This document shows, one piece after another, positions 1-64,000 of a stretch of 64,000 bases of DNA. Where the stretch lies: contig NZ_AUCC01000007.1 of the NCBI RefSeq assembly GCF_000429565.1, positions 1 to 64,000 of the forward strand. Direction: 5' to 3'. This DNA comes from Arsenophonus nasoniae DSM 15247. Lineage in GTDB: Bacteria > Pseudomonadota > Gammaproteobacteria > Enterobacterales > Enterobacteriaceae. Position numbers and translations under genes: made by a program. The notes below the pieces were generated by a model. That model worked only from the letters and a program-made list of their open reading frames with translations, was not told the origin of the DNA and searched no databases. Numbering within the stretch: the stretch's first letter is position 1; each line of letters opens with the position of its first letter.

Positions 1-1
1 C

Positions 2-121
2 AAATGTATTCTGTGTGGCGACAGGCTGCTTTTCACCGGGGCGCAAATGGGTAAAAAAGCAACGGAATTGTTGTCAGAAAGACTGCATAACCTGGAGAAA
101 AAGCGATGGTTACGCAGCTAA
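2..121 (+). CDS. C-terminal fragment of an unrecognised protein, possibly a transposase
   Basis: An open frame runs from the left edge for 39 codons to a TAA stop. It begins with a CxxC pair (residues KCILCG) and ends in a basic tail (EKKRWLRS). The gene starts outside the window. The short zinc-ribbon-like pair plus basic tail reminds me of the C-terminus of IS91-type transposases, but I do not recognise it firmly and 39 residues are too few to decide. In E. coli the neighbour of ubiT is yhbS, which this does not resemble, so the gene order is already broken here. Partial; function unknown. Confidence 0.35.
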   Translation, partial: KCILCGDRLLFTGAQMGKKATELLSERLHNLEKKRWLRS

Positions 122-276
122 ACGCAGGATCAATGTGTCTAAAATAAGGAAATCAGGTTAGAAATTACACTCTCTGAGGAAATGTTAACTGGCACTAAAC
201 ACAATAAATCGATCCCCATCTCCTTTTTGCAATAAGGGATGGCTTTTGCTACTCACTTTAAAAGCGATTCAATTTC

Positions 277-657
277 CTAACCATCAAGCTCTGTATCGCC
301 TTCGATGTGTAACCGACGTTGGAAAAATAAGGTATCAGGATCTTCTTTCCGCGCAGCGATTAAAACTAAATCATTCGCCCCACTACAAAAACTGACATCG
401 GCTTGTTGATCTTTACTGACGATAATTTTACCTGCCTGCAAGCTAATGTACCAAACAAGTTGCACATCCAGTACCTCAACTTTTAGCCATTTATTGTGCA
501 AAAAATCCAGTTCACCATCGTTTAGTGCCTGCTGAAATTGCCAGCTCAGTAATTGCTCCAGAATTTGACGCTCTATGATAAAAGGCGTAACTTTTAATGG
601 TAAACGCATCAATTTCGGTCCTTGTTGGATAATCTGCTGACGAATTTTCTTTAACAC
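277..657 (-). pseudogene. ubiT: UbiT (YhbT) SCP2-domain protein, C-terminally truncated
   Basis: UbiT is the SCP2-type lipid-binding accessory factor of oxygen-independent ubiquinone synthesis and works with UbiU and UbiV. The product starts at GTG with a GAGG ribosome site and tracks E. coli UbiT closely through residues ADVSFCSGANDL, RKEDPDTLFFQRRL and EGDTEL. It then stops at residue 126, whereas the E. coli protein has about 174 residues. Beyond the stop the same frame reads EIESLLK and stops again, which resembles the E. coli stretch a few residues further on. This suggests a small deletion followed by nonsense changes. The missing part is the C-terminal helical segment. It is divergent from ubiU. 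I infer a decaying or non-functional gene; a working short form cannot be excluded. Confidence 0.8.
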
Positions 658-913
658 GATCCAAATTCCTCTTACACTTTTATGATATATATATTTTTAA
701 GCATTAATTATAATTATACATTCTGCCAAATTATTAATTAATATCTTTGAATCCACATCAAAATTTAACCAACAATCAATTAATCCCCATTCAATTTTAT
801 GCTCCATCTAGCAAAATCAATTCACAAAAGAAAATAATCTGGTTTAAGTCAAAACAACAATATTACACCTTGACTACAATCGATAGACATCTAACTATAC
901 GCTAGGATTACCT

Positions 914-1903
914 ATGGAATTATTATGTCCGGCAGGCAATCTACCTGCCTTAAAAATAGCTGTCGACAATGGCGCTGATGCAGTCTATATCGGTTTTAAA
1001 GACGACACTAATGCACGTCATTTTGCTGGTTTAAATTTTAGCGAAAAAAAATTGGTTGAAGCCGTCAAATATGCTCATGCTTGTAAATTACATGTTGCGA
1101 TCAATACTTTTGCTCATCCAAACGGTTTTAATCGCTGGCTATCCGCCGTTGATATGGCAGCGGAAATCGGTGTTGATGCCTTAATCCTGGCTGATCTGGC
1201 TATCTTAGAATATGCTGCCAATAAATATCCCCACATTGAACGTCATGTGTCTGTTCAAGCTTCAGTGACAAATATTGCGGCGATTCAATTTTATCACCGT
1301 AATTTCTCTGTCCAACGAATCGTTCTTCCTCGTGTTCTATCATTACATCAAGTCAAACAATTAGCCCAAACCAGCCCTGTCGCATTGGAAGTTTTTGCTT
1401 TTGGCAGCCTGTGTATCATGGCAGAAGGACGCTGTTATCTTTCTTCTTACCTGACAGGAGAATCACCCAATACCGTAGGTGCTTGTTCACCAGCCAGATT
1501 TGTACGCTGGCAACAAACCGATCAAGGTTTGGAGTCACGTTTAAATAATATTTTAATCGATTGCTATTCAAATAATGAAAATGCGAGTTATCCAACCCTT
1601 TGTAAAGGAAGATACTGTCTTAATGGAAAAAAATATCATGTCTTAGAAGAGCCTACCAGCCTAAATACACTGGAATTGTTACCAGAACTAATGCTGGCAG
1701 ATATTGCCGCTATCAAAATTGAAGGCCGCCAACGAAGCCCAACTTATGTTGGCGATGTTACCCATATCTGGCGACAAGCGATTGATCATTGCAAAAAGGA
1801 TCCTAAAAAATTCATCACCAACCAAAACTGGATGAATGTCTTGGAAAATCTCTCTGAAGGCAAACAGACTACATTAGGTGCTTATCATCGTAGATGGCAG
1901 TAG
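914..1903 (+). CDS. ubiU: UbiU, Fe-S subunit of O2-independent ubiquinone hydroxylation
   Basis: A U32-peptidase-family protein that forms a [4Fe-4S] heterodimer with UbiV and is required for hydroxylation steps of ubiquinone synthesis without oxygen, using prephenate as oxygen donor in E. coli. At 329 residues it is full length (E. coli 331). The four expected cluster cysteines are at C167, C174, C191 and C230 (contexts GSLCIMAEGRC, GACSPARF and PTLCKGR), matching E. coli positions with a shift of two. The U32 signature KIEGRQRSPTYV is near residue 270. ubiV follows immediately, separated by a stop and a few bases, so the two are probably one operon. This gene looks intact although both partners nearby are damaged. 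Confidence 0.95.
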   Translation: MELLCPAGNLPALKIAVDNGADAVYIGFKDDTNARHFAGLNFSEKKLVEAVKYAHACKLHVAINTFAHPNGFNRWLSAVDMAAEIGVDALILADLAILEYAANKYPHIERHVSVQASVTNIAAIQFYHRNFSVQRIVLPRVLSLHQVKQLAQTSPVALEVFAFGSLCIMAEGRCYLSSYLTGESPNTVGACSPARFVRWQQTDQGLESRLNNILIDCYSNNENASYPTLCKGRYCLNGKKYHVLEEPTSLNTLELLPELMLADIAAIKIEGRQRSPTYVGDVTHIWRQAIDHCKKDPKKFITNQNWMNVLENLSEGKQTTLGAYHRRWQ

Positions 1904-1917
1904 GATAAGGCGAAAAA

Positions 1918-2796
1918 ATAAAATATTCCTTAGGTTCGGTACTTTATTATTGGTCAAAAGAAACATTAATTCAGTTTTATCAAAATGCGATTAATAGTAG
2001 TGCGGATATTATTTATCTTGGTGAAACGGTTTGTAGTAAACGTCGGCAAATGCAAGTAGCTGACTGGCTTGAACTGGCAAAAGAAATCACTTTACATGGT
2101 AAACAAGTAGTAATCTCTAGCTTGTCTTTATTGCAAAACGCGGCCGAACTTAGACAAATCGCTAAATTGGTCGACAATGGTGAATTTTTAGTGGAAGCGC
2201 ACGATTTTGGTGTCGTTAATCAGCTTATTGAGCAAAAAATACCTTTTATGGCAGGATATGGACTCAATTGCTACAATGCTTATGCATTACAACTACTCTA
2301 TCGCCAAGGCATGATACGCTGGTGCTTACCAATTGAACTTTCTCGTGATTGGTTACAAGATCTGCTTTATCAATGTGAACAGCTAGGATTTCGCCACAAG
2401 TTTGAAGTTGAAGTGTTTGGCTATGGGCATTTACCCCTGGCCCTGTCAGCTCGCTGTTTTACTGCCCGCTCAGAAAATCGCCATAAAGATAACTGTGAGA
2501 CATGTTGTGAAAAATATCCCCAGGGCAGAAAAGTTTTTTCCCAGGAAAATCAATTACTCTTTACCCTTAATGGCATTCAGGCACAAAGTGGCTACTGTTA
2601 TAATCTCGGCAATGAACAAACTTCAATGGCCGGATTAGTCGATATTGTCCGCATCTCTGCCGAAAATCTAGCTTCACTCACCATTTTGGAACAATTTAGA
2701 GCCAATCAACAAGGTAAGTATCCTCTCACATTAACTAATGATTTAAATTGCAACGGTTATTGGCGACGTGCAGCCGGTTTATCGCTTATACCATAA
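1918..2796 (+). CDS. ubiV: UbiV, Fe-S subunit; apparent AUA start codon
   Basis: Partner of UbiU in the oxygen-independent ubiquinone pathway. Homology to E. coli UbiV begins at an ATA codon (1918-1920) reading (I/M)KYSLGSVLYYW, preceded by TAAGG seven bases upstream. From there the product is 292 residues, the E. coli length. Cluster cysteines C39, C180, C193 and C197 are all present in this reading. No ATG, GTG or TTG lies in frame between the upstream stop at 1906 and the ATG at 2050. Initiation at 2050 would give 248 residues and would lose C39. So either AUA is used weakly or the protein is crippled. The rest of the frame (ENRHKDNCETCCEKYP, CNGYWRRAAGL) is well conserved. Confidence 0.85.
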   Translation: MKYSLGSVLYYWSKETLIQFYQNAINSSADIIYLGETVCSKRRQMQVADWLELAKEITLHGKQVVISSLSLLQNAAELRQIAKLVDNGEFLVEAHDFGVVNQLIEQKIPFMAGYGLNCYNAYALQLLYRQGMIRWCLPIELSRDWLQDLLYQCEQLGFRHKFEVEVFGYGHLPLALSARCFTARSENRHKDNCETCCEKYPQGRKVFSQENQLLFTLNGIQAQSGYCYNLGNEQTSMAGLVDIVRISAENLASLTILEQFRANQQGKYPLTLTNDLNCNGYWRRAAGLSLIP

Positions 2797-2800
2797 AAAT

Positions 2801-3964
2801 TTAAGAACGTTTTTTTCTTTTCAATAGACTTCGCACATGGTGGCTGAACTGGCGCAGTTCACCACTACGTAGCATATTGATCAATGTGCCCAGCAAAGCA
2901 TAAATTGTGCCTAACATTAGCATCATCACGATATCAATACCCACGTCAGATAAACTTAAATCAAGTTGGTTGATACCCGCTATCGCTTTTATTGCCCACG
3001 TTGAAGGTAAAGAATAAGCCACCATTCTTACCCAATCGGGCATAGCTTGTAATGGCCAAATAGCACCTGAAATATAAAATACCGGCGTGGTTAGAAAAGC
3101 CAGTGTCAGATATATCATTTCGACACTACGTAAAAATTCGGCAACAAACTTACCTAACCCCAAAACCGCTAATAAGAACGGTAAAGTGACGATCAAAAGC
3201 TGATAAAGTGGCGCTTCTTGTCGGTAACCTAATACCCAAGGCCAGAGCGCAAAAAAAATGGCCGACAGGAATAACCAAATAGGTAGCAACGCTGACCATG
3301 CACCTAGATAAATAGCGGTAGAGACTTTGTCGTTTGCCATTTTGTGAACGTCAATATAGGCTTTCACACAAGCGACTAACAGTGAGTGTTGTAATAACAT
3401 GACCAATAAACCTGGAAAAACAATCGCAGCGAAACTCGGTCCTGGATTGAATAAAGGGTCTGTTATTCCTTTAATGGGTGTTAATAATGTACTAGCCTGT
3501 TGATCAGTAAACCCTGCATTTCTTAGCCGTTGAGTATTATATTCGTTTAATAACTGAAGATAAGCGGAGGAAATTTCTTGTTGTATTTGTCCACTGGCAA
3601 GTCGATTAGTACCATCACCATAAACCGGTACGGTAATATTTTTACCATTTAGTAAACTTTTTTCAAAATCGATCGGAATAAGAATAATGGCAAACAATTT
3701 TCGTTCACGCATATCAGCCCTTGCTCTGGCCAAATTATCATAACTATATAATTTTATTTTCGGTATCGTATCCAATCGATCCATGAGTAAACGGCTAGCA
3801 GAACTATGATCTTGATTAATAATCGCTACCGGCAAACCCCACAATACTGGCCGAATGTAAACCAAACTCATTATTGATAATGAAACCAACAGCAATAACC
3901 ACATCGGCTTTGCCAACATGCCAAGTAATACCCGATAAAAGGTTAACAAATATTGTTTTATCAA
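2801..3964 (-). CDS. ABC-2 type permease of an export operon (second permease)
   Basis: A 387-residue inner-membrane permease of the ABC2_membrane_3 type, related to E. coli YhhJ, YbhR and YbhS. One N-terminal membrane segment (about residues 15-35) is followed by a large periplasmic region containing INQDHSSASRLL, then about five hydrophobic segments from residue 175 to 370. The start is TTG with a strong AGGAGG site and overlaps the stop of the upstream permease (TTGA), so the two are translationally coupled. Its family forms the membrane part of drug, lipid or ion exporters with a HlyD-type adaptor. No ATPase gene is in the operon. Substrate unknown. Confidence 0.85.
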   Translation of the reverse strand: MIKQYLLTFYRVLLGMLAKPMWLLLLVSLSIMSLVYIRPVLWGLPVAIINQDHSSASRLLMDRLDTIPKIKLYSYDNLARARADMRERKLFAIILIPIDFEKSLLNGKNITVPVYGDGTNRLASGQIQQEISSAYLQLLNEYNTQRLRNAGFTDQQASTLLTPIKGITDPLFNPGPSFAAIVFPGLLVMLLQHSLLVACVKAYIDVHKMANDKVSTAIYLGAWSALLPIWLFLSAIFFALWPWVLGYRQEAPLYQLLIVTLPFLLAVLGLGKFVAEFLRSVEMIYLTLAFLTTPVFYISGAIWPLQAMPDWVRMVAYSLPSTWAIKAIAGINQLDLSLSDVGIDIVMMLMLGTIYALLGTLINMLRSGELRQFSHHVRSLLKRKKRS

Positions 3965-5103
3965 AATGCCTCCTGCATCCTTAGCCTTGTTAACAGGCGA
4001 TTACGGATCAAAAGAGCACAGATAACAGGATAAAGTAGCAATATTAAACAGACTTGTATGACACGTAGCAAAGAAACTTCTCGCAGAAAAATATCAAACA
4101 TCACATTTAATGCATGGGTAAGCGGTTGAATATTTGCCACTATCTGTGCGGGCCAAGCCATTGCCATTATTGGCATCGTAAAACCGGAAAAAGCCAGTGC
4201 AATACTAACTAACATGCCGATCAAACTATAAGCTGTAAAAATATTTTTGGTAAAAACAAACAGCAGCATACCAATACTTTGAGCAGCCGTTACATAAAAA
4301 AAGCCCACCAAAAAAAGGTAAAATGGGTTACCTGCAACCCTAGCATCAAAGAAAAAAGAGAGTGCAGCAATTTCAATTAATAATAATGTGGTAAAAAACA
4401 GAGTGTAAGGTGCCAGTTTGCCGAATAATGCACTGATAAATGTTTTGTTGGTTAATAATGCTGTTCCACGCGACATAACATAAATAGTACAAGTGATAAC
4501 AAACAGTTGTAACATATGAATGGTAGCGGCAAATTGCTGATAATAGATATAGTTTCCACTAGGGTTAAACAAACTATCATAAGAGAGGGTAACTCTAGCC
4601 AAGGGAGGTATGTTGCGCCCCATCGATGAAGCTAATATCGGACGGTATTGCGCATTCAATTCAGCAACTACCCCGCTAAAATCTTGAATAGCATAACTAC
4701 CAGAGGCATAAAATAAAGCATTATAATACATTCTGACCGTCGGTTGCCGACCGGTAAGAACATCCTTTTCAAAATGATAAGGAATATAGAGTAAAGCATA
4801 ATCTTTAGCGCTGCCTAAACGTAATAACGAAGTATTAAGTGAACCATCAATTGCTTTAATATCAGCATGTGGCGCTGCATTTAAATGACGAATTAACTTT
4901 TTTGACAGTTGACTATGATCATGATCAACGACTGAAACAGGAAGATTTAACAAGGTTCCTTCAGAAAAGTTAGCGCTTACTAATATAAACAGCAGTAATG
5001 GAAATATCCAACTGAGCCAATGTAGAATCGGGCTACGAACAGCAATCTGCATTTCTTGATTAAAAGCAAACCTAAAGTTAGGCCATATCACTTTTATGGT
5101 CAT
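3961..5103 (-). CDS. ABC-2 type permease of an export operon (first permease)
   Basis: A 380-residue membrane protein of the same family as the downstream permease, with the same plan. A membrane segment near residues 25-45 is followed by a periplasmic domain with VVDHDHSQLSKKL, then a block of hydrophobic helices from about residue 185. It lies 8 bases downstream of the HlyD-family gene with an AGGTG ribosome site, and overlaps the next permease. The pair most likely forms a heterodimeric channel that docks on the adaptor. E. coli ybhGFSR has the same layout plus an ATPase (YbhF); here the ATPase is missing, which leaves the energy source open. Confidence 0.85.
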   Translation of the reverse strand: MTIKVIWPNFRFAFNQEMQIAVRSPILHWLSWIFPLLLFILVSANFSEGTLLNLPVSVVDHDHSQLSKKLIRHLNAAPHADIKAIDGSLNTSLLRLGSAKDYALLYIPYHFEKDVLTGRQPTVRMYYNALFYASGSYAIQDFSGVVAELNAQYRPILASSMGRNIPPLARVTLSYDSLFNPSGNYIYYQQFAATIHMLQLFVITCTIYVMSRGTALLTNKTFISALFGKLAPYTLFFTTLLLIEIAALSFFFDARVAGNPFYLFLVGFFYVTAAQSIGMLLFVFTKNIFTAYSLIGMLVSIALAFSGFTMPIMAMAWPAQIVANIQPLTHALNVMFDIFLREVSLLRVIQVCLILLLYPVICALLIRNRLLTRLRMQEAF

Positions 5104-5111
5104 AAAAACAC

Positions 5112-6083
5112 CTATTTATCCCAAGCCCACAGTGCGCTCATACCAGGACGCAGTCCATCAATAGGCTCTAGTGGATAAAGGCGTACTTCAAACGTTCTTA
5201 AATCAAAATCTCCTGTTGCCCGTGTTGCGCGTTTAGTTGCATAGTCTCCCATCGGGGCAATATAGCGTATTTCCGCTGTAATAATTTTGTCTTGCAAAGC
5301 AGGAACACGTATCGATACCTTATCGCCTTTACGTACATGAGCCATAATATCTTCGCGTGAATTATAGATAAAATAGGCCTGCGGTAAACGAACAAGTGTT
5401 AGCAATGGGCTATTGGCATTAAATAATTCGCCAACTTCAGCCGGTATGGGACCAACTTCACCATCAACCGGAGCTTTAACAAGTAAATCATCAACTTGCA
5501 CCTGTAACTCAATCATTTGCTGCTCGGTTTGTCGTAATGCCGCAGCATATTTATTCCGCAATTCAATGCGATCACCATTTTTAGCTTCATCTAATTGCGC
5601 CTGAGCACTATTTACCTGCTGAAAAGCAACATCTTTGGCCCGGCGTGCTTTATCTAACTCATTAGCCGAAACATAGCCTTTACCGGATAAATTATTCAAT
5701 CTAATATATTCGTTATTCGCATTGGTATACTGAGATTGGGCCTGTTTTAATGCCGCTTGAACATTGCGTATGGTCTCTTCGCGAGTACCGTTTAAGGATA
5801 AATCTAGCTGCGCTTTAGCTTGATCACGTACTGCACTCAATGCCGCTAGTTGCGCTTGCAATTCTGGGCTTTCCAAAGTGATCAATAATTGGCCTTTCTT
5901 TACCATGTCACCGCGTTCAATATGACGTTCAATTACGCGTCCCCTTGCTTTAGAGGTCACGATAACTTCAGGCGCGTCCACTTCCCCTTGTAATAACAGG
6001 TGCTTATTTTGTGTATAAAGTAACACCGCAATCGCAATAACGATCAGCATCAGTAGCACTAAAAATGATATTCTTCTTTTCAT
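5112..6083 (-). CDS. HlyD-family periplasmic adaptor (membrane fusion protein)
   Basis: A 323-residue adaptor that bridges an inner-membrane transporter to an outer-membrane channel. An N-terminal membrane anchor (residues about 5-24) leads into a biotinyl/lipoyl half-domain (GEVDAPEVIVTSKARGRV, GDMVKKGQLL). A long coiled-coil hairpin follows (about residues 70-195, rich in A, Q, E and K), then the second lipoyl half (VKAPVDGEVG) and a beta-barrel domain. It resembles E. coli YbhG, YhiI and EmrA-type adaptors. It is the first gene of a three-gene operon with two ABC-2 permeases, so I infer an envelope exporter of unknown substrate. No outer-membrane channel gene is adjacent; TolC would be the usual partner. 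Confidence 0.88.
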   Translation of the reverse strand: MKRRISFLVLLMLIVIAIAVLLYTQNKHLLLQGEVDAPEVIVTSKARGRVIERHIERGDMVKKGQLLITLESPELQAQLAALSAVRDQAKAQLDLSLNGTREETIRNVQAALKQAQSQYTNANNEYIRLNNLSGKGYVSANELDKARRAKDVAFQQVNSAQAQLDEAKNGDRIELRNKYAAALRQTEQQMIELQVQVDDLLVKAPVDGEVGPIPAEVGELFNANSPLLTLVRLPQAYFIYNSREDIMAHVRKGDKVSIRVPALQDKIITAEIRYIAPMGDYATKRATRATGDFDLRTFEVRLYPLEPIDGLRPGMSALWAWDK

Positions 6084-6336
6084 ATTAACTTTAATACACC
6101 TTAACTATTTTATATGCAATTATACCGCTTGCAATTAACAAACAATTTAGTATGCGCTTTTAAATTGTAAGTCGTTAATAAATTCGTGCGCTAAATTGCA
6201 TAAAACAGACGATATACCTTTACTACAGCACAATCTAATCTTTATCCTAAGCATATTTTGACTAGTAACCATTCAATTTTAGTCTCGCTCATGCAGTTAT
6301 GCGATACTATCAAATGTGTTTTTTACTGGATTAACT

Positions 6337-6561
6337 ATGTATGTCTTTGATTTATTAATATTATTACTCCAACAAATGTGTGTTTATTTAATTATCGCCT
6401 GGATACTTAGTAAAACTCTTTCAAAAAAGTGTCCGCTTTTTCTTGACCACGACACTTTTGCTGAAAATAGTTAGGCAAAATTAGTATTAAGTAATGACCA
6501 ACCTATTCCAATCAGCCGTCGCTATCTAAAAGCCTTTAAAGAGGCGTTAGGATTATGTTGA
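6337..6561 (+). pseudogene. btsS-btsR: In-frame deletion scar fusing btsS start to btsR end
   Basis: The first 30 or so codons read MYVFDLLILLLQQMCVYLI then AWILSKT, a near match to the N-terminus of the pyruvate sensor kinase BtsS (YehU). After a short junction the same frame reads ENS, a TAG stop (6472), then AKLVLSNDQPIPISRRYLK and AFKEALGL, matching the LytTR C-terminus of its response regulator BtsR (YehT). The TAG stands where E. coli BtsR has Gln, so it is a C-to-T nonsense change. A deletion of most of both genes has therefore joined the two ends, leaving about 74 codons. The system cannot be functional. It lies between the export operon and deaD, although E. coli keeps btsSR near 47 min. 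Confidence 0.85.
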
Positions 6562-6587
6562 TTCGGTTAATGTCGTTTTAATAAATA

Positions 6588-6617
6588 AAAAGCTGAATTC
6601 AATTGAATTCAGCTTTT
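6588..6617. terminator. Bidirectional terminator after deaD
   Basis: A perfect inverted repeat with 15-base arms centred on 6602/6603, with AAAA at its left end and TTTT at its right end. It lies about 30 bases past the deaD stop and so can end deaD transcription on the minus strand; the flanking runs also suit plus-strand transcripts from the btsS-btsR scar. Confidence 0.75.
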
Positions 6618-6647
6618 GCCGTCAAATAAGATATTAATCTTATTACA

Positions 6648-8480
6648 TTAGATATTGTGATTACTACGACGACGTAATCCAGCGTTATTATGTCCTTCAT
6701 TACGTCCACGGAACTGTTCACGCTCACTACGACGTTCATTACCAAAGCGACGTCCTCGCTCACGTAATTCACCACCATTGCGTTGTCCATTACCACGACG
6801 TTCAAACGGTTGTGCTTCACCTAACAATTGCATTTGCATTGGTTTGTTCAAAATACGTGTACGTGTCAAATGATTAAGTAATTCATTTGGCATTCCTTTT
6901 GGTAACTCTATCGTTGAGTGCGAGGCAAACAACTTAATATTACCAATATAGCGACTACTAATATCCGCTTCGTTAGCAATTGCACCGACAATGTGGCGAA
7001 CTTCTACGCCATCATCACGACCAACTTCAATACGATACAATTCCATATCACCAACATCACGACGCTCACGACGCGGACTACGCTCCGAAGCACCATTACT
7101 ATTATTGCGACGACGCTCATCACGCGAATTAAATTCACGCTTTGCACGACGCACAGGATCAGGTGGCAATATTAACGGCCGATCACCTTGCGCCATTTTT
7201 AATAGCGCAGAAGCTAAAGTTTCCATATCCAGTTCATCATTAGCAACTAATTTAGTCAGTAAGGCACGATATTTCTCTAAATCACCGCTTTCTAATTGCT
7301 TTTGAATATTTTCAGCAAACTTAGCCTGGCGACGCTCACTTAAAACCGCCGCACTAGGTAATTCAACTTCGGTAATTGGCTGCTTCATGGTACGTTCAAT
7401 ATTGCGTAATAGTCGACGTTCACGATTATCCACAAACAAAATAGCGCGCCCAGCTCGGCCTGCCCGACCAGTACGACCAATTCGATGCACATAAGACTCA
7501 GCATCCATCGGTATGTCATAATTGACAACTAAACTAATACGTTCAACATCTAGACCACGTGCTGCCACATCAGTGGCAATTAATATATCAAGGCGACCAT
7601 CTTTCAAACGCTCTAATGTTTGCTCACGTAGCGCTTGATTCATATCGCCATTTAGCGCTGAACTGTTATAGCCACTACGTTCAAGCGCTTCAGCAACCTC
7701 TAATGTGGCATTTTTAGTGCGCACAAAAATAATTGCCGCATCAAAATCTTCTGCTTCCAAAAAACGAACCAATGCTTCATTTTTACGCATACCATAGACA
7801 GACCAGTAACTTTGGGTAATGTCTGGGCGCGTCGTCACACTGGATTGAATGCTGATCTCTTTTGGAGATTTCATAAAGCGACGGGTAATACGACGGATCG
7901 CTTCCGGCATGGTGGCAGAAAACAGCGCCGTTTGATGCTCGCTTGGGATCTGGCTCATGATATTTTCAACGTCTTCAATGAACCCCATACGTAACATTTC
8001 ATCCGCTTCATCAAGAACCAAACCACGTAAATGGGATAAATTTAATGTCCCTCGTTTCAAGTGATCTAATAAGCGACCCGGTGTTCCCACTACAATTTGT
8101 GGACCTTGTCTTAGTGCGCGTAACTGCGAATCGTAACGCTGCCCACCATAGAGTGCCACCACATTAACTGAACGCATGTGTTTGGAAAATTCACCCATGG
8201 CTTCCGCAACTTGTACGGCTAACTCACGCGTTGGTGCCAGCACTAAGATTTGCGGGGCTTTTAATGTGATATCGATATTATGTAATAGCGGTAAACTAAA
8301 AGCTGCTGTTTTACCACTACCGGTTTGTGCCATACCTAATACGTCACATCCGTCTAATAAATAGGGGATACATTGCTGCTGGATTGGCGATGGTTTTTCA
8401 TAACCAAGGTCATTTAGTGCAGAAAGAATTGGTGTTGATAAACCTAAATCAGCAAAAGAGATTTCAGTCTCATTAGTCAT
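6648..8480 (-). CDS. deaD: DeaD/CsdA, cold-shock DEAD-box RNA helicase
   Basis: ATP-dependent RNA helicase that helps 50S assembly and mRNA decay at low temperature. Helicase motifs are in order: Q motif (GYEKPSPIQ), Walker [19 protein letters not shown] within [12 protein letters not shown], then RGLDV and [12 protein letters not shown] DbpA/CsdA-type RNA-binding domain (about residues 470-555) and a basic RGG/RN-rich tail follow. I place the start at ATG 8480 ([14 protein letters not shown]), preceded by GAGG at nine bases and matching the E. coli start. An upstream in-frame ATG at 8495 lies on the ribosome site itself. The product is then 610 residues. It overlaps the stop of the small upstream ORF yrbN. 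Confidence 0.97.
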
Positions 8481-8550
8481 GTAAAAGTGCCTCATTCATT
8501 ATGGCGGCCAGTTTACATAACTCTGCGAAAAAAATTTCGGTCATTTTCAT
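8473..8550 (-). CDS. yrbN: YrbN-like small protein, overlapping deaD start
   Basis: A 25-codon frame, [20 protein letters not shown] followed by ALLHD, lies directly upstream of deaD. Its TAA stop overlaps the deaD ATG region. E. coli has a small gene, yrbN (26 residues), in exactly this place between nlpI and deaD, overlapping the helicase start. Position, length and the LC-LAAI-EAL pattern fit what I remember of that protein. The overlap implies that ribosomes finishing the small ORF can reinitiate on deaD, so it may act as a translated leader. The function of YrbN is unknown. Confidence 0.7.
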
Positions 8551-8655
8551 TTAAAATGTGAACTGGCTCAAATTATGTTATTAAACGAACAACAAGCCCT
8601 CATCACAATCGATGAAGACTTAAAAAAAGCAGTGATGATATGTTCGTCGCTACTG

Positions 8656-9534
8656 TTAGCCTGATTCTGAAAGGTCGTCTTGTGCCTGACCTAACAAAGC
8701 CAGTTCCAACAGAGCATAGCGGTGCTCAACAAAGCTATGTGCATTGCTAGCTACCGTAAGCTTGAATAACGCTATAGCGCTATCCTTATCCCCCAGACTT
8801 AGGTAATGTTTACCTAAATAGAAGTTAGTTTCACTAAGATGCTCAGCGAGCGAAGTGTTATCTGTTGAATTTTCTTTCAGACGAATCATCAATGTTTTTT
8901 CACTGATTTTGCCTAAATAGAATTCAACTGCATTCCAGCCCCATTGCCCTTTTTCCGCTTGGTTATAACGAGATAACAAATTGGCTAGTGCCATTTTGGG
9001 TTCTATCTCTTTCTCCACTAAATATAGCCATAAGCTGCGGAAAGGATCATTTGGATCTTGTCGATAATACGCCAGCAGATCACCCTGCGCCAATCGATAT
9101 CTCCCACCATAATACAGTGCAATACCCCGATTCATGCGCGCGAAATTGTAAGTTGGATCAAGCTCTAAAACAGAATCAAACGCTTCATAGGCAGCATCAA
9201 AGTTGCCTGCCTGTGTAAAATATATCCCAAGGAAATTAAAAACTTCCGGAATATCAGGACGTATAGCTAGCGCCATAGTAAAATCATTGCGCGCTAACGC
9301 CCTCAATCCGAGACTATCATACAATACACCGCGTTCATATAAAAGCTGTGCATATTCATCATCGGACAATGACAGGCTCGCAAGGATCTGTTCCATACGA
9401 GCCAATATTACTTCTTGTTGTAATGTGGGTTGCAATGGGATAGCAAAGACTTCATTTTTACGCCAGTTTCCACTGCTGCAACCGACAACAAAAACAATAG
9501 CAGCAGTATAAAGCCAGCGCAGAAAAGAATTCAT
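8656..9534 (-). CDS. nlpI: NlpI, TPR outer-membrane lipoprotein
   Basis: Outer-membrane lipoprotein that acts as adaptor for the protease Prc and scaffolds peptidoglycan hydrolases such as MepS. The start chosen is ATG 9534 ([21 protein letters not shown]) because it has a strong GGAGAAGGAA site and places the lipobox VVGC at residue 19. The product is 292 residues (E. coli 294). Tetratricopeptide repeats are visible at about residues 55-165 ([59 protein letters not shown]). It lies downstream of pnp, the conserved enterobacterial order. Confidence 0.95.
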
Positions 9535-9656
9535 TTCCTTCTCCCAAAGACAGAAACTAATCAATATATCCCGTCAATCCCCACAACTACCGGAGACTCA
9601 GCTTTTAAAAAACTGAGTAGGTGCTCTTTTTACAGGACATCGAGCCTTACGTCAAA

Positions 9657-11783
9657 TTATTCTGCAGAAATCTGTGTTTCCGTTTCAGCCGGTTTTTCAG
9701 CAGACACCGCCTCTTTAATACTAAGGCGAATACGACCCTGCCGATCAATTTCCAATACTTTAACCGGCACTTCCTGACCTAACTGTAAGTAATCAGTAAC
9801 TTTTTCAACACGTTTTTCTGCTATCTGAGAGATATGCACTAACCCTTCTTTGCCACCACCAATGGCAACAAAAGCACCAAAATCAACAATACGTGTGACT
9901 TTACCCTGATAGACACGACCAACTTCCACTTCTGCGGTAATATCTTCAATACGACGAATAGCCGCTTCTGCTTTAGAACTATCGGTTGCAGCAATTTTTA
10001 CGGTACCATCATCATCAATTTCAATGGTAGTACCGGTCTCTTCAGTTAATGCTCTAATGACAGAACCACCTTTTCCTATCACATCTTTGATCTTGTCAGG
10101 ATTAATGTGGATAGTATGAATTCGTGGTGCAAACTCAGAAATCTCTTCACGGGGGCGATTAATCGCTTCTTCCATAATAGTTAAAATGTGTAAACGAGCC
10201 CCTTTTGCCTGATTTAATGCAACTTGCATAATTTCACGCGTTATGCCCTCAATTTTAATATCCATTTGCAGAGCACTAATACCTTCACGACTACCTGCAA
10301 CTTTAAAATCCATATCGCCTAAATGATCTTCATCACCCAAGATATCGGAAAGCACAACATAATCATCGTTTTCTTTCACTAACCCCATTGCAATACCAGC
10401 CACCGCTGCCTTAATTGGAACACCAGCATCCATTAATGCTAGTGATGCCCCGCAAACGGAAGCCATTGAAGAAGAGCCATTAGATTCGGTAATTTCAGAT
10501 ACTACACGTACAGTATAAGGAAACTCTGATTGGTTCGGCATAACCGCCAATACTCCACGCTTAGCCAAACGTCCATGACCAATTTCACGACGTTTTGGCG
10601 AACCGACCATGCCTGTTTCACCCACTGAATAAGGAGGAAAATTATAATGGAATAGGAAACGATCGGTATACTCACCCATAAGCTCATCAATAACTTGTGC
10701 ATCACGTTCAGTACCGAGGGTGGCCGTGACCAACGCCTGAGTTTCTCCGCGCGTAAATAACGCTGAACCATGGGTACGAGGTAATACGCCAGTACGTACA
10801 TCAAGGGCACGTACCATGTCTTTTTCTCGACCATCAATCCGCGGTTCACCTTTTAACACTCGCGTACGGACAACTTTTTTCTCTAAACCGGAAAGAATGT
10901 CGTTTATTTCCGCAACATCTAAAGATTCATTTTCTGCCAAAAGTGTATTAGTGACATCTTCTTTAATTGCATCAACATTAGTATAACGTTCTTGTTTTTC
11001 AGTAATACGGTAAGCATCACCCAAACGCTGTTCAGCTAATTCAGCGATACGACTATGTAATTCTTCATTAATCGCTTCTGGCTGCCAATCCCATTTTTCT
11101 TTATTCGTTTCCGCTGCCAAGGCATTAATATTCTCAATCACGATTTGTTGCTGTTCGTGACCAAAAACAACCGCACCAAGCATCTGCTCTTCCGTCAATA
11201 GATCAGCCTCAGACTCTACCATTAGTACCGCACTTGACGTGCCTGCGACAACTAAATCTAAGCGGCTGCTTTTCAATTCATCAACGGTGGGATTTAAAAC
11301 ATACTGGTCATCAATATAACCAACACGCGCTGCACCAATTGGACCATTAAAGGGAATACCTGATATAGATAATGCAGCAGATGCTCCAATCATAGCAACA
11401 ATATCTGGATTCACTTGTGGATTAATGGAGACAACCGTAGCAATAATTTGTATTTCATTGAAAAATCCCTCTGGAAACAAGGGACGGAGTGGACGATCAA
11501 TTAGCCGAGCAATCAGTGTTTCACCTTCACCAGGACGACCTTCGCGACGAAAAAAGCTACCGGGAATTCGACCGGCAGCATAAGATCGTTCTTGATAGTT
11601 AACGGTTAGTGGAAAGAAATCCTGCCCTTCTTTCACTTTTTTCTGCCCAACAACAGTGACAAATACGGCGGTATCATCCATATTAACCATAACCGCAGCA
11701 GTCGCTTGACGCGCCATCATACCCGTTTCGATAGTGACGGTATGTTGGCCATATTGAAATTTACGAACAATAGGATTAAGCAA
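9657..11783 (-). CDS. pnp: Polynucleotide phosphorylase
   Basis: 3'-to-5' phosphorolytic exoribonuclease and part of the RNA degradosome with RNase E. At 708 residues it matches E. coli (711) throughout. Two RNase PH domains flank a helical domain; the second core carries the active-site block [20 protein letters not shown] near residue 430. A KH domain ([17 protein letters not shown], about 560) and an S1 domain ([19 protein letters not shown], about 625) close the protein. The start codon is TTG, as in E. coli. It follows rpsO; transcription can come from rpsO read-through or a promoter in the roughly 290-base leader. Confidence 0.97.
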
Positions 11784-11929
11784 AATAATACCCTTTTAAT
11801 AGCTGATTATTTATATAACAACATCAATATTTCCCTTCTTGCTACATCCTCACGACTAATGACAATACTGAATATTTTATTTATCTTGTGAATATCAGCA
11901 TTCTCATTAGCCGCGCGAACCGGCTGTAG

Positions 11930-11952
11930 CTAAAGAAGCTCACTTTCTTTAG
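11930..11952 (-). promoter_or_regulatory. Hairpin in the pnp leader
   Basis: An 8-base stem (CTAAAGAA/TTCTTTAG) with a 7-base loop lies in the 290-base region between rpsO and pnp, with a second GC-rich hairpin-capable stretch next to it (11908-11926). In E. coli the pnp leader folds into a duplex cut by RNase III and then targeted by PNPase for autoregulation. Position suggests the same role here; the long E. coli-type duplex itself is not obvious. Confidence 0.35.
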
Positions 11953-12032
11953 AAATAAATTGGCAAAAATCTATTTCCTAAAATTATTTTGTAAGTGTAA
12001 ACCAATTCTAAAAATTTTTTACGCTTTCTAGC

Positions 12033-12059
12033 AGAAAAGGGGCCTCAGGCCCCTTTTCT
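12033..12059. terminator. Terminator/attenuator between rpsO and pnp
   Basis: A perfect 12-base inverted repeat (arms AGAAAAGGGGCC and GGCCCCTTTTCT, loop of 3) starts 15 bases after the rpsO stop. Partial termination here separates rpsO from pnp in E. coli. Confidence 0.85.
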
Positions 12060-12074
12060 TTTGAAACCAACTAA

Positions 12075-12344
12075 TCAGCGACGTAATCCTAAGCGCTCAA
12101 TAAGTCCGGTATAACGAGCAACATCTGTACGCTTCAGATAATTCAATTGTTTACGGCGCTGAGCAACCATTCGCAACAAGCCGCGGCGGCTATGGTGATC
12201 TTTCTTATGCTCTGCAAAGTGATCTTGTAAATGATTGATTTGCGCAGTCAATAGAGCAACTTGAACTTCACTAGAACCCGTATCATTTTTATCACGACCA
12301 TAGTCTGCAATAATTTGCGCTTTTGCTTCAGTACTTAGAGACAT
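12075..12344 (-). CDS. rpsO: 30S ribosomal protein S15
   Basis: S15 binds 16S rRNA early in assembly of the 30S platform. The 89-residue product has the E. coli length and the typical four-helix sequence ([32 protein letters not shown]). It sits between truB and pnp in the standard order. A roughly 120-base leader separates it from truB; in E. coli S15 represses its own translation through a pseudoknot in this leader, which I did not try to fold here. Confidence 0.97.
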
Positions 12345-12467
12345 AAAATAACTCCAAATTTTCCATTAAACATAAGGAAAGCCGATCTCTAATTCAGCCT
12401 TCCCGAACAAATGCTCACCTATTTTACGCTTCAATCAATCATAACGCAAGATAACATCTAAATCCTA

Positions 12468-13409
12468 TCAGACACTTTCCATGACTAAACGACGAGGGGC
12501 TATCCTATTTTGTTCATCTATCTCAGCAATACCAATAAATTTATGAATATCACCTTCTGTTACGCGAACTTTATTACCTTCTGAAAAACAATGATTAGCA
12601 ACAACTGCTTGCCCTTGTTTAAAATAGGTTGCAACAATCGATGAAATATTGACTACCGGAAAATGACTAACCGCTGTATCCATAGGTAATAATAAAGGAT
12701 CTAATTGTTCCTCCAGGGAAGTTGTCCCTAATTCAACTTGCTGCTTAAGCGTATATAGTTGCTCTAACGTTACCATACGTTCACTGGGATAAGTAGCTAC
12801 CTGTAAGCGCCTTAGATAAATCACATGAGCACCACAACCCAACAATTCACCTAAATCATCAATAATAGTCCGTATATAAGTCCCTTTTGAACAATGAATC
12901 ATTAATTCCAGTTCATTCTCTTGCCAACGCTCAAATTGTAAATCATAAACAGTAATCGGGCGGCCTTCACGTTCAATAGTAATACCTTGACGGGCATATT
13001 CGTAAAGTGGTTTACCCTGATATTTAAGCGCAGAATACATAGACGGTACTTGGATTAAATTACCACGAAATTTATCTAATGCCTTATCCAGTTGCCGCTG
13101 GGTTATTTCGATCGGACGTTGACAAATTATTTTGCCATGCGCATCTGAAGTATCAGTGCGCTGTCCTAAACGAGCAACAACACGATAGCGTTTATCCGAA
13201 TCAAGTAAAAATTGAGAAAACTTTGTTGCCTCACCCAGACAAATCGGTAACATGCCGGTTGCCAAAGGATCAAGTGCGCCGGTATGACCTGCTTTTTTAG
13301 CATTAAATAAACGACGTACTTTTTGCAAAGCATCATTAGATGAAACTTCTGCGGGTTTATCTAATAACAACACCCCGTGAACTTCACGACCAGGACGACG
13401 CCTCATCAC
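12468..13409 (-). CDS. truB: tRNA pseudouridine-55 synthase TruB
   Basis: Makes pseudouridine 55 in the T-loop of elongator tRNAs. The 313-residue protein (E. coli 314) carries the catalytic motif [14 protein letters not shown] with Asp near residue 47, [17 protein letters not shown], and the [15 protein letters not shown] motif. A C-terminal PUA-like domain ends RRLVMESV. It overlaps the rbfA stop: the frame can start at GTG 13409 or ATG 13406, and the ATG seems more likely given the GAGAGG site. Translational coupling with rbfA is expected. Confidence 0.96.
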
Positions 13410-13819
13410 TTCCTCTCTTTATCTTTGGCAGTATGACGGCGCTTTTCATCATCACGGATCACGTTGCTAACTAAATTAGACATACGCATACCTTCAACCA
13501 AAGAGTTATCATAAAAAAAAGTTAATTCAGGAACGATACGTAAACGCATTGCTTTACCCAGCAAAGAACGAATATGTTTCGCCATATCGCCATTCAATAC
13601 TTTGATACCATTTTTAACCATTTCTGTTTCATTTTCTTGATCTGTTATGTTTAAAAAAGTCACAAACACTTTGGCATAAGCCAGATCACGAGAAACTTCC
13701 ACTCCTGAAACAGTCGCCATTTTAACTCGTGGATCTTTAATTTCTCGATGCAGAATAATGGCGATCTCTTTTTGTATTTCCTGAGCAACACGCTGAGCAC
13801 GACCAAACTCTCTTGCCAT
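13406..13819 (-). CDS. rbfA: 30S ribosome-binding factor A
   Basis: Cold-adaptation factor that binds late 30S intermediates and helps mature the 5' end of 16S rRNA. The 137-residue product (E. coli 133) shows the KH-like core: [54 protein letters not shown]. It overlaps truB by 4 bases. Unlike E. coli, it is separated from infB by 270 bases that include a strong terminator, so it may have its own promoter. Confidence 0.96.
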
Positions 13820-14036
13820 TATGATATCTCCTCACAGGGGTAAATCTAAAAATATAATAACCATTCATTATTATGATATATATTAGAAAAATAAAATTTA
13901 ATAGTTATATCATTTTGATTTTTATATAAAATAAATAATAACTGTTAAATATTATTTCTCATCATAGAATTAATACCACCGTCACAATCGATAACCAATA
14001 TGTAAGATTTAAAAGGTTATCTATAATTCTTTAGTT

Positions 14037-14066
14037 AAAAGGCCATAACTGATGTTATGGCCTTTT
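14037..14066. terminator. Terminator after infB
   Basis: A perfect 9-base stem (GGCCATAAC/GTTATGGCC), loop of 4, flanked by AAAA and TTTT, starts 24 bases past the infB stop. It looks like a complete intrinsic terminator on the minus strand and separates infB from rbfA-truB. Confidence 0.8.
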
Positions 14067-14089
14067 AATAAGCAACAGTAAAAGAGGTA

Positions 14090-16780
14090 TTAATTATCAA
14101 TAGAACGTTTCACTTCAATGACTTCAAATACTTCTATCATATCACCAACACGGACATCATTGTAATTCTTCACACCTATACCACATTCCATACCATTGCG
14201 TACTTCGTTAACATCATCTTTAAAGCGACGTAGTGATTCCAATTCACCTTCATAAATAACCACATTATCCCGTAATACACGGATAGGATTATTACGCTTG
14301 ATTATACCTTCAACAACCATACAACCAGCAATTGCACCAAATTTAGGTGATTTAAAAACATCACGCACTTCTGCTAATCCGATAATTTGCTGTTTATATT
14401 CAGGCGCCAACATACCACTCATCGCCTGTTTGATCTCATCGATAAGACTATAAATAACGGAGTAATAGCGCAGATCCAAATTTTCACTTTCGACAATACG
14501 TCTTGCCGCTGCATCGGCGCGAACATTAAAGCCAATAATAATTGCATTAGAAGCAGCAGCCAATGTGACATCCGTTTCTGTAATACCGCCAACACCTGAA
14601 CCAATAATTTTTACTTTCACTTCATCAGTTGACAGTTTTTGCAACGAATCAATAATGGCTTCACAGCTACCTTGTACATCGGTTTTTAATACAATATTTA
14701 ACTCAGAAATCTTACCATCTTCCATGTCAGCAAACATGTTCTCAAGTTTTGACTTCTGCTGGCGCGCCAATTTCACTTCCCGGAATTTACCTTGACGATA
14801 AAGTGCAACCTCACGCGCTTTCTTTTCATCACGGACAACCGTTGCTTCATCACCTGCTGAAGGTACATTTGATAACCCCAGAATTTCAACTGGAATTGAT
14901 GGCCCAGCAGACTGAATATCTTCGCCTAATTCATTACGCATTGCACGAATACGGCCATACTCAAAACCACATAGTACAATGTCACCTTTATTAAGAGTGC
15001 CTTCCTGAACTAAAATAGTCGCAACCGAACCACGACCTTTATCCAAATAGGACTCGATGACAACACCACTTGCCATACCAGTACGAACCGCTTTCAGTTC
15101 TAATACTTCAGCTTGCAATAAGATAGCTTCTAATAATTCATCAATACCTGTCCCTTTTTTGGCAGATACATTGATAAATTGGTTTTCACCACCCCACTCT
15201 TCAGCCACAATACCATATTGCGATAGTTCATTTTTAACGCGATCAGGATCAGCTTCGTGTTTATCAATTTTATTAACTGCAACGACAACGGGCACATTAG
15301 CAGCCTTGGCATGCTGAATAGCTTCTATCGTCTGAGGCATAACACCATCATCCGCCGCAACGACCAAAACAACAATATCGGTTGCTTTAGCACCACGAGC
15401 ACGCATTGAAGTAAATGCAGCATGTCCTGGTGTATCTAAGAAGGTAATCATGCCTTTATCTGTTTCAACATGATAAGCACCTATGTGCTGTGTGATCCCA
15501 CCGGCTTCACCTGATGCCACTTTAGTCGAACGAATATAGTCAAGTAATGAAGTTTTACCATGGTCAACATGTCCCATGATCGTGACAACTGGCGCTCGTG
15601 GTTCTGCGATTGCTTCACCGGTATCACGATCACTTAAAATCGCTTCTTCCAGCTCATTTTCACGACGCAAAATGACTTTATGCCCCATCTCTTCTGCCAC
15701 AAGTTGTGCTGTTTCTTGATCAACAACCTGATTAATGGTTACCATCGCGCCCATTTTCATCATAGTCTTAACAACTTGGGAGCCTTTGACTGCCATCTTA
15801 TTCGCTAATTCAGCAACCGAGATAGTTTCACCAATAACAACATCACGATTAATCACCGCAACCGGTTTTGTAAAACTTTGCTGTAAAGAACTGGTTTTTT
15901 TCTGTTTACCTTTGGTTTTATTCGTACGACCAACCGCTCGCTCTTCTTCGCGATCAGCTTTCTCAGAATGTTTATTATTTTTTTTCTGCCGAGTAGCCTT
16001 CCCGCCTCGATTTCGGGCGCGACGCCCTTCTTCTTGGGCATCATTTTCGTCTTCTGCTTCACGAGCATGACGAGAAGTCGTAGTATGATAATCTACATTA
16101 TCTTCCACTTCATCACTACTACTCCAACGATTGGAGTTTTCCTCTGCCATCCGGCGCGCTTCTTCAGCAACTCGTTTGGCTTCAGCTTCAACCTTACGTC
16201 GCATCTCTTCTTCAGCTTTACGCTTAAGCTCTGCTGCTTCAGCTTCGCGACGCTGTTTTTCAGTATAAGCAGCCGAATCTTGATTCGATTTAGCTGTTTT
16301 TTGATTATTTTTACTTTGTTTCACTTTCTCTTTTTCCGCTGCTTCGCGCTTGGCTTTTTCAGCTGTTTCACGTTTCGCTTTTTTCTCTTCGGCTTCACGT
16401 TTTGCTTTTTTTTCTGCTTCGCGCTTTGCTTGCTCTTCCGCTTCTTGCTTCACTTGCTCTTCAGCTTTTGCCTTTTCCAATGCATCGCGGTCAACATATG
16501 TGCGCTTTTTACGGACTTCAATATTGACTGATTTACTTTTTCCGCCTGTACTAGGAACACTTAGTGTGCTGCGAGTTTTTCGCTGGAGTGTTAATTTGCC
16601 AGTCTGGTTACCTATGGTCCCATCTTCACGATTTAAGTATGCAAGTAAAGTTTCTTTCTCATTTTGAGTAACAGCATCATTTTCAGTTTTCTTTATTCCG
16701 GCATCAGCAAACTGCTGTACCAGGCGTTCAACTGAAGTTTGAATCTCTGCTGCCAATGATTTTACAGTTTCATCTGCCAT
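14090..16780 (-). CDS. infB: Translation initiation factor IF-2
   Basis: GTPase that brings initiator tRNA to the 30S subunit and promotes subunit joining. The 896-residue protein (E. coli 890) has the IF2_N module (residues 1-50), a long charged linker of repeated KREAEEKAKR-type sequence (about 100-215), a second IF2_N module (about 320-370), and the G domain with G1 GHVDHGKT, G3 DTPGHAAF and G4 NKID. Domains II-IV end in [21 protein letters not shown]. Internal starts that give shorter isoforms are known in E. coli and may occur here. It lies 21 bases downstream of nusA. Confidence 0.98.
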
Positions 16781-16801
16781 TCTGTTCCTTCCTGCTACAA
16801 A

Positions 16802-18792
<1,991 letters not shown>

Positions 18793-18809
18793 ACCCCACC
18801 CCCAGACAT

Positions 18810-18829
18810 AAAAAAAGGGCTAAAAGCCC
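18810..18829 (-). terminator. Terminator directly upstream of rimP
   Basis: On the minus strand a 5-base stem GGGCT/AGCCC with a TTT loop is followed by seven T residues. It lies 18 bases before the rimP TTG, so it acts either as a second terminator for the tRNA transcript or as an attenuator of the rimP-nusA-infB operon. Confidence 0.65.
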
Positions 18830-18850
18830 AGTAATTCTGTTTTAAATAAC

Positions 18851-18871
18851 AAAAAACCCCGAAAACCGGGG
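18851..18871 (-). terminator. Terminator after the tRNA genes
   Basis: On the minus strand the stem CCCCG/CGGGG with a 5-base loop is followed by TTTTTT. It lies about 110 bases past the end of the initiator tRNA gene. Confidence 0.7.
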
Positions 18872-18982
18872 CTTTATGCAACTGGACCCTATACACTGCC
18901 AGTAGGTTTAACCCCTGACTCAGCACTCTTCCAAACGAAAATAATCCAATAAAACGCCTGAGATAGATCGCATGCTAAGACG

Positions 18983-19059
<77 letters not shown>

Positions 19060-19119
19060 TTCGAAAAACTTTGCAAATTTTACGCTGATAATATGCGAAA
19101 CGCAAGTTATCTTTTAAAA

Positions 19120-19209
19120 TGGTGCCGAGGACGGGACTTGAACCCGTACGCCCGTTTTGTAGGCACTACCACCTCAAGGTAGCGTGTATACCAATTTCAC
19201 CACCTCGGC
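19120..19209 (-). tRNA. leuU: tRNA-Leu (anticodon GAG)
   Basis: A 90-base class II tRNA with encoded CCA. The acceptor stem is GCCGAGG/CCTCGGC, the anticodon loop TTGAGGT gives anticodon GAG, and a long variable arm (TGCCTACAAAACGGGCGT) marks a leucine tRNA. It is placed between secG and the initiator tRNA as leuU is in E. coli. Confidence 0.96.
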
Positions 19210-19265
19210 ACACCAGTAAGACAATTTTTTCACAAAACCGCCTCACTAAACGAACTGTTGTTTAA

Positions 19266-19604
19266 TTAATGAGGGATATCACTTGTTGGTACTGCAGGGG
19301 CTGTAGGCACTCCAGCTGGTTTTTCAACTTTAACCGGTTCACCAATGTTTTCCCATTTGCTCCCAGTCACACTTTTATTGGAGGTCAAATTCCCTAAAAT
19401 TAAACTGATAATAAAGAACAATGTTGCAAAGATAGCCGTCATCCGCGTCATAAAATTACCTGATCCTGATGAACCAAATAATGTTGCAGAAGCGCCTGCA
19501 CCGAATGAAGCCCCCATATCAGCACCTTTCCCTTGTTGCAACATGACCATACCAATCAGCGCAATTGAGACTAATAAAAAGATAACCAAAAGGGTTATGT
19601 ACAT
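19266..19604 (-). CDS. secG: Preprotein translocase subunit SecG
   Basis: Small subunit of the SecYEG translocon in the inner membrane. The 112-residue protein (E. coli 110) has two membrane helices (about residues 2-22 and 53-73) around a GKGADMGASFGAGASATLFG loop that is the SecG signature. The tail is Pro- and Val-rich. It lies between glmM and leuU in the conserved order. Confidence 0.95.
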   Translation of the reverse strand: MYITLLVIFLLVSIALIGMVMLQQGKGADMGASFGAGASATLFGSSGSGNFMTRMTAIFATLFFIISLILGNLTSNKSVTGSKWENIGEPVKVEKPAGVPTAPAVPTSDIPH

Positions 19605-19845
19605 AGCTAACTACCTATTTGACAATAAAGTTTGGAAAAACCTATCTACTGCAGTTTGCTCCTTACGTCGTTACTTTAAGGAGCGGTTTTGAATACTAAC
19701 TAAAGCTTAGCTGACAAGCAAGATTATTTTTATCTCATTGTCCTGTTTGTAGAAAAAAACAACAAAAATCGTTACCTGAAGACAACTGGTGAAAAATAAC
19801 ACAATACTTATACAACCATATGATTTTTTCTAAAAATATTATGAT

Positions 19846-21183
19846 CTATTTTGCTTGCTTGACCACTTCAGCAATTCGATTAGCCATTGCAGTCACCTGT
19901 TTTTCATTCTCCCCTTCCACCATAATACGAATTAAAGGCTCGGTACCTGATTTACGCAATAGAACCCGCCCTCTACCTGCTAGGTCATTTTCCACTTGAT
20001 TTACCACATTTAAAACATCTTCTGTAACCAATGGATTATGGGTACCGGAAAAACGCACATTTACCAATACCTGAGGCATCAATTTTACCTCTCGGCAAAG
20101 ATCATAAAGGCTCGTCTTATTACGTATCATCGCACTTAGAACTTGTAAACCAGCGATGATACCATCACCTGTAGTTGTTTTATCTAACAAAATAATGTGG
20201 CCTGAATTTTCAGCACCAAGTCGCCATCCTTGTTCTTGTAATTTTTCCAGAACATAGCGATCGCCGACTTTTGCCCGGATAAAAGGTATATCCAACTGTT
20301 GCAAGGCTAATTCTAATCCCATATTACTCATTAAAGTGCCAACAACACCACCATGCAATTGACCTTGTCGAAGTGCATCCCGAGCAATAATATAAATAAT
20401 TTGATCGCCATCTATCCTATTGCCCCGATGATCAACCATTATTAGCCGATCACCATCACCATCAAACGCAAGGCCAATATCTGCTTTTTCTGCTACAACA
20501 TGTTTTTGCAGCAGCGCAACGTCAGTCGCCCCACAGTCCTGATTAATATTCAAACCGTTTGGTTCACAGCCAATTGTGACGACTTCAGCACCAAGCTCAG
20601 TTAAAACATTCGGTGCTATGTGATATGTTGCACCATTAGCACAATCTAAAACTATTTTTAATCCACTTAGACTTTGGTCACTGGGGAACGTCCCTTTGCA
20701 ATACTCTATATAACGCCCGGCTGCATCAACAATACGACTCGCTCGTCCTAATTCGGCAGATTCTACACAAGTAAGCGGTTTCTCCATCTCAGCTTCTATT
20801 GCTTCTTCTACGTCATCAGGTAACTTAGTTCCATCAATCGAAAAGAATTTAATACCATTATCATAATAGGGGTTATGAGAAGCAGAAATGACTATACCCG
20901 CCTCAGCACGGTATGTGCGTGTTAAATAAGCAATTGCTGGCGTGGGCATAGGACCTGTAAATGCAGCAGATAATCCAGCTGCTGCAAGACCCGCTTCTAA
21001 AGATGACTCCAACATATAACCTGAAATGCGTGTATCTTTACCTATGATTATTTTACGAGAACCATGCCGCGCTAAAACTTTACCCGCTGCCCAACCCAAT
21101 TTCAAAACAAAATCAGGGGTAATTGGGTTTTCTCCTACTTTGCCACGAATACCATCGGTGCCAAAATATTTGCGCTTACTCAT
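19846..21183 (-). CDS. glmM: Phosphoglucosamine mutase GlmM
   Basis: Converts glucosamine-6-phosphate to glucosamine-1-phosphate for UDP-GlcNAc, peptidoglycan and LPS. The start is placed at ATG 21183 ([14 protein letters not shown]), the second of two close ATGs, because it matches E. coli; the product is then 445 residues. The phosphoserine loop is [15 protein letters not shown] (Ser near 102), the metal loop DGDGDR is near 240, and the phosphate-binding loop [12 protein letters not shown] is near 410. The ATG overlaps the folP stop (ATGAGTAA), so the two are coupled. Confidence 0.97.
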
Positions 21184-22024
21184 AATCATCTGTTTCCTTT
21201 ACTGAAAGGGTTGCTTGAACAATCTTCATAGCCTGTACAGTTTCTTTCACATCATGCGCACGAATAATCTGTGCTCCCTGCATAGCTGCGATAACAGCGC
21301 ATGCGATACCGCCAATAAGCCGTTCCTCTAGTGGTACATCTAATAATTCACCGATCATAGTTTTACGCGACATACCAACTAGTAGCGGCACTCCTAGAGC
21401 ATGAAATTCATTCAATTTTGCTAATAATTGATAATTATGCGCCAAATTTTTACCAAAACCGAAACCTGGATCAATAATCAAACGACTTTTCGCAATGCCC
21501 GCCGCTTCACAGCGGTCAATTTCATCGGATAAATACTGTTTTACTTCTGCAACCACATTTTTATAATCAGGTGTTTGTTGCATTGTCTTAGGTTGACCTA
21601 ACATATGCATAATACAGATAGGTAACCCTGTTTCAGCTGCGGCTTCTAATGCACCCGGCTCATGTAACGACCGAACATCATTAATAATATGCGCACCTGC
21701 TCTGGCTGCCTCTGCCATGACAACAGCTTTAGATGTATCAACAGAAACCCAAACATCAAAACGTTCAGTTACGGCTTCAATTATTGGGATAACCCGGTCA
21801 AGTTCTTGCTGTAAACTAACTTCACTAGCACCCGGACGGGTCGATTCACCACCAATATCGATAATTGTCGCGCCATGGTCAACCATACTAGCTGCATGCT
21901 TGAGCGCATAGTCGTAACGATTGTATATACCACCATCAGAAAAAGAGTCTGGAGTAACATTTAATATTCCCATGACAATAGGACGATTAAGATCAAGCTC
22001 TATTTTTCGGGCAGTAATTTTCAT
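21176..22024 (-). CDS. folP: Dihydropteroate synthase FolP
   Basis: Joins p-aminobenzoate to dihydropterin pyrophosphate in folate synthesis; the sulfonamide target. Start chosen at ATG 22024 ([10 protein letters not shown]), preceded by AAGGTG; an upstream ATG at 22039 is in frame but lies on the ribosome site. The product is 282 residues, the E. coli size. Signatures are [36 protein letters not shown] and the C-terminal RAHDVKET. It lies between ftsH and glmM and overlaps the latter. Confidence 0.96.
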
Positions 22025-22046
22025 AATCACCTTACTCAACCAAACA

Positions 22047-22070
22047 AAACCCCAGGCTATCCTGGGGTTT
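22047..22070. terminator. Terminator between ftsH and folP
   Basis: A 10-base perfect stem (AAACCCCAGG/CCTGGGGTTT) with a 4-base loop lies about 40 bases past the ftsH stop and just before folP. Confidence 0.75.
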
Positions 22071-22108
22071 CAATTATTTATTCATTTCACATAGAGAAAC
22101 AATGTGCA

Positions 22109-24064
22109 TTAACGATTCTCTGTGTTACTACCATTATCATTTCCATCCACACTATCTTCACCCTGAGAGGCAGAAATATTCTTTTCTGACTCTCCTTGTG
22201 ATGAGGATGTTGCAGTAGAATTACTACTATCATTATCATCCCAGCCAGCTGGTTTTCTGACTGGACGGCGGTTCATTAAATCATCAATTTGAGGTGCATC
22301 AATGGTTTCATATTTCATTAATGCATCCTTCATCGCATGCAGAATATCCATATGATCATTCAAAATCTGACGAGCTCGTTTATAATTACGATCAATAATT
22401 ACCTTGATCTCTTCATCAATTGCTCGCGCAGTTTCGTCTGACATATGATTAGCTTTAGCAACCGAACGGCCTAGGAAAACCTCACCTTCTTCCTCGGCAT
22501 AGAGCAATGGTCCTAATTTCTCAGAAAAACCCCATTGCGTTACCATGTTACGAGCAAGATTAGTTGCTACTTTAATATCGTTTGACGCGCCAGTAGATAC
22601 CTTTTCTGAACCGTAAATAATTTCTTCCGCTAACCTACCACCATAAAGGGTAGAAATTTGACTTTCTAGCTTTTGCCGACTCGCACTAATTTGATCACCT
22701 TCTGGCAAGAAGAATGTAACACCTAACGCACGACCACGCGGGATAATTGTCACTTTGTGAACAGGATCATGCTCTGGAACAATACGTCCTATAATTGCAT
22801 GACCGGCCTCATGATAAGCAGTAGATTCTTTTTGTTCTTCTGTCATGACCATAGAGCGACGTTCAGCACCCATCATGATCTTGTCTTTTGCCTTTTCGAA
22901 TTCCACCATAGTGACAACACGCTTATTTCCGCGCGCCGCAAAAAGGGCGGCTTCATTAACTAAATTAGCTAAATCAGCACCAGAAAAACCAGGTGTACCT
23001 CGTGCCAATACTGAAGCATCAACACTAGGATCTAACGGTACACGGCGCATATGAACTTTCAAAATCTGTTCACGACCACGTACATCAGGTAGACCGACAA
23101 CAACTTGCCGATCAAAACGTCCAGGACGCAATAATGCCGGATCTAACACATCGGGACGGTTGGTAGCAGCAATAACGATAATACCTTCATTACCTTCAAA
23201 TCCATCCATCTCTACCAGCATTTGGTTAAGAGTCTGTTCACGTTCATCGTGTCCTCCACCCAAACCTGCACCACGTTGACGACCAACAGCATCTATTTCG
23301 TCAATAAAGATGATACAAGGCGCTGCTTTCTTGGCTTGCTCAAACATATCACGAACGCGAGAAGCACCAACACCAACGAACATTTCGACGAAATCTGAAC
23401 CGGAGATAGTAAAAAAGGGTACCTTTGCTTCGCCAGCAATCGCTTTTGCCAATAAGGTTTTACCTGTTCCCGGTGGTCCTACCATCAAAATACCCTTAGG
23501 AATTTTACCACCTAATTTTTGAAAACGTCCAGGTTCACGCAGATATTCAACTAACTCACCCACTTCTTCTTTTGCTTCATCACAACCGGCAACATCAGCA
23601 AAAGTGGTTTTAATTTGATCTTCTGTCAGCATGCGAGCCTTACTCTTACCAAAGGACATAGCACCTTTGCCACCTCCTCCCTGCATCTGACGCATAAAAA
23701 AGATCCAAACCCCAATCAGTAATAACATTGGGAACCAAGAAATGAAAATAGTTGCTAAGAAACTTTGCTCTTGAGGTGGTTCACCAATGACGGTGACATG
23801 CCTTTCAAGCAAAGTATCCAACAATCTTGGATCTTCTCTTACTGGAATATAAGTCGTATAACGACTGTTATCCGTTTTCTTAACACTAATTTCACGATCA
23901 GAAATCCGCACTTCACGTATCTGATCCTGAGTTAACTCATTCATAAAGGTAGAATAATCCACCCTGCGACTATTTGAATCGCTAGGACCAAAACTCTGGA
24001 ATAGAGACATCAGGACTACCGCAATGACTACCCAGAGAATCAGGTTTTTCGCCATGTCACTCAA
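22109..24064 (-). CDS. ftsH: ATP-dependent zinc metalloprotease FtsH
   Basis: Membrane-anchored AAA protease that degrades LpxC, sigma-32, SecY and other unassembled membrane proteins. Two membrane helices (about residues 5-25 and 100-120) flank a periplasmic domain. The AAA module has Walker [17 protein letters not shown] and the second region of homology ([20 protein letters not shown]). The zinc site is HEAGH. The start is TTG 24064 (MSDMAKNL); ATG 24055 is the alternative, the same ambiguity as in E. coli. At 651 residues it has a Ser/Asn-rich tail. HflK and HflC, its regulators, are at 55.6-57.8 kb. Confidence 0.98.
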
Positions 24065-24114
24065 GGGATGAACCTCTTCATTACAACTATGTTAAATAAA
24101 TAACGTACAGGGTA

Positions 24115-24744
24115 CTATATTTTTCGTCCTGTCGCTACAATGTACACTTCACGTGAACGTGACCGCGAAGCATCTGGTTTACGAATTTTAACTTTCAAAA
24201 ATAGAGAGCGAATTTCCCTCAGATATTCATCAAAGCCTTCTCCCTGAAATACTTTAACAATAAAACTTCCGCCGGTAGCCAGTACATCACGACACATATC
24301 CAATGCTAGCTCAACCAGATACATGGAGCGGGGAATATCGACTGCAGGTGTCCCACTCATATTGGGCGCCATATCCGACATAACAACCTGGACTTTTTTA
24401 TCACCAACGCGTTCAAGCAATGCCTTTAATATCTGCTCATCTCGAAAATCTCCTTGCAAGAAATCAACACCAACGATGGGATCCATTAGTAATAAATCAC
24501 ATGCAATAAGCCGCCCCGTCAGGCCAACTTTACTTACTGCATATTGAGACCAACCTCCAGGCGCTGCACCTAAATCAACAACGGTCATACCAGGTTTAAA
24601 TATTTTATCACTCTGCTGGATCTCATCCAATTTAAACCATGCACGTGAGCGAAACCCTTTTTTTTGTGCTTGAAGAACGTATTTATCGCTAAAATGTTCC
24701 TGCAGCCAACGACTAGAGCTTGCTGAACGCTTTTTATTAGCCAT
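24115..24744 (-). CDS. rlmE: 23S rRNA 2'-O-methyltransferase RlmE
   Basis: Methylates U2552 of 23S rRNA late in 50S assembly (formerly RrmJ/FtsJ). At 209 residues it equals E. coli. The SAM-binding motif is [15 protein letters not shown], and the catalytic K-D-K-E tetrad is represented by the conserved contexts [24 protein letters not shown] and [10 protein letters not shown]. It sits 50 bases upstream of ftsH on the same strand, with which it is co-transcribed in E. coli. Confidence 0.97.
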
Positions 24745-24878
24745 TGTTTTTCCAACTATACTTATAAAATAACATCTATCTTTGCCATTTTCGATATACC
24801 AAAATTATAGAATTTATGGTGATAACTAAAAGATGGCGGTAGAATGTACCGTTTTCAATCCCACTAAAGCAAAAAACA

Positions 24879-25172
24879 ATGACTCTTAATAAAAAGCAAA
24901 TACAATATCTAAAAAGCCTTGCTCATCATCTAAACCCTGTTGTAATGATAGGTAACAATGGTTTAACTGAAGGTGTTTTAGCTGAAATCGAACAATCCCT
25001 GTCATATCATGAACTTATCAAAATCAAAATAGCGAGTGAAGATCGAGATACCAAAAATTTGATAGCAAACGCTATTGTTAGAGAAACCGATGCTACCAAT
25101 GTGCAAATTATTGGTAAAATCTTGATACTCTATCGTCCTTCTGATACACACAAGATCATTTTACCTAAATAA
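24879..25172 (+). CDS. yhbY: CRM-domain RNA-binding protein YhbY
   Basis: A 97-residue single-CRM-domain protein that associates with pre-50S particles. The basic N-terminus (LNKKQIQYLKSLAHHLNPVV) and the GNNG loop (IGNNGLTEGV) are the family marks. Divergent from rlmE-ftsH, as in E. coli. Confidence 0.95.
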   Translation: MTLNKKQIQYLKSLAHHLNPVVMIGNNGLTEGVLAEIEQSLSYHELIKIKIASEDRDTKNLIANAIVRETDATNVQIIGKILILYRPSDTHKIILPK

Positions 25173-25218
25173 GTCTTTTACATTTATACAAAAATGCCAT
25201 CTCATTTCAGGATAAAAA

Positions 25219-25233
25219 AGGCCATATTGGCCT
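25219..25233. terminator. Bidirectional terminator between yhbY and greA
   Basis: Stem AGGCCA/TGGCCT with a 3-base loop, flanked by AAAAA on the left and TTTT on the right, between two converging genes. Confidence 0.7.
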
Positions 25234-25291
25234 CTTTTACTTTTATTTTAAAATTAACTCAAGAATATAACGCTTTAAGATAAAAGGAAAA

Positions 25292-25768
25292 TCAAATATA
25301 TTCCACTTTCAAAATTTCATATTCAACTTCACCGCCAGGGGTAGTGATGACTGCCACATCATCCATAGTCTTACCGATCAACCCTCGAGCTATTGGTGAA
25401 TTAACAGAAATGAGATTTTCTTTGATATCAGCTTCATCATCACCCACAATACGATAAATCTGATCTTCATTTGTCGTTACATTGAATACCGTGACTGTCG
25501 CACCAAATATTACACGACCTTCATTTTTCATTTTTGTTACATCAATAACTTGCGCATGAGACAATTTAGCCTCAATTTCTTGGATACGCCCTTCGCAAAA
25601 CCCTTGCTGCTCACGCGCTGCATGATATTCTGCATTTTCTTTCAAATCACCATGTTCACGAGCTTCTGCAATAGCAGCAATAATTTCAGGACGGCGGATA
25701 TTCTTTAAAAATTCTAACTCTTTACGCAACTTTTCTGCGCCACGTACCGTCATTGGAATCTGTTTCAT
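25292..25768 (-). CDS. greA: Transcription elongation factor GreA
   Basis: Rescues backtracked RNA polymerase by stimulating transcript cleavage. Start placed at ATG 25768 ([14 protein letters not shown]), which has an AGAGG site and gives 158 residues, the E. coli length; a longer in-frame extension to 25831 has no family support. The N-terminal coiled coil carries the tip acidic residues in [14 protein letters not shown], and the C-terminal domain is FKBP-like ([12 protein letters not shown]). Confidence 0.97.
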
Positions 25769-26032
25769 TAATAAATGCCTCTGATTCTTTCCTAAATAAA
25801 AAATTAAATATCTTCCTGATTTTTCTATCATTAAAGCAAATTAGCACTTCTGACAAAACAACATTCTAGGCAAACAAAAAAGGGTTAAACCTTGTTAACT
25901 ATTAATTTGCAACTTTATTATTCTATCATTTAATTAACCATTCTAACTCACACTTAATGCTAGGTCACCGTTTACTTTTTTCTGCATTACACTTTAGTAT
26001 GTGTATTATGTCTACTTTTATATACCGCACTT

Positions 26033-27481
26033 ATGGCTTTTTTTAAAAAAATGGGAAGATCATATTGGTTATTTAACCTACTTTTCATATTCAATCAGGC
26101 GCTATCAGCACCAATTGAAACTTACATTAATTATCTGCCTGCAGGCACAAATCTCGCTTTTATCGCGCAAAAGGTGGGGAGTGATACTCCATTGATTGAT
26201 TACCATAGCCAACAAATGGCTTTGCCTGCAAGTACTCAAAAAATTATTACCGCATTAGCCGCATTGCTTCAGTTAGGAAGCGATTATCAATTTGTCACCC
26301 ATTTTGAAACTGAAGGAAAAATTATCGGTCATCGTTTAAAAGGTGATTTGGTTGTACGCTTCACGGGCGATCCAACCTTAACCCGCCAACAAATTCGCAG
26401 TATGGTAGCTGAATTAAAGCAGCTAGGCATTGAACAAGTTGATGGCGATTTAATTATTGATATATCAGTCTTCGCTGGCCAAGATAAGGCTCCTGGGTGG
26501 GTATGGAATGATATGACACAATGTTTTAGTGCGCCACCAAGCGCCGCTATTATCGATAAAAACTGTTTCTCAGTCACTTTACAAAGTGGCCAGAAACCTG
26601 GCGATATTGCTTATGTCCATACTGCCCCTTTTTATCCTATTAATATGTTCAGCCAAGTTATTACGCTCGCAAAAGGTTCTACTGATGCACGTTATTGTAC
26701 ATTAGATGTTATACCAGGAGAACTAAACCGTTATATACTAACTGGTTGCTTAATTCAACGCACTGAACCGTTACCATTAGCATTTGCCATTCAAAATGGC
26801 GCAAGCTATGCAGGAGCCATAATAAAAAATAGCCTGACAGATGCCAAGATAGCGATCACCGGGCATATTAAACGGCGCCACTTGCCTACCATGGCAGGAA
26901 ATATTTTGGCCACAACAAAATCTAAGCCATTACATCATTTGCTAACAATAATGTTAAAAAAATCTGACAATATGATAGCTGATGCGATCTTTAGAACCAT
27001 AGGCCGTGAATATTATGGTGTCCCGGGCACCTGGTCTTCTGGCTCCGATGCTATCCGCCAGATTTTAAAACAAAAAGCCAATATTAACTTAGCTAATACA
27101 ATTATGGTAGATGGTTCAGGGCTATCTCGTCACAATTTAATTACACCAGCAGCTATGATGTCTATTTTGCAATATATTGCTAAACATGATGGTCAACTAA
27201 ACTTTATTGCTATGTTACCCTTAGCTGGCCATGACGGCACGCTACGTTATCGTGGCGGCTTAGACAACGCCGGCGTTAATGGTAAGGTCTCAGCTAAAAC
27301 CGGTGCTTTGCAAGGAGTATATAATCTCGTCGGCTTCATTACTACACAAAGTGGTCAACGTATCGCTTTCGTACAGTTTATTTCAGCTTATAGCTTACCA
27401 CCTGCACAATATAATAGTCGCCGTATTCCACTTGTCCGTTTTGAGGGCCATCTCTACAAAGATCTTTATCGTAATAACTAA
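26033..27481 (+). CDS. dacB: D-alanyl-D-alanine carboxypeptidase/endopeptidase DacB (PBP4)
   Basis: Periplasmic class C penicillin-binding protein that trims and opens peptidoglycan cross-links. A signal peptide (about residues 1-26, ending ALSA) precedes the catalytic domain. The three active-site motifs are STQK (Ser67), SDN within LKKSDNMIAD, and KTG within SAKTGALQG. At 482 residues it is close to E. coli (477) and keeps the family insert. It lies between greA and obgE in the usual order. Confidence 0.96.
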   Translation: MAFFKKMGRSYWLFNLLFIFNQALSAPIETYINYLPAGTNLAFIAQKVGSDTPLIDYHSQQMALPASTQKIITALAALLQLGSDYQFVTHFETEGKIIGHRLKGDLVVRFTGDPTLTRQQIRSMVAELKQLGIEQVDGDLIIDISVFAGQDKAPGWVWNDMTQCFSAPPSAAIIDKNCFSVTLQSGQKPGDIAYVHTAPFYPINMFSQVITLAKGSTDARYCTLDVIPGELNRYILTGCLIQRTEPLPLAFAIQNGASYAGAIIKNSLTDAKIAITGHIKRRHLPTMAGNILATTKSKPLHHLLTIMLKKSDNMIADAIFRTIGREYYGVPGTWSSGSDAIRQILKQKANINLANTIMVDGSGLSRHNLITPAAMMSILQYIAKHDGQLNFIAMLPLAGHDGTLRYRGGLDNAGVNGKVSAKTGALQGVYNLVGFITTQSGQRIAFVQFISAYSLPPAQYNSRRIPLVRFEGHLYKDLYRNN

Positions 27482-27491
27482 AAAAACAAAA

Positions 27492-27510
27492 GGGTATCTA
27501 CTCGATACCC
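27492..27510. terminator. Bidirectional terminator between dacB and obgE
   Basis: Stem GGGTATC/GATACCC with a 5-base loop, A-rich on both flanks, between the two converging stop codons. Confidence 0.6.
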
Positions 27511-27531
27511 GCTAAAAATAATTCGTATTAA

Positions 27532-28722
<1,191 letters not shown>

Positions 28723-28774
28723 TTATACGCTAGATGGTAGTTTTACCCAGAGATGGTATCACATAAGGTAATAT

Positions 28775-28804
28775 AAAAAGCCCTGCAAATTTGCAGGGCT
28801 TTTT
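28775..28804. terminator. Terminator after rpmA
   Basis: A perfect palindrome with arms AAAAAGCCCTGCAAA/TTTGCAGGGCTTTTT, centred on 28789/28790, lies 28 bases past the rpmA stop. Confidence 0.85.
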
Positions 28805-28831
28805 TAAACTCTATTTAAAGATCAAAAAAAC

Positions 28832-29101
<270 letters not shown>

Positions 29102-29108
29102 CTAATTC

Positions 29109-29417
29109 TTAAGCAATACCAGTGATCTTAACATCAGTAAACCACTGACGGTGGCCCTGTTGTTTACGGCTATGTTTACGGCGACGAAATTTAACAATTT
29201 TAATTTTCTCACCGCGACCATGCGCAATAACTTCAGCTTTAACTTTGATGCCTTCAACGACAGGAGCACCGATTTTAATATCATCACCGTCGGCGATCAT
29301 CAATACTTGATCGAACTCAACAGTTTCACCTGTCGCAATGTCTAGCTTTTCCAGGCGAACTGTTTGGCCTTCGCTGACTCGGTGTTGTTTACCACCACTT
29401 TGGAAAACCGCGTACAT
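29109..29417 (-). CDS. rplU: 50S ribosomal protein L21
   Basis: Binds 23S rRNA. Start at ATG 29417 ([18 protein letters not shown]), which has a GGAG site and the E. coli N-terminus; the six codons upstream in frame have no homology. The product is 102 residues. The basic motif [16 protein letters not shown] is conserved. First gene of rplU-rpmA, divergent from ispB. Confidence 0.97.
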
Positions 29418-29693
29418 ATAAACTCCGCTTAACACACTCCCTTAGCATATTTGATTTCAGAGTGCATTTTATAAATATTCACAATAGGGCGCGAATTCTA
29501 CGCAAAAAAGCATCAGAAGACAAGCCTAGAATTCAATCTAATAATAAAAAATCTACTTTATAAAGTGTATTTATTCCGTAGCCGTTCATTTGTAATTAAT
29601 TTTACAGTACAATCTGTGACAGATTAACAGCACAAGACCACACGACTAAATATTATGTTTAGGTAAAATCAAATTGATAAAAGAATTTATAAA

Positions 29694-30665
29694 ATGAATT
29701 TAGAATCAATTATCAATCTAACTGCAAAAGATATGGAAGCGGTTAATAAAGCAATCTTGAATCAATTGAATTCAGATGTCCACCTCATTAATCAACTAGG
29801 TCACTATATTATTAGTGGTGGCGGAAAAAAAATTCGGCCCATGATTGCTATTCTGGTTGGAAGAGCACTAGGTTATGAAGGAAAAAAGCATATTAATGTA
29901 GCAGCATTGATTGAATTTATTCATACCGCAACGTTACTACATGATGATGTTGTTGATGAGTCGACCCTGAGGCGCGGTAAAAAAACTGCAAATGCTGTTT
30001 TCGGTAATGCTGCCAGTGTATTAGTAGGAGACTTCATTTACACCCGCTCATTTCAAATGATGACAGAGCTTGATTCTATGCCTATTTTAAAACTGATGTC
30101 TGATGCAACAAATGTCATCGCAGAAGGTGAAGTTTCACAATTAATCAATTGTAATAATCCAGACATCACCGAAAGTACCTATATGCAAATAATATATAGT
30201 AAAACTGCACGCCTATTTGAAGCAGCGACACATGCATCAGCGATCGTATCAGGCGCTAATGAAACCCAGCAGCAAGCCTTGCGAGATTATGGTCGTTATC
30301 TTGGTACTGCCTTCCAACTGATTGATGATCTTTTGGATTATGACGCGGATAGTACTACTATTGGCAAAAATATCGGCGATGATTTAGATGAGGGAAAGTT
30401 AACACTACCTCTACTTCATGCAATGAAAAAAGGCACCGCAGAAGAATCCGCACTTATTCGTAACTCAATAGAAAAAGGTAATGGGCGCCATTTACTTAGT
30501 GCTATATTAATTACCATGAAACGCTGTGGCTCTCTTGAATATACCCGCGACCGAGCTAGAGAGGAAGCCGATAAAGCGATTAAAGCTCTCGATATCTTAC
30601 CTGATACATCTTATAAAGATGCTCTGATCAGCTTGGCTTGCATTTCCGTTCAACGCCTCTCGTAA
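29694..30665 (+). CDS. ispB: Octaprenyl diphosphate synthase IspB
   Basis: Makes the C40 side-chain precursor of ubiquinone and menaquinone. At 323 residues it equals E. coli. The two aspartate-rich Mg sites are LLHDDVVDESTLRRG (near residue 83) and LIDDLLDYDAD (near residue 210); GGGKKIRP is the substrate-binding motif near residue 45. Divergent from rplU. This keeps quinone synthesis possible even though the anaerobic ubiUVT branch nearby is damaged. Confidence 0.97.
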   Translation: MNLESIINLTAKDMEAVNKAILNQLNSDVHLINQLGHYIISGGGKKIRPMIAILVGRALGYEGKKHINVAALIEFIHTATLLHDDVVDESTLRRGKKTANAVFGNAASVLVGDFIYTRSFQMMTELDSMPILKLMSDATNVIAEGEVSQLINCNNPDITESTYMQIIYSKTARLFEAATHASAIVSGANETQQQALRDYGRYLGTAFQLIDDLLDYDADSTTIGKNIGDDLDEGKLTLPLLHAMKKGTAEESALIRNSIEKGNGRHLLSAILITMKRCGSLEYTRDRAREEADKAIKALDILPDTSYKDALISLACISVQRLS

Positions 30666-30685
30666 TAAAACTTCTCTGGAACAGC

Positions 30686-31078
30686 TCATCCTGTTCCAGA
30701 GTGATCTTCTTCCACTAATATCACTTCACAACAATTGATATAACCAATTAACTTTTCCAATCCTTCCCGTAAAATAAATTTAATAATTTTTTCACGCTCT
30801 TTTTTTGTTAATTGTTTATAAGCTTCAACCCAAATTAAAAAAGCATCTTGTCGTTTCCCTTTGCCTCGATAATCAATAGAGTTATCATTTAGTGATAATA
30901 CATTAAATACATCTTCAGGCAGACTACTAACATGATATTCAACAGCTTTGCCTTGGACTCCACGTTTTCGACGTTGCTCCCAACCTTCCCTGCGAGCCAT
31001 TAGGTTGATACCTTGTGGTGATGAAGGCAAACCAACCAATCCAGCGAGTTCTTTCGCGGTATACCATTCTTTTTTCAT
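30686..31078 (-). CDS. Mu-repressor/MuA-type DNA-binding protein
   Basis: A 130-residue protein whose N-terminal 65 residues form a Mu-type winged helix (HTH_Tnp_Mu_1): WYTAKELAGLVGLPSSPQGI, then LMARREGWEQRRKRGVQGKA and YHVSSLP. This is the DNA-binding domain shared by the phage Mu repressor c and MuA transposase. The C-terminal half has no catalytic residues and is rich in K and E (LTKKEREKIIKFILREGLEKL), so a repressor-like regulator is more likely than a transposase. It is convergent with ispB and divergent from the Ner-like sfsB, recalling the c/ner arrangement of Mu. E. coli has no gene here. Confidence 0.8.
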   Translation of the reverse strand: MKKEWYTAKELAGLVGLPSSPQGINLMARREGWEQRRKRGVQGKAVEYHVSSLPEDVFNVLSLNDNSIDYRGKGKRQDAFLIWVEAYKQLTKKEREKIIKFILREGLEKLIGYINCCEVILVEEDHSGTG

Positions 31079-31648
31079 AATTTTCTCGCATCACTTTTGG
31101 TATTAATACATAACCTAATTCTGCAAATCTAATCGTTAAAAATGGTGGCTTTCTTGATTATTTTTTTCTTTTTAAAACCCTCCAAATTTCTTAAACATAG
31201 AAAAATCATTGAATAAAATCGCAGGGGTATTTCTTTTTTTATGTTTTGCAAATATTGTTCTCCTTTTTACTATCATTATTAACTAATTTTTTTTCTATTA
31301 ATATCGGACAAATTATTTTATAACTATTAATTCTAAGGAATTAATATGAATTAAAGATTTTTATTTTTGTCATTCTATTATACTGAATTAATATAACTAG
31401 AATTAATTATTTACACTCCTAATAAATTGAAGAAAACCTCACTATATTTCCTAAAATATCTGTAAAATTTCTCTATTTTTTGCAATCAAGTTCAAAAAAG
31501 AGATTTTTAAGAAAAAAATAAGAAACTATTAAAGAAAAAAAATGTTATTTTATTTCTAATAACAAGTTCTAGTTCGAAATACATGTGAGAACTATCTGTT
31601 ATTTATACCACTAACACAGCAATATATTTAATAGAAAAAGGATTAAAA
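31079..31648. promoter_or_regulatory. Long AT-rich divergent regulatory region with repeated half-sites
   Basis: 570 bases without a gene between the Mu-type regulator and sfsB. A cluster between 31325 and 31408 repeats GAATTAAT: an inverted pair with 9-base arms (31325-31333 and 31338-31346, spacer TAAG), direct copies at 31385-31393 and 31400-31407, and a weaker copy at 31348. The cluster lies between two DNA-binding protein genes and could be an operator. The rest is very AT-rich with no recognisable gene remnant. Confidence 0.45.
31325..31408. repeat. Cluster of GAATTAAT half-sites
   Basis: Five copies of an 8-9 base word, two of them forming a perfect 9-base inverted repeat with a 4-base spacer. 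AT richness raises the chance rate, but the GC-containing ends and the perfect dyad make it notable. Confidence 0.5.
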
Positions 31649-31924
31649 ATGATTTCACAGAAATCTGATTGGCATCCTGCGGATATTATTGCAGCGCTAA
31701 GAAAACGCGGAACAACATTAGCAGCTATATCAAGACAGGCAGGTTTAAGCTCTTCTACCCTAGCCAATGCTTTATCTCGGCCCTGGCCAAAAGGAGAATG
31801 GATAATTGCAAACTTTTTAAACCTTCATCCCTCTGAAATATGGCCTAGCCGTTATTACGATTTCAATACAGGAGAATTATTAGAACGAAATATTCGTCAG
31901 CCTACTAATAAAAATAACGAATAA
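31649..31924 (+). CDS. sfsB: SfsB (Nlp), Ner-like transcription regulator
   Basis: A 91-residue protein with the Ner-type helix-turn-helix fold (WHPADIIAALRKRGTTLAAI, GLSSSTLANALSRPWPKGEW, EIWPSRYYD), very close to E. coli SfsB/Nlp, a homologue of phage Mu Ner. In E. coli it has been linked to maltose gene expression; its own targets are poorly known. An AAAAGGA ribosome site precedes the ATG. In E. coli it sits between ispB and murA; here murA is absent downstream and mdh follows. Confidence 0.93.
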   Translation: MISQKSDWHPADIIAALRKRGTTLAAISRQAGLSSSTLANALSRPWPKGEWIIANFLNLHPSEIWPSRYYDFNTGELLERNIRQPTNKNNE

Positions 31925-31933
31925 ATTATAAAA

Positions 31934-31959
31934 AAACCGCAGACTCATATCTGCGGTTT
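31934..31959. terminator. Bidirectional terminator between sfsB and mdh
   Basis: Stem AAACCGCAG/CTGCGGTTT with an 8-base loop, A-run before and T-rich after, between two converging genes. Confidence 0.75.
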
Positions 31960-31982
31960 ATTATTTAATGAAGTTAATAATA

Positions 31983-32921
31983 TTATTTATTAATAAAATC
32001 TTCGCCTAATTTAATATCTTTATTGAGTGTCTCTAACATATTTTCCAATTTATTTTTTTCATGTGTATTCATAATATTAATAGGTAATCTTTCTTCAATA
32101 CCATTTTTACCTAAACGTATTGGCTGAGCAAAAAATCGCGCATATTCACCATCACTTTCTACATAAGCGCACTCAATTATATTTTCTTTACCATTTAATG
32201 CTTGAATTAATGATAAACCAAACCGTGCTGCTGCTTGTCCCATGGAAAGTGTCGCTGATCCGCCACCCGCTTTTGCTTCAACAACTTCAGTACCCGCATT
32301 TTGAATACGTTTAGTTAGCTCCTCGGCTTCCTGTTCAGTAAAGTTAACCGTTGGAATTTGAGAGAGTAACGGTAGAATCGTTACGCCTGAATGGCCTCCA
32401 ATAACCGTCACTTCAATTTCTTGCGGTTTTTTACCTTTTAATTCAGCAACAAAAGTGTTAGAACGGATAATATCTAAGGTTGTTACCCCAAATAGTCGAT
32501 TTCTATCATACACGCCAGCTTTTTTTAATACTTCTGCAGCTATCGGAACGGTGGTATTAACCGGATTAGTAATAATACCAATTAACGCCTTAGGACAGCT
32601 ATGAGCCACTTTTTCTATCAGATTACGCACGATACCGGCATTGATATTAAACAAATCTGAGCGATCCATTCCCGGTTTCCTGGCAACACCTGCCGAAATT
32701 AATACTACATCGGCACCGTCAAGTGCAGGTGTCGGATCTTCACCAGCAAAGCCAATGACCTTTACATCTGTTGGAATATGGCTTAAGTCTTTAGCAACAC
32801 CAGGAGTCACAGGAGCAATATCATAAAGTGAAAGCTCTGAGCCTGATGGAAGCTGGTTTTTAAGAAGAAGTGCAAGTGCTTGACCGATACCACCTGCTGC
32901 CCCAAGAATAGCTAATTTCAT
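31983..32921 (-). CDS. mdh: Malate dehydrogenase
   Basis: NAD-dependent TCA cycle enzyme, malate to oxaloacetate. 312 residues, as in E. coli. The NAD motif GAAGGIGQA is at residues 7-15, the mobile loop arginines R81 and R87 lie in [12 protein letters not shown], and the catalytic His is in IGGHSGV (near 177). Divergent from argR across a 416-base spacer, the same pairing as in E. coli. Confidence 0.97.
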
Positions 32922-33337
32922 GCTGATACTCCTTTATATGATGACACTTCGAAATGGCTTAAAACTTTCAATCTATTACATACGTTATTCATATGGCAGT
33001 CTATTAATTACGACTAATTGTTGTTAATAGATGAGTCTTGTAAATTTTTTCTTTTATTTTAAATAAAATCTTTATCAACTAATGCGATAAGGAACACTTT
33101 TTTAATATTGCTTAGGTAGCAGCATAAGGTATAGACACAAGGTTTTTTTACAATTAACATTATTTTTTAAACAAAGATTTATCGTCAATTTCCACAAAGT
33201 AGACAAATAACTAACAAATAATTTTTATTATTGCTATTTTTATTATTTTCATAGCACTATAACTAGACTGCTTGTTGCATAAAAATTCACCTTTATACAT
33301 AATATCGCTCTACTTAACGTCTTGAAAAAGGTGATTT
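32922..33337. promoter_or_regulatory. mdh-argR divergent intergenic region
   Basis: 416 bases with no gene. It should hold the promoters of both neighbours. The only recognisable site is an ARG-box-like sequence near its argR end; the rest is AT-rich and I see nothing else. Confidence 0.5.
33276..33289 (+). promoter_or_regulatory. ARG-box-like operator upstream of argR
   Basis: TGCATAAAAATTCA differs at one position from the half-symmetric core of the ARG box (TGAAT-4 AT-ATTCA). It lies about 50 bases before the argR ATG and could serve ArgR autoregulation. I see no convincing second box at the usual 3-base spacing. Confidence 0.45.
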
Positions 33338-33808
33338 ATGTATGCTTCTTCTAAACAAGAAGATCTCGTGAAAGCTTTTAAAGCTCTGCTCAAAGAAGAA
33401 AAATTTAGTTCACAAAGTGAGATTGTTATAGCACTTCAAGAGCAAGGCTTTGAAAATATAAACCAATCAAAAATTTCTAGAATGCTGACTAAGTTTGGCG
33501 CGGTGCGTAACCGTAATGCTAAAATGGAAATGGTTTATTGCCTACCCGCTGAACTGGTAGTTCCTACAACAACTAGCCCGCTAAAAAATTTGGTATTAGA
33601 TGTTAATTACAATGAATCAATTGTGGTTATTCGTACTAGTCCTGGCGCTGCGCAACTCATTGCTCGTTTATTGGATTCTTTAGGAACTTCAGAAGGAATT
33701 TTAGGTAGCATCGCTGGCGATGATACTATTTTTTCTACCCCAACTCTGGGATTTACCACCAAACGACTTTATGAAGCCATCTTAAATTTATTTGAACAAG
33801 AGTTATAA
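33338..33808 (+). CDS. argR: Arginine repressor ArgR
   Basis: Hexameric arginine-responsive repressor and XerCD accessory factor. At 156 residues it equals E. coli. The winged-helix N-terminus ([20 protein letters not shown] and [19 protein letters not shown]) and the oligomerisation/arginine-binding domain ([25 protein letters not shown]) are intact. No arginine biosynthesis gene is in the window. Confidence 0.97.
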
Positions 33809-33817
33809 ACGTCAAAG

Positions 33818-33841
33818 TTATCGCGCTGATTAGCGCGATAA
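33818..33841 (+). terminator. Terminator-like hairpin after argR
   Basis: A perfect 10-base stem (TTATCGCGCT/AGCGCGATAA) with a GATT loop lies 10 bases after the argR stop. No strong T-run follows. Confidence 0.6.
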
Positions 33842-33976
33842 TATGAAATGAATTGCTATCTTAATTAACAAAAATAATCCAACTATTAATCTTGGCCTAA
33901 TTTGGCTAAACTGCACGCACACAAGGAACACAATTCCTTAAAAAACTTCTATAAAATTTGACTCAGGACCTTGGTC

Positions 33977-34990
33977 ATGAAAACATTAGACGAATTTATC
34001 GTTGAAAAACAACATGATTTTCCTCATGCTACTGGTGAACTTACTGCATTATTGTCAGCAATTAAATTAGGTGCAAAAATCATTCACCGCGATATTAACA
34101 AAGCCGGTTTGGTGGATATTTTAGGCGCAAGTGGTGCCTCTAATGTTCAAGGCGAAGTTCAAATGAAACTTGACCTATACGCGAATGAAAAATTAAAAGC
34201 TGCTTTGAAAGCAAGAGGAGAGGTTGCTGGTATCGCCTCTGAAGAAGAAGAAGAAGACGAAATTGTTATTTTTGATGGTGATCGAGCAGAAAATGCCAAG
34301 TATGTTGTGTTAATGGATCCTTTAGACGGTTCATCAAATATCGATGTAAATGTTTCCGTTGGAACTATTTTCTCTATTTATCGCCGTATTACACCGATTG
34401 GGCAACCGGTTACTAAAGTAGATTTTTTACAACCAGGCCATCAACAAGTCGCTGCCGGCTACGTTGTGTATGGCTCTTCAACCATGCTGGTATATACAAC
34501 CGGTTATGGCGTGCATGCCTTTACCTATGATCCTTCTCTGGGCGTCTTCTGTCTATCTCACGAAAAAGTAATGTTTCCGACCCAAGGTAATATGTATTCA
34601 ATCAATGAAGGAAATTATAGTAAATTTCCATTAGGGGTAAAAAAATATATAAAATATTGCCAGGAACAAGATCCCGCTACGTTTCGCCCTTATACCACCC
34701 GTTATATTGGCTCTCTGGTGGCAGATTTTCATCGAAATTTACTAAAAGGTGGTATTTATATTTATCCAAGTACCGCAAGCCATCCTAAAGGTAAATTACG
34801 TTTGCTATATGAATGTAATCCAATCGCTTTTTTAGCCGAACAGGCGGGAGGTAAAGCAAGCGATGGTACTAATCGGATTTTAGATATTGTTCCAGAACAA
34901 CTGCATCAACGTGTACCTTTCTTCGTTGGAACAAAATCTATGGTAGAGAAAGCCGAAAGCTTTATGTTTGAGTTTTCAGTTAATGAATAA
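33977..34990 (+). CDS. fbp: Fructose-1,6-bisphosphatase class I
   Basis: Gluconeogenic phosphatase. Start at ATG 33977 ([15 protein letters not shown]), which has AGGA upstream and the E. coli N-terminus; product 337 residues (E. coli 332). Metal site [23 protein letters not shown] and the C-terminal GGKASDG motif are present. A run of extra glutamates (EEEEEDE, near residue 95) accounts for part of the added length. In E. coli fbp lies near ppa at 96 min, not next to argR, so the left boundary of this gene marks a rearrangement. Confidence 0.97.
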
Positions 34991-35003
34991 CGCCCTATCA
35001 ACC

Positions 35004-35035
35004 AATAAAGGCAATCGATCCGGCCTTTATTGTTA
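35004..35035 (+). terminator. Terminator-like hairpin after fbp
   Basis: An inverted repeat AATAAAGGC/GCCTTTATT lies about 15 bases past the fbp stop, followed by a T-containing stretch. Confidence 0.5.
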
Positions 35036-35138
35036 AGATTATTTTTATAATAAGATCCTATCTGATAGTGAGTTTTTCTTTCGTTTACGGCTATAATAGC
35101 CGCTACTCAATTTTAGTTTTAAATAAAGGACATTTTTT

Positions 35139-35669
35139 ATGAGCCTAAATAACGTACCGGCGGGGAAAGAACTGCCTGAAGATATCTATGTCATTATAGA
35201 AATTCCAGCGAATGCTGATCCGATAAAATATGAAGTAGATAAAAATTCTGGCACCATCTTTGTCGATCGTTTTATGTCGACTGCTATGTTTTATCCCTGT
35301 AATTATGGTTATATCAATCATACTCTCTCACTAGATGGCGATCCGGTTGATGTTTTAGTTCCGACACCATATCCGCTACAACCAGGAGCAGTAATCCGTT
35401 GTCGCCCAATCGGTGTATTAAAAATGACCGATGAATCCGGTGAAGATGCAAAATTAGTTGCTGTGCCTCATTCTAAATTAACTAAAGAATATGATCATAT
35501 TAAAGATATTAACGATTTACCTGAATTATTACGCGCGCAAATTAAACATTTCTTTGAACACTATAAAGATTTAGAACAAGGCAAATGGGTAAAAGTGGAA
35601 GGGTGGGAAAATGTTGATGCGGCAAAAGCCGAAATTCTTTCTTCTTTTGAACGCGCAGCTAAAAAATAA
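35139..35669 (+). CDS. ppa: Inorganic pyrophosphatase
   Basis: Hydrolyses pyrophosphate and drives biosynthetic reactions. 176 residues as in E. coli. The active-site signature DGDPVDVLV and the surrounding metal ligands ([24 protein letters not shown]) are intact. AAAGGA precedes the ATG. Convergent with ytfP. Confidence 0.97.
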
Positions 35670-35683
35670 CCATCATAGCGATT

Positions 35684-35725
35684 TAACCAGATCCCCTTTA
35701 TTATCAATAAATGGGGATTTGGTTA
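35684..35725. terminator. Bidirectional terminator between ppa and ytfP
   Basis: A 13-base stem with one G-T wobble (TAACCAGATCCCC/GGGGATTTGGTTA) and a 16-base AT-rich loop lies between the converging genes. Confidence 0.7.
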
Positions 35726-35732
35726 GAAAAAT

Positions 35733-36083
35733 TTATTTGCTTTTTCCATCACGTTTTAGCCAATCACCACTTTCAATTCGCCGTAAACCATCTACCGGAA
35801 GTTTATAAAGATAAATCCATGCATTACCATAAGGTGTAGATATCAACTCTCTTTCATAATCTTGGGAATTCCTTTTTAATTCATCAAGCTCAGTCAAAAT
35901 CGATGGTGTAATACGATAAACTTCACATTCTATCGTCCCTTCACCACGTATTACTGCAGGGTAATAACCTAAGTCATAAATCTCATAACCTTCCAACCTA
36001 TACTCTCCTAATAGCTGAGCATAGGTCATCCAATGATGATTTCCCTGTTTACGTCTTAAACTACCATAAACAATTATACGCAT
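35733..36083 (-). CDS. ytfP: YtfP, gamma-glutamylcyclotransferase-fold protein
   Basis: A 116-residue AIG2/GGCT-like protein (E. coli 113). The N-terminus IVYGSLRRKQGNHHWM carries the YGSL phosphate-binding-type motif of the fold. ITPSILTELDELKRNSQDYER matches the conserved core with the acidic residue expected at the active site. The substrate is not established. It follows tamB by 2 bases and is probably co-transcribed with tamA-tamB, the same order as in E. coli. Confidence 0.93.
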   Translation of the reverse strand: MRIIVYGSLRRKQGNHHWMTYAQLLGEYRLEGYEIYDLGYYPAVIRGEGTIECEVYRITPSILTELDELKRNSQDYERELISTPYGNAWIYLYKLPVDGLRRIESGDWLKRDGKSK

Positions 36084-36085
36084 AA

Positions 36086-39000
36086 TTAAAACTCAAACTG
36101 ATAAAGCAAATCTAGTGCCTGATCAACACCAGACACAGCTTCTAGATACAATTTTGGCATCAAACGATAGCGTAGCGTTAATGTAGCAAGAGAATTAAAT
36201 ATTCCTACACCATATTTAACTTGCAAATCATTAGTTATCTTACCGCTCACTACAACTTGAGATTTGTCACCAACTCCCTGAGTATCTAATGCTAAGTCGG
36301 AAACACCAAATGTTTCACCAATACTTCCCAATAATTTTCCACTTTTGGAAACTCCCATACTAATCAGCAAAGCAGCCATATGGGTACTATCTGCACCACT
36401 ACTATCTAACCCTTCACCTCTAAGCAAATAAGACAGCGCTTCTTCCTGCGATTTAACTGGCTCAGAGAAAATTGTTGCTTTTGGCTTATCAGCCAAGCCT
36501 GTAACTCTTACACCCGCAATCACATTATCATGGGTACTCTCTGGATTGCGGATCGCTTCTACATTTAAGAATGGCTGATCAACGGGGCCAGAAAATAAAA
36601 TTTGTCCTTTACGTACAATAAGATCTTGCCCATATGCATGAAATCGCCCTTCAGGAATATTAATCTGGCCATTTAAACCCAATCCTTGTTTATCTTGGAT
36701 AACTTTTAATATTCCTGTTAATCGAGCTTTTAAACCAAATGCATCCAAACGAACATCATTGCCAATTTTAATCTGTAGATTGGTTAAGATTGGTATTGAT
36801 ATACCTTTTTTCTCTATTGGCTGTAAATTTGCGTCTAACATCACTTCATCTGATGAAACGCCAACTGCTGATTCCGGCAATTCTTGTACCGTAATACGTG
36901 CCCAGGGAATATTTACATTACCATTGAGACTTAATAAATTAGGTGTAGCTTCAAAAACAATATCCGGCTCCACATCAATACGAACCATTGGCGGTAAGGT
37001 TATTCGCAGTTTGTTACCGGTGGCAGAAACTCTCGCTTGCCAAGCTTTAATATTAGGCCAATCCGCCTCTCCGGTTAACTTTAAATAACCTTCTGGTGTA
37101 TTAATACGTCCTGTTAATTGAGAATGAGTTCCCATAAAATTCAGTTTGAGGAAAGCCTGATTGATATCAAATGGAAACCAGTGTCCTTTTGCTGCCACAT
37201 TAGAAAGTGCCAAATCACCATTTAATAGTGGCTGCTTCATATTGCCAGCTAAACTTAAATTGGCATTCAAATTGCCATCTAAACTTTCACCTTTACTTAG
37301 CACTGGACGAATTAATGCTAATGTAATATTTTCAATATTAACCCTACCTGATAATTTACGACTTTGTTCCGGATCGTCAATCCGTATATTGCCTGAAAAT
37401 TTACCATTATTGTTAATTTGTATTAACCACTGTAATGCCGCCTTACCATTACTGATGTCTGCATTTAATGTTAGCGTTTGAAATTCAACTGGTAACAATG
37501 ATCCTTCAATTAATTGCTTAATTTTCACACTATTACCAAGCAAATTTACTTTTGCCTGGGGCGAACGACCATCCGCATACCAACTCACTTTGGCATCCCC
37601 ATCAAAACTGCCGGTGAGCTGAGTTTCAGTGGGCAAAAAGGGTTTAAGCAGCGCTAAATCAAACTGCTGTAGTAGAATATCTGCATTACCTGATTTACCA
37701 ATTTTAGCCGTTTTAGACAGACACAAACGCCCTTTAGCATTTAACCAGCAATGCGGGGACAGCGTGACTTCCTGTTGTTGATTAGCATACTCAATCACTA
37801 CTGGCCGACTTAATTGCCATTCACCGATCGGTGTGTTAAATAATGTATTATCTAACACGCCTTGCCATAATCCTTTCTGTCGATCAAAACGGCCTTTCAG
37901 TATTAAATGACCTGAAATCGGTTTTCCATCGATATTCATTTTAACGCTATGCTGTTGTTCATTACCTTTAGCATCTAGGTTGAAATTGTGCACAACTAAA
38001 TCGGCCTGTTTCAACTGATGAATAGCAACGGTTAACTGACCATGGATCTGTTTATCAGAACGGATATCACCTTGAATAATTGCTTTATCGATAGCTAAAT
38101 CATTTTGCCATTTAACCTTGCGGGCTGCGAGATCAACCATTAATTGTGGTGACATTAAATCACCTCGTAATTTTAATTGTCCCTTTATGACACCCGCTAA
38201 ACCAGGTAATACACCATCGAGACCAGGTGCATCAACTATTCCATCCAGTTGCCATTTGTCATTAACATGTCCATTAATAGCGAATTTATTGCGGCCGAGT
38301 AAAACATTGAACACCGGAATGTTCCATTGACCTGCGGCATTGCCGCTTATCTGTCCGCGGGTGCGTAATAAATTACCTTTTACATTACCATCCAAGCTAA
38401 TTTCAGGGACTGTTAATTGCCAGCTACCCCCATGAACACTACCTGTCGTGACGATTTTACCCTGTAATTTAGCTGGCCATTGTGGCCACTGTTTTGCGGT
38501 ATTAATATCAGATATAGTTAATAATCCATTCCAACTTATTGCTTTACGCCAATCAATAATACCGATTAATTCTGTTTTTCCCTGCAATGCATTCAATCGC
38601 AAACTCGTTAACCGAAACTGTTCTTCATTCCCTTTAGCATCAAGCGTTAATAAGGTCGGAGGCACATTCCGTCCATCAATATTGGTGCGCAATGACAGAT
38701 CATAACCCATCACCTTACCATTCATACGTAAACGCAGATCTTTTAAACGATATTCTGGCGCGCCTTGCAGTGGCCAATTAAGTTGCTGACTTTCTAAGGT
38801 TAATTGAATTGGCAATCCTGCCTGTGATAAGGCTACTTCTGCGATCAAATTAGCCTTGATGGGGCCCGTTAAACTTAACATTAATTTAAGCTGTTGTAAT
38901 AAAGCCCCTTTTAGTTTCAAATCAACTTGTTGGCCTTTAAGATCATCCAGATAAGATACAGCTTGAGCGGTTATATTGACCGGCCACTGCTGAGCCAAAT

Positions 39001-39859
39001 TAGCATCACCGGTGAGAGTAATCTTGCCTTCAGGCGCCACAACAGCAAATTGCTTAATAGCTATCTGCTGATTTTGTACGTTAGCCATTAATGTTAAATT
39101 ATCAATCACTACTTTAGTATCACCAGTTAAATGCCAGTTTATTCCTTGAATCTGCTCAATATTAATATCAATAGGCAACACGACTTCAGGTAATTTAGCC
39201 AATAAGGGCTTAGCAAACAGGGCTTTTAATGTTTCAGCCGGTGTTTTATCTGCTACCTCATTAGGGGTTTTTGTCACTATTTTTTCTGTCGCTTTATTTT
39301 CTGCCGCTGAGGTTTTTGGCAAATTAATTACTAATCCATTAATTGTCGTTGGTTTAATTGTCAATAGATTAGCTTGCCAATCCGCTGCCATGGTTAATTC
39401 AGCCAGTGAAACCTGGGTGTTATCAAGCTGGATGCTGATATTTTTTAGGATTAACTGATTTAAAAAAATAGGATAAGGCGTCGACAATTTAGTTAAAGGT
39501 TTTGAGCTGGCTTGCTCTTTGGCAGATGGAAAGGCTTTGCTATCAATCTTAACATTGACGCCTTCAGTTGAAATATTATTAACGCACAATTGAAAGCGTT
39601 TTAAACAGTTAACTTGGAGTGAAAGATTAAATTTATCAACATCAACATTAATACCCTTGGTTTGATAACGAACTCCTTGCAAATTCAAATCATTCCAGCC
39701 ACCAGAAATGGTCGCAATTTCTAATCCTGGCAACCAACGTACCGCGGTGTTAAGGACAAAATGTAAGCCTGATTGCGTGGTAACTATCCAACCAATCATC
39801 GTTAATAATATTAATAACAAAAACAATAGAGCTAGACTAATACGTTTTATCCATTTCAT
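36086..39859 (-). CDS. tamB: TamB, inner-membrane-anchored envelope bridge protein
   Basis: AsmA/DUF490 family protein that spans the periplasm as a lipid-binding beta-groove, working with TamA in outer-membrane assembly or phospholipid transport. At 1257 residues (E. coli 1259) it has a single N-terminal membrane anchor ([20 protein letters not shown]), a long repetitive beta-strand region and the conserved C-terminal DUF490 domain ([41 protein letters not shown]). It starts in a 4-base overlap with the tamA stop. Confidence 0.96.
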
Positions 39860-41598
39860 AGCTCAGCACCTAACCCAATATAAAATTGTACTTTGCTATG
39901 ATCAGGATCACCGACCGGCGCGGCAATATCCAGTTTAATTGGCCCAACAGGTGAAACCCAGCGAATACCAACACCAGCACCGACTTTAAAATCATTCTTA
40001 TTAAAATCATTGACCGCCTCACCACCATCAACAAATATGGCACCCCACCAGTTGCCCGTCACATTATATTGATATTCCAGTGAGCCGACGGCTAATTTGG
40101 CAGCACCGGTCAATTTTCCTTGGCTATTGGTGGGGGAAATTTTTTGATAGCCATAACCTCTAATACTGCGATCACCACCAGCAAAAAAACGCAGATCGGG
40201 AGGGACTTTGTCAAATCGATTAGCTTCTATCCACCCCAGATGGCCTCTTACAACGAAACGATGCCCTTTCCAGGGTGTTCTTATCCACACATTTTGCGCT
40301 TGTAATACAATAAAATCGATATCTGAACCCCAGATAGTATTAGAAATATCAATAGTATATCGCTGGCTATCCCCCCAATAGGGCATAGCGCCACCTCGTT
40401 GTCGCATGCGGCTGAGACTGACGCCAGGATACAACAGCATAGTCGTATTGGTTACATTTGCCTGAGTAAAATGGCTGAGACTCCAGCGCAAATTAACACC
40501 ATATTGCCAACCTTGATAATAATCCCAATTCCTTAATAAATTTAGGGTTGTCGTATCAGACTGAGTATCATTTAGGTCAGTACGTTTGAAGCCGGCCTGA
40601 ACGGCATAATATTGTTCTAAGGGACTCTTTTTGAGTGGAATTTTATAGCTTGCATCAATAATTTGTTCAGGTTGCGAAAGACTAAGGCTGGAAGTAAAGC
40701 TCTGTCCTCTGGAATTAATCCAAGGTTTATTCCAAGTCGCTTTGACTCGAGGACCTACATCGGTGGAATAACCCCCACCTAATTCAACATGATTACGCGC
40801 ACGGGGCGTTAATACTGCATCCATTGGCAGAATATGCGTGCCTTTCTCTCGTGCTTTATTAATATCAGGTGTAACAATGGCGGAATTGAACCAACCCGTA
40901 TTGACTAACCGTTGATTGAATTCAGCTAATTGCTCAGAAGCGTAATAGTCTCCTTGTTTAAAAGGAACAATATTATTTAAATAATCTTCGCGAATTTGTG
41001 CGCCTTCATATTTGATAGCGCCGAAACGATAACGCTCACCACTATTGAAATCAAATATCCAGTAAGAAGCTCGATGAGCTAATGAGACACCTAACTGACT
41101 TTTTTCCATTTCTGCATCAAAATAACCTTTACGGACTGCCAAACGACTAAAGCCCTGTTTCAAATCTTCATAATCGCCATGATTAAGAATAATTCCTTTG
41201 GGGGGTGTATTGCGGGCTATCATTACCGCATAGTCTTTATCATATTTAGCCTCACCCTTTAGAGTTATCTTAACATCTGCAACATGAACAGGTTTTCCAG
41301 GATCAACTTTCGCTGTTAAAACAGGTCGAGACGGTGGTTGAAATTCTTGATAAGAAAATTCAATAGTGGGTTCATAATAACCTAACGGCCTTAATCCTAA
41401 ACGAATTGCTTTATCAACCCTCACGCGAAAACGGCCATCAGTGGCAATTTCATCCTGAGTGATACTTGAGAGCTGAATACGAACGTTTTTTTCAAGTTCT
41501 CCTGTCAAACCCTCAACTTTTAAACGAAGATTGGCACCATTGGCAACAGGGACTACCATCGACATACAAAGAAAACAAAGCAAAGAATATCTTGGCAC
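39856..41598 (-). CDS. tamA: TamA, outer-membrane Omp85 protein
   Basis: Outer-membrane barrel with three POTRA domains, partner of TamB. I choose GTG 41598 ([21 protein letters not shown]) as start because TAGGAG lies five bases upstream and the result is a normal signal peptide and 580 residues (E. coli 577). A longer frame from GTG 41634 lacks such a site. POTRA-type sequence covers about residues 25-265. The barrel carries the family motif [15 protein letters not shown] and ends with a short aromatic-poor strand ([11 protein letters not shown]), identical in plan to E. coli. Confidence 0.95.
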
Positions 41599-42029
41599 GC
41601 CAACTCCTAATGGAAAATAACGATAAAAACTCACTCATTTTGGTTAAATTAAACAAGATATACAAGATATTAATGATAAATAATGCAATCTTTCACTCTC
41701 TATTTTGGCGCAATTACGGTCGCTAATAGCATGGCTAAAACATTTTTAACTAATAGCACTATTGGTTATTTATTTTTAAACCGTTAAGCCAAAATTTATG
41801 CACCAAATACCTTATTAAAAATAGCAACTTTCTTTCGAAAAAACGAAATGCAAAAAATTTTCTTTTCATAAAAATTTAAGAAAGGGATATAAATAGAGGA
41901 TAGGCTGAAAAATAATTACCAAGTAACCCCAAAATTTGGTAATTATATTATTGCTAGAACAGCTAAATGCGGTCAAGTGGATATATTAGGGTTAATCATT
42001 ACATCTATTCAAATAAAAGTCTGAATATT
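41599..42029. other. Gene-free stretch upstream of tamA
   Basis: 431 bases between tamA and the nitrilase gene. In E. coli msrA lies next to tamA on the other strand; I looked for its GCFWG active-site region in all frames and found nothing. The stretch is AT-rich and probably holds the tamA promoter. Confidence 0.6.
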
Positions 42030-43049
42030 TTAATTAGCCTGAACTTCTTCACTACCTGGCGATACAATCTGTTTTGTATCTGTTAGGGCAATAAAAGAAG
42101 CCGTTTTAGTTGCTAATGGAAGGTTAGCCGTAGGGTTAAATAGTAAGCAAGTCACGTCTGGACGTGAATAATGGCCGACCGGATCAGCGATTGCTTTGGC
42201 ATAGGTAATTGCGGCAGGTTCGAGCGTGGCCAAGAGTAGTCCTTCCTCATTTTCTGCCAGAGGGGTTGTTAACTCACGGCCATCTGGACCAAATATACGC
42301 GCATGACCCCCACCTGCTTTTAACAAATTCCGCTTAGTCTCATCAGTACATAACTGTTCAATCATCTGCTCTGACACAATGGCACACGGCGCAATAACAA
42401 AACATTGCCCTTCTGCTGCATAGGATCGTGAAAGCGCGAGATTAACTTCCGGACTCAAAGCTGCGGTTGCATCGCGATAAAGGCTAAAACTAGGCCAAGC
42501 CGCAATATGAATTTGCTCATGCTGAGCATACATAACATATCGCGTTAACGGTTGAATGTGTTCCCAACAACACAATGCCCCAATCACGCCTAACTGAGTG
42601 GTAAATGTTTTTAGCGATGAACCATCACTTTCACCAAATAGAGTGCGCTCAACATGGGTTGGTTTAAGTTTTCGCCGCACACCGATCGTTTCTCCCGTAT
42701 TACTGATAAGCCATTGAGCCATATAAAGCGTACCATGATCTCTTTCACTCAGACCCAATAGCAGCCAAATATTATTCTCTCTAGCAACCGAAGCGATATG
42801 CTTTGCTTGTTCACTGCCTAATACTAAAGAATTTTGATAATATTGATAAACTAGTGGGGTTAATGCGGCAGGTGAGTCCAACCAAAGAAACCAGGGATAA
42901 CCCGGTAGCCAATTTTCCGGAAAAGCGATCAATTCCGCCCCTTTACATGCCGCTTCTTTTATTAAATCGATAGTTTTATCGATAGTTCCTTCCAAATCCA
43001 TAAATACCGGAGCTGCCTGTACACAGGCAACGGTGATTGATTTATCCAT
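42030..43049 (-). CDS. Nitrilase (carbon-nitrogen hydrolase family)
   Basis: A 339-residue nitrilase-branch enzyme expected to turn organic nitriles into acids and ammonia. The catalytic triad is visible: Glu45 in FPENWLPGYPWF, Lys129 in RRKLKPTHVERTLFGE, and Cys161 in LCCWEHIQPLTRY. CWEH together with KLKPTHVER marks a true nitrilase rather than an amidase or ubiquitous NIT protein. AAGGTG precedes the ATG. E. coli lacks a gene at this place and the neighbours are tamA and a broken pepO, so it is an accessory gene, probably gained. Natural substrate unknown. Confidence 0.88.
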   Translation of the reverse strand: MDKSITVACVQAAPVFMDLEGTIDKTIDLIKEAACKGAELIAFPENWLPGYPWFLWLDSPAALTPLVYQYYQNSLVLGSEQAKHIASVARENNIWLLLGLSERDHGTLYMAQWLISNTGETIGVRRKLKPTHVERTLFGESDGSSLKTFTTQLGVIGALCCWEHIQPLTRYVMYAQHEQIHIAAWPSFSLYRDATAALSPEVNLALSRSYAAEGQCFVIAPCAIVSEQMIEQLCTDETKRNLLKAGGGHARIFGPDGRELTTPLAENEEGLLLATLEPAAITYAKAIADPVGHYSRPDVTCLLFNPTANLPLATKTASFIALTDTKQIVSPGSEEVQAN

Positions 43050-43182
43050 TATTAATTCACCTTATAGTTGAATATCGCATATCATTTATGTTTGCGATTA
43101 TACAAATGAAGTGCTTAATAATGTTATTACCCAAAAGCAGCAAGTTTATCAGGCTCTATGCTTTAGAGCCTGATATTAAAGT

Positions 43183-45209
43183 CTACCAGATACGGATTCT
43201 CTCTTTAGGTGCCAGATAAAGCTTATGCTCTTTTTCTACCTTAAAGGCTGCATACCAATCATCCATATTACGTACCACGCCATTGGCACGATAGGGATTC
43301 GGACTATGGGGATCAGTCATAATTTTATTACGCTCGGACTCTTTATTCGCTAACTCCCGCCACGTTCTCGCCCAGGCAATAAAGAAGCGTTGTAACCCCG
43401 TCATTCCATCAATAATCGGCGGTTCACCATTTGGATAATGTTCTTTAGAAAATTGCTTATAAGCATTGAGGGCAATATTTAACCCACCGAGATCACCAAT
43501 ATTTTCACCTAGAGTGAGTTTACCGTTAACCGTTAAACCATCAATTTTAAACCCATTATACTGCTTAATAAGTTTGGCGGTTTTTTCTTTAAAATGCCGC
43601 TGTGAAGCCGCTGACCACCAGTTTCTTAATTGCCCAGTTCCGTCATAAAGGCGACCTTGATCGTCAAAGCCATGTCCCATTTCATGCCCGATCACCGCTC
43701 CAATGGCACCATAGTTATAAGCAGGATCAACATTTTGGTCAAAAAATGGCGCTTGCAAAATAGCAGCCGGGAAAACAATTTCATTCTGAACGGGATTATA
43801 GTAAGCATTAATTGTTTGTGGCGTCATCCCCCATTCCCACTTCCTGACTTTTTCACCGATCCTGCTCATATTATCTTGATAGAGCCAGTTTTGTACTTGC
43901 AGATAATTGTCGAATAATGTATCTGGTTGCAAGTGCAGGGTACTAAAATCATGCCATTTTTCAGGGTAACCAATTTTAACTGTAAATTGGTTAAGCTTAT
44001 TTAGTGCTTCCTGGCGGGTTTGTTTATCCATCCAGTCATTATTTTGCAAACGAGTTTTAAAAGTCCCTTTGACATAGCTCACCAAATTTTGGATCTTATT
44101 TTTAGCCTCAGGATCAAAATAAGTTGCAACATAAAGTTGCCCCAATGGCTCCCCTTGTAGTTTATTAACAATTTCTAATGCCCGTTCTTTACGTGAACGC
44201 TGTTGTTTAATACCATTTAATTAGCTTGAATAAAAATTAAATCGAGCATCAGAAAAAGCTTCATTCAAGTAATTGGCTTTACTACTCAGATAATGGAAAA
44301 GTAAGTAGTCTTGTAAGGTAGATACCGGGGTATTAGCCAATATTTTTGCCAGTTGCTGAACTGCACTGTCATTTTCTACGATAACTTTGGCAAGTTGTTC
44401 ATCAGAAAGTTTCCATTGTTGAATAAAACCTTGCCATTGATAATCTGGCGTAAACTTGTTCAATTGGCTAAGCGACATTGGATGATAATTTTTCAACGTG
44501 TCACGTGCAGATTCTGGTGTCCAATGAACTTTTGCCAACGATTTTTCTAACGCAAAAATTTGCTTAGCCTTTAATTGCGTTTCTTTTTCTCCAGCTAATT
44601 GTAAAATAGTGGCAATATAAGCGACATAATCCTGACGGATAGTCTCCATCTGTTTAGTCTTATCCAGATAGTAGTTTCTATTATAAGCCTAAACCCCCTT
44701 GTCCTAGATAAAGAACATAAATATCAGGTGCTTTTGCATCCAACCCAATAGGAAATAAATGGCATATAACCTGGTTTTGCCATTAGATTAGTAATATCAG
44801 CATGAGTTTTTGCCTGCTTTATATTATTAAGCGCGTTTTGTACCGGCATTAAACCTGCTTTTTCAACCGCCGTTTCATTCAAATAGCTGCGATAAAGATT
44901 ACGGATATTGCGTTGATTATGATTAAGCTCACTTTCCGGTTGAACTTCAAGTTTATTTATCAGTGCTTGCAGCTGTTTTTCTGTTTTGAGATATAACTCA
45001 ACAAAGGAATTAATGCGTGACATTCCAGCTGGGATTTTTGCATGGTTTATCCAATCCTGATTAACATACTGATAAAAATCATTACCCGGAGAAATGGAAT
45101 CAGTTAGCGTGATTTTTTGTTCGCCGTAAGTAACGCCTTTGGCAACAGCAAAAGAGGAAGCTGTCAGAGCAGACAGACTAATAAGTAGTGCTAACACAGT
45201 TTTTTGCAT
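43183..45209 (-). pseudogene. pepO: PepO-like M13 metallopeptidase, broken by three lesions
   Basis: A neprilysin-family zinc endopeptidase gene of about 675 codons. It starts with a signal peptide (MQKTVLALLISLSALTASSF) and the typical SISPGNDFYQYVNQDW. The reading frame shifts near 44745-44757 (sequence continues as PIGLDAKAPDIYVLYLGQGG in another frame). It shifts again near 44685, where two bases appear lost before NRNYYLDKTK, and it carries an in-frame TAA at 44221-44223 (FNFYSS-stop-LNG). The 3' part is intact with the zinc site HEMGH, the ligand motif GENIGDLGG and the terminal RIRIW. The full-length enzyme cannot be made. The well-kept sequence implies recent inactivation. Confidence 0.93.
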
Positions 45210-45320
45210 AGGAGAAAACCTTTCTCTGCTTTGAGATTGATATGTCCCATCAACTAGTGTTGATAAGCTGATAAGTTATCTATACTACTTCAATCTTTTA
45301 ACAAAAATGTACATATAAAT

Positions 45321-45443
45321 TTAATTTTCTTCAAAATTACAATCTTTATCGCAATCGAAACATTGCTGTTTGCATAGCCAAAACCAAATTATCAAACGCC
45401 AGCCACAAAATAAAATGCGGTTGGTATACATCCAATCTAACAT
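45321..45443 (-). CDS. Candidate 40-residue Cys/Trp-rich membrane peptide
   Basis: The frame reads MLDWMYTNRILFCGWRLIIW followed by FWLCKQQCFDCDKDCNFEEN. One hydrophobic segment (about residues 10-23) precedes four cysteines at C24, C28, C31 and C35 and an acidic tail. No ribosome-binding site is visible upstream, and a 40-codon frame in AT-rich DNA can arise by chance. I do not recognise a family. Listed because the composition (five Cys, four Trp) is unusual for a random frame. Confidence 0.25.
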   Translation of the reverse strand: MLDWMYTNRILFCGWRLIIWFWLCKQQCFDCDKDCNFEEN

Positions 45444-45546
45444 GAAGCGAGTAGAATGAGGAATGGTAAAATATTTTTTGCTAATCTGGTCTGAAGCAAA
45501 ACTTAGGTATTAAAACCGTTATGTCATGATTAATTAATATTTTATT

Positions 45547-45569
45547 TGCGCCACCGAGGATGTGGCGCA
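45547..45569 (-). terminator. Terminator-like hairpin after ytfK
   Basis: Stem TGCGCCAC/GTGGCGCA with a 7-base loop, 17 bases past the ytfK stop; followed on the minus strand by an A/T-rich tract without a clean T-run. Confidence 0.55.
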
Positions 45570-45585
45570 CCACTTATCAGACGAG

Positions 45586-45792
45586 TTAACCTATTTCTGT
45601 CTGGAGGATAAGCACTTCTTTATTGATTTCATTCATTATGTTGAAATGCCGCTTATCTTTAATTCTAGGGGGTAATATCTTTCCTTTGTCAAATTCAAAT
45701 ACTCCCATATCTTTAATATACAATCGACCACGAAATAATATCTTAACGTAACGCGCAATCTTCAGTGGGTTATAACGGTGAAAAATCTTCAT
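45586..45792 (-). CDS. ytfK: YtfK, SpoT-activating small protein
   Basis: A 68-residue protein ([20 protein letters not shown], then [19 protein letters not shown]) nearly identical in plan and length to E. coli YtfK, which binds SpoT and promotes (p)ppGpp accumulation during phosphate or fatty-acid starvation. A strong GGGGAGGAAAAAG site precedes the ATG. Its start overlaps the stop of an unknown 79-codon ORF (ATGA), so translation is probably coupled. Divergent from ytfJ, as in E. coli. It suggests a working stringent response in spite of genome decay. Confidence 0.92.
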
Positions 45793-46028
45793 TCAACTTT
45801 TTCCTCCCCTTTGTTGATCTTGAAGTCACAAAAATGTGATTCATGACACATTTTATAGTCATAGACTCTCGTTACAAGCTTTAGTTCTCCTTTTCCAATA
45901 AGATTTAACGATTTTACATAACATGATAACTGGTTATATAGTTTTGAATAATTATTACAATATTTTTCATTTGATGTCTTAACAACTTTGGCTGTATGTG
46001 CTAGAGCTGCTCTCTGTAGTAAAGACAT
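45789..46028 (-). CDS. Unknown 79-residue protein coupled to ytfK
   Basis: The frame starts [20 protein letters not shown] and ends in a charged stretch ([12 protein letters not shown]). It has five cysteines (one near residue 24, one near 37, then MCHESHFC), no signal peptide and no membrane helix. I do not recognise it. The stop overlaps the ytfK ATG by 4 bases, and the ytfK ribosome site lies inside its last codons, as in a real operon. Against it, the upstream ribosome site is weak, and E. coli has only a noncoding ytfJ-ytfK spacer of similar length. It may be a leader ORF, a lineage-specific protein or chance. Confidence 0.45.
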
Positions 46029-46105
46029 TATATTTAAGATTGACTATGCTAATAAACAATGACAATCATCAATAACCAGTTTAGAAAAAATTAACGAGGA
46101 GCACT

Positions 46106-46669
46106 ATGTTAAAAAAGATCATAGCAATAGTAATTTTATTAACTCTCCCTATCTCTGCTTTAACTGCTACATTTGAAATCAATAAGCCAGTACCTGCTGT
46201 AACTGTTACCGATCGAGGTGAACTGCTGTTGAACGAAAATGGTAAGCTGATTTATCAAGATTGGAGCAGCAAAGGACTTGCTGGCAAAGTAAGGACAATC
46301 CTACATATTGCCGGGCGTCTTTCCGCTAAAGAGCTCAATGAGCCATTAATAGAGGCAATTAAACAACAGAAATTTGATCAGCAAAAATATCAGACAACGA
46401 CAATAATAAATACTGATGATACTATCCTGGGAACCGGTTTTTTTGTCCGCAGTAGTATTGAAGACAGCAAACGAGAATTCCCGTTTTCTCAAATCATTGT
46501 TGATAATAATGGTGTAGTTAAAAAAACTTGGCAGCTAAAACCCAAGAGCTCGACCATCATCGTATTAAATAAAAATGGTAATGTATTATTTGCTAAAGAT
46601 GGCGCACTAACATCTGAAGAGACAAACAAAGTTATCAAACTGATTGAAACACAATTAAAAAATAATTAA
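46106..46669 (+). CDS. ytfJ: YtfJ, periplasmic thioredoxin-fold protein
   Basis: A 187-residue protein (E. coli 184) with a signal peptide (KKIIAIVILLTLPISALTA) and the conserved TDRGELLLNENGKLIYQDW, LAGKVRTILHIAGR, NTDDTILGTGFFVRSS and VLNKNGNVLFAKDGALT blocks. The fold resembles peroxiredoxin/thioredoxin-like proteins but no CxxC is present, so a redox role is not supported by the sequence. AACGAGGAG precedes the ATG. It converges with cysQ, 8 bases from that gene's ancestral stop. Confidence 0.92.
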   Translation: MLKKIIAIVILLTLPISALTATFEINKPVPAVTVTDRGELLLNENGKLIYQDWSSKGLAGKVRTILHIAGRLSAKELNEPLIEAIKQQKFDQQKYQTTTIINTDDTILGTGFFVRSSIEDSKREFPFSQIIVDNNGVVKKTWQLKPKSSTIIVLNKNGNVLFAKDGALTSEETNKVIKLIETQLKNN

Positions 46670-46677
46670 TTAAACCA

Positions 46678-47418
46678 TCAGAATATTGATACTCTAAATC
46701 CCGGATTAATAAATGACTCTCTAGGGGAATAGTCTAGGGTTCTACCATACCAATCTGTCACTTTAGCACCTGCCGCCTAGGCGATAGCATGGCCTGCGGC
46801 AGTATCCCAGATATGAGTGGGCCCAAATCGCGGATAAAGCTGTGCTTTACCTTCAGCGATGAGGCAGAATTTTAATGAAGAGCCGATCACCATGACTTCA
46901 TGCTGTCCCAATTGCGCTAAATAATCGGCCAATTCTTTATCCTGATAAGAGCGGCTAATGACAATTAGCGGGGGATAACCATTAGCAACATGAAGTGATT
47001 GTTTTACACCATCCACTATTTTCCATGCCATCCCATGCTCACTAGCAAAAAGCGCATTTTTTGCTGGCGCATAAATAATTCCCATAACAGGGGAACCCGA
47101 TTTGATTAAAGCAATGTTAACGGTAAATTCGCCATTCCTTTGAATAAACTCTTTAGTTCCGTCAAGTGGATCCACTAACCAGTAGCACTCCCAATGACAA
47201 CGCTCTTGCCAAGCCGGCGGTGCTTCTTCAGAGAGTAGTGGAATGTGCGGTGTTATACTTGCCAATCCAGTTTTAATAATTTGGTGAGCAATCAGATCGG
47301 CTTCAGTCACCGGTGAGCTATCTTTTTTGTGCTTAACAGAAAGCTGTTGGCCACTTTCATAGATAGTCATAATTGCTCTACCCGCTTCTTTTGCCAAATC
47401 ACATATTTGCTCAAGCAT
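46678..47418 (-). pseudogene. cysQ: CysQ, 3'(2'),5'-bisphosphate nucleotidase with in-frame amber codon
   Basis: Hydrolyses PAP, the by-product of sulfate assimilation. The frame matches E. coli CysQ over 246 codons, but a TAG at 46777-46779 stops it after GHAIA, residue 213. Downstream the same frame continues perfectly: [20 protein letters not shown] and [12 protein letters not shown], then TGA at 46678. The metal-binding motifs [19 protein letters not shown] and WDTAAGH lie before the stop, so a shortened protein missing the last 33 codons could keep part of the fold. A single nonsense change in otherwise pristine sequence suggests recent inactivation or a sequencing difference. Confidence 0.88.
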
Positions 47419-47501
47419 AATATATCTCGGAAAACGGCATAAATTATTTATTGAATTAGCTTATTCATAAATCAACTAATTCGCTGAAAAGTAAAACTTA
47501 A

Positions 47502-48122
47502 TTATATAATCTCGAGTAATTCCACTTCAAAAATTAGCGTGCTAAAAGGCGGAATAGCGGCGCCAGCACCACGTTCACCATAAGCCAAATTATGCGGAAT
47601 ATAAAGTTCCCACTTTGATCCGGTAGGCATCAATGTGAACGCTTCAATCCAGCCAGGAATAACACCATTCACAGGAAATTCAGCTGGTTGTTCTCGTTCC
47701 CTTGAACAATCAAAAATCGTACCATCGATTAATCGACCAGTATAATGAACACGAACCCGATCTGCTTTAGCCGGGATCGGTCCTTCACCTTGTTTTAATA
47801 TACTAAATTGTAATCCTGATTCTGTCGTATTGACTTCTTCACGTTGCTGGTTGTTATCCAGAAACTGTTGTCCTTCCACTGCCGACGCTTGCTGGAATTT
47901 ACGCCGCTGCGCATCCGCACGTTCATGGATCTCACGTAATGCTCTGTGCAAAGCTTGAATAGGGACAACTGGCGTTTTACTATGTAATGCATCACATAAG
48001 CCAGCAAGTAAAGCTTCTGGCTGAATGCCTTCCAGGCCTGATTCTAAAAGCTGTTGACCAACTTGAAGACCAATGCCATAACTTGCCTGAGTTTCAATTG
48101 AATCAAATGCCTGATCTGTCAT
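47502..48122 (-). CDS. fklB: FKBP22-type peptidyl-prolyl isomerase FklB
   Basis: Proline isomerase and chaperone of the FkpA/MIP type. 206 residues as in E. coli. An N-terminal dimerisation region (residues about 5-85, [19 protein letters not shown]) precedes the FKBP domain with [50 protein letters not shown] and [10 protein letters not shown]. No signal peptide is seen. It lies between cysQ and rplI in a shortened version of the E. coli order (cycA, ytfE-H and cpdB are missing). Confidence 0.95.
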
Positions 48123-48519
48123 AACAGCACCTATTTATTAAATAATAAAGAATAACAGTCACAAATAAACCGGTAAATAACCGTATAAAATAAATTTAGT
48201 CAAAAATAATATTATAATTTTATATCAATTCATTAATTTTATAATACTAAAAACCGACATGTCGGACTTTAATTTGAAAAATAGACTTTATTCCTAAAAT
48301 AATATTTATAAATGGTAATTGATGAATAGTGGCAATTTCATGCATTAAAATTATCGACTACCAACCAGAAATTCCCTTAACTGTAGTAGATATACTAAAG
48401 TAAAGTTGTTAACTTTATACAATTGATTGATAGCGACGATGATTTAGCCCGCAAAAATAGAAATAAAAACACCAGCATTGGCTGGTGTTTTTATTTGTGC
48501 CTAATAATTCAAAAAGCAA
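48123..48519. other. Gene-free region between fklB and rplI
   Basis: 397 bases, AT-rich, ending with the rplI terminator. No gene remnant recognised; the fklB promoter should lie here. Confidence 0.6.
48463..48494 (-). terminator. Terminator after rplI
   Basis: Stem AAAAACACCAGC/GCTGGTGTTTTT with a short loop (ATTG), 26 bases past the rplI stop; ends the rpsF-priB-rpsR-rplI operon. Confidence 0.85.
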
Positions 48520-48969
48520 TTATTCAGCAATAATATTCACATTCAGTTTTGCAAATACATCACTATGCACTTGGAAATGAACTTCGTGTTCACCAACAGT
48601 ACGCAATACACCATTTGGTAAGCGAACTTCGCTTTTCGCAACCTCGACACCGGCAGCTGTGACTGCCTGAGCAATATCACGAGTCCCGATCGAACCAAAC
48701 AGTTTACCTTCATCACCAGCTTTAGAAGCGATGGTTACTGTTGCTAATGAATTAATTTTCTCAGCGCGCCCTTTCGCGACAGCCAGAACGTCGGCTAATT
48801 TAGCTTCTAATTCGGCACGGCGTGCTTCAAAAAATTCAACATTCTTTTTAGTTGCAGGAACAGCTTTTCCCTGTGGAACTAAAAAGTTACGCGCATAACC
48901 CGCTTTAACATCAACTTGATCACCCAGGCTACCCAGGTTTGCTACTTTATCCAGTAGAATAATTTCCAT
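48520..48969 (-). CDS. rplI: 50S ribosomal protein L9
   Basis: Two-domain L9: N-terminal rRNA-binding domain ([36 protein letters not shown]), a long connecting helix ([18 protein letters not shown]) and a C-terminal domain. 149 residues, as in E. coli. Last gene of the rpsF operon. Confidence 0.98.
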
Positions 48970-49007
48970 TACCTTATCCTCTTTAAGTCGTTAATGGACT
49001 ATACCAA

Positions 49008-49557
<550 letters not shown>

Positions 49558-49565
49558 AACCAAAA

Positions 49566-49958
49566 TTACTCTTCAGAATCCTCAGCTCCCTCAATTCCTT
49601 CCAGGTCTTCATCAACCAAATCACGACTGCGACGATCGTCTTTGGCTTTAACCATTGGAGAAGCTTCAGTAACCGCATGCTTAACACGCATAATCATGCT
49701 GCGGACAACGGCATCATTGAAGCGGAAGTTTGTTTCTAACTCATCAATCACTTCTTGCGGCGCTTCAACATTCATCAGAACATAGTGTGCTTTGTGCAAT
49801 TTATTGATTGGATAAGCCAATTGACGACGACCCCAGTCTTCCAAGCGATGGATTTGACCTTGCGCTTCGGTAATAGAACCACTATAACGCTCAATCATAC
49901 CTGCAACTTGCTCGCTCTGGTCCGGGTGAACCATAAAAACGATTTCGTAATGACGCAT
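49566..49958 (-). CDS. rpsF: 30S ribosomal protein S6
   Basis: 130 residues, with the S6 fold ([40 protein letters not shown]) and an acidic tail ([12 protein letters not shown]), the region extended post-translationally with glutamates by RimK in E. coli. First gene of the operon; a structured leader lies upstream. Confidence 0.98.
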
Positions 49959-49984
49959 GAGTTTTGCTCCTTACGGATTAATCA

Positions 49985-50019
49985 GCCTCCTGTCAGGGTC
50001 AACCGCATCCCATGGAGGC
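49985..50019 (-). promoter_or_regulatory. Structured leader of rpsF, candidate S6:S18 binding site
   Basis: On the minus strand GCCTCC pairs with GGAGGC, and inside it GGG pairs with CCC around a 10-base loop, about 30 bases before the rpsF ATG. In E. coli and many bacteria the S6:S18 complex represses this operon by binding a leader hairpin near here. I infer the same role from position and fold; I did not verify the CCG recognition geometry. Confidence 0.45.
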
Positions 50020-50168
50020 AAGGAACTTATTTAATTGCGGCTGAAAAATTGACGCGTAACTATACCTATCCTTTAGTTAAAACTCAAGTATTAGATTAAA
50101 TCATCACTTGTCGCATATTGAATTGAGGCCGGTAATCTGCCAAGATTATCAATGATCTGGCGTTTTTC

Positions 50169-50903
50169 TCACTGACTACGCCGTTGACGTACTGCTTCAA
50201 ACAAACAAACACCCGTCGCAACAGAAACATTTAGAGACGAAACCACTCCTGCCATTGGAATACTAATCAGTTCATCGCAATGTTCCCTTGTTAATCGACG
50301 CATACCTTCACCTTCTGCGCCCATCACCAATGCAATAGCCCCGGTTAATTTACTCTCATATAACGTATGATTGGCTTCACCTGCGGTACCAACAATCCAG
50401 ATATGCTGCTGCAATTGACGTAACGTCCGCGCAAGATTGGTAACCCGAATTAATGGCACACTCTCTGCTGCGCCACAGGCAACTTTCTTAGCGGTAGCAT
50501 TAAGCTGAGCAGATTTATCCTTTGGCACAATAACCGCATCAATACCGGCGGCTTCTGCACTACGTAAACAAGCACCTAAGTTATGTGGATCGGTAATACC
50601 ATCTAATATAAGCAAAAAGGGTGATGGCACCTGAGAAATAATAATATCTAAATCACTCTCTTGATATTGTCGCCCAGGCTTTACCTCGGCAATAATACCT
50701 TGATGAACAGCGTTTTCTGTCTGCCTATCCATCCATTGACGATTAGCTAACTGGATGATAATCCCCAATTTTTCAAGCTGATGAATAATCGGCAATAAAC
50801 GTTTATCTTCACGCCCTTTGAGTATATAAACTTGTTTTAAACGCAAAGGATCGCGTTCCAACAGTGCACGCACTGCATGAATACCATAAATAATTTCACT
50901 CAT
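50169..50903 (-). CDS. rlmB: 23S rRNA 2'-O-methyltransferase RlmB
   Basis: SPOUT methyltransferase for G2251 of 23S rRNA. 244 residues (E. coli 243). The N-terminal substrate-binding domain ([20 protein letters not shown]) precedes the knotted catalytic domain with [39 protein letters not shown] and [20 protein letters not shown]. It follows rnr on the same strand, 75 bases away. Confidence 0.97.
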
Positions 50904-50978
50904 AAATTTATCAATTACTTAAATAACGCTTAAAGATAGTCAACCATGGCCAATAAAAAAAATCATTAATAAAAATAA

Positions 50979-53429
50979 CTAAGATTTTTTTTGTGCTTTT
51001 TTACGCACCTTTTTTGCTTTCAATTTTGCAGCAATTTTTGTGCTCTTATCAGAAACCTTTTTCCCTTTCTTATCTGCTTTTTTAGCGTTCTTGCTGCCTT
51101 TCTTATTAGGTTTAACAAATGCACTATTAGATTCAAAATTTTTGTCTTGGCTGTGATCTAGCTGGCCATTAGTTGAAATTGCTTTTTTAAATTGCTTTTT
51201 GGCTTTTTCTTTTGTTGTCTTACCTGGATTTTTTGCCTTGCGTAAAGTTGATATCAACGCGAAATCGATCTTGCGTTCATCCATATGTACCGCTTCAACG
51301 CTAATTTCAACTTCATCACCAAGGCGATAAACCATGCCCGAAGACTCACCAATAAGTCGTTGTCCTACATTATCGTAGCGATAGTAATCATTATTCAGTG
51401 AAGAGATATGCACCAAACCATCAATAAAAAGATCTTTTAAACGGACAAAAAAACCAAAACCGGTGACACTGGTAATAATGCCAGTAAACACATTGCCAAC
51501 GTGATCTTGCATAAAATCACATTTCAACCAATCAGCAACATCTCTCGTTGCTTCATCAGCACGCCGTTCTGTCATTGAACAATGTTCACCTAATTGCAAC
51601 ATTTCATGGGTATCAGCATGCCAACCACCGGTTGGCGTCGAGCGATGTTGATTGTTTCCATGTTGTGTAGATAAAAGATATTTAATCGAACGATGTAGGG
51701 CTAAATCAGGATAACGACGAATTGGTGAAGTGAAATGGGCATAAGATTTCAATGCTAAGCCAAAATGTCCTCTATTTTCAGGATCATAAATAGCCTGTTT
51801 CATTGAACGCAAAATCATTGTTTGCAGCAATTCATGATCCGGACGTTCAGCGACTTCGTCCATGATTTTAGCATAATCAGCCGGCTGTGGTTTCATTCCT
51901 CCTGGTAATGTTAAGCCCAATTCACTAAATACCGTTCGTAAGTTTACAATACTCTCTTGTTTAGGCCTATCATGGACACGATACAAGCTAGGTTCTTTAT
52001 TCCGCTCAACAAAACGTGCAGCAGCGATATTGGCTAAAATCATACATTCTTCAATTAATTTATGCGCATCATTACGTTCAACCGGCTCTATCCGCTCAAT
52101 GCGTTTTTCTGCATTAAAAATAAATTTTGCTTCTTCAGATTCAAAGGAGATAGCCCCTCGTTTCACGCGCGCGCTATCTAACGCTTGATATAATCGATGA
52201 AGTTGTTCTAGATGTGGCACTAGCTCTTGATAATGTTGACGTAATTGTTCATCACCCTGTAAAATTTTCCAGACTTTGGTATAAGTCAATCTGGCATGAG
52301 AACGCATTACGGCTTCATAGAATTTAGATGAAGTAATTTGCCCCCCCGCCGATAACTGCATCTCACATACCATGCATAGTCTTTCGACTTCAGGGTTTAA
52401 TGAACATAATCCATTAGAAAGAATTTCAGGCAACATGGGGATCACCCGTGATGGAAAATAGACTGAGTTTCCCCGACTAACCGCTTCACTATCCAAAGCC
52501 GTTTGTGGTCGTACATAATAACTAACATCTGCAATTGCGACCCACAAGCACCAACCACCGTCTTCTTTCGGCATACAATAAACTGCATCATCAAAATCCC
52601 GGGCATCTTCACCATCAATCGTGACTAAAGGTAGATGACATAAATCTACTCGCCCTTTTTTTGCTGACGCAGGGATCTGTTCGGATAAATCAGCAACTTG
52701 TTTTTCAACTTGTGGCGGCCAATGATAAGGGATTTCATAGGTTCTTAATGCAATCTCTACCGCCATGTTAGTACCCATGCTTTCGCCTAATACTTCAACA
52801 ATATTGCCTACTGCTTGAATATGGCGTGCTGGCCGGGTTATCATCTCAACGACAACCACATTTCCCATCCTGGCACCGTTAACCTGTTCTCTAGGGATCA
52901 AAATGTCAAAAGATAGTCGACTATCATCAGGAACTACATATCCCATGCCTGATTCTAAAAAATAACGTCCTACAATATGATTATTGCGTGGAACAAGCAC
53001 TCGAACAATGCGAACTTCTGTACGTCCACGCCGATCTTTGCCCAATGGTTGAGCAAGCACAACATCACCATGCAGCGCTTTTCTCATTTCTTCCAAAGAA
53101 AGGTAAAAATCTTCTTTCTGCCCTTCTACGCGTAAAAAACCAAAACCATCACGATGACCAATAACAGAACCTTTGAGTAAATCAAGGCGCTCAGGTAAGG
53201 CATAACATTGACGACGAGTAAATACCAATTGTCCATCACGTTCCATAGCACGTAAACGGCGACGCAAGGCCTCTAACTCTTCTTCTTTGGTTAACTTTAA
53301 TATTCGGGCGATTTCCTGTCGACTCACAGGTGTAGTAAATTTTGCTAATACCTCTAAGATATATTCACGACTTGCAATTGGTGAATGATATTTCTCAGCC
53401 TCTCGGTCTTTATATGGATCTTTTGCCAT
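50979..53429 (-). CDS. rnr: Ribonuclease R
   Basis: Processive 3'-to-5' exoribonuclease that degrades structured RNA and acts in rRNA quality control and trans-translation. Start at ATG 53429 ([18 protein letters not shown]), which has GAGGTGGG upstream and the E. coli N-terminus; an in-frame ATG at 53444 lacks support. 816 residues (E. coli 813). Order: helix-turn-helix (residues about 20-85), cold-shock domains, RNB domain with [17 protein letters not shown] (catalytic Asp cluster), S1 domain ([20 protein letters not shown]) and a Lys-rich tail. Confidence 0.97.
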
Positions 53430-53486
53430 CACCCACCTCCGCAACTATATCGATTAATATACCTACAAATATATTAGGTCTATTGT

Positions 53487-53909
53487 TTATTTTAACAGTA
53501 ACTTATACAGTGGCTCGTTATTTTTTATTAGATCAGCCAGTGTATATTTATCTAATTCATTTAAAAAATGATCAATCGCTTGATTTAATATCTGTTTTAA
53601 TCGACAAGCAGAGGTAATATGGCAGTAATCGCTACCGCAATTGACTAATGCCAGGGGCTCTAACAGACGAACAACCTCACCGATCCGGATCTGATCAGCT
53701 GGCTTGCCTAAATAAATACCCCCATTTTTCCCTCTCACCGCAGCAACAAGTCCAACTCGGCTTAATTGATTAATAATTTTTACCATATGGTTACGTGAGA
53801 CACCGTAAACATTAGTGACTTCAGTAATATTAGTCATTTTATCCTTAGGTAATGACGCCATATAAATCAATGCTCTTAAGCCATAATCTGTAAAACTTGT
53901 TAACTGCAC
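53487..53909 (-). CDS. nsrR: NsrR, nitric-oxide-sensing Rrf2-family repressor
   Basis: Fe-S repressor that controls nitrosative stress genes. 140 residues (E. coli 141). The winged helix ([38 protein letters not shown]) and the three cluster cysteines C91, C96 and C102 ([16 protein letters not shown]) are intact, so it should sense NO. Its usual targets (hmp, ytfE) are not in the window; ytfE, normally between fklB and cysQ in this chromosomal block, is gone. Placed upstream of rnr as in E. coli. Confidence 0.95.
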
Positions 53910-54052
53910 ATCAACCTCTGGTTATAAAACAAAAATGGAAGGACACTTTTTTGACATTAATTCATTTGGTTATATCTATTATGTAAATTTTCACTCTATT
54001 GAGCAAAATTGCTCAGTAAATTCGGTAACATGAATTAATCGATATAAAAATA

Positions 54053-54072
54053 ACGCCTGAATGTTCAGGCGT
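54053..54072 (-). terminator. Terminator-like hairpin after purA
   Basis: Stem ACGCCTGAA/TTCAGGCGT with a two-base apex lies about 33 bases past the purA stop, followed on the minus strand by TATTTTTATATC. Confidence 0.75.
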
Positions 54073-54104
54073 CACTCATTAAGCGATATTATTTAGGGGT
54101 AAAA

Positions 54105-55436
<1,332 letters not shown>

Positions 55437-55510
55437 CTACCATTTCAAACATTAGCTGCCAGCAATTTTTATAACACCAATACCTCTTTTCATCACAATC
55501 TTAACAGATT

Positions 55511-55531
55511 AAAGCCCGCCTAATGCGGGCT
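55511..55531 (-). terminator. Terminator after hflC
   Basis: Stem AAGCCCGC/GCGGGCTT with a 5-base loop, about 45 bases past the hflC stop; followed on the minus strand by TTAATC. Confidence 0.75.
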
Positions 55532-55575
55532 TATCCAGAGTCATTTAGCAATCATTTTGCTTATCTTTTAAATAA

Positions 55576-56577
55576 TCACTGTACCGCTCTTTGTTTAGTT
55601 GGTGCTCGCATATAACGGAAAAAATCTGTATCTGGGCTTAATACCATCACATCATCACCATTTTTACTAAAACTCTTCTCGTATGCCCGCAAACTACGGA
55701 TAAAAGCATAGAAATCAGGATATTGATTAAATGCATCAGCAAATAGCTTAGTCGCCATCGCATCGCCTTCACCACGTAATCTCAACGCAGTGCGCTCCGC
55801 TTCTGCCAATGTTTCAGTCACAGTTTTATCTGCTGCAGCACGGATCTTCACTGCTTCTTCTTGACCTTGTGAACGATGCTGACGCGCTACAGCCTCTCGT
55901 TCAGCACGCATACGCTGATATATCGCTTCCGAAACTTCACTTGGCAATTCAATACGTTTGATACGCACATCGACAACTTCAATCCCTAATGCCGCCATGC
56001 TGTTTGGATTCACAACTGGCAAATTACCTTTTATCTCTTTATCAAAACGGGCTGCTGCCGAGGCAATAGCCTGATCAGCCTCTTTTGTCGCTTCAGTATC
56101 TGAACCTTTATTAAGTGCATCACGTACATCGACGGTTAAGCGTCCGCGAGAATCGGTAATAATATCTTTCACATTTAAACGGCCAAATTCTGAACGCAGG
56201 CGATCACTAAATTTACGTTTTAGTAAGGTTTCAGCTTGATAAGGATTACCGCCACCGGTCGCAACATAGTAACGACTAAAATCAGTAATTCGCCATTTTA
56301 AATAAGAATCAACCATTAAATCTTTATTTTCTCTAGTCAGATAGCGATCTGCCTGAACATCCAATGTCTGAATACGAGCATCCAACATTTTTACCGTTTC
56401 AATAAATGGTATTTTGAGATTCAAACCTGGCTCATAAATAATAGGTTTATTGTCACCATCACGTACAACCTTACCAAAGCGTAGAATGATGCCTCTCTCT
56501 GTCTGTTGAACTGTGAAAATTGATATATACAACACAACTAATGCAGCAACAATAATAACAATCACTGATTTACGCAT
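55576..56577 (-). CDS. hflC: HflC, FtsH regulator
   Basis: Membrane-anchored SPFH/band 7 protein that forms a large cage with HflK around FtsH and modulates its proteolysis. 333 residues. One N-terminal membrane segment (SVIVIIVAALVVLYISIFTV), then the SPFH domain (TERGIILRFGKVV, YLKWRITDFSRYY) and a C-terminal coiled coil rich in A, E and R. It follows hflK by 2 bases. Confidence 0.96.
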   Translation of the reverse strand: MRKSVIVIIVAALVVLYISIFTVQQTERGIILRFGKVVRDGDNKPIIYEPGLNLKIPFIETVKMLDARIQTLDVQADRYLTRENKDLMVDSYLKWRITDFSRYYVATGGGNPYQAETLLKRKFSDRLRSEFGRLNVKDIITDSRGRLTVDVRDALNKGSDTEATKEADQAIASAAARFDKEIKGNLPVVNPNSMAALGIEVVDVRIKRIELPSEVSEAIYQRMRAEREAVARQHRSQGQEEAVKIRAAADKTVTETLAEAERTALRLRGEGDAMATKLFADAFNQYPDFYAFIRSLRAYEKSFSKNGDDVMVLSPDTDFFRYMRAPTKQRAVQ

Positions 56578-56579
56578 GA

Positions 56580-57797
56580 TTATTGTCTCCCTACACGAGC
56601 TGAATTACTGCCCCGAGCATTATCCCGCGTACCATAGCTATACGAGTAAGGCGATTCAGTAGAAATATCCGATTGCTGAATAACTTTTGGTGGCGTTATT
56701 TTTTGTACATCTGCGGCATTATTTTTGCTTCCATTGCGTAGAATTTGTTCTAACGGCAACACTAACATACTATTGCTCTTGTCGTTAACAATGACCTTAC
56801 GCGTATTACCTAGTACCCGCTCCATCGTCTCAATATATAAACGTTCTCGAGTAATTTGAGGAGCCGCTCTATATTCCGGCAACATTTTGGCAAAACTGGC
56901 TACTTCACCTTCAGCCTTGAAAACCACACTTGACTTATAAGCGGTCGCTTCTTCAATCAATTTCTGCGCATTCCCTTTTGCTAATGGTAGGACTTCATTA
57001 CGATAAGCTTGCGCTTCACGAATAGTCTTCTGCTCTTCTTCTCGTGCTGCAATAACATCATCAAATGCCGCTTTAACCGCTTCCGGTGGACGAGCAGCTT
57101 GGAAGTTAACATCTAATATCGTTATACCCATATTATAAGGTCTTATCGTATTTTCTAACTCTTTTTGTGTTTCATCACGGATAAAAGCACGTTTCGTCGT
57201 CAGCACCTGTTCCATTGCTGATTGACCAATAATTCCACGTACTGCGCTATCTATTGCCTGACGTAAACTGTTATCGGGGTTAGTAACATTAAATAAATAT
57301 TGAGCAGGATCTGTTACTCGATACTGGACATTCATTTCTACTTGAATAACATTTTCATCCGAAGTTAACATCATACCACTAGTCGCTTGTTCACGTATGG
57401 TTTCCACATTAACCGGAATGACTTTTTCAATAAAATTCGGCTTCCAATTTAAACCTGGTTCAACAGTATGGCTATATTTACCAAAACGAAATACCACGCC
57501 ACGATCACTCTCTTTTATCGTATAAAAACCACTTGCAGCCCAAATAATAACAATTGCTGCCATAATAATTGCGATAAAACGACCGTTTATATTGATGCCA
57601 TTTGGATTACTCGAACCATTTCTATCTTTATTATTCCCACCTAAACCACCAAGTTTGCGACTTAACTTGCGGAACAGATCATCAAGATCAGTTGTCCCTT
57701 TTTTCCGATTACCTTTATTACCACTGGAGTTGCCGCTATTGCTGCTTCCCCACGGGTCGCGGTCCTGTCCGTTATTACCGGGCTGATTCCACGCCAT
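56580..57797 (-). CDS. hflK: HflK, FtsH regulator
   Basis: Partner of HflC in the FtsH-HflKC complex. 405 residues (E. coli 419). A Gly/Asn/Ser-rich cytoplasmic start (MAWNQPGNNGQDRDPWG), a membrane segment (about 75-95), the SPFH domain (KESDRGVVFRFGKYSHTVEP) and a coiled coil. The order hfq-hflX-hflK-hflC-purA is conserved with E. coli. Confidence 0.96.
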   Translation of the reverse strand: MAWNQPGNNGQDRDPWGSSNSGNSSGNKGNRKKGTTDLDDLFRKLSRKLGGLGGNNKDRNGSSNPNGININGRFIAIIMAAIVIIWAASGFYTIKESDRGVVFRFGKYSHTVEPGLNWKPNFIEKVIPVNVETIREQATSGMMLTSDENVIQVEMNVQYRVTDPAQYLFNVTNPDNSLRQAIDSAVRGIIGQSAMEQVLTTKRAFIRDETQKELENTIRPYNMGITILDVNFQAARPPEAVKAAFDDVIAAREEEQKTIREAQAYRNEVLPLAKGNAQKLIEEATAYKSSVVFKAEGEVASFAKMLPEYRAAPQITRERLYIETMERVLGNTRKVIVNDKSNSMLVLPLEQILRNGSKNNAADVQKITPPKVIQQSDISTESPYSYSYGTRDNARGSNSARVGRQ

Positions 57798-57881
57798 GTT
57801 ATAGCTCCATTCGTTATGATTGGTTTTTCTGGGCTAAGAGTAAAATATTTACTCTTAATTTATTCAATTTATTGACCACAT

Positions 57882-59174
57882 TCAATGTGTTGACTTAACA
57901 ATGTACTCAAGCAAAGGTTGTTCTTGCTTACAAAGTCTTTGCCAGTCAACAATAGGCAGCTTCACTGCAAGCATGATACTGCCATCTATATCCATTTCTT
58001 CATACTCGATTGCCTGAAGTTGATAAAACCGACTGCGTAAACGACCCGCTTCTGGCGGTAAACGCAATTCATAATGTGCAATTTCACCAGAAAGACGTTC
58101 TGTTAGCGCCTGTAATAATAATGGAATTCCTTCGCCGGTTTGGGCTGAAAGCCAGACCCGAATAGGGACATTATTCTCATCTCGATCAATACGGGGGATA
58201 AATCCATTCAACATGTCAATTTTATTCATGACTAACAGTGCTGGAATTTCATTAGCCTCAATTTCTTCTAATACACTTTCAACTGCTTGGATATTTTCTT
58301 CCATACGGTTATCCACAGCATCGACAACATGTAATAATAAACTGGCTTCACGTGTTTCCTGCAATGTTGCTTTAAATGCCGCAACAAGATCATGAGGAAG
58401 ATGACGAATAAAACCGACAGTATCGGCCAATACTATCGCTCCAACATCATCTATATCAATACGCCGTAATGTAGGATCTAACGTCGCAAATAATTGATCT
58501 GCAGCATATACTTCAGACTTTGTCATTTGATTAAACAGACTAGACTTGCCTGCATTAGTGTAACCTACCAATGATATGGTGGGAATACCCGCTTTAGTTC
58601 TAGCTTGTCTACCCTGCTCTCTCTGCTTTTCAACCTTTGCCAATCGAGAAAGGATTTGCCGAATTTTACCTCGGATCAATCGACGATCCGTTTCAAGTTG
58701 AGTTTCACCAGGTCCACGCAGGCCGATCCCGCCTTTTTGTCGCTCAAGATGAGTCCAACCACGTACCAAACGGGTAGAAATATGCCTTAACTGAGCTAAT
58801 TCAACTTGTAGTTTACCTTCATGGGTTCGAGCGCGCTGTGCAAATATATCTAAAATTAAACCCGTACGATCAATAACTCGACACTGACATAATCGCTCAA
58901 GATTTCTTTCCTGTGCAGGGCTTAAAGTATGGTCAAAAAGAACCACATCGGCATTACTAACTTTAACGGCTGCCGCGATTTCTTCCGCTTTACCCTCGCC
59001 AACAAAATATTTAGCCTGGGGTGATTTGCGATTACCTGTGATTATCTGTACTGGCTTAATGCCCGCAGAGATGACTAATGATTCAAATTCAATGAGGTTT
59101 TCAGTATCTTTTTCATTTGCGAAAAAAACATGCACAAGAACAGCTAATTCCCCACCTTCATGTCTATCAAACAA
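57882..59174 (-). CDS. hflX: HflX, ribosome-associated GTPase
   Basis: Splits stalled 70S ribosomes under heat stress. I place the start at TTG 59174 ([16 protein letters not shown]), eight bases after AAGGAG and aligned with the E. coli start; GTG 59180 is an alternative. 430 residues (E. coli 426). N-terminal HflX domain ([30 protein letters not shown]), coiled-coil linker, then G1 [10 protein letters not shown]3 [11 protein letters not shown] and G4 NKIDML. Confidence 0.95.
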
Positions 59175-59212
59175 AAGCACAACTCCTTAGACTTAAAAAA
59201 TATCAAACAGGC

Positions 59213-59247
59213 AAAATACAGATAAAGTTCCCTTTATCTGTATTTTT
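59213..59247. terminator. Terminator between hfq and hflX
   Basis: A 14-15 base stem (AAAATACAGATAAAG/CTTTATCTGTATTTT) with a TTCC loop lies about 25 bases past the hfq stop. The longer T-run is on the plus strand. Confidence 0.75.
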
Positions 59248-59268
59248 TTGTTCAAATAATTAACTGTA

Positions 59269-59565
59269 TTATTCAGTCGCATCACTATCCTGTGGAACTG
59301 CCACATTGCCTGTATTGTAATTACCTAGGCCTGTATTACCCCCTTGATTACTATGGTGAGATACAGGACGAGAAGGTACTACAGTAGAAATAGCATGCTT
59401 ATATACCATTTGGCTTACTGTGTTTTTCAGTAAAATAACAAATTGATCAAATGATTCGATTTGACCTTGTAATTTGATGCCATTGACCAAATAAATGGAA
59501 ACCGGAACCCTTTCACGACGTAACGCGTTTAGGAACGGATCTTGCAAAGATTGCCCCTTAGCCAT
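59269..59565 (-). CDS. hfq: RNA chaperone Hfq
   Basis: Sm-like hexamer that pairs small RNAs with mRNAs. 98 residues. The Sm1 motif ([20 protein letters not shown] and [10 protein letters not shown]) and Sm2 core ([12 protein letters not shown]) are intact, including the proximal-face YKH. The C-terminal tail is short, Gly/Asn/Asp-rich and disordered. The presence of hfq implies that sRNA control is kept. Confidence 0.97.
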
Positions 59566-59674
59566 TCTCTATTTTCCTTATTTTGTTGTTTTTAACTAAG
59601 AACCTTTATGGTTCGAAAAAATTAACTACTCAAAAAATTGTGCCTTTACCACCAATTGTACATAAATAGCAAAC

Positions 59675-60616
59675 CTATGCACTAATAAGATGCAATATTG
59701 TGTTAAGTGCTCCCTTAATATCATCGCTATCGAGTCTATGCACGTTTTTCCATCCTTTTAACCATGTAATTTGACGTTTAGCCAATTGACGTGTTGCACA
59801 TATACCACGATAAACCATTTCATCATAGTTGATTTCACCAGACAAATATGACCACATCTGACGATAACCAACAGAACGAATAGCAGGTAGATCTTGATGG
59901 AGATCCCCCCTAGCATAAAGAGCGCTAACTTCATCCTCAAAACCCGCATTCAACATTTGTAGAAAACGCATCTCGATACGTTGATGAAGAATTTTACGAT
60001 CTTGCGGTGAAATCGCAAACTGTAACACATTATATGGTAATTCTGCTTCTACAATTTCAGTCAATTCTGTCAGGCTCTTTCCAGAAACTAAAAAAACCTC
60101 CAAGGCACGAGACAATCGTTGCGGATCATTAGGATGGATTCTAGCTGCCGATATAGGATCAACCTCTTGTAAACGTTTATGAATTGCCCCCCAACCCGAT
60201 TGCTTCGCTTGCAATTCAATTTCTGCCCGAATTGTAACATCGGCTGAAGGTAAGGGTGACAACCCATCTAGTAACGCTTTAAAATATAGCATAGTCCCTC
60301 CAACGAGTAAGGGAATACGACCTGAAGCGACTATTTTTTCCATTTCTGCTAAAGCATCACGACGAAAGTCTGCCACAGAATAAGACTGTGACGGATCCAA
60401 AATGTCAATCAATCGGTGTGGCGCAATTTGTTGCTCTTCCAGTGTTGGTTTCGCTGTTCCTATATTCATATCTCGATAAATTAATGCAGAATCTACACTA
60501 ATTATTTCAACGGGTAATTTTTGACACAATGCCATTGCCAATGCTGTCTTTCCCGACGCCGTAGGCCCCATTATAAAAATCGCTTGCGGTTTAGGTTGAA
60601 AAATTTTTTTACTCAT
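59675..60616 (-). CDS. miaA: tRNA dimethylallyltransferase MiaA
   Basis: Adds the isopentenyl group to A37 of tRNAs reading UNN codons. 313 residues (E. coli 316). P-loop [14 protein letters not shown] near residue 18, substrate loops [38 protein letters not shown] and [11 protein letters not shown]. It overlaps the mutL stop by 8 bases, as part of the amiB-mutL-miaA-hfq-hflX cluster. Confidence 0.97.
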
Positions 60617-62546
60617 GAGTTAAAGCCGTTATCACCGATTCAAAATCAATTAGTTGTAGTAATGTTTTCGGTGGTTCTTTAACTAATTCAGGGTGAGCCC
60701 GCTCAAGATCCGCTAGTAACTGTACCCCTTGTGCAACCGTCCACACTTGTTTTTCATTCACTAAATAATCTGCTAACCAAACAACTAATTCCTTCACCTG
60801 ACAAGAAGTATTTTGAGCAAGATATTTCAACAGTTTTGGAAATAATTCAGCCAAATTTTGCGATCTCAAGGGACAAGATACAGCACTAATTGTTGCTTTA
60901 TTATGAGAAATATTGATATCAAAACCTAATGTACTTAATAATACCTTTACTCGATAAAAAGTTTCAATTTCCTTTTCTGTTAATGCGAGTTTTATTGGTA
61001 TAAGTAACGGCTGAGATTTTAATCCTTTATCAGTAGGAATTAATTGACTTCGTTTCAAATATCGCTCAGCTTCCGCTAATGATAACAAACCTATTCCAAA
61101 TGATGATTCAATAAATGCGAAATTTTTAGAGTAAATTGTTAGTATTTTACCAAATGTATAATTTTTATCATTTTTTTCAACAAATACCGATTTTACTGCT
61201 AATTTTTCAGTTTTTATGGGTTTCCGCTCTGGAAAAAGTGGGATTTTTTCTTGTTCACATGCTTCATTTTGCATCAATTGCTGATAAAGCTCACCCTGTT
61301 TTTTGTTATAAGTTTTTTGGGTTATTTTTCCATTATTGTAGCAAGAAAATGATGTCGTTTCAGATGGCGAAATTTGGTTACACGCCCTTAATTCTGTTAT
61401 TACTTGCGCTTTTTGCTCTTCAACAACTAAATCCTGTTTTGGATTATCTGAGGCAAAAAAATTTTCACCCGCAGCTAACCTATTTTGCAATCCTAAAACA
61501 GGATGACTTTCTTGTTTTAAATCAATAGTCACTTGATTAAATTGTTTTTGTTGTTGGCTTAGTAGCGTGTTCACACCCTGATAGATAAAATCATGCACCA
61601 ATCTTGCTTGGTGAAAACGGACTTCCTGTTTAGCTGGATGAACATTAACATCAACCTGACTAGGATCAATCGTTAAATAAAGAACATAAGCAGCTTGCTG
61701 CTCATCTGGCTGACGATCAGCATAGGCCTGGCGAATGGCATGATTAATTAATCGATCACGCATCATGCGGCCATTAACATAACAGTATTGAATTTCAACA
61801 GTCTTACCTAAATCGGGATTAGTTATCCAACCTTTAATTGCTAAATCACCATGTTGCCAACCTAATTTCAGCGCATTTTGTATAAAAGTGCTGCCACAAA
61901 TTGCAGCCAGACGTCGTTCATATTGCTCTTCACTCTTTGTCGCACGATACTGGCGAACTAATTTACCATTATGATGCAAGTTGATTGCAACATCGAAACG
62001 CGCTAAAGCGATTCTACGTACCACCTCATCAATATGGCTAAATTCGGTCTTCTCTGTACGTAAAAATTTACGTCGAGCTGGAGTATTATAAAACAGATCA
62101 AGAACTTCAACTGTTGTTCCTATTGGGTGAGCAGCAGGTTTTAGCGTAACATTCATCTCACGCCCTTCAGCATAAGCTTGCCAGGCTTCTGTTTGTGTCT
62201 CGACGCGTGAAGTTAGTATTAAACGAGAAACTGAACTAATACTAGCTAGCGCTTCTCCTCTAAATCCCATACTCTTAATAGCGGCGAGATCTTCTAGCGT
62301 AGCTATTTTGCTGGTAGCGTGTCGCTCTAACGCTAAGGTTAAATCTTCTTTGGCAATACCACTACCATTATCATGGATACGGATAAGCTTTGCACCACCA
62401 CGCTCAATTTCTATATCAATACGACTGGCGCCAGCATCAAGACTATTTTCGACTAACTCTTTCACAACCGATGATGGACGTTCAACAACTTCACCTGCAG
62501 CAATTTGATTAGCTAACTGAGGAGAAAGAATTTGTATTGCTGACAT
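60609..62546 (-). CDS. mutL: DNA mismatch repair protein MutL
   Basis: GHKL ATPase that links MutS mismatch recognition to MutH and UvrD. 645 residues (E. coli 615). N-terminal ATP-binding motifs: [26 protein letters not shown] and [10 protein letters not shown]. The linker (about 330-450) is low in conservation and Gln/Lys-rich, which explains the extra length. The C-terminal dimerisation domain starts near residue 455. An intact mutL argues against a gross loss of mismatch repair despite nearby gene decay. Confidence 0.96.
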
Positions 62547-62567
62547 AATGACCTCTGTCGTATTCCA

Positions 62568-63857
62568 TCATTTTGGCGCTGCTTGTAGGGGGTGCTGGGT
62601 AAAATAATTGCGTAAACCTTGATGAATAGCTATCGCCAAACGTTCCTGATAATCATCGGAAACTAAAAGACGTTCTTCAGAAATATTACTAATAAAACCG
62701 GTTTCCACAAGAATAGAGGGAATGTCAGGAGAACGGAGTACACCAAGACTAGCATGTTCCGGATCATATTTATGGATATTACCAATTTTATTTAATTCTC
62801 TCAGTACTTTTACCGCAACAGCATAACCTACACGCTGGGAATTGCCAAATTGCAAGTCTAAAACAGCTTGGCTAAGATATGGATCTGAGCCATTAGCTAA
62901 CGCATCACCTGCACCACCTAATAATTCAGATTGCTTCTCATGTTGTTCAAGCCAATTACCCAATTCACTATTCGCTCTTCGATTGGAAAGAACCCAAACA
63001 GAAGCACCTCGAGCACGATTATTAGGTGCTGCATCAGCATGAATTGAAACGAGCATATCAGCTGCTTTTTGTCGCGCCACTTCTGAACGACCCGCTACAG
63101 AAATAAAATAATCGCCATTGCGAGTCATCACGGGCTTAAACATCGGATCTGTCTTTAAATAGTTTTCTAATTTACGCGCGATACTCATTGTTATATTTTT
63201 TTCTCGATGACCATTTTGCCCAATTGCACCTGGATCTTTACCACCATGCCCAGCATCAATTGCCACGACAACTTGCCGGGTTCCTTTAGGTAAATTTTTA
63301 TATATTACGGGGGTCGGAGAGTAATTGACTAACTTTTTCTCTGTTTTTGAATTAATTGCTAGCGATTTATTGGTTACTTCATTTGCTGGCTGAAATATCT
63401 GAGACTGTGACGCGCCAGCACGACTATTCTTTAATGTAAAAACTATTTGATAATGCTGATTTATTTGTTTAACCACCGCACTTGCTGTCACTGCATTTGC
63501 CAGTTCTATAACAATACGTTGATACTGACTATTCGGTGGCTGACTAGTACGAACCCCTTGAACTAAATTATTATTTATAAACTTCATTGGTAATCCAGCT
63601 ACCGGATCAGATTGACGAAAATCGATAACTAAACGCTCAGGTTCATGGAGTGGAAAAAAGTGGTACTCTGGATTACCTCCAGCAAAGCGTAAAATGACTT
63701 TTGCTTCGGATAAATTATCATTGACGTGAATATTGAATAAAGTAGCAGCCTGTGCACTAGACAACAATAAGTTGTTAAGTAATATCATTGTCATTAATAA
63801 AAGAAATACATGAATTTGCCATCTTTTTATTATATTAATCATCGAAGTCGTCATCAT
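62568..63857 (-). CDS. amiB: N-acetylmuramoyl-L-alanine amidase AmiB
   Basis: Periplasmic Zn amidase that splits septal peptidoglycan after activation by EnvC. 429 residues. A signal peptide (about residues 10-38, VFLLLMTMILLNNLLLSSAQA), an AMIN domain (about 40-140), a linker, and an Amidase_3 domain with AIDAGHGGKDPGAIG, SIHADAAPN and the catalytic VETGFISN. The regulatory helix region that blocks the site in AmiB enzymes (NWLEQHEKQSELLGGAGD) is kept. Start may be ATG 63857 or 63854. Confidence 0.96.
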   Translation of the reverse strand: MMTTSMINIIKRWQIHVFLLLMTMILLNNLLLSSAQAATLFNIHVNDNLSEAKVILRFAGGNPEYHFFPLHEPERLVIDFRQSDPVAGLPMKFINNNLVQGVRTSQPPNSQYQRIVIELANAVTASAVVKQINQHYQIVFTLKNSRAGASQSQIFQPANEVTNKSLAINSKTEKKLVNYSPTPVIYKNLPKGTRQVVVAIDAGHGGKDPGAIGQNGHREKNITMSIARKLENYLKTDPMFKPVMTRNGDYFISVAGRSEVARQKAADMLVSIHADAAPNNRARGASVWVLSNRRANSELGNWLEQHEKQSELLGGAGDALANGSDPYLSQAVLDLQFGNSQRVGYAVAVKVLRELNKIGNIHKYDPEHASLGVLRSPDIPSILVETGFISNISEERLLVSDDYQERLAIAIHQGLRNYFTQHPLQAAPK

Positions 63858-63871
63858 GATTAGTATTCCTA

Positions 63872-64000
63872 TTACGACAATTTTTCTAATAACATTTCCC
63901 CATATGTTGATAACGCGACAAAACGTGCTTGTCTTCCATTATTGTCATATGATAGATAGAGTTCGAGATCAGCGGATGGTAATATTCCTTCACCTTTCTT
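63872..64000 (-). CDS. tsaE: TsaE, tRNA threonylcarbamoyladenosine ATPase (3' end only)
   Basis: The last 42 codons of tsaE: KKGEGILPSADLELYLSYDN followed by NGRQARFVALSTYGE. This matches the C-terminus of E. coli TsaE (WPQQGTGVLPDPDVEIHI-type sequence). TsaE is the ATPase of the t6A37 tRNA modification complex with TsaB and TsaD. The gene starts beyond the right edge; it is followed by amiB as in E. coli. Confidence 0.88.
   Translation of the reverse strand, partial: KKGEGILPSADLELYLSYDNNGRQARFVALSTYGEMLLEKLS

Follow-up and report, generated by a model that had tools for sequence, protein, structure and literature searches.

Loss of the ubiV AUG start codon in Arsenophonus nasoniae suggests early decay of the ubiTUV genes

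In Escherichia coli, ubiT, ubiU and ubiV are each needed for ubiquinone (UQ) synthesis under strict anaerobiosis (PMC6747719). Work with an E. coli menA mutant indicates that the ubiquinone made anaerobically serves nitrate respiration and uracil synthesis, and Fnr controls genes of this pathway (PMC10470549). A second line of work relevant here concerns AUA as a start codon. Staphylococcus aureus starts infC, ccpN and citZ at AUA. Reporters carrying the ccpN or citZ site reached about 10% of the AUG level in poor medium and, for ccpN, up to 30% in rich medium; among strains of the NCTC 8325 lineage the citZ AUA is conserved (PMC13009471). As these sites function, AUA at a start position does not on its own prove that a gene is lost. 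For insect symbionts, PMC5091035 names ubiquinone for Hamiltonella and Regiella. In a limited look at the literature under Arsenophonus and ubiquinone we met no account of ubiTUV in this genus, which is no proof that none exists.

We analysed the first 64,000 bases (hereafter, the window) of an 82 kb contig of Arsenophonus nasoniae DSM 15247, using gene lists made up of mechanically called open reading frames (ORFs). The ubiTUV locus lies at the beginning of the window and has the following features:

1–284, + strand: 3′ end of an insertion sequence, consisting of the tail of a transposase frame and then the border at 284, which adjoins CAAG; it has 19 matches in the genome, the window copy included.
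285–657, − strand: ubiT (SCP2 domain), codons 1–124 of about 172; beyond them the ORF continues into insertion-sequence DNA, with its stop at 277.
658–913, no strand: promoter region of the divergent ubiT and ubiU, for the most part conserved among congeners.
914–1903, + strand: ubiU, an open frame whose product scores 537.2 bits against NCBIfam UbiU (cut-off 440).
1906–1917, + strand: ubiV leader, with the in-frame stop TAA 1906–1908 doubling as the beginning of TAAGG 1906–1910, followed by seven bases; identical in the sister genome G001.
1918–2796, + strand: ubiV, 292 codons plus stop, with ATA where the start codon belongs and the frame otherwise open.
2050–2796, + strand: 248-residue ORF, the sole ORF of the ubiV frame for a caller that accepts ATG, GTG or TTG; it is without the first 44 residues and C39.

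The original prediction held that homology to UbiV begins at ATA 1918, with TAAGG seven bases before it, and that the next usable start, ATG 2050, would cost C39, one of four [4Fe-4S] ligands. Each of these points was borne out. The ATA (1918–1920) is the codon that aligns with the first residue of the UbiV family, both in the alignment to relatives and in the match to NCBIfam UbiV NF047965 (338.5 bits, cut-off 275), which covers residues 2–288. The frame is open between TAA 1906–1908 and TAA 2794–2796 and, read from 1918, includes all four cluster cysteines: C39 (TGT 2032), C180 (2455), C193 (2494) and C197 (2506). The numbering and the CXnCX12CX3C motif follow E. coli UbiV as given in PMC6747719, with which the status of C39 as a ligand agrees. 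The product thus carries the profile match and the four cysteines of a UbiV protein, and its gene lacks a common start codon at the family N-terminus.

A codon-by-codon reading of the ubiV frame from 1909 to ATG 2050 found no ATG, GTG, TTG or CTG. The near-cognate codons before ATG 2050 are ATA 1918, ATT 1969, 1990, 2008 and 2011, and ACG 2026. An in-frame start further upstream is ruled out by TAA 1906, and a frameshift fusion of ubiU to ubiV is impossible, as ubiU ends at TAG 1901–1903 and the ubiV frame has TAA 1906. The four ATT codons and ATG 2050 do lie in the ubiV frame, and any of them might in principle give a shortened functional UbiV, a reading that we find hardly conceivable: the ATT starts would drop 17 to 31 residues within the family profile, no Shine–Dalgarno site was seen by eye before these codons and none that is convincing before ATG 2050, and the start at ATG 2050 costs C39. 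When C39A was combined with C193A C197A in E. coli UbiV, the reconstituted iron fell from 2.4 to 1.9 per protein; on top of C180A C193A C197A, C39A brought a drop from 0.7 to 0.1 (PMC6747719). Both are effects in combined mutants.

To place the ATA codon phylogenetically, we read the homologous codon in 34 other genomes. It is ATG in 33, GTG in one and ATA in none, whereas a regulated non-canonical start of the infC AUU type would be expected to be conserved among relatives. The 34 genomes comprise three congeners, two Vibrio and 29 of the 90 other genomes matched in the family search. Of 40 loci, three (L004, L005 and L006) lack the N-terminus and were omitted, two genomes represented twice (L003/L037 and L007/L038) were each counted once, and the position read was moved by one codon in two loci (L015 and L017) whose match began at residue 2. 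The nearest congener, G001 (97% protein identity), has the leader ggataaggcgaaaaa, identical to that of A. nasoniae, followed by ATG, and ATG is also found at the ubiV start of congeners G003 and G006. On this comparison, the change at the ubiV start is one G-to-A substitution, private to this genome among those read. In total, 13 UbiV positions, the start included, deviate from residues common to at least 95% of 31 loci. Just three amino-acid changes relative to the sister, M1I included, could be assigned to this branch (seven codons remained unplaced), so most of the 13 deviations are older.

A base error in the draft assembly, with the gene truly starting at ATG, would produce the same picture. 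The genome is a 3.67 Mb draft of 296 contigs, the base was read in one record and the change involves a single base. However, the frame around the ATA is clean, and the start codons in the rest of the window are well preserved: for 43 sister ORFs of at least 100 residues that align with the window, the homologous codon is ATG, GTG or TTG in 41, ATA in one (ubiV) and ACG in one. The ACG case, the only exception among the 42 ORFs other than ubiV, is probably a start-choice artefact, the window copy starting at an ATG a few codons downstream (191 versus 187 residues). No ATA start besides that of ubiV was found among these 43 ORFs in the aligned part of the window. The lesions in ubiT and ubiU described below suggest that the set is degrading anyway, yet they do not show that the ATA base is correct. 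Taken together, we consider an assembly error very unlikely.

The alignment with the sister also brought out two differences elsewhere in the window. A 677-residue sister ORF corresponds to three ORFs at 43183–45209 (− strand), a further broken gene, and about 12.8 kb is present in G001 between the parts homologous to window positions 6406 and 6435, having been either lost here or gained there.

The second lesion of the locus lies in ubiT. The gene has 172 codons in G001, and the A. nasoniae copy breaks at CTTG, with other DNA beyond. The part in the window matches Pfam SCP2, and the missing part is found on contig C25 from base 330, where it takes up the sister's gene at the very next bases, with no target duplication at the CTTG/GTCT junction. 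As the SCP2 domain of E. coli UbiT spans residues 45–133 (PMC6747719), ubiT is cut inside this domain. A different stretch beside the ubiT remainder on C25 is taken for the other end of the inserted element. Borders were read for 12 of the 19 matches to this element in the genome, and all 12 adjoin CAAG (five, the window's own included) or GAAC (seven). IS91-like elements go into sites beside GAAC or CAAG and leave no target duplication. The element in ubiT sits next to CAAG without a duplication, and from this target habit it is putatively IS91-like. The 39-residue transposase end has no Pfam match, and a stretch identical to it is annotated just as 'transposase' in an A. nasoniae plasmid. 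These last 39 residues are found at a level of at least 99% in 41 plasmid records, and among the matches listed (eight) all are from A. nasoniae. Relatives of the transposase end occur in 251 plasmid records, most often from Serratia (65), Klebsiella (65) and Arsenophonus (52). In the A. nasoniae genome itself, 7 of the 19 element matches begin within 50 bases of a contig start.

The third lesion lies in ubiU. The frame is open and has an in-frame 6-base deletion near 1075 that removes two residues. All 31 family and Vibrio loci read there keep both residues, as do G001 and G003, and likewise G006, which gave no row at the deletion site and was read from a DNA alignment instead. Small in-frame deletions in UbiU need not be harmful, as UbiU of G001 itself lacks one residue near its start. 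Before ubiU, TTGACTACAATCGA at 870–883 resembles an Fnr box, and we presume it to be a candidate site; it is unchanged in G001 and G003 and differs by one base in G006. No intact set of ubiT, ubiU and ubiV is thus present in A. nasoniae: ubiT is split, the ubiU frame is open minus two residues and ubiV is without AUG.

These lesions bear on whether the AUA could be a working, attenuated start, at which fMet-tRNA would initiate at a low rate, aided by TAAGG and the nearby ubiU stop, and provide enough UbiV. Such a start finds a parallel in the S. aureus reporters, in which AUA sites do give output (PMC13009471), and it agrees with the seven-base spacing from TAAGG to ATA, with the intact remainder of the ubiV frame and with its ordinary dN/dS (below). 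Nevertheless, we consider it unlikely. ATA is absent from all 34 other genomes read, the leader matches that of the ATG-bearing sister and has no compensating change, and the partner genes ubiT and ubiU are also damaged. In addition, infC has retained both its AUU start and an uninterrupted frame, so that starts of this kind should be discriminated against as usual. The further possibility that low-rate translation from AUA persists and is tolerated, as for the AUA-started genes of S. aureus, with ubiV kept as an attenuated enterobacterial gene during host adaptation, also seems to us quite unlikely. A relaxed IF3 that eases AUA initiation was considered as well; with the AUU and the frame of infC both retained, we found no ground for it.

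Codon 9 of A. nasoniae infC (L073, contig C4) is ATG. It is a threonine codon in G001, G003, G006, G007 and G008 and ATG also in G004; G005 is shorter there, and G002 (L080), one of the nine infC loci, gave no row. This in-frame AUG could bypass the AUU-based self-control of IF3.

We next examined ubiTUV in nine Arsenophonus genomes, that of A. nasoniae included. Matches were found in six genomes for ubiV, five for ubiT and eight for UbiU, but in G002, G004 and G005 the UbiU match is just a longer relative of about 450 residues with 33–35% identity. Only G001 of the nine has all three frames open. In G003, ubiT has stops, ubiU is frameshifted and ubiV is open; in G006, ubiT is open, ubiU and ubiV are frameshifted and ubiV also has stops. 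In G008, a genome rated 72% complete, ubiT is spread over two frames and interrupted by a stop, UbiU is in fragments that contain stops as far as residue 152, and of ubiV just the final 20 residues are left. G005 retains a short remnant of ubiV and gave no match for ubiT, and neither ubiT nor ubiV was matched in G002, G004 and G007, the last of which has no UbiU match either. Of the eight other Arsenophonus genomes, seven therefore have ubiTUV genes that are broken or gave no match. The lesions differ between species, which points to loss on several independent occasions within the genus.

In G008, an 81-base stretch (contig C7, about 343730–343810, loci L056/L057) is 93% identical to the presumed other end of the A. 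nasoniae element and sits where the UbiU fragments stop, near residue 152. A related element may thus have cut ubiU in that genome.

To estimate how old the decay in A. nasoniae might be, we compared substitution rates with the sister. dN/dS was 0.078 (ubiV), 0.072 (ubiU) and 0.080 (ubiT, remaining part), against a median of 0.075 for the other window frames; the values come from a hand-made list of 35 frames (32 besides ubiTUV), and seven to nine differing codons per ubiTUV gene could not be assigned to a branch. Judging from these ratios, the ubiTUV genes were under ordinary constraint until recently. A long-relaxed ubiV pseudogene is unsupported. Because its dN/dS matches that of other window genes, ubiV was either lost recently or is still functional: the ordinary ratio fits a very recent loss and would fit equally a gene still in use.

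We also asked what could make the pathway dispensable. The A. nasoniae genome encodes three TIGR01988 aerobic hydroxylases and menA, all above cut-off. Neither narG nor napA was found above cut-off in any of the nine genomes, the best A. nasoniae scores being 49.9 bits for narG (cut-off 1084) and 129.4 bits for napA (cut-off 930.55). G001 shares the hydroxylases and menA and likewise has no nitrate reductases, and its ubiTUV frames are nevertheless open. Lost nitrate respiration was therefore rejected as the sole cause: the absence of nitrate reductases cannot alone explain the loss of ubiTUV, as G001 shares this absence and keeps the genes. The hydroxylases, menA and the missing nitrate reductases would make the loss tolerable; they do not tell why it happened here rather than in G001. 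A molybdopterin-oxidoreductase-like gene on contig C37 (about 29870–32209) consists of frames of 459 and 363 residues, compared with one frame of 823 residues in G001, and may also be broken in this genome.

Our best reading of the locus, drawn from comparative sequence evidence, is early pseudogenisation, with a regulated AUA start disfavoured. We think it likely that a G-to-A change in this lineage turned the ubiV AUG into AUA, that the output of UbiV has consequently dropped to a small fraction of what it was, or to nothing, and that this is one of three lesions in ubiTUV. A single substitution would have left UbiV absent or too scarce, the insertion sequence would have split ubiT so that a truncated UbiT works badly or not at all, and the two-residue deletion in ubiU might leave a shortened UbiU that is similarly impaired or inactive. 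Ubiquinone synthesis independent of O2 would thereby be abolished, a loss presumably tolerated in the insect, where the aerobic route and (demethyl)menaquinone would suffice. For ubiV taken alone, the intact body of the gene and its ordinary dN/dS are counted against this reading.

The original prediction had left a choice between a very low-expression gene and a gene on its way to loss. Decay of the pathway is favoured over mere low expression because the partner genes are damaged, the ATA occurs in no other genome read and the leader is unchanged. The second option is accordingly supported, by an ATA found in 0 of 34 other genomes, a leader that does not differ from that of the ATG-bearing sister, the split ubiT, the deletion in UbiU and the broken or unmatched genes of seven of eight congeners. 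The first may hold in part through residual initiation at AUA, and the two options are compatible. If this reading is right, an enterobacterial anaerobic pathway is being given up piecemeal in an insect-associated genus, with lesions differing by species. The locus would also illustrate that loss of a start codon can silence a gene whose frame is whole, in which case an ORF caller records a shortened gene and not a pseudogene. It opens no new question in translation and is best seen as ordinary, recent pathway loss in an insect symbiont.

Compared with described systems, the locus resembles UbiTUV (YhbTUV) of E. coli in its divergent ubiT and ubiU–ubiV units (PMC10470549), in the presence of the UbiV cysteines, in UbiU and UbiV profile scores above cut-off and in the SCP2 match of the ubiT part. 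It differs from the E. coli system in that ubiV has no accepted start, ubiT is split and UbiU is two residues short. Like infC, ccpN and citZ of S. aureus, ubiV has AUA at the start of an otherwise normal gene. However, an extended Shine–Dalgarno sequence is predicted at infC and ccpN of S. aureus, whereas the ubiV leader is unchanged from that of a sister with ATG, and the output of the ccpN and citZ AUA codons was measured, whereas the ubiV AUA is known from sequence and its partner genes are damaged (PMC13009471). The combination of selfish elements and small, lineage-specific lesions is like that of pseudogenes in recently host-associated insect symbionts, as described in PMC5091035 for genes freed from selection. 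Unlike the symbiont pseudogenes of that account, ubiV has its lesion on the start codon, its frame is whole and a shorter ORF is reported in its place.
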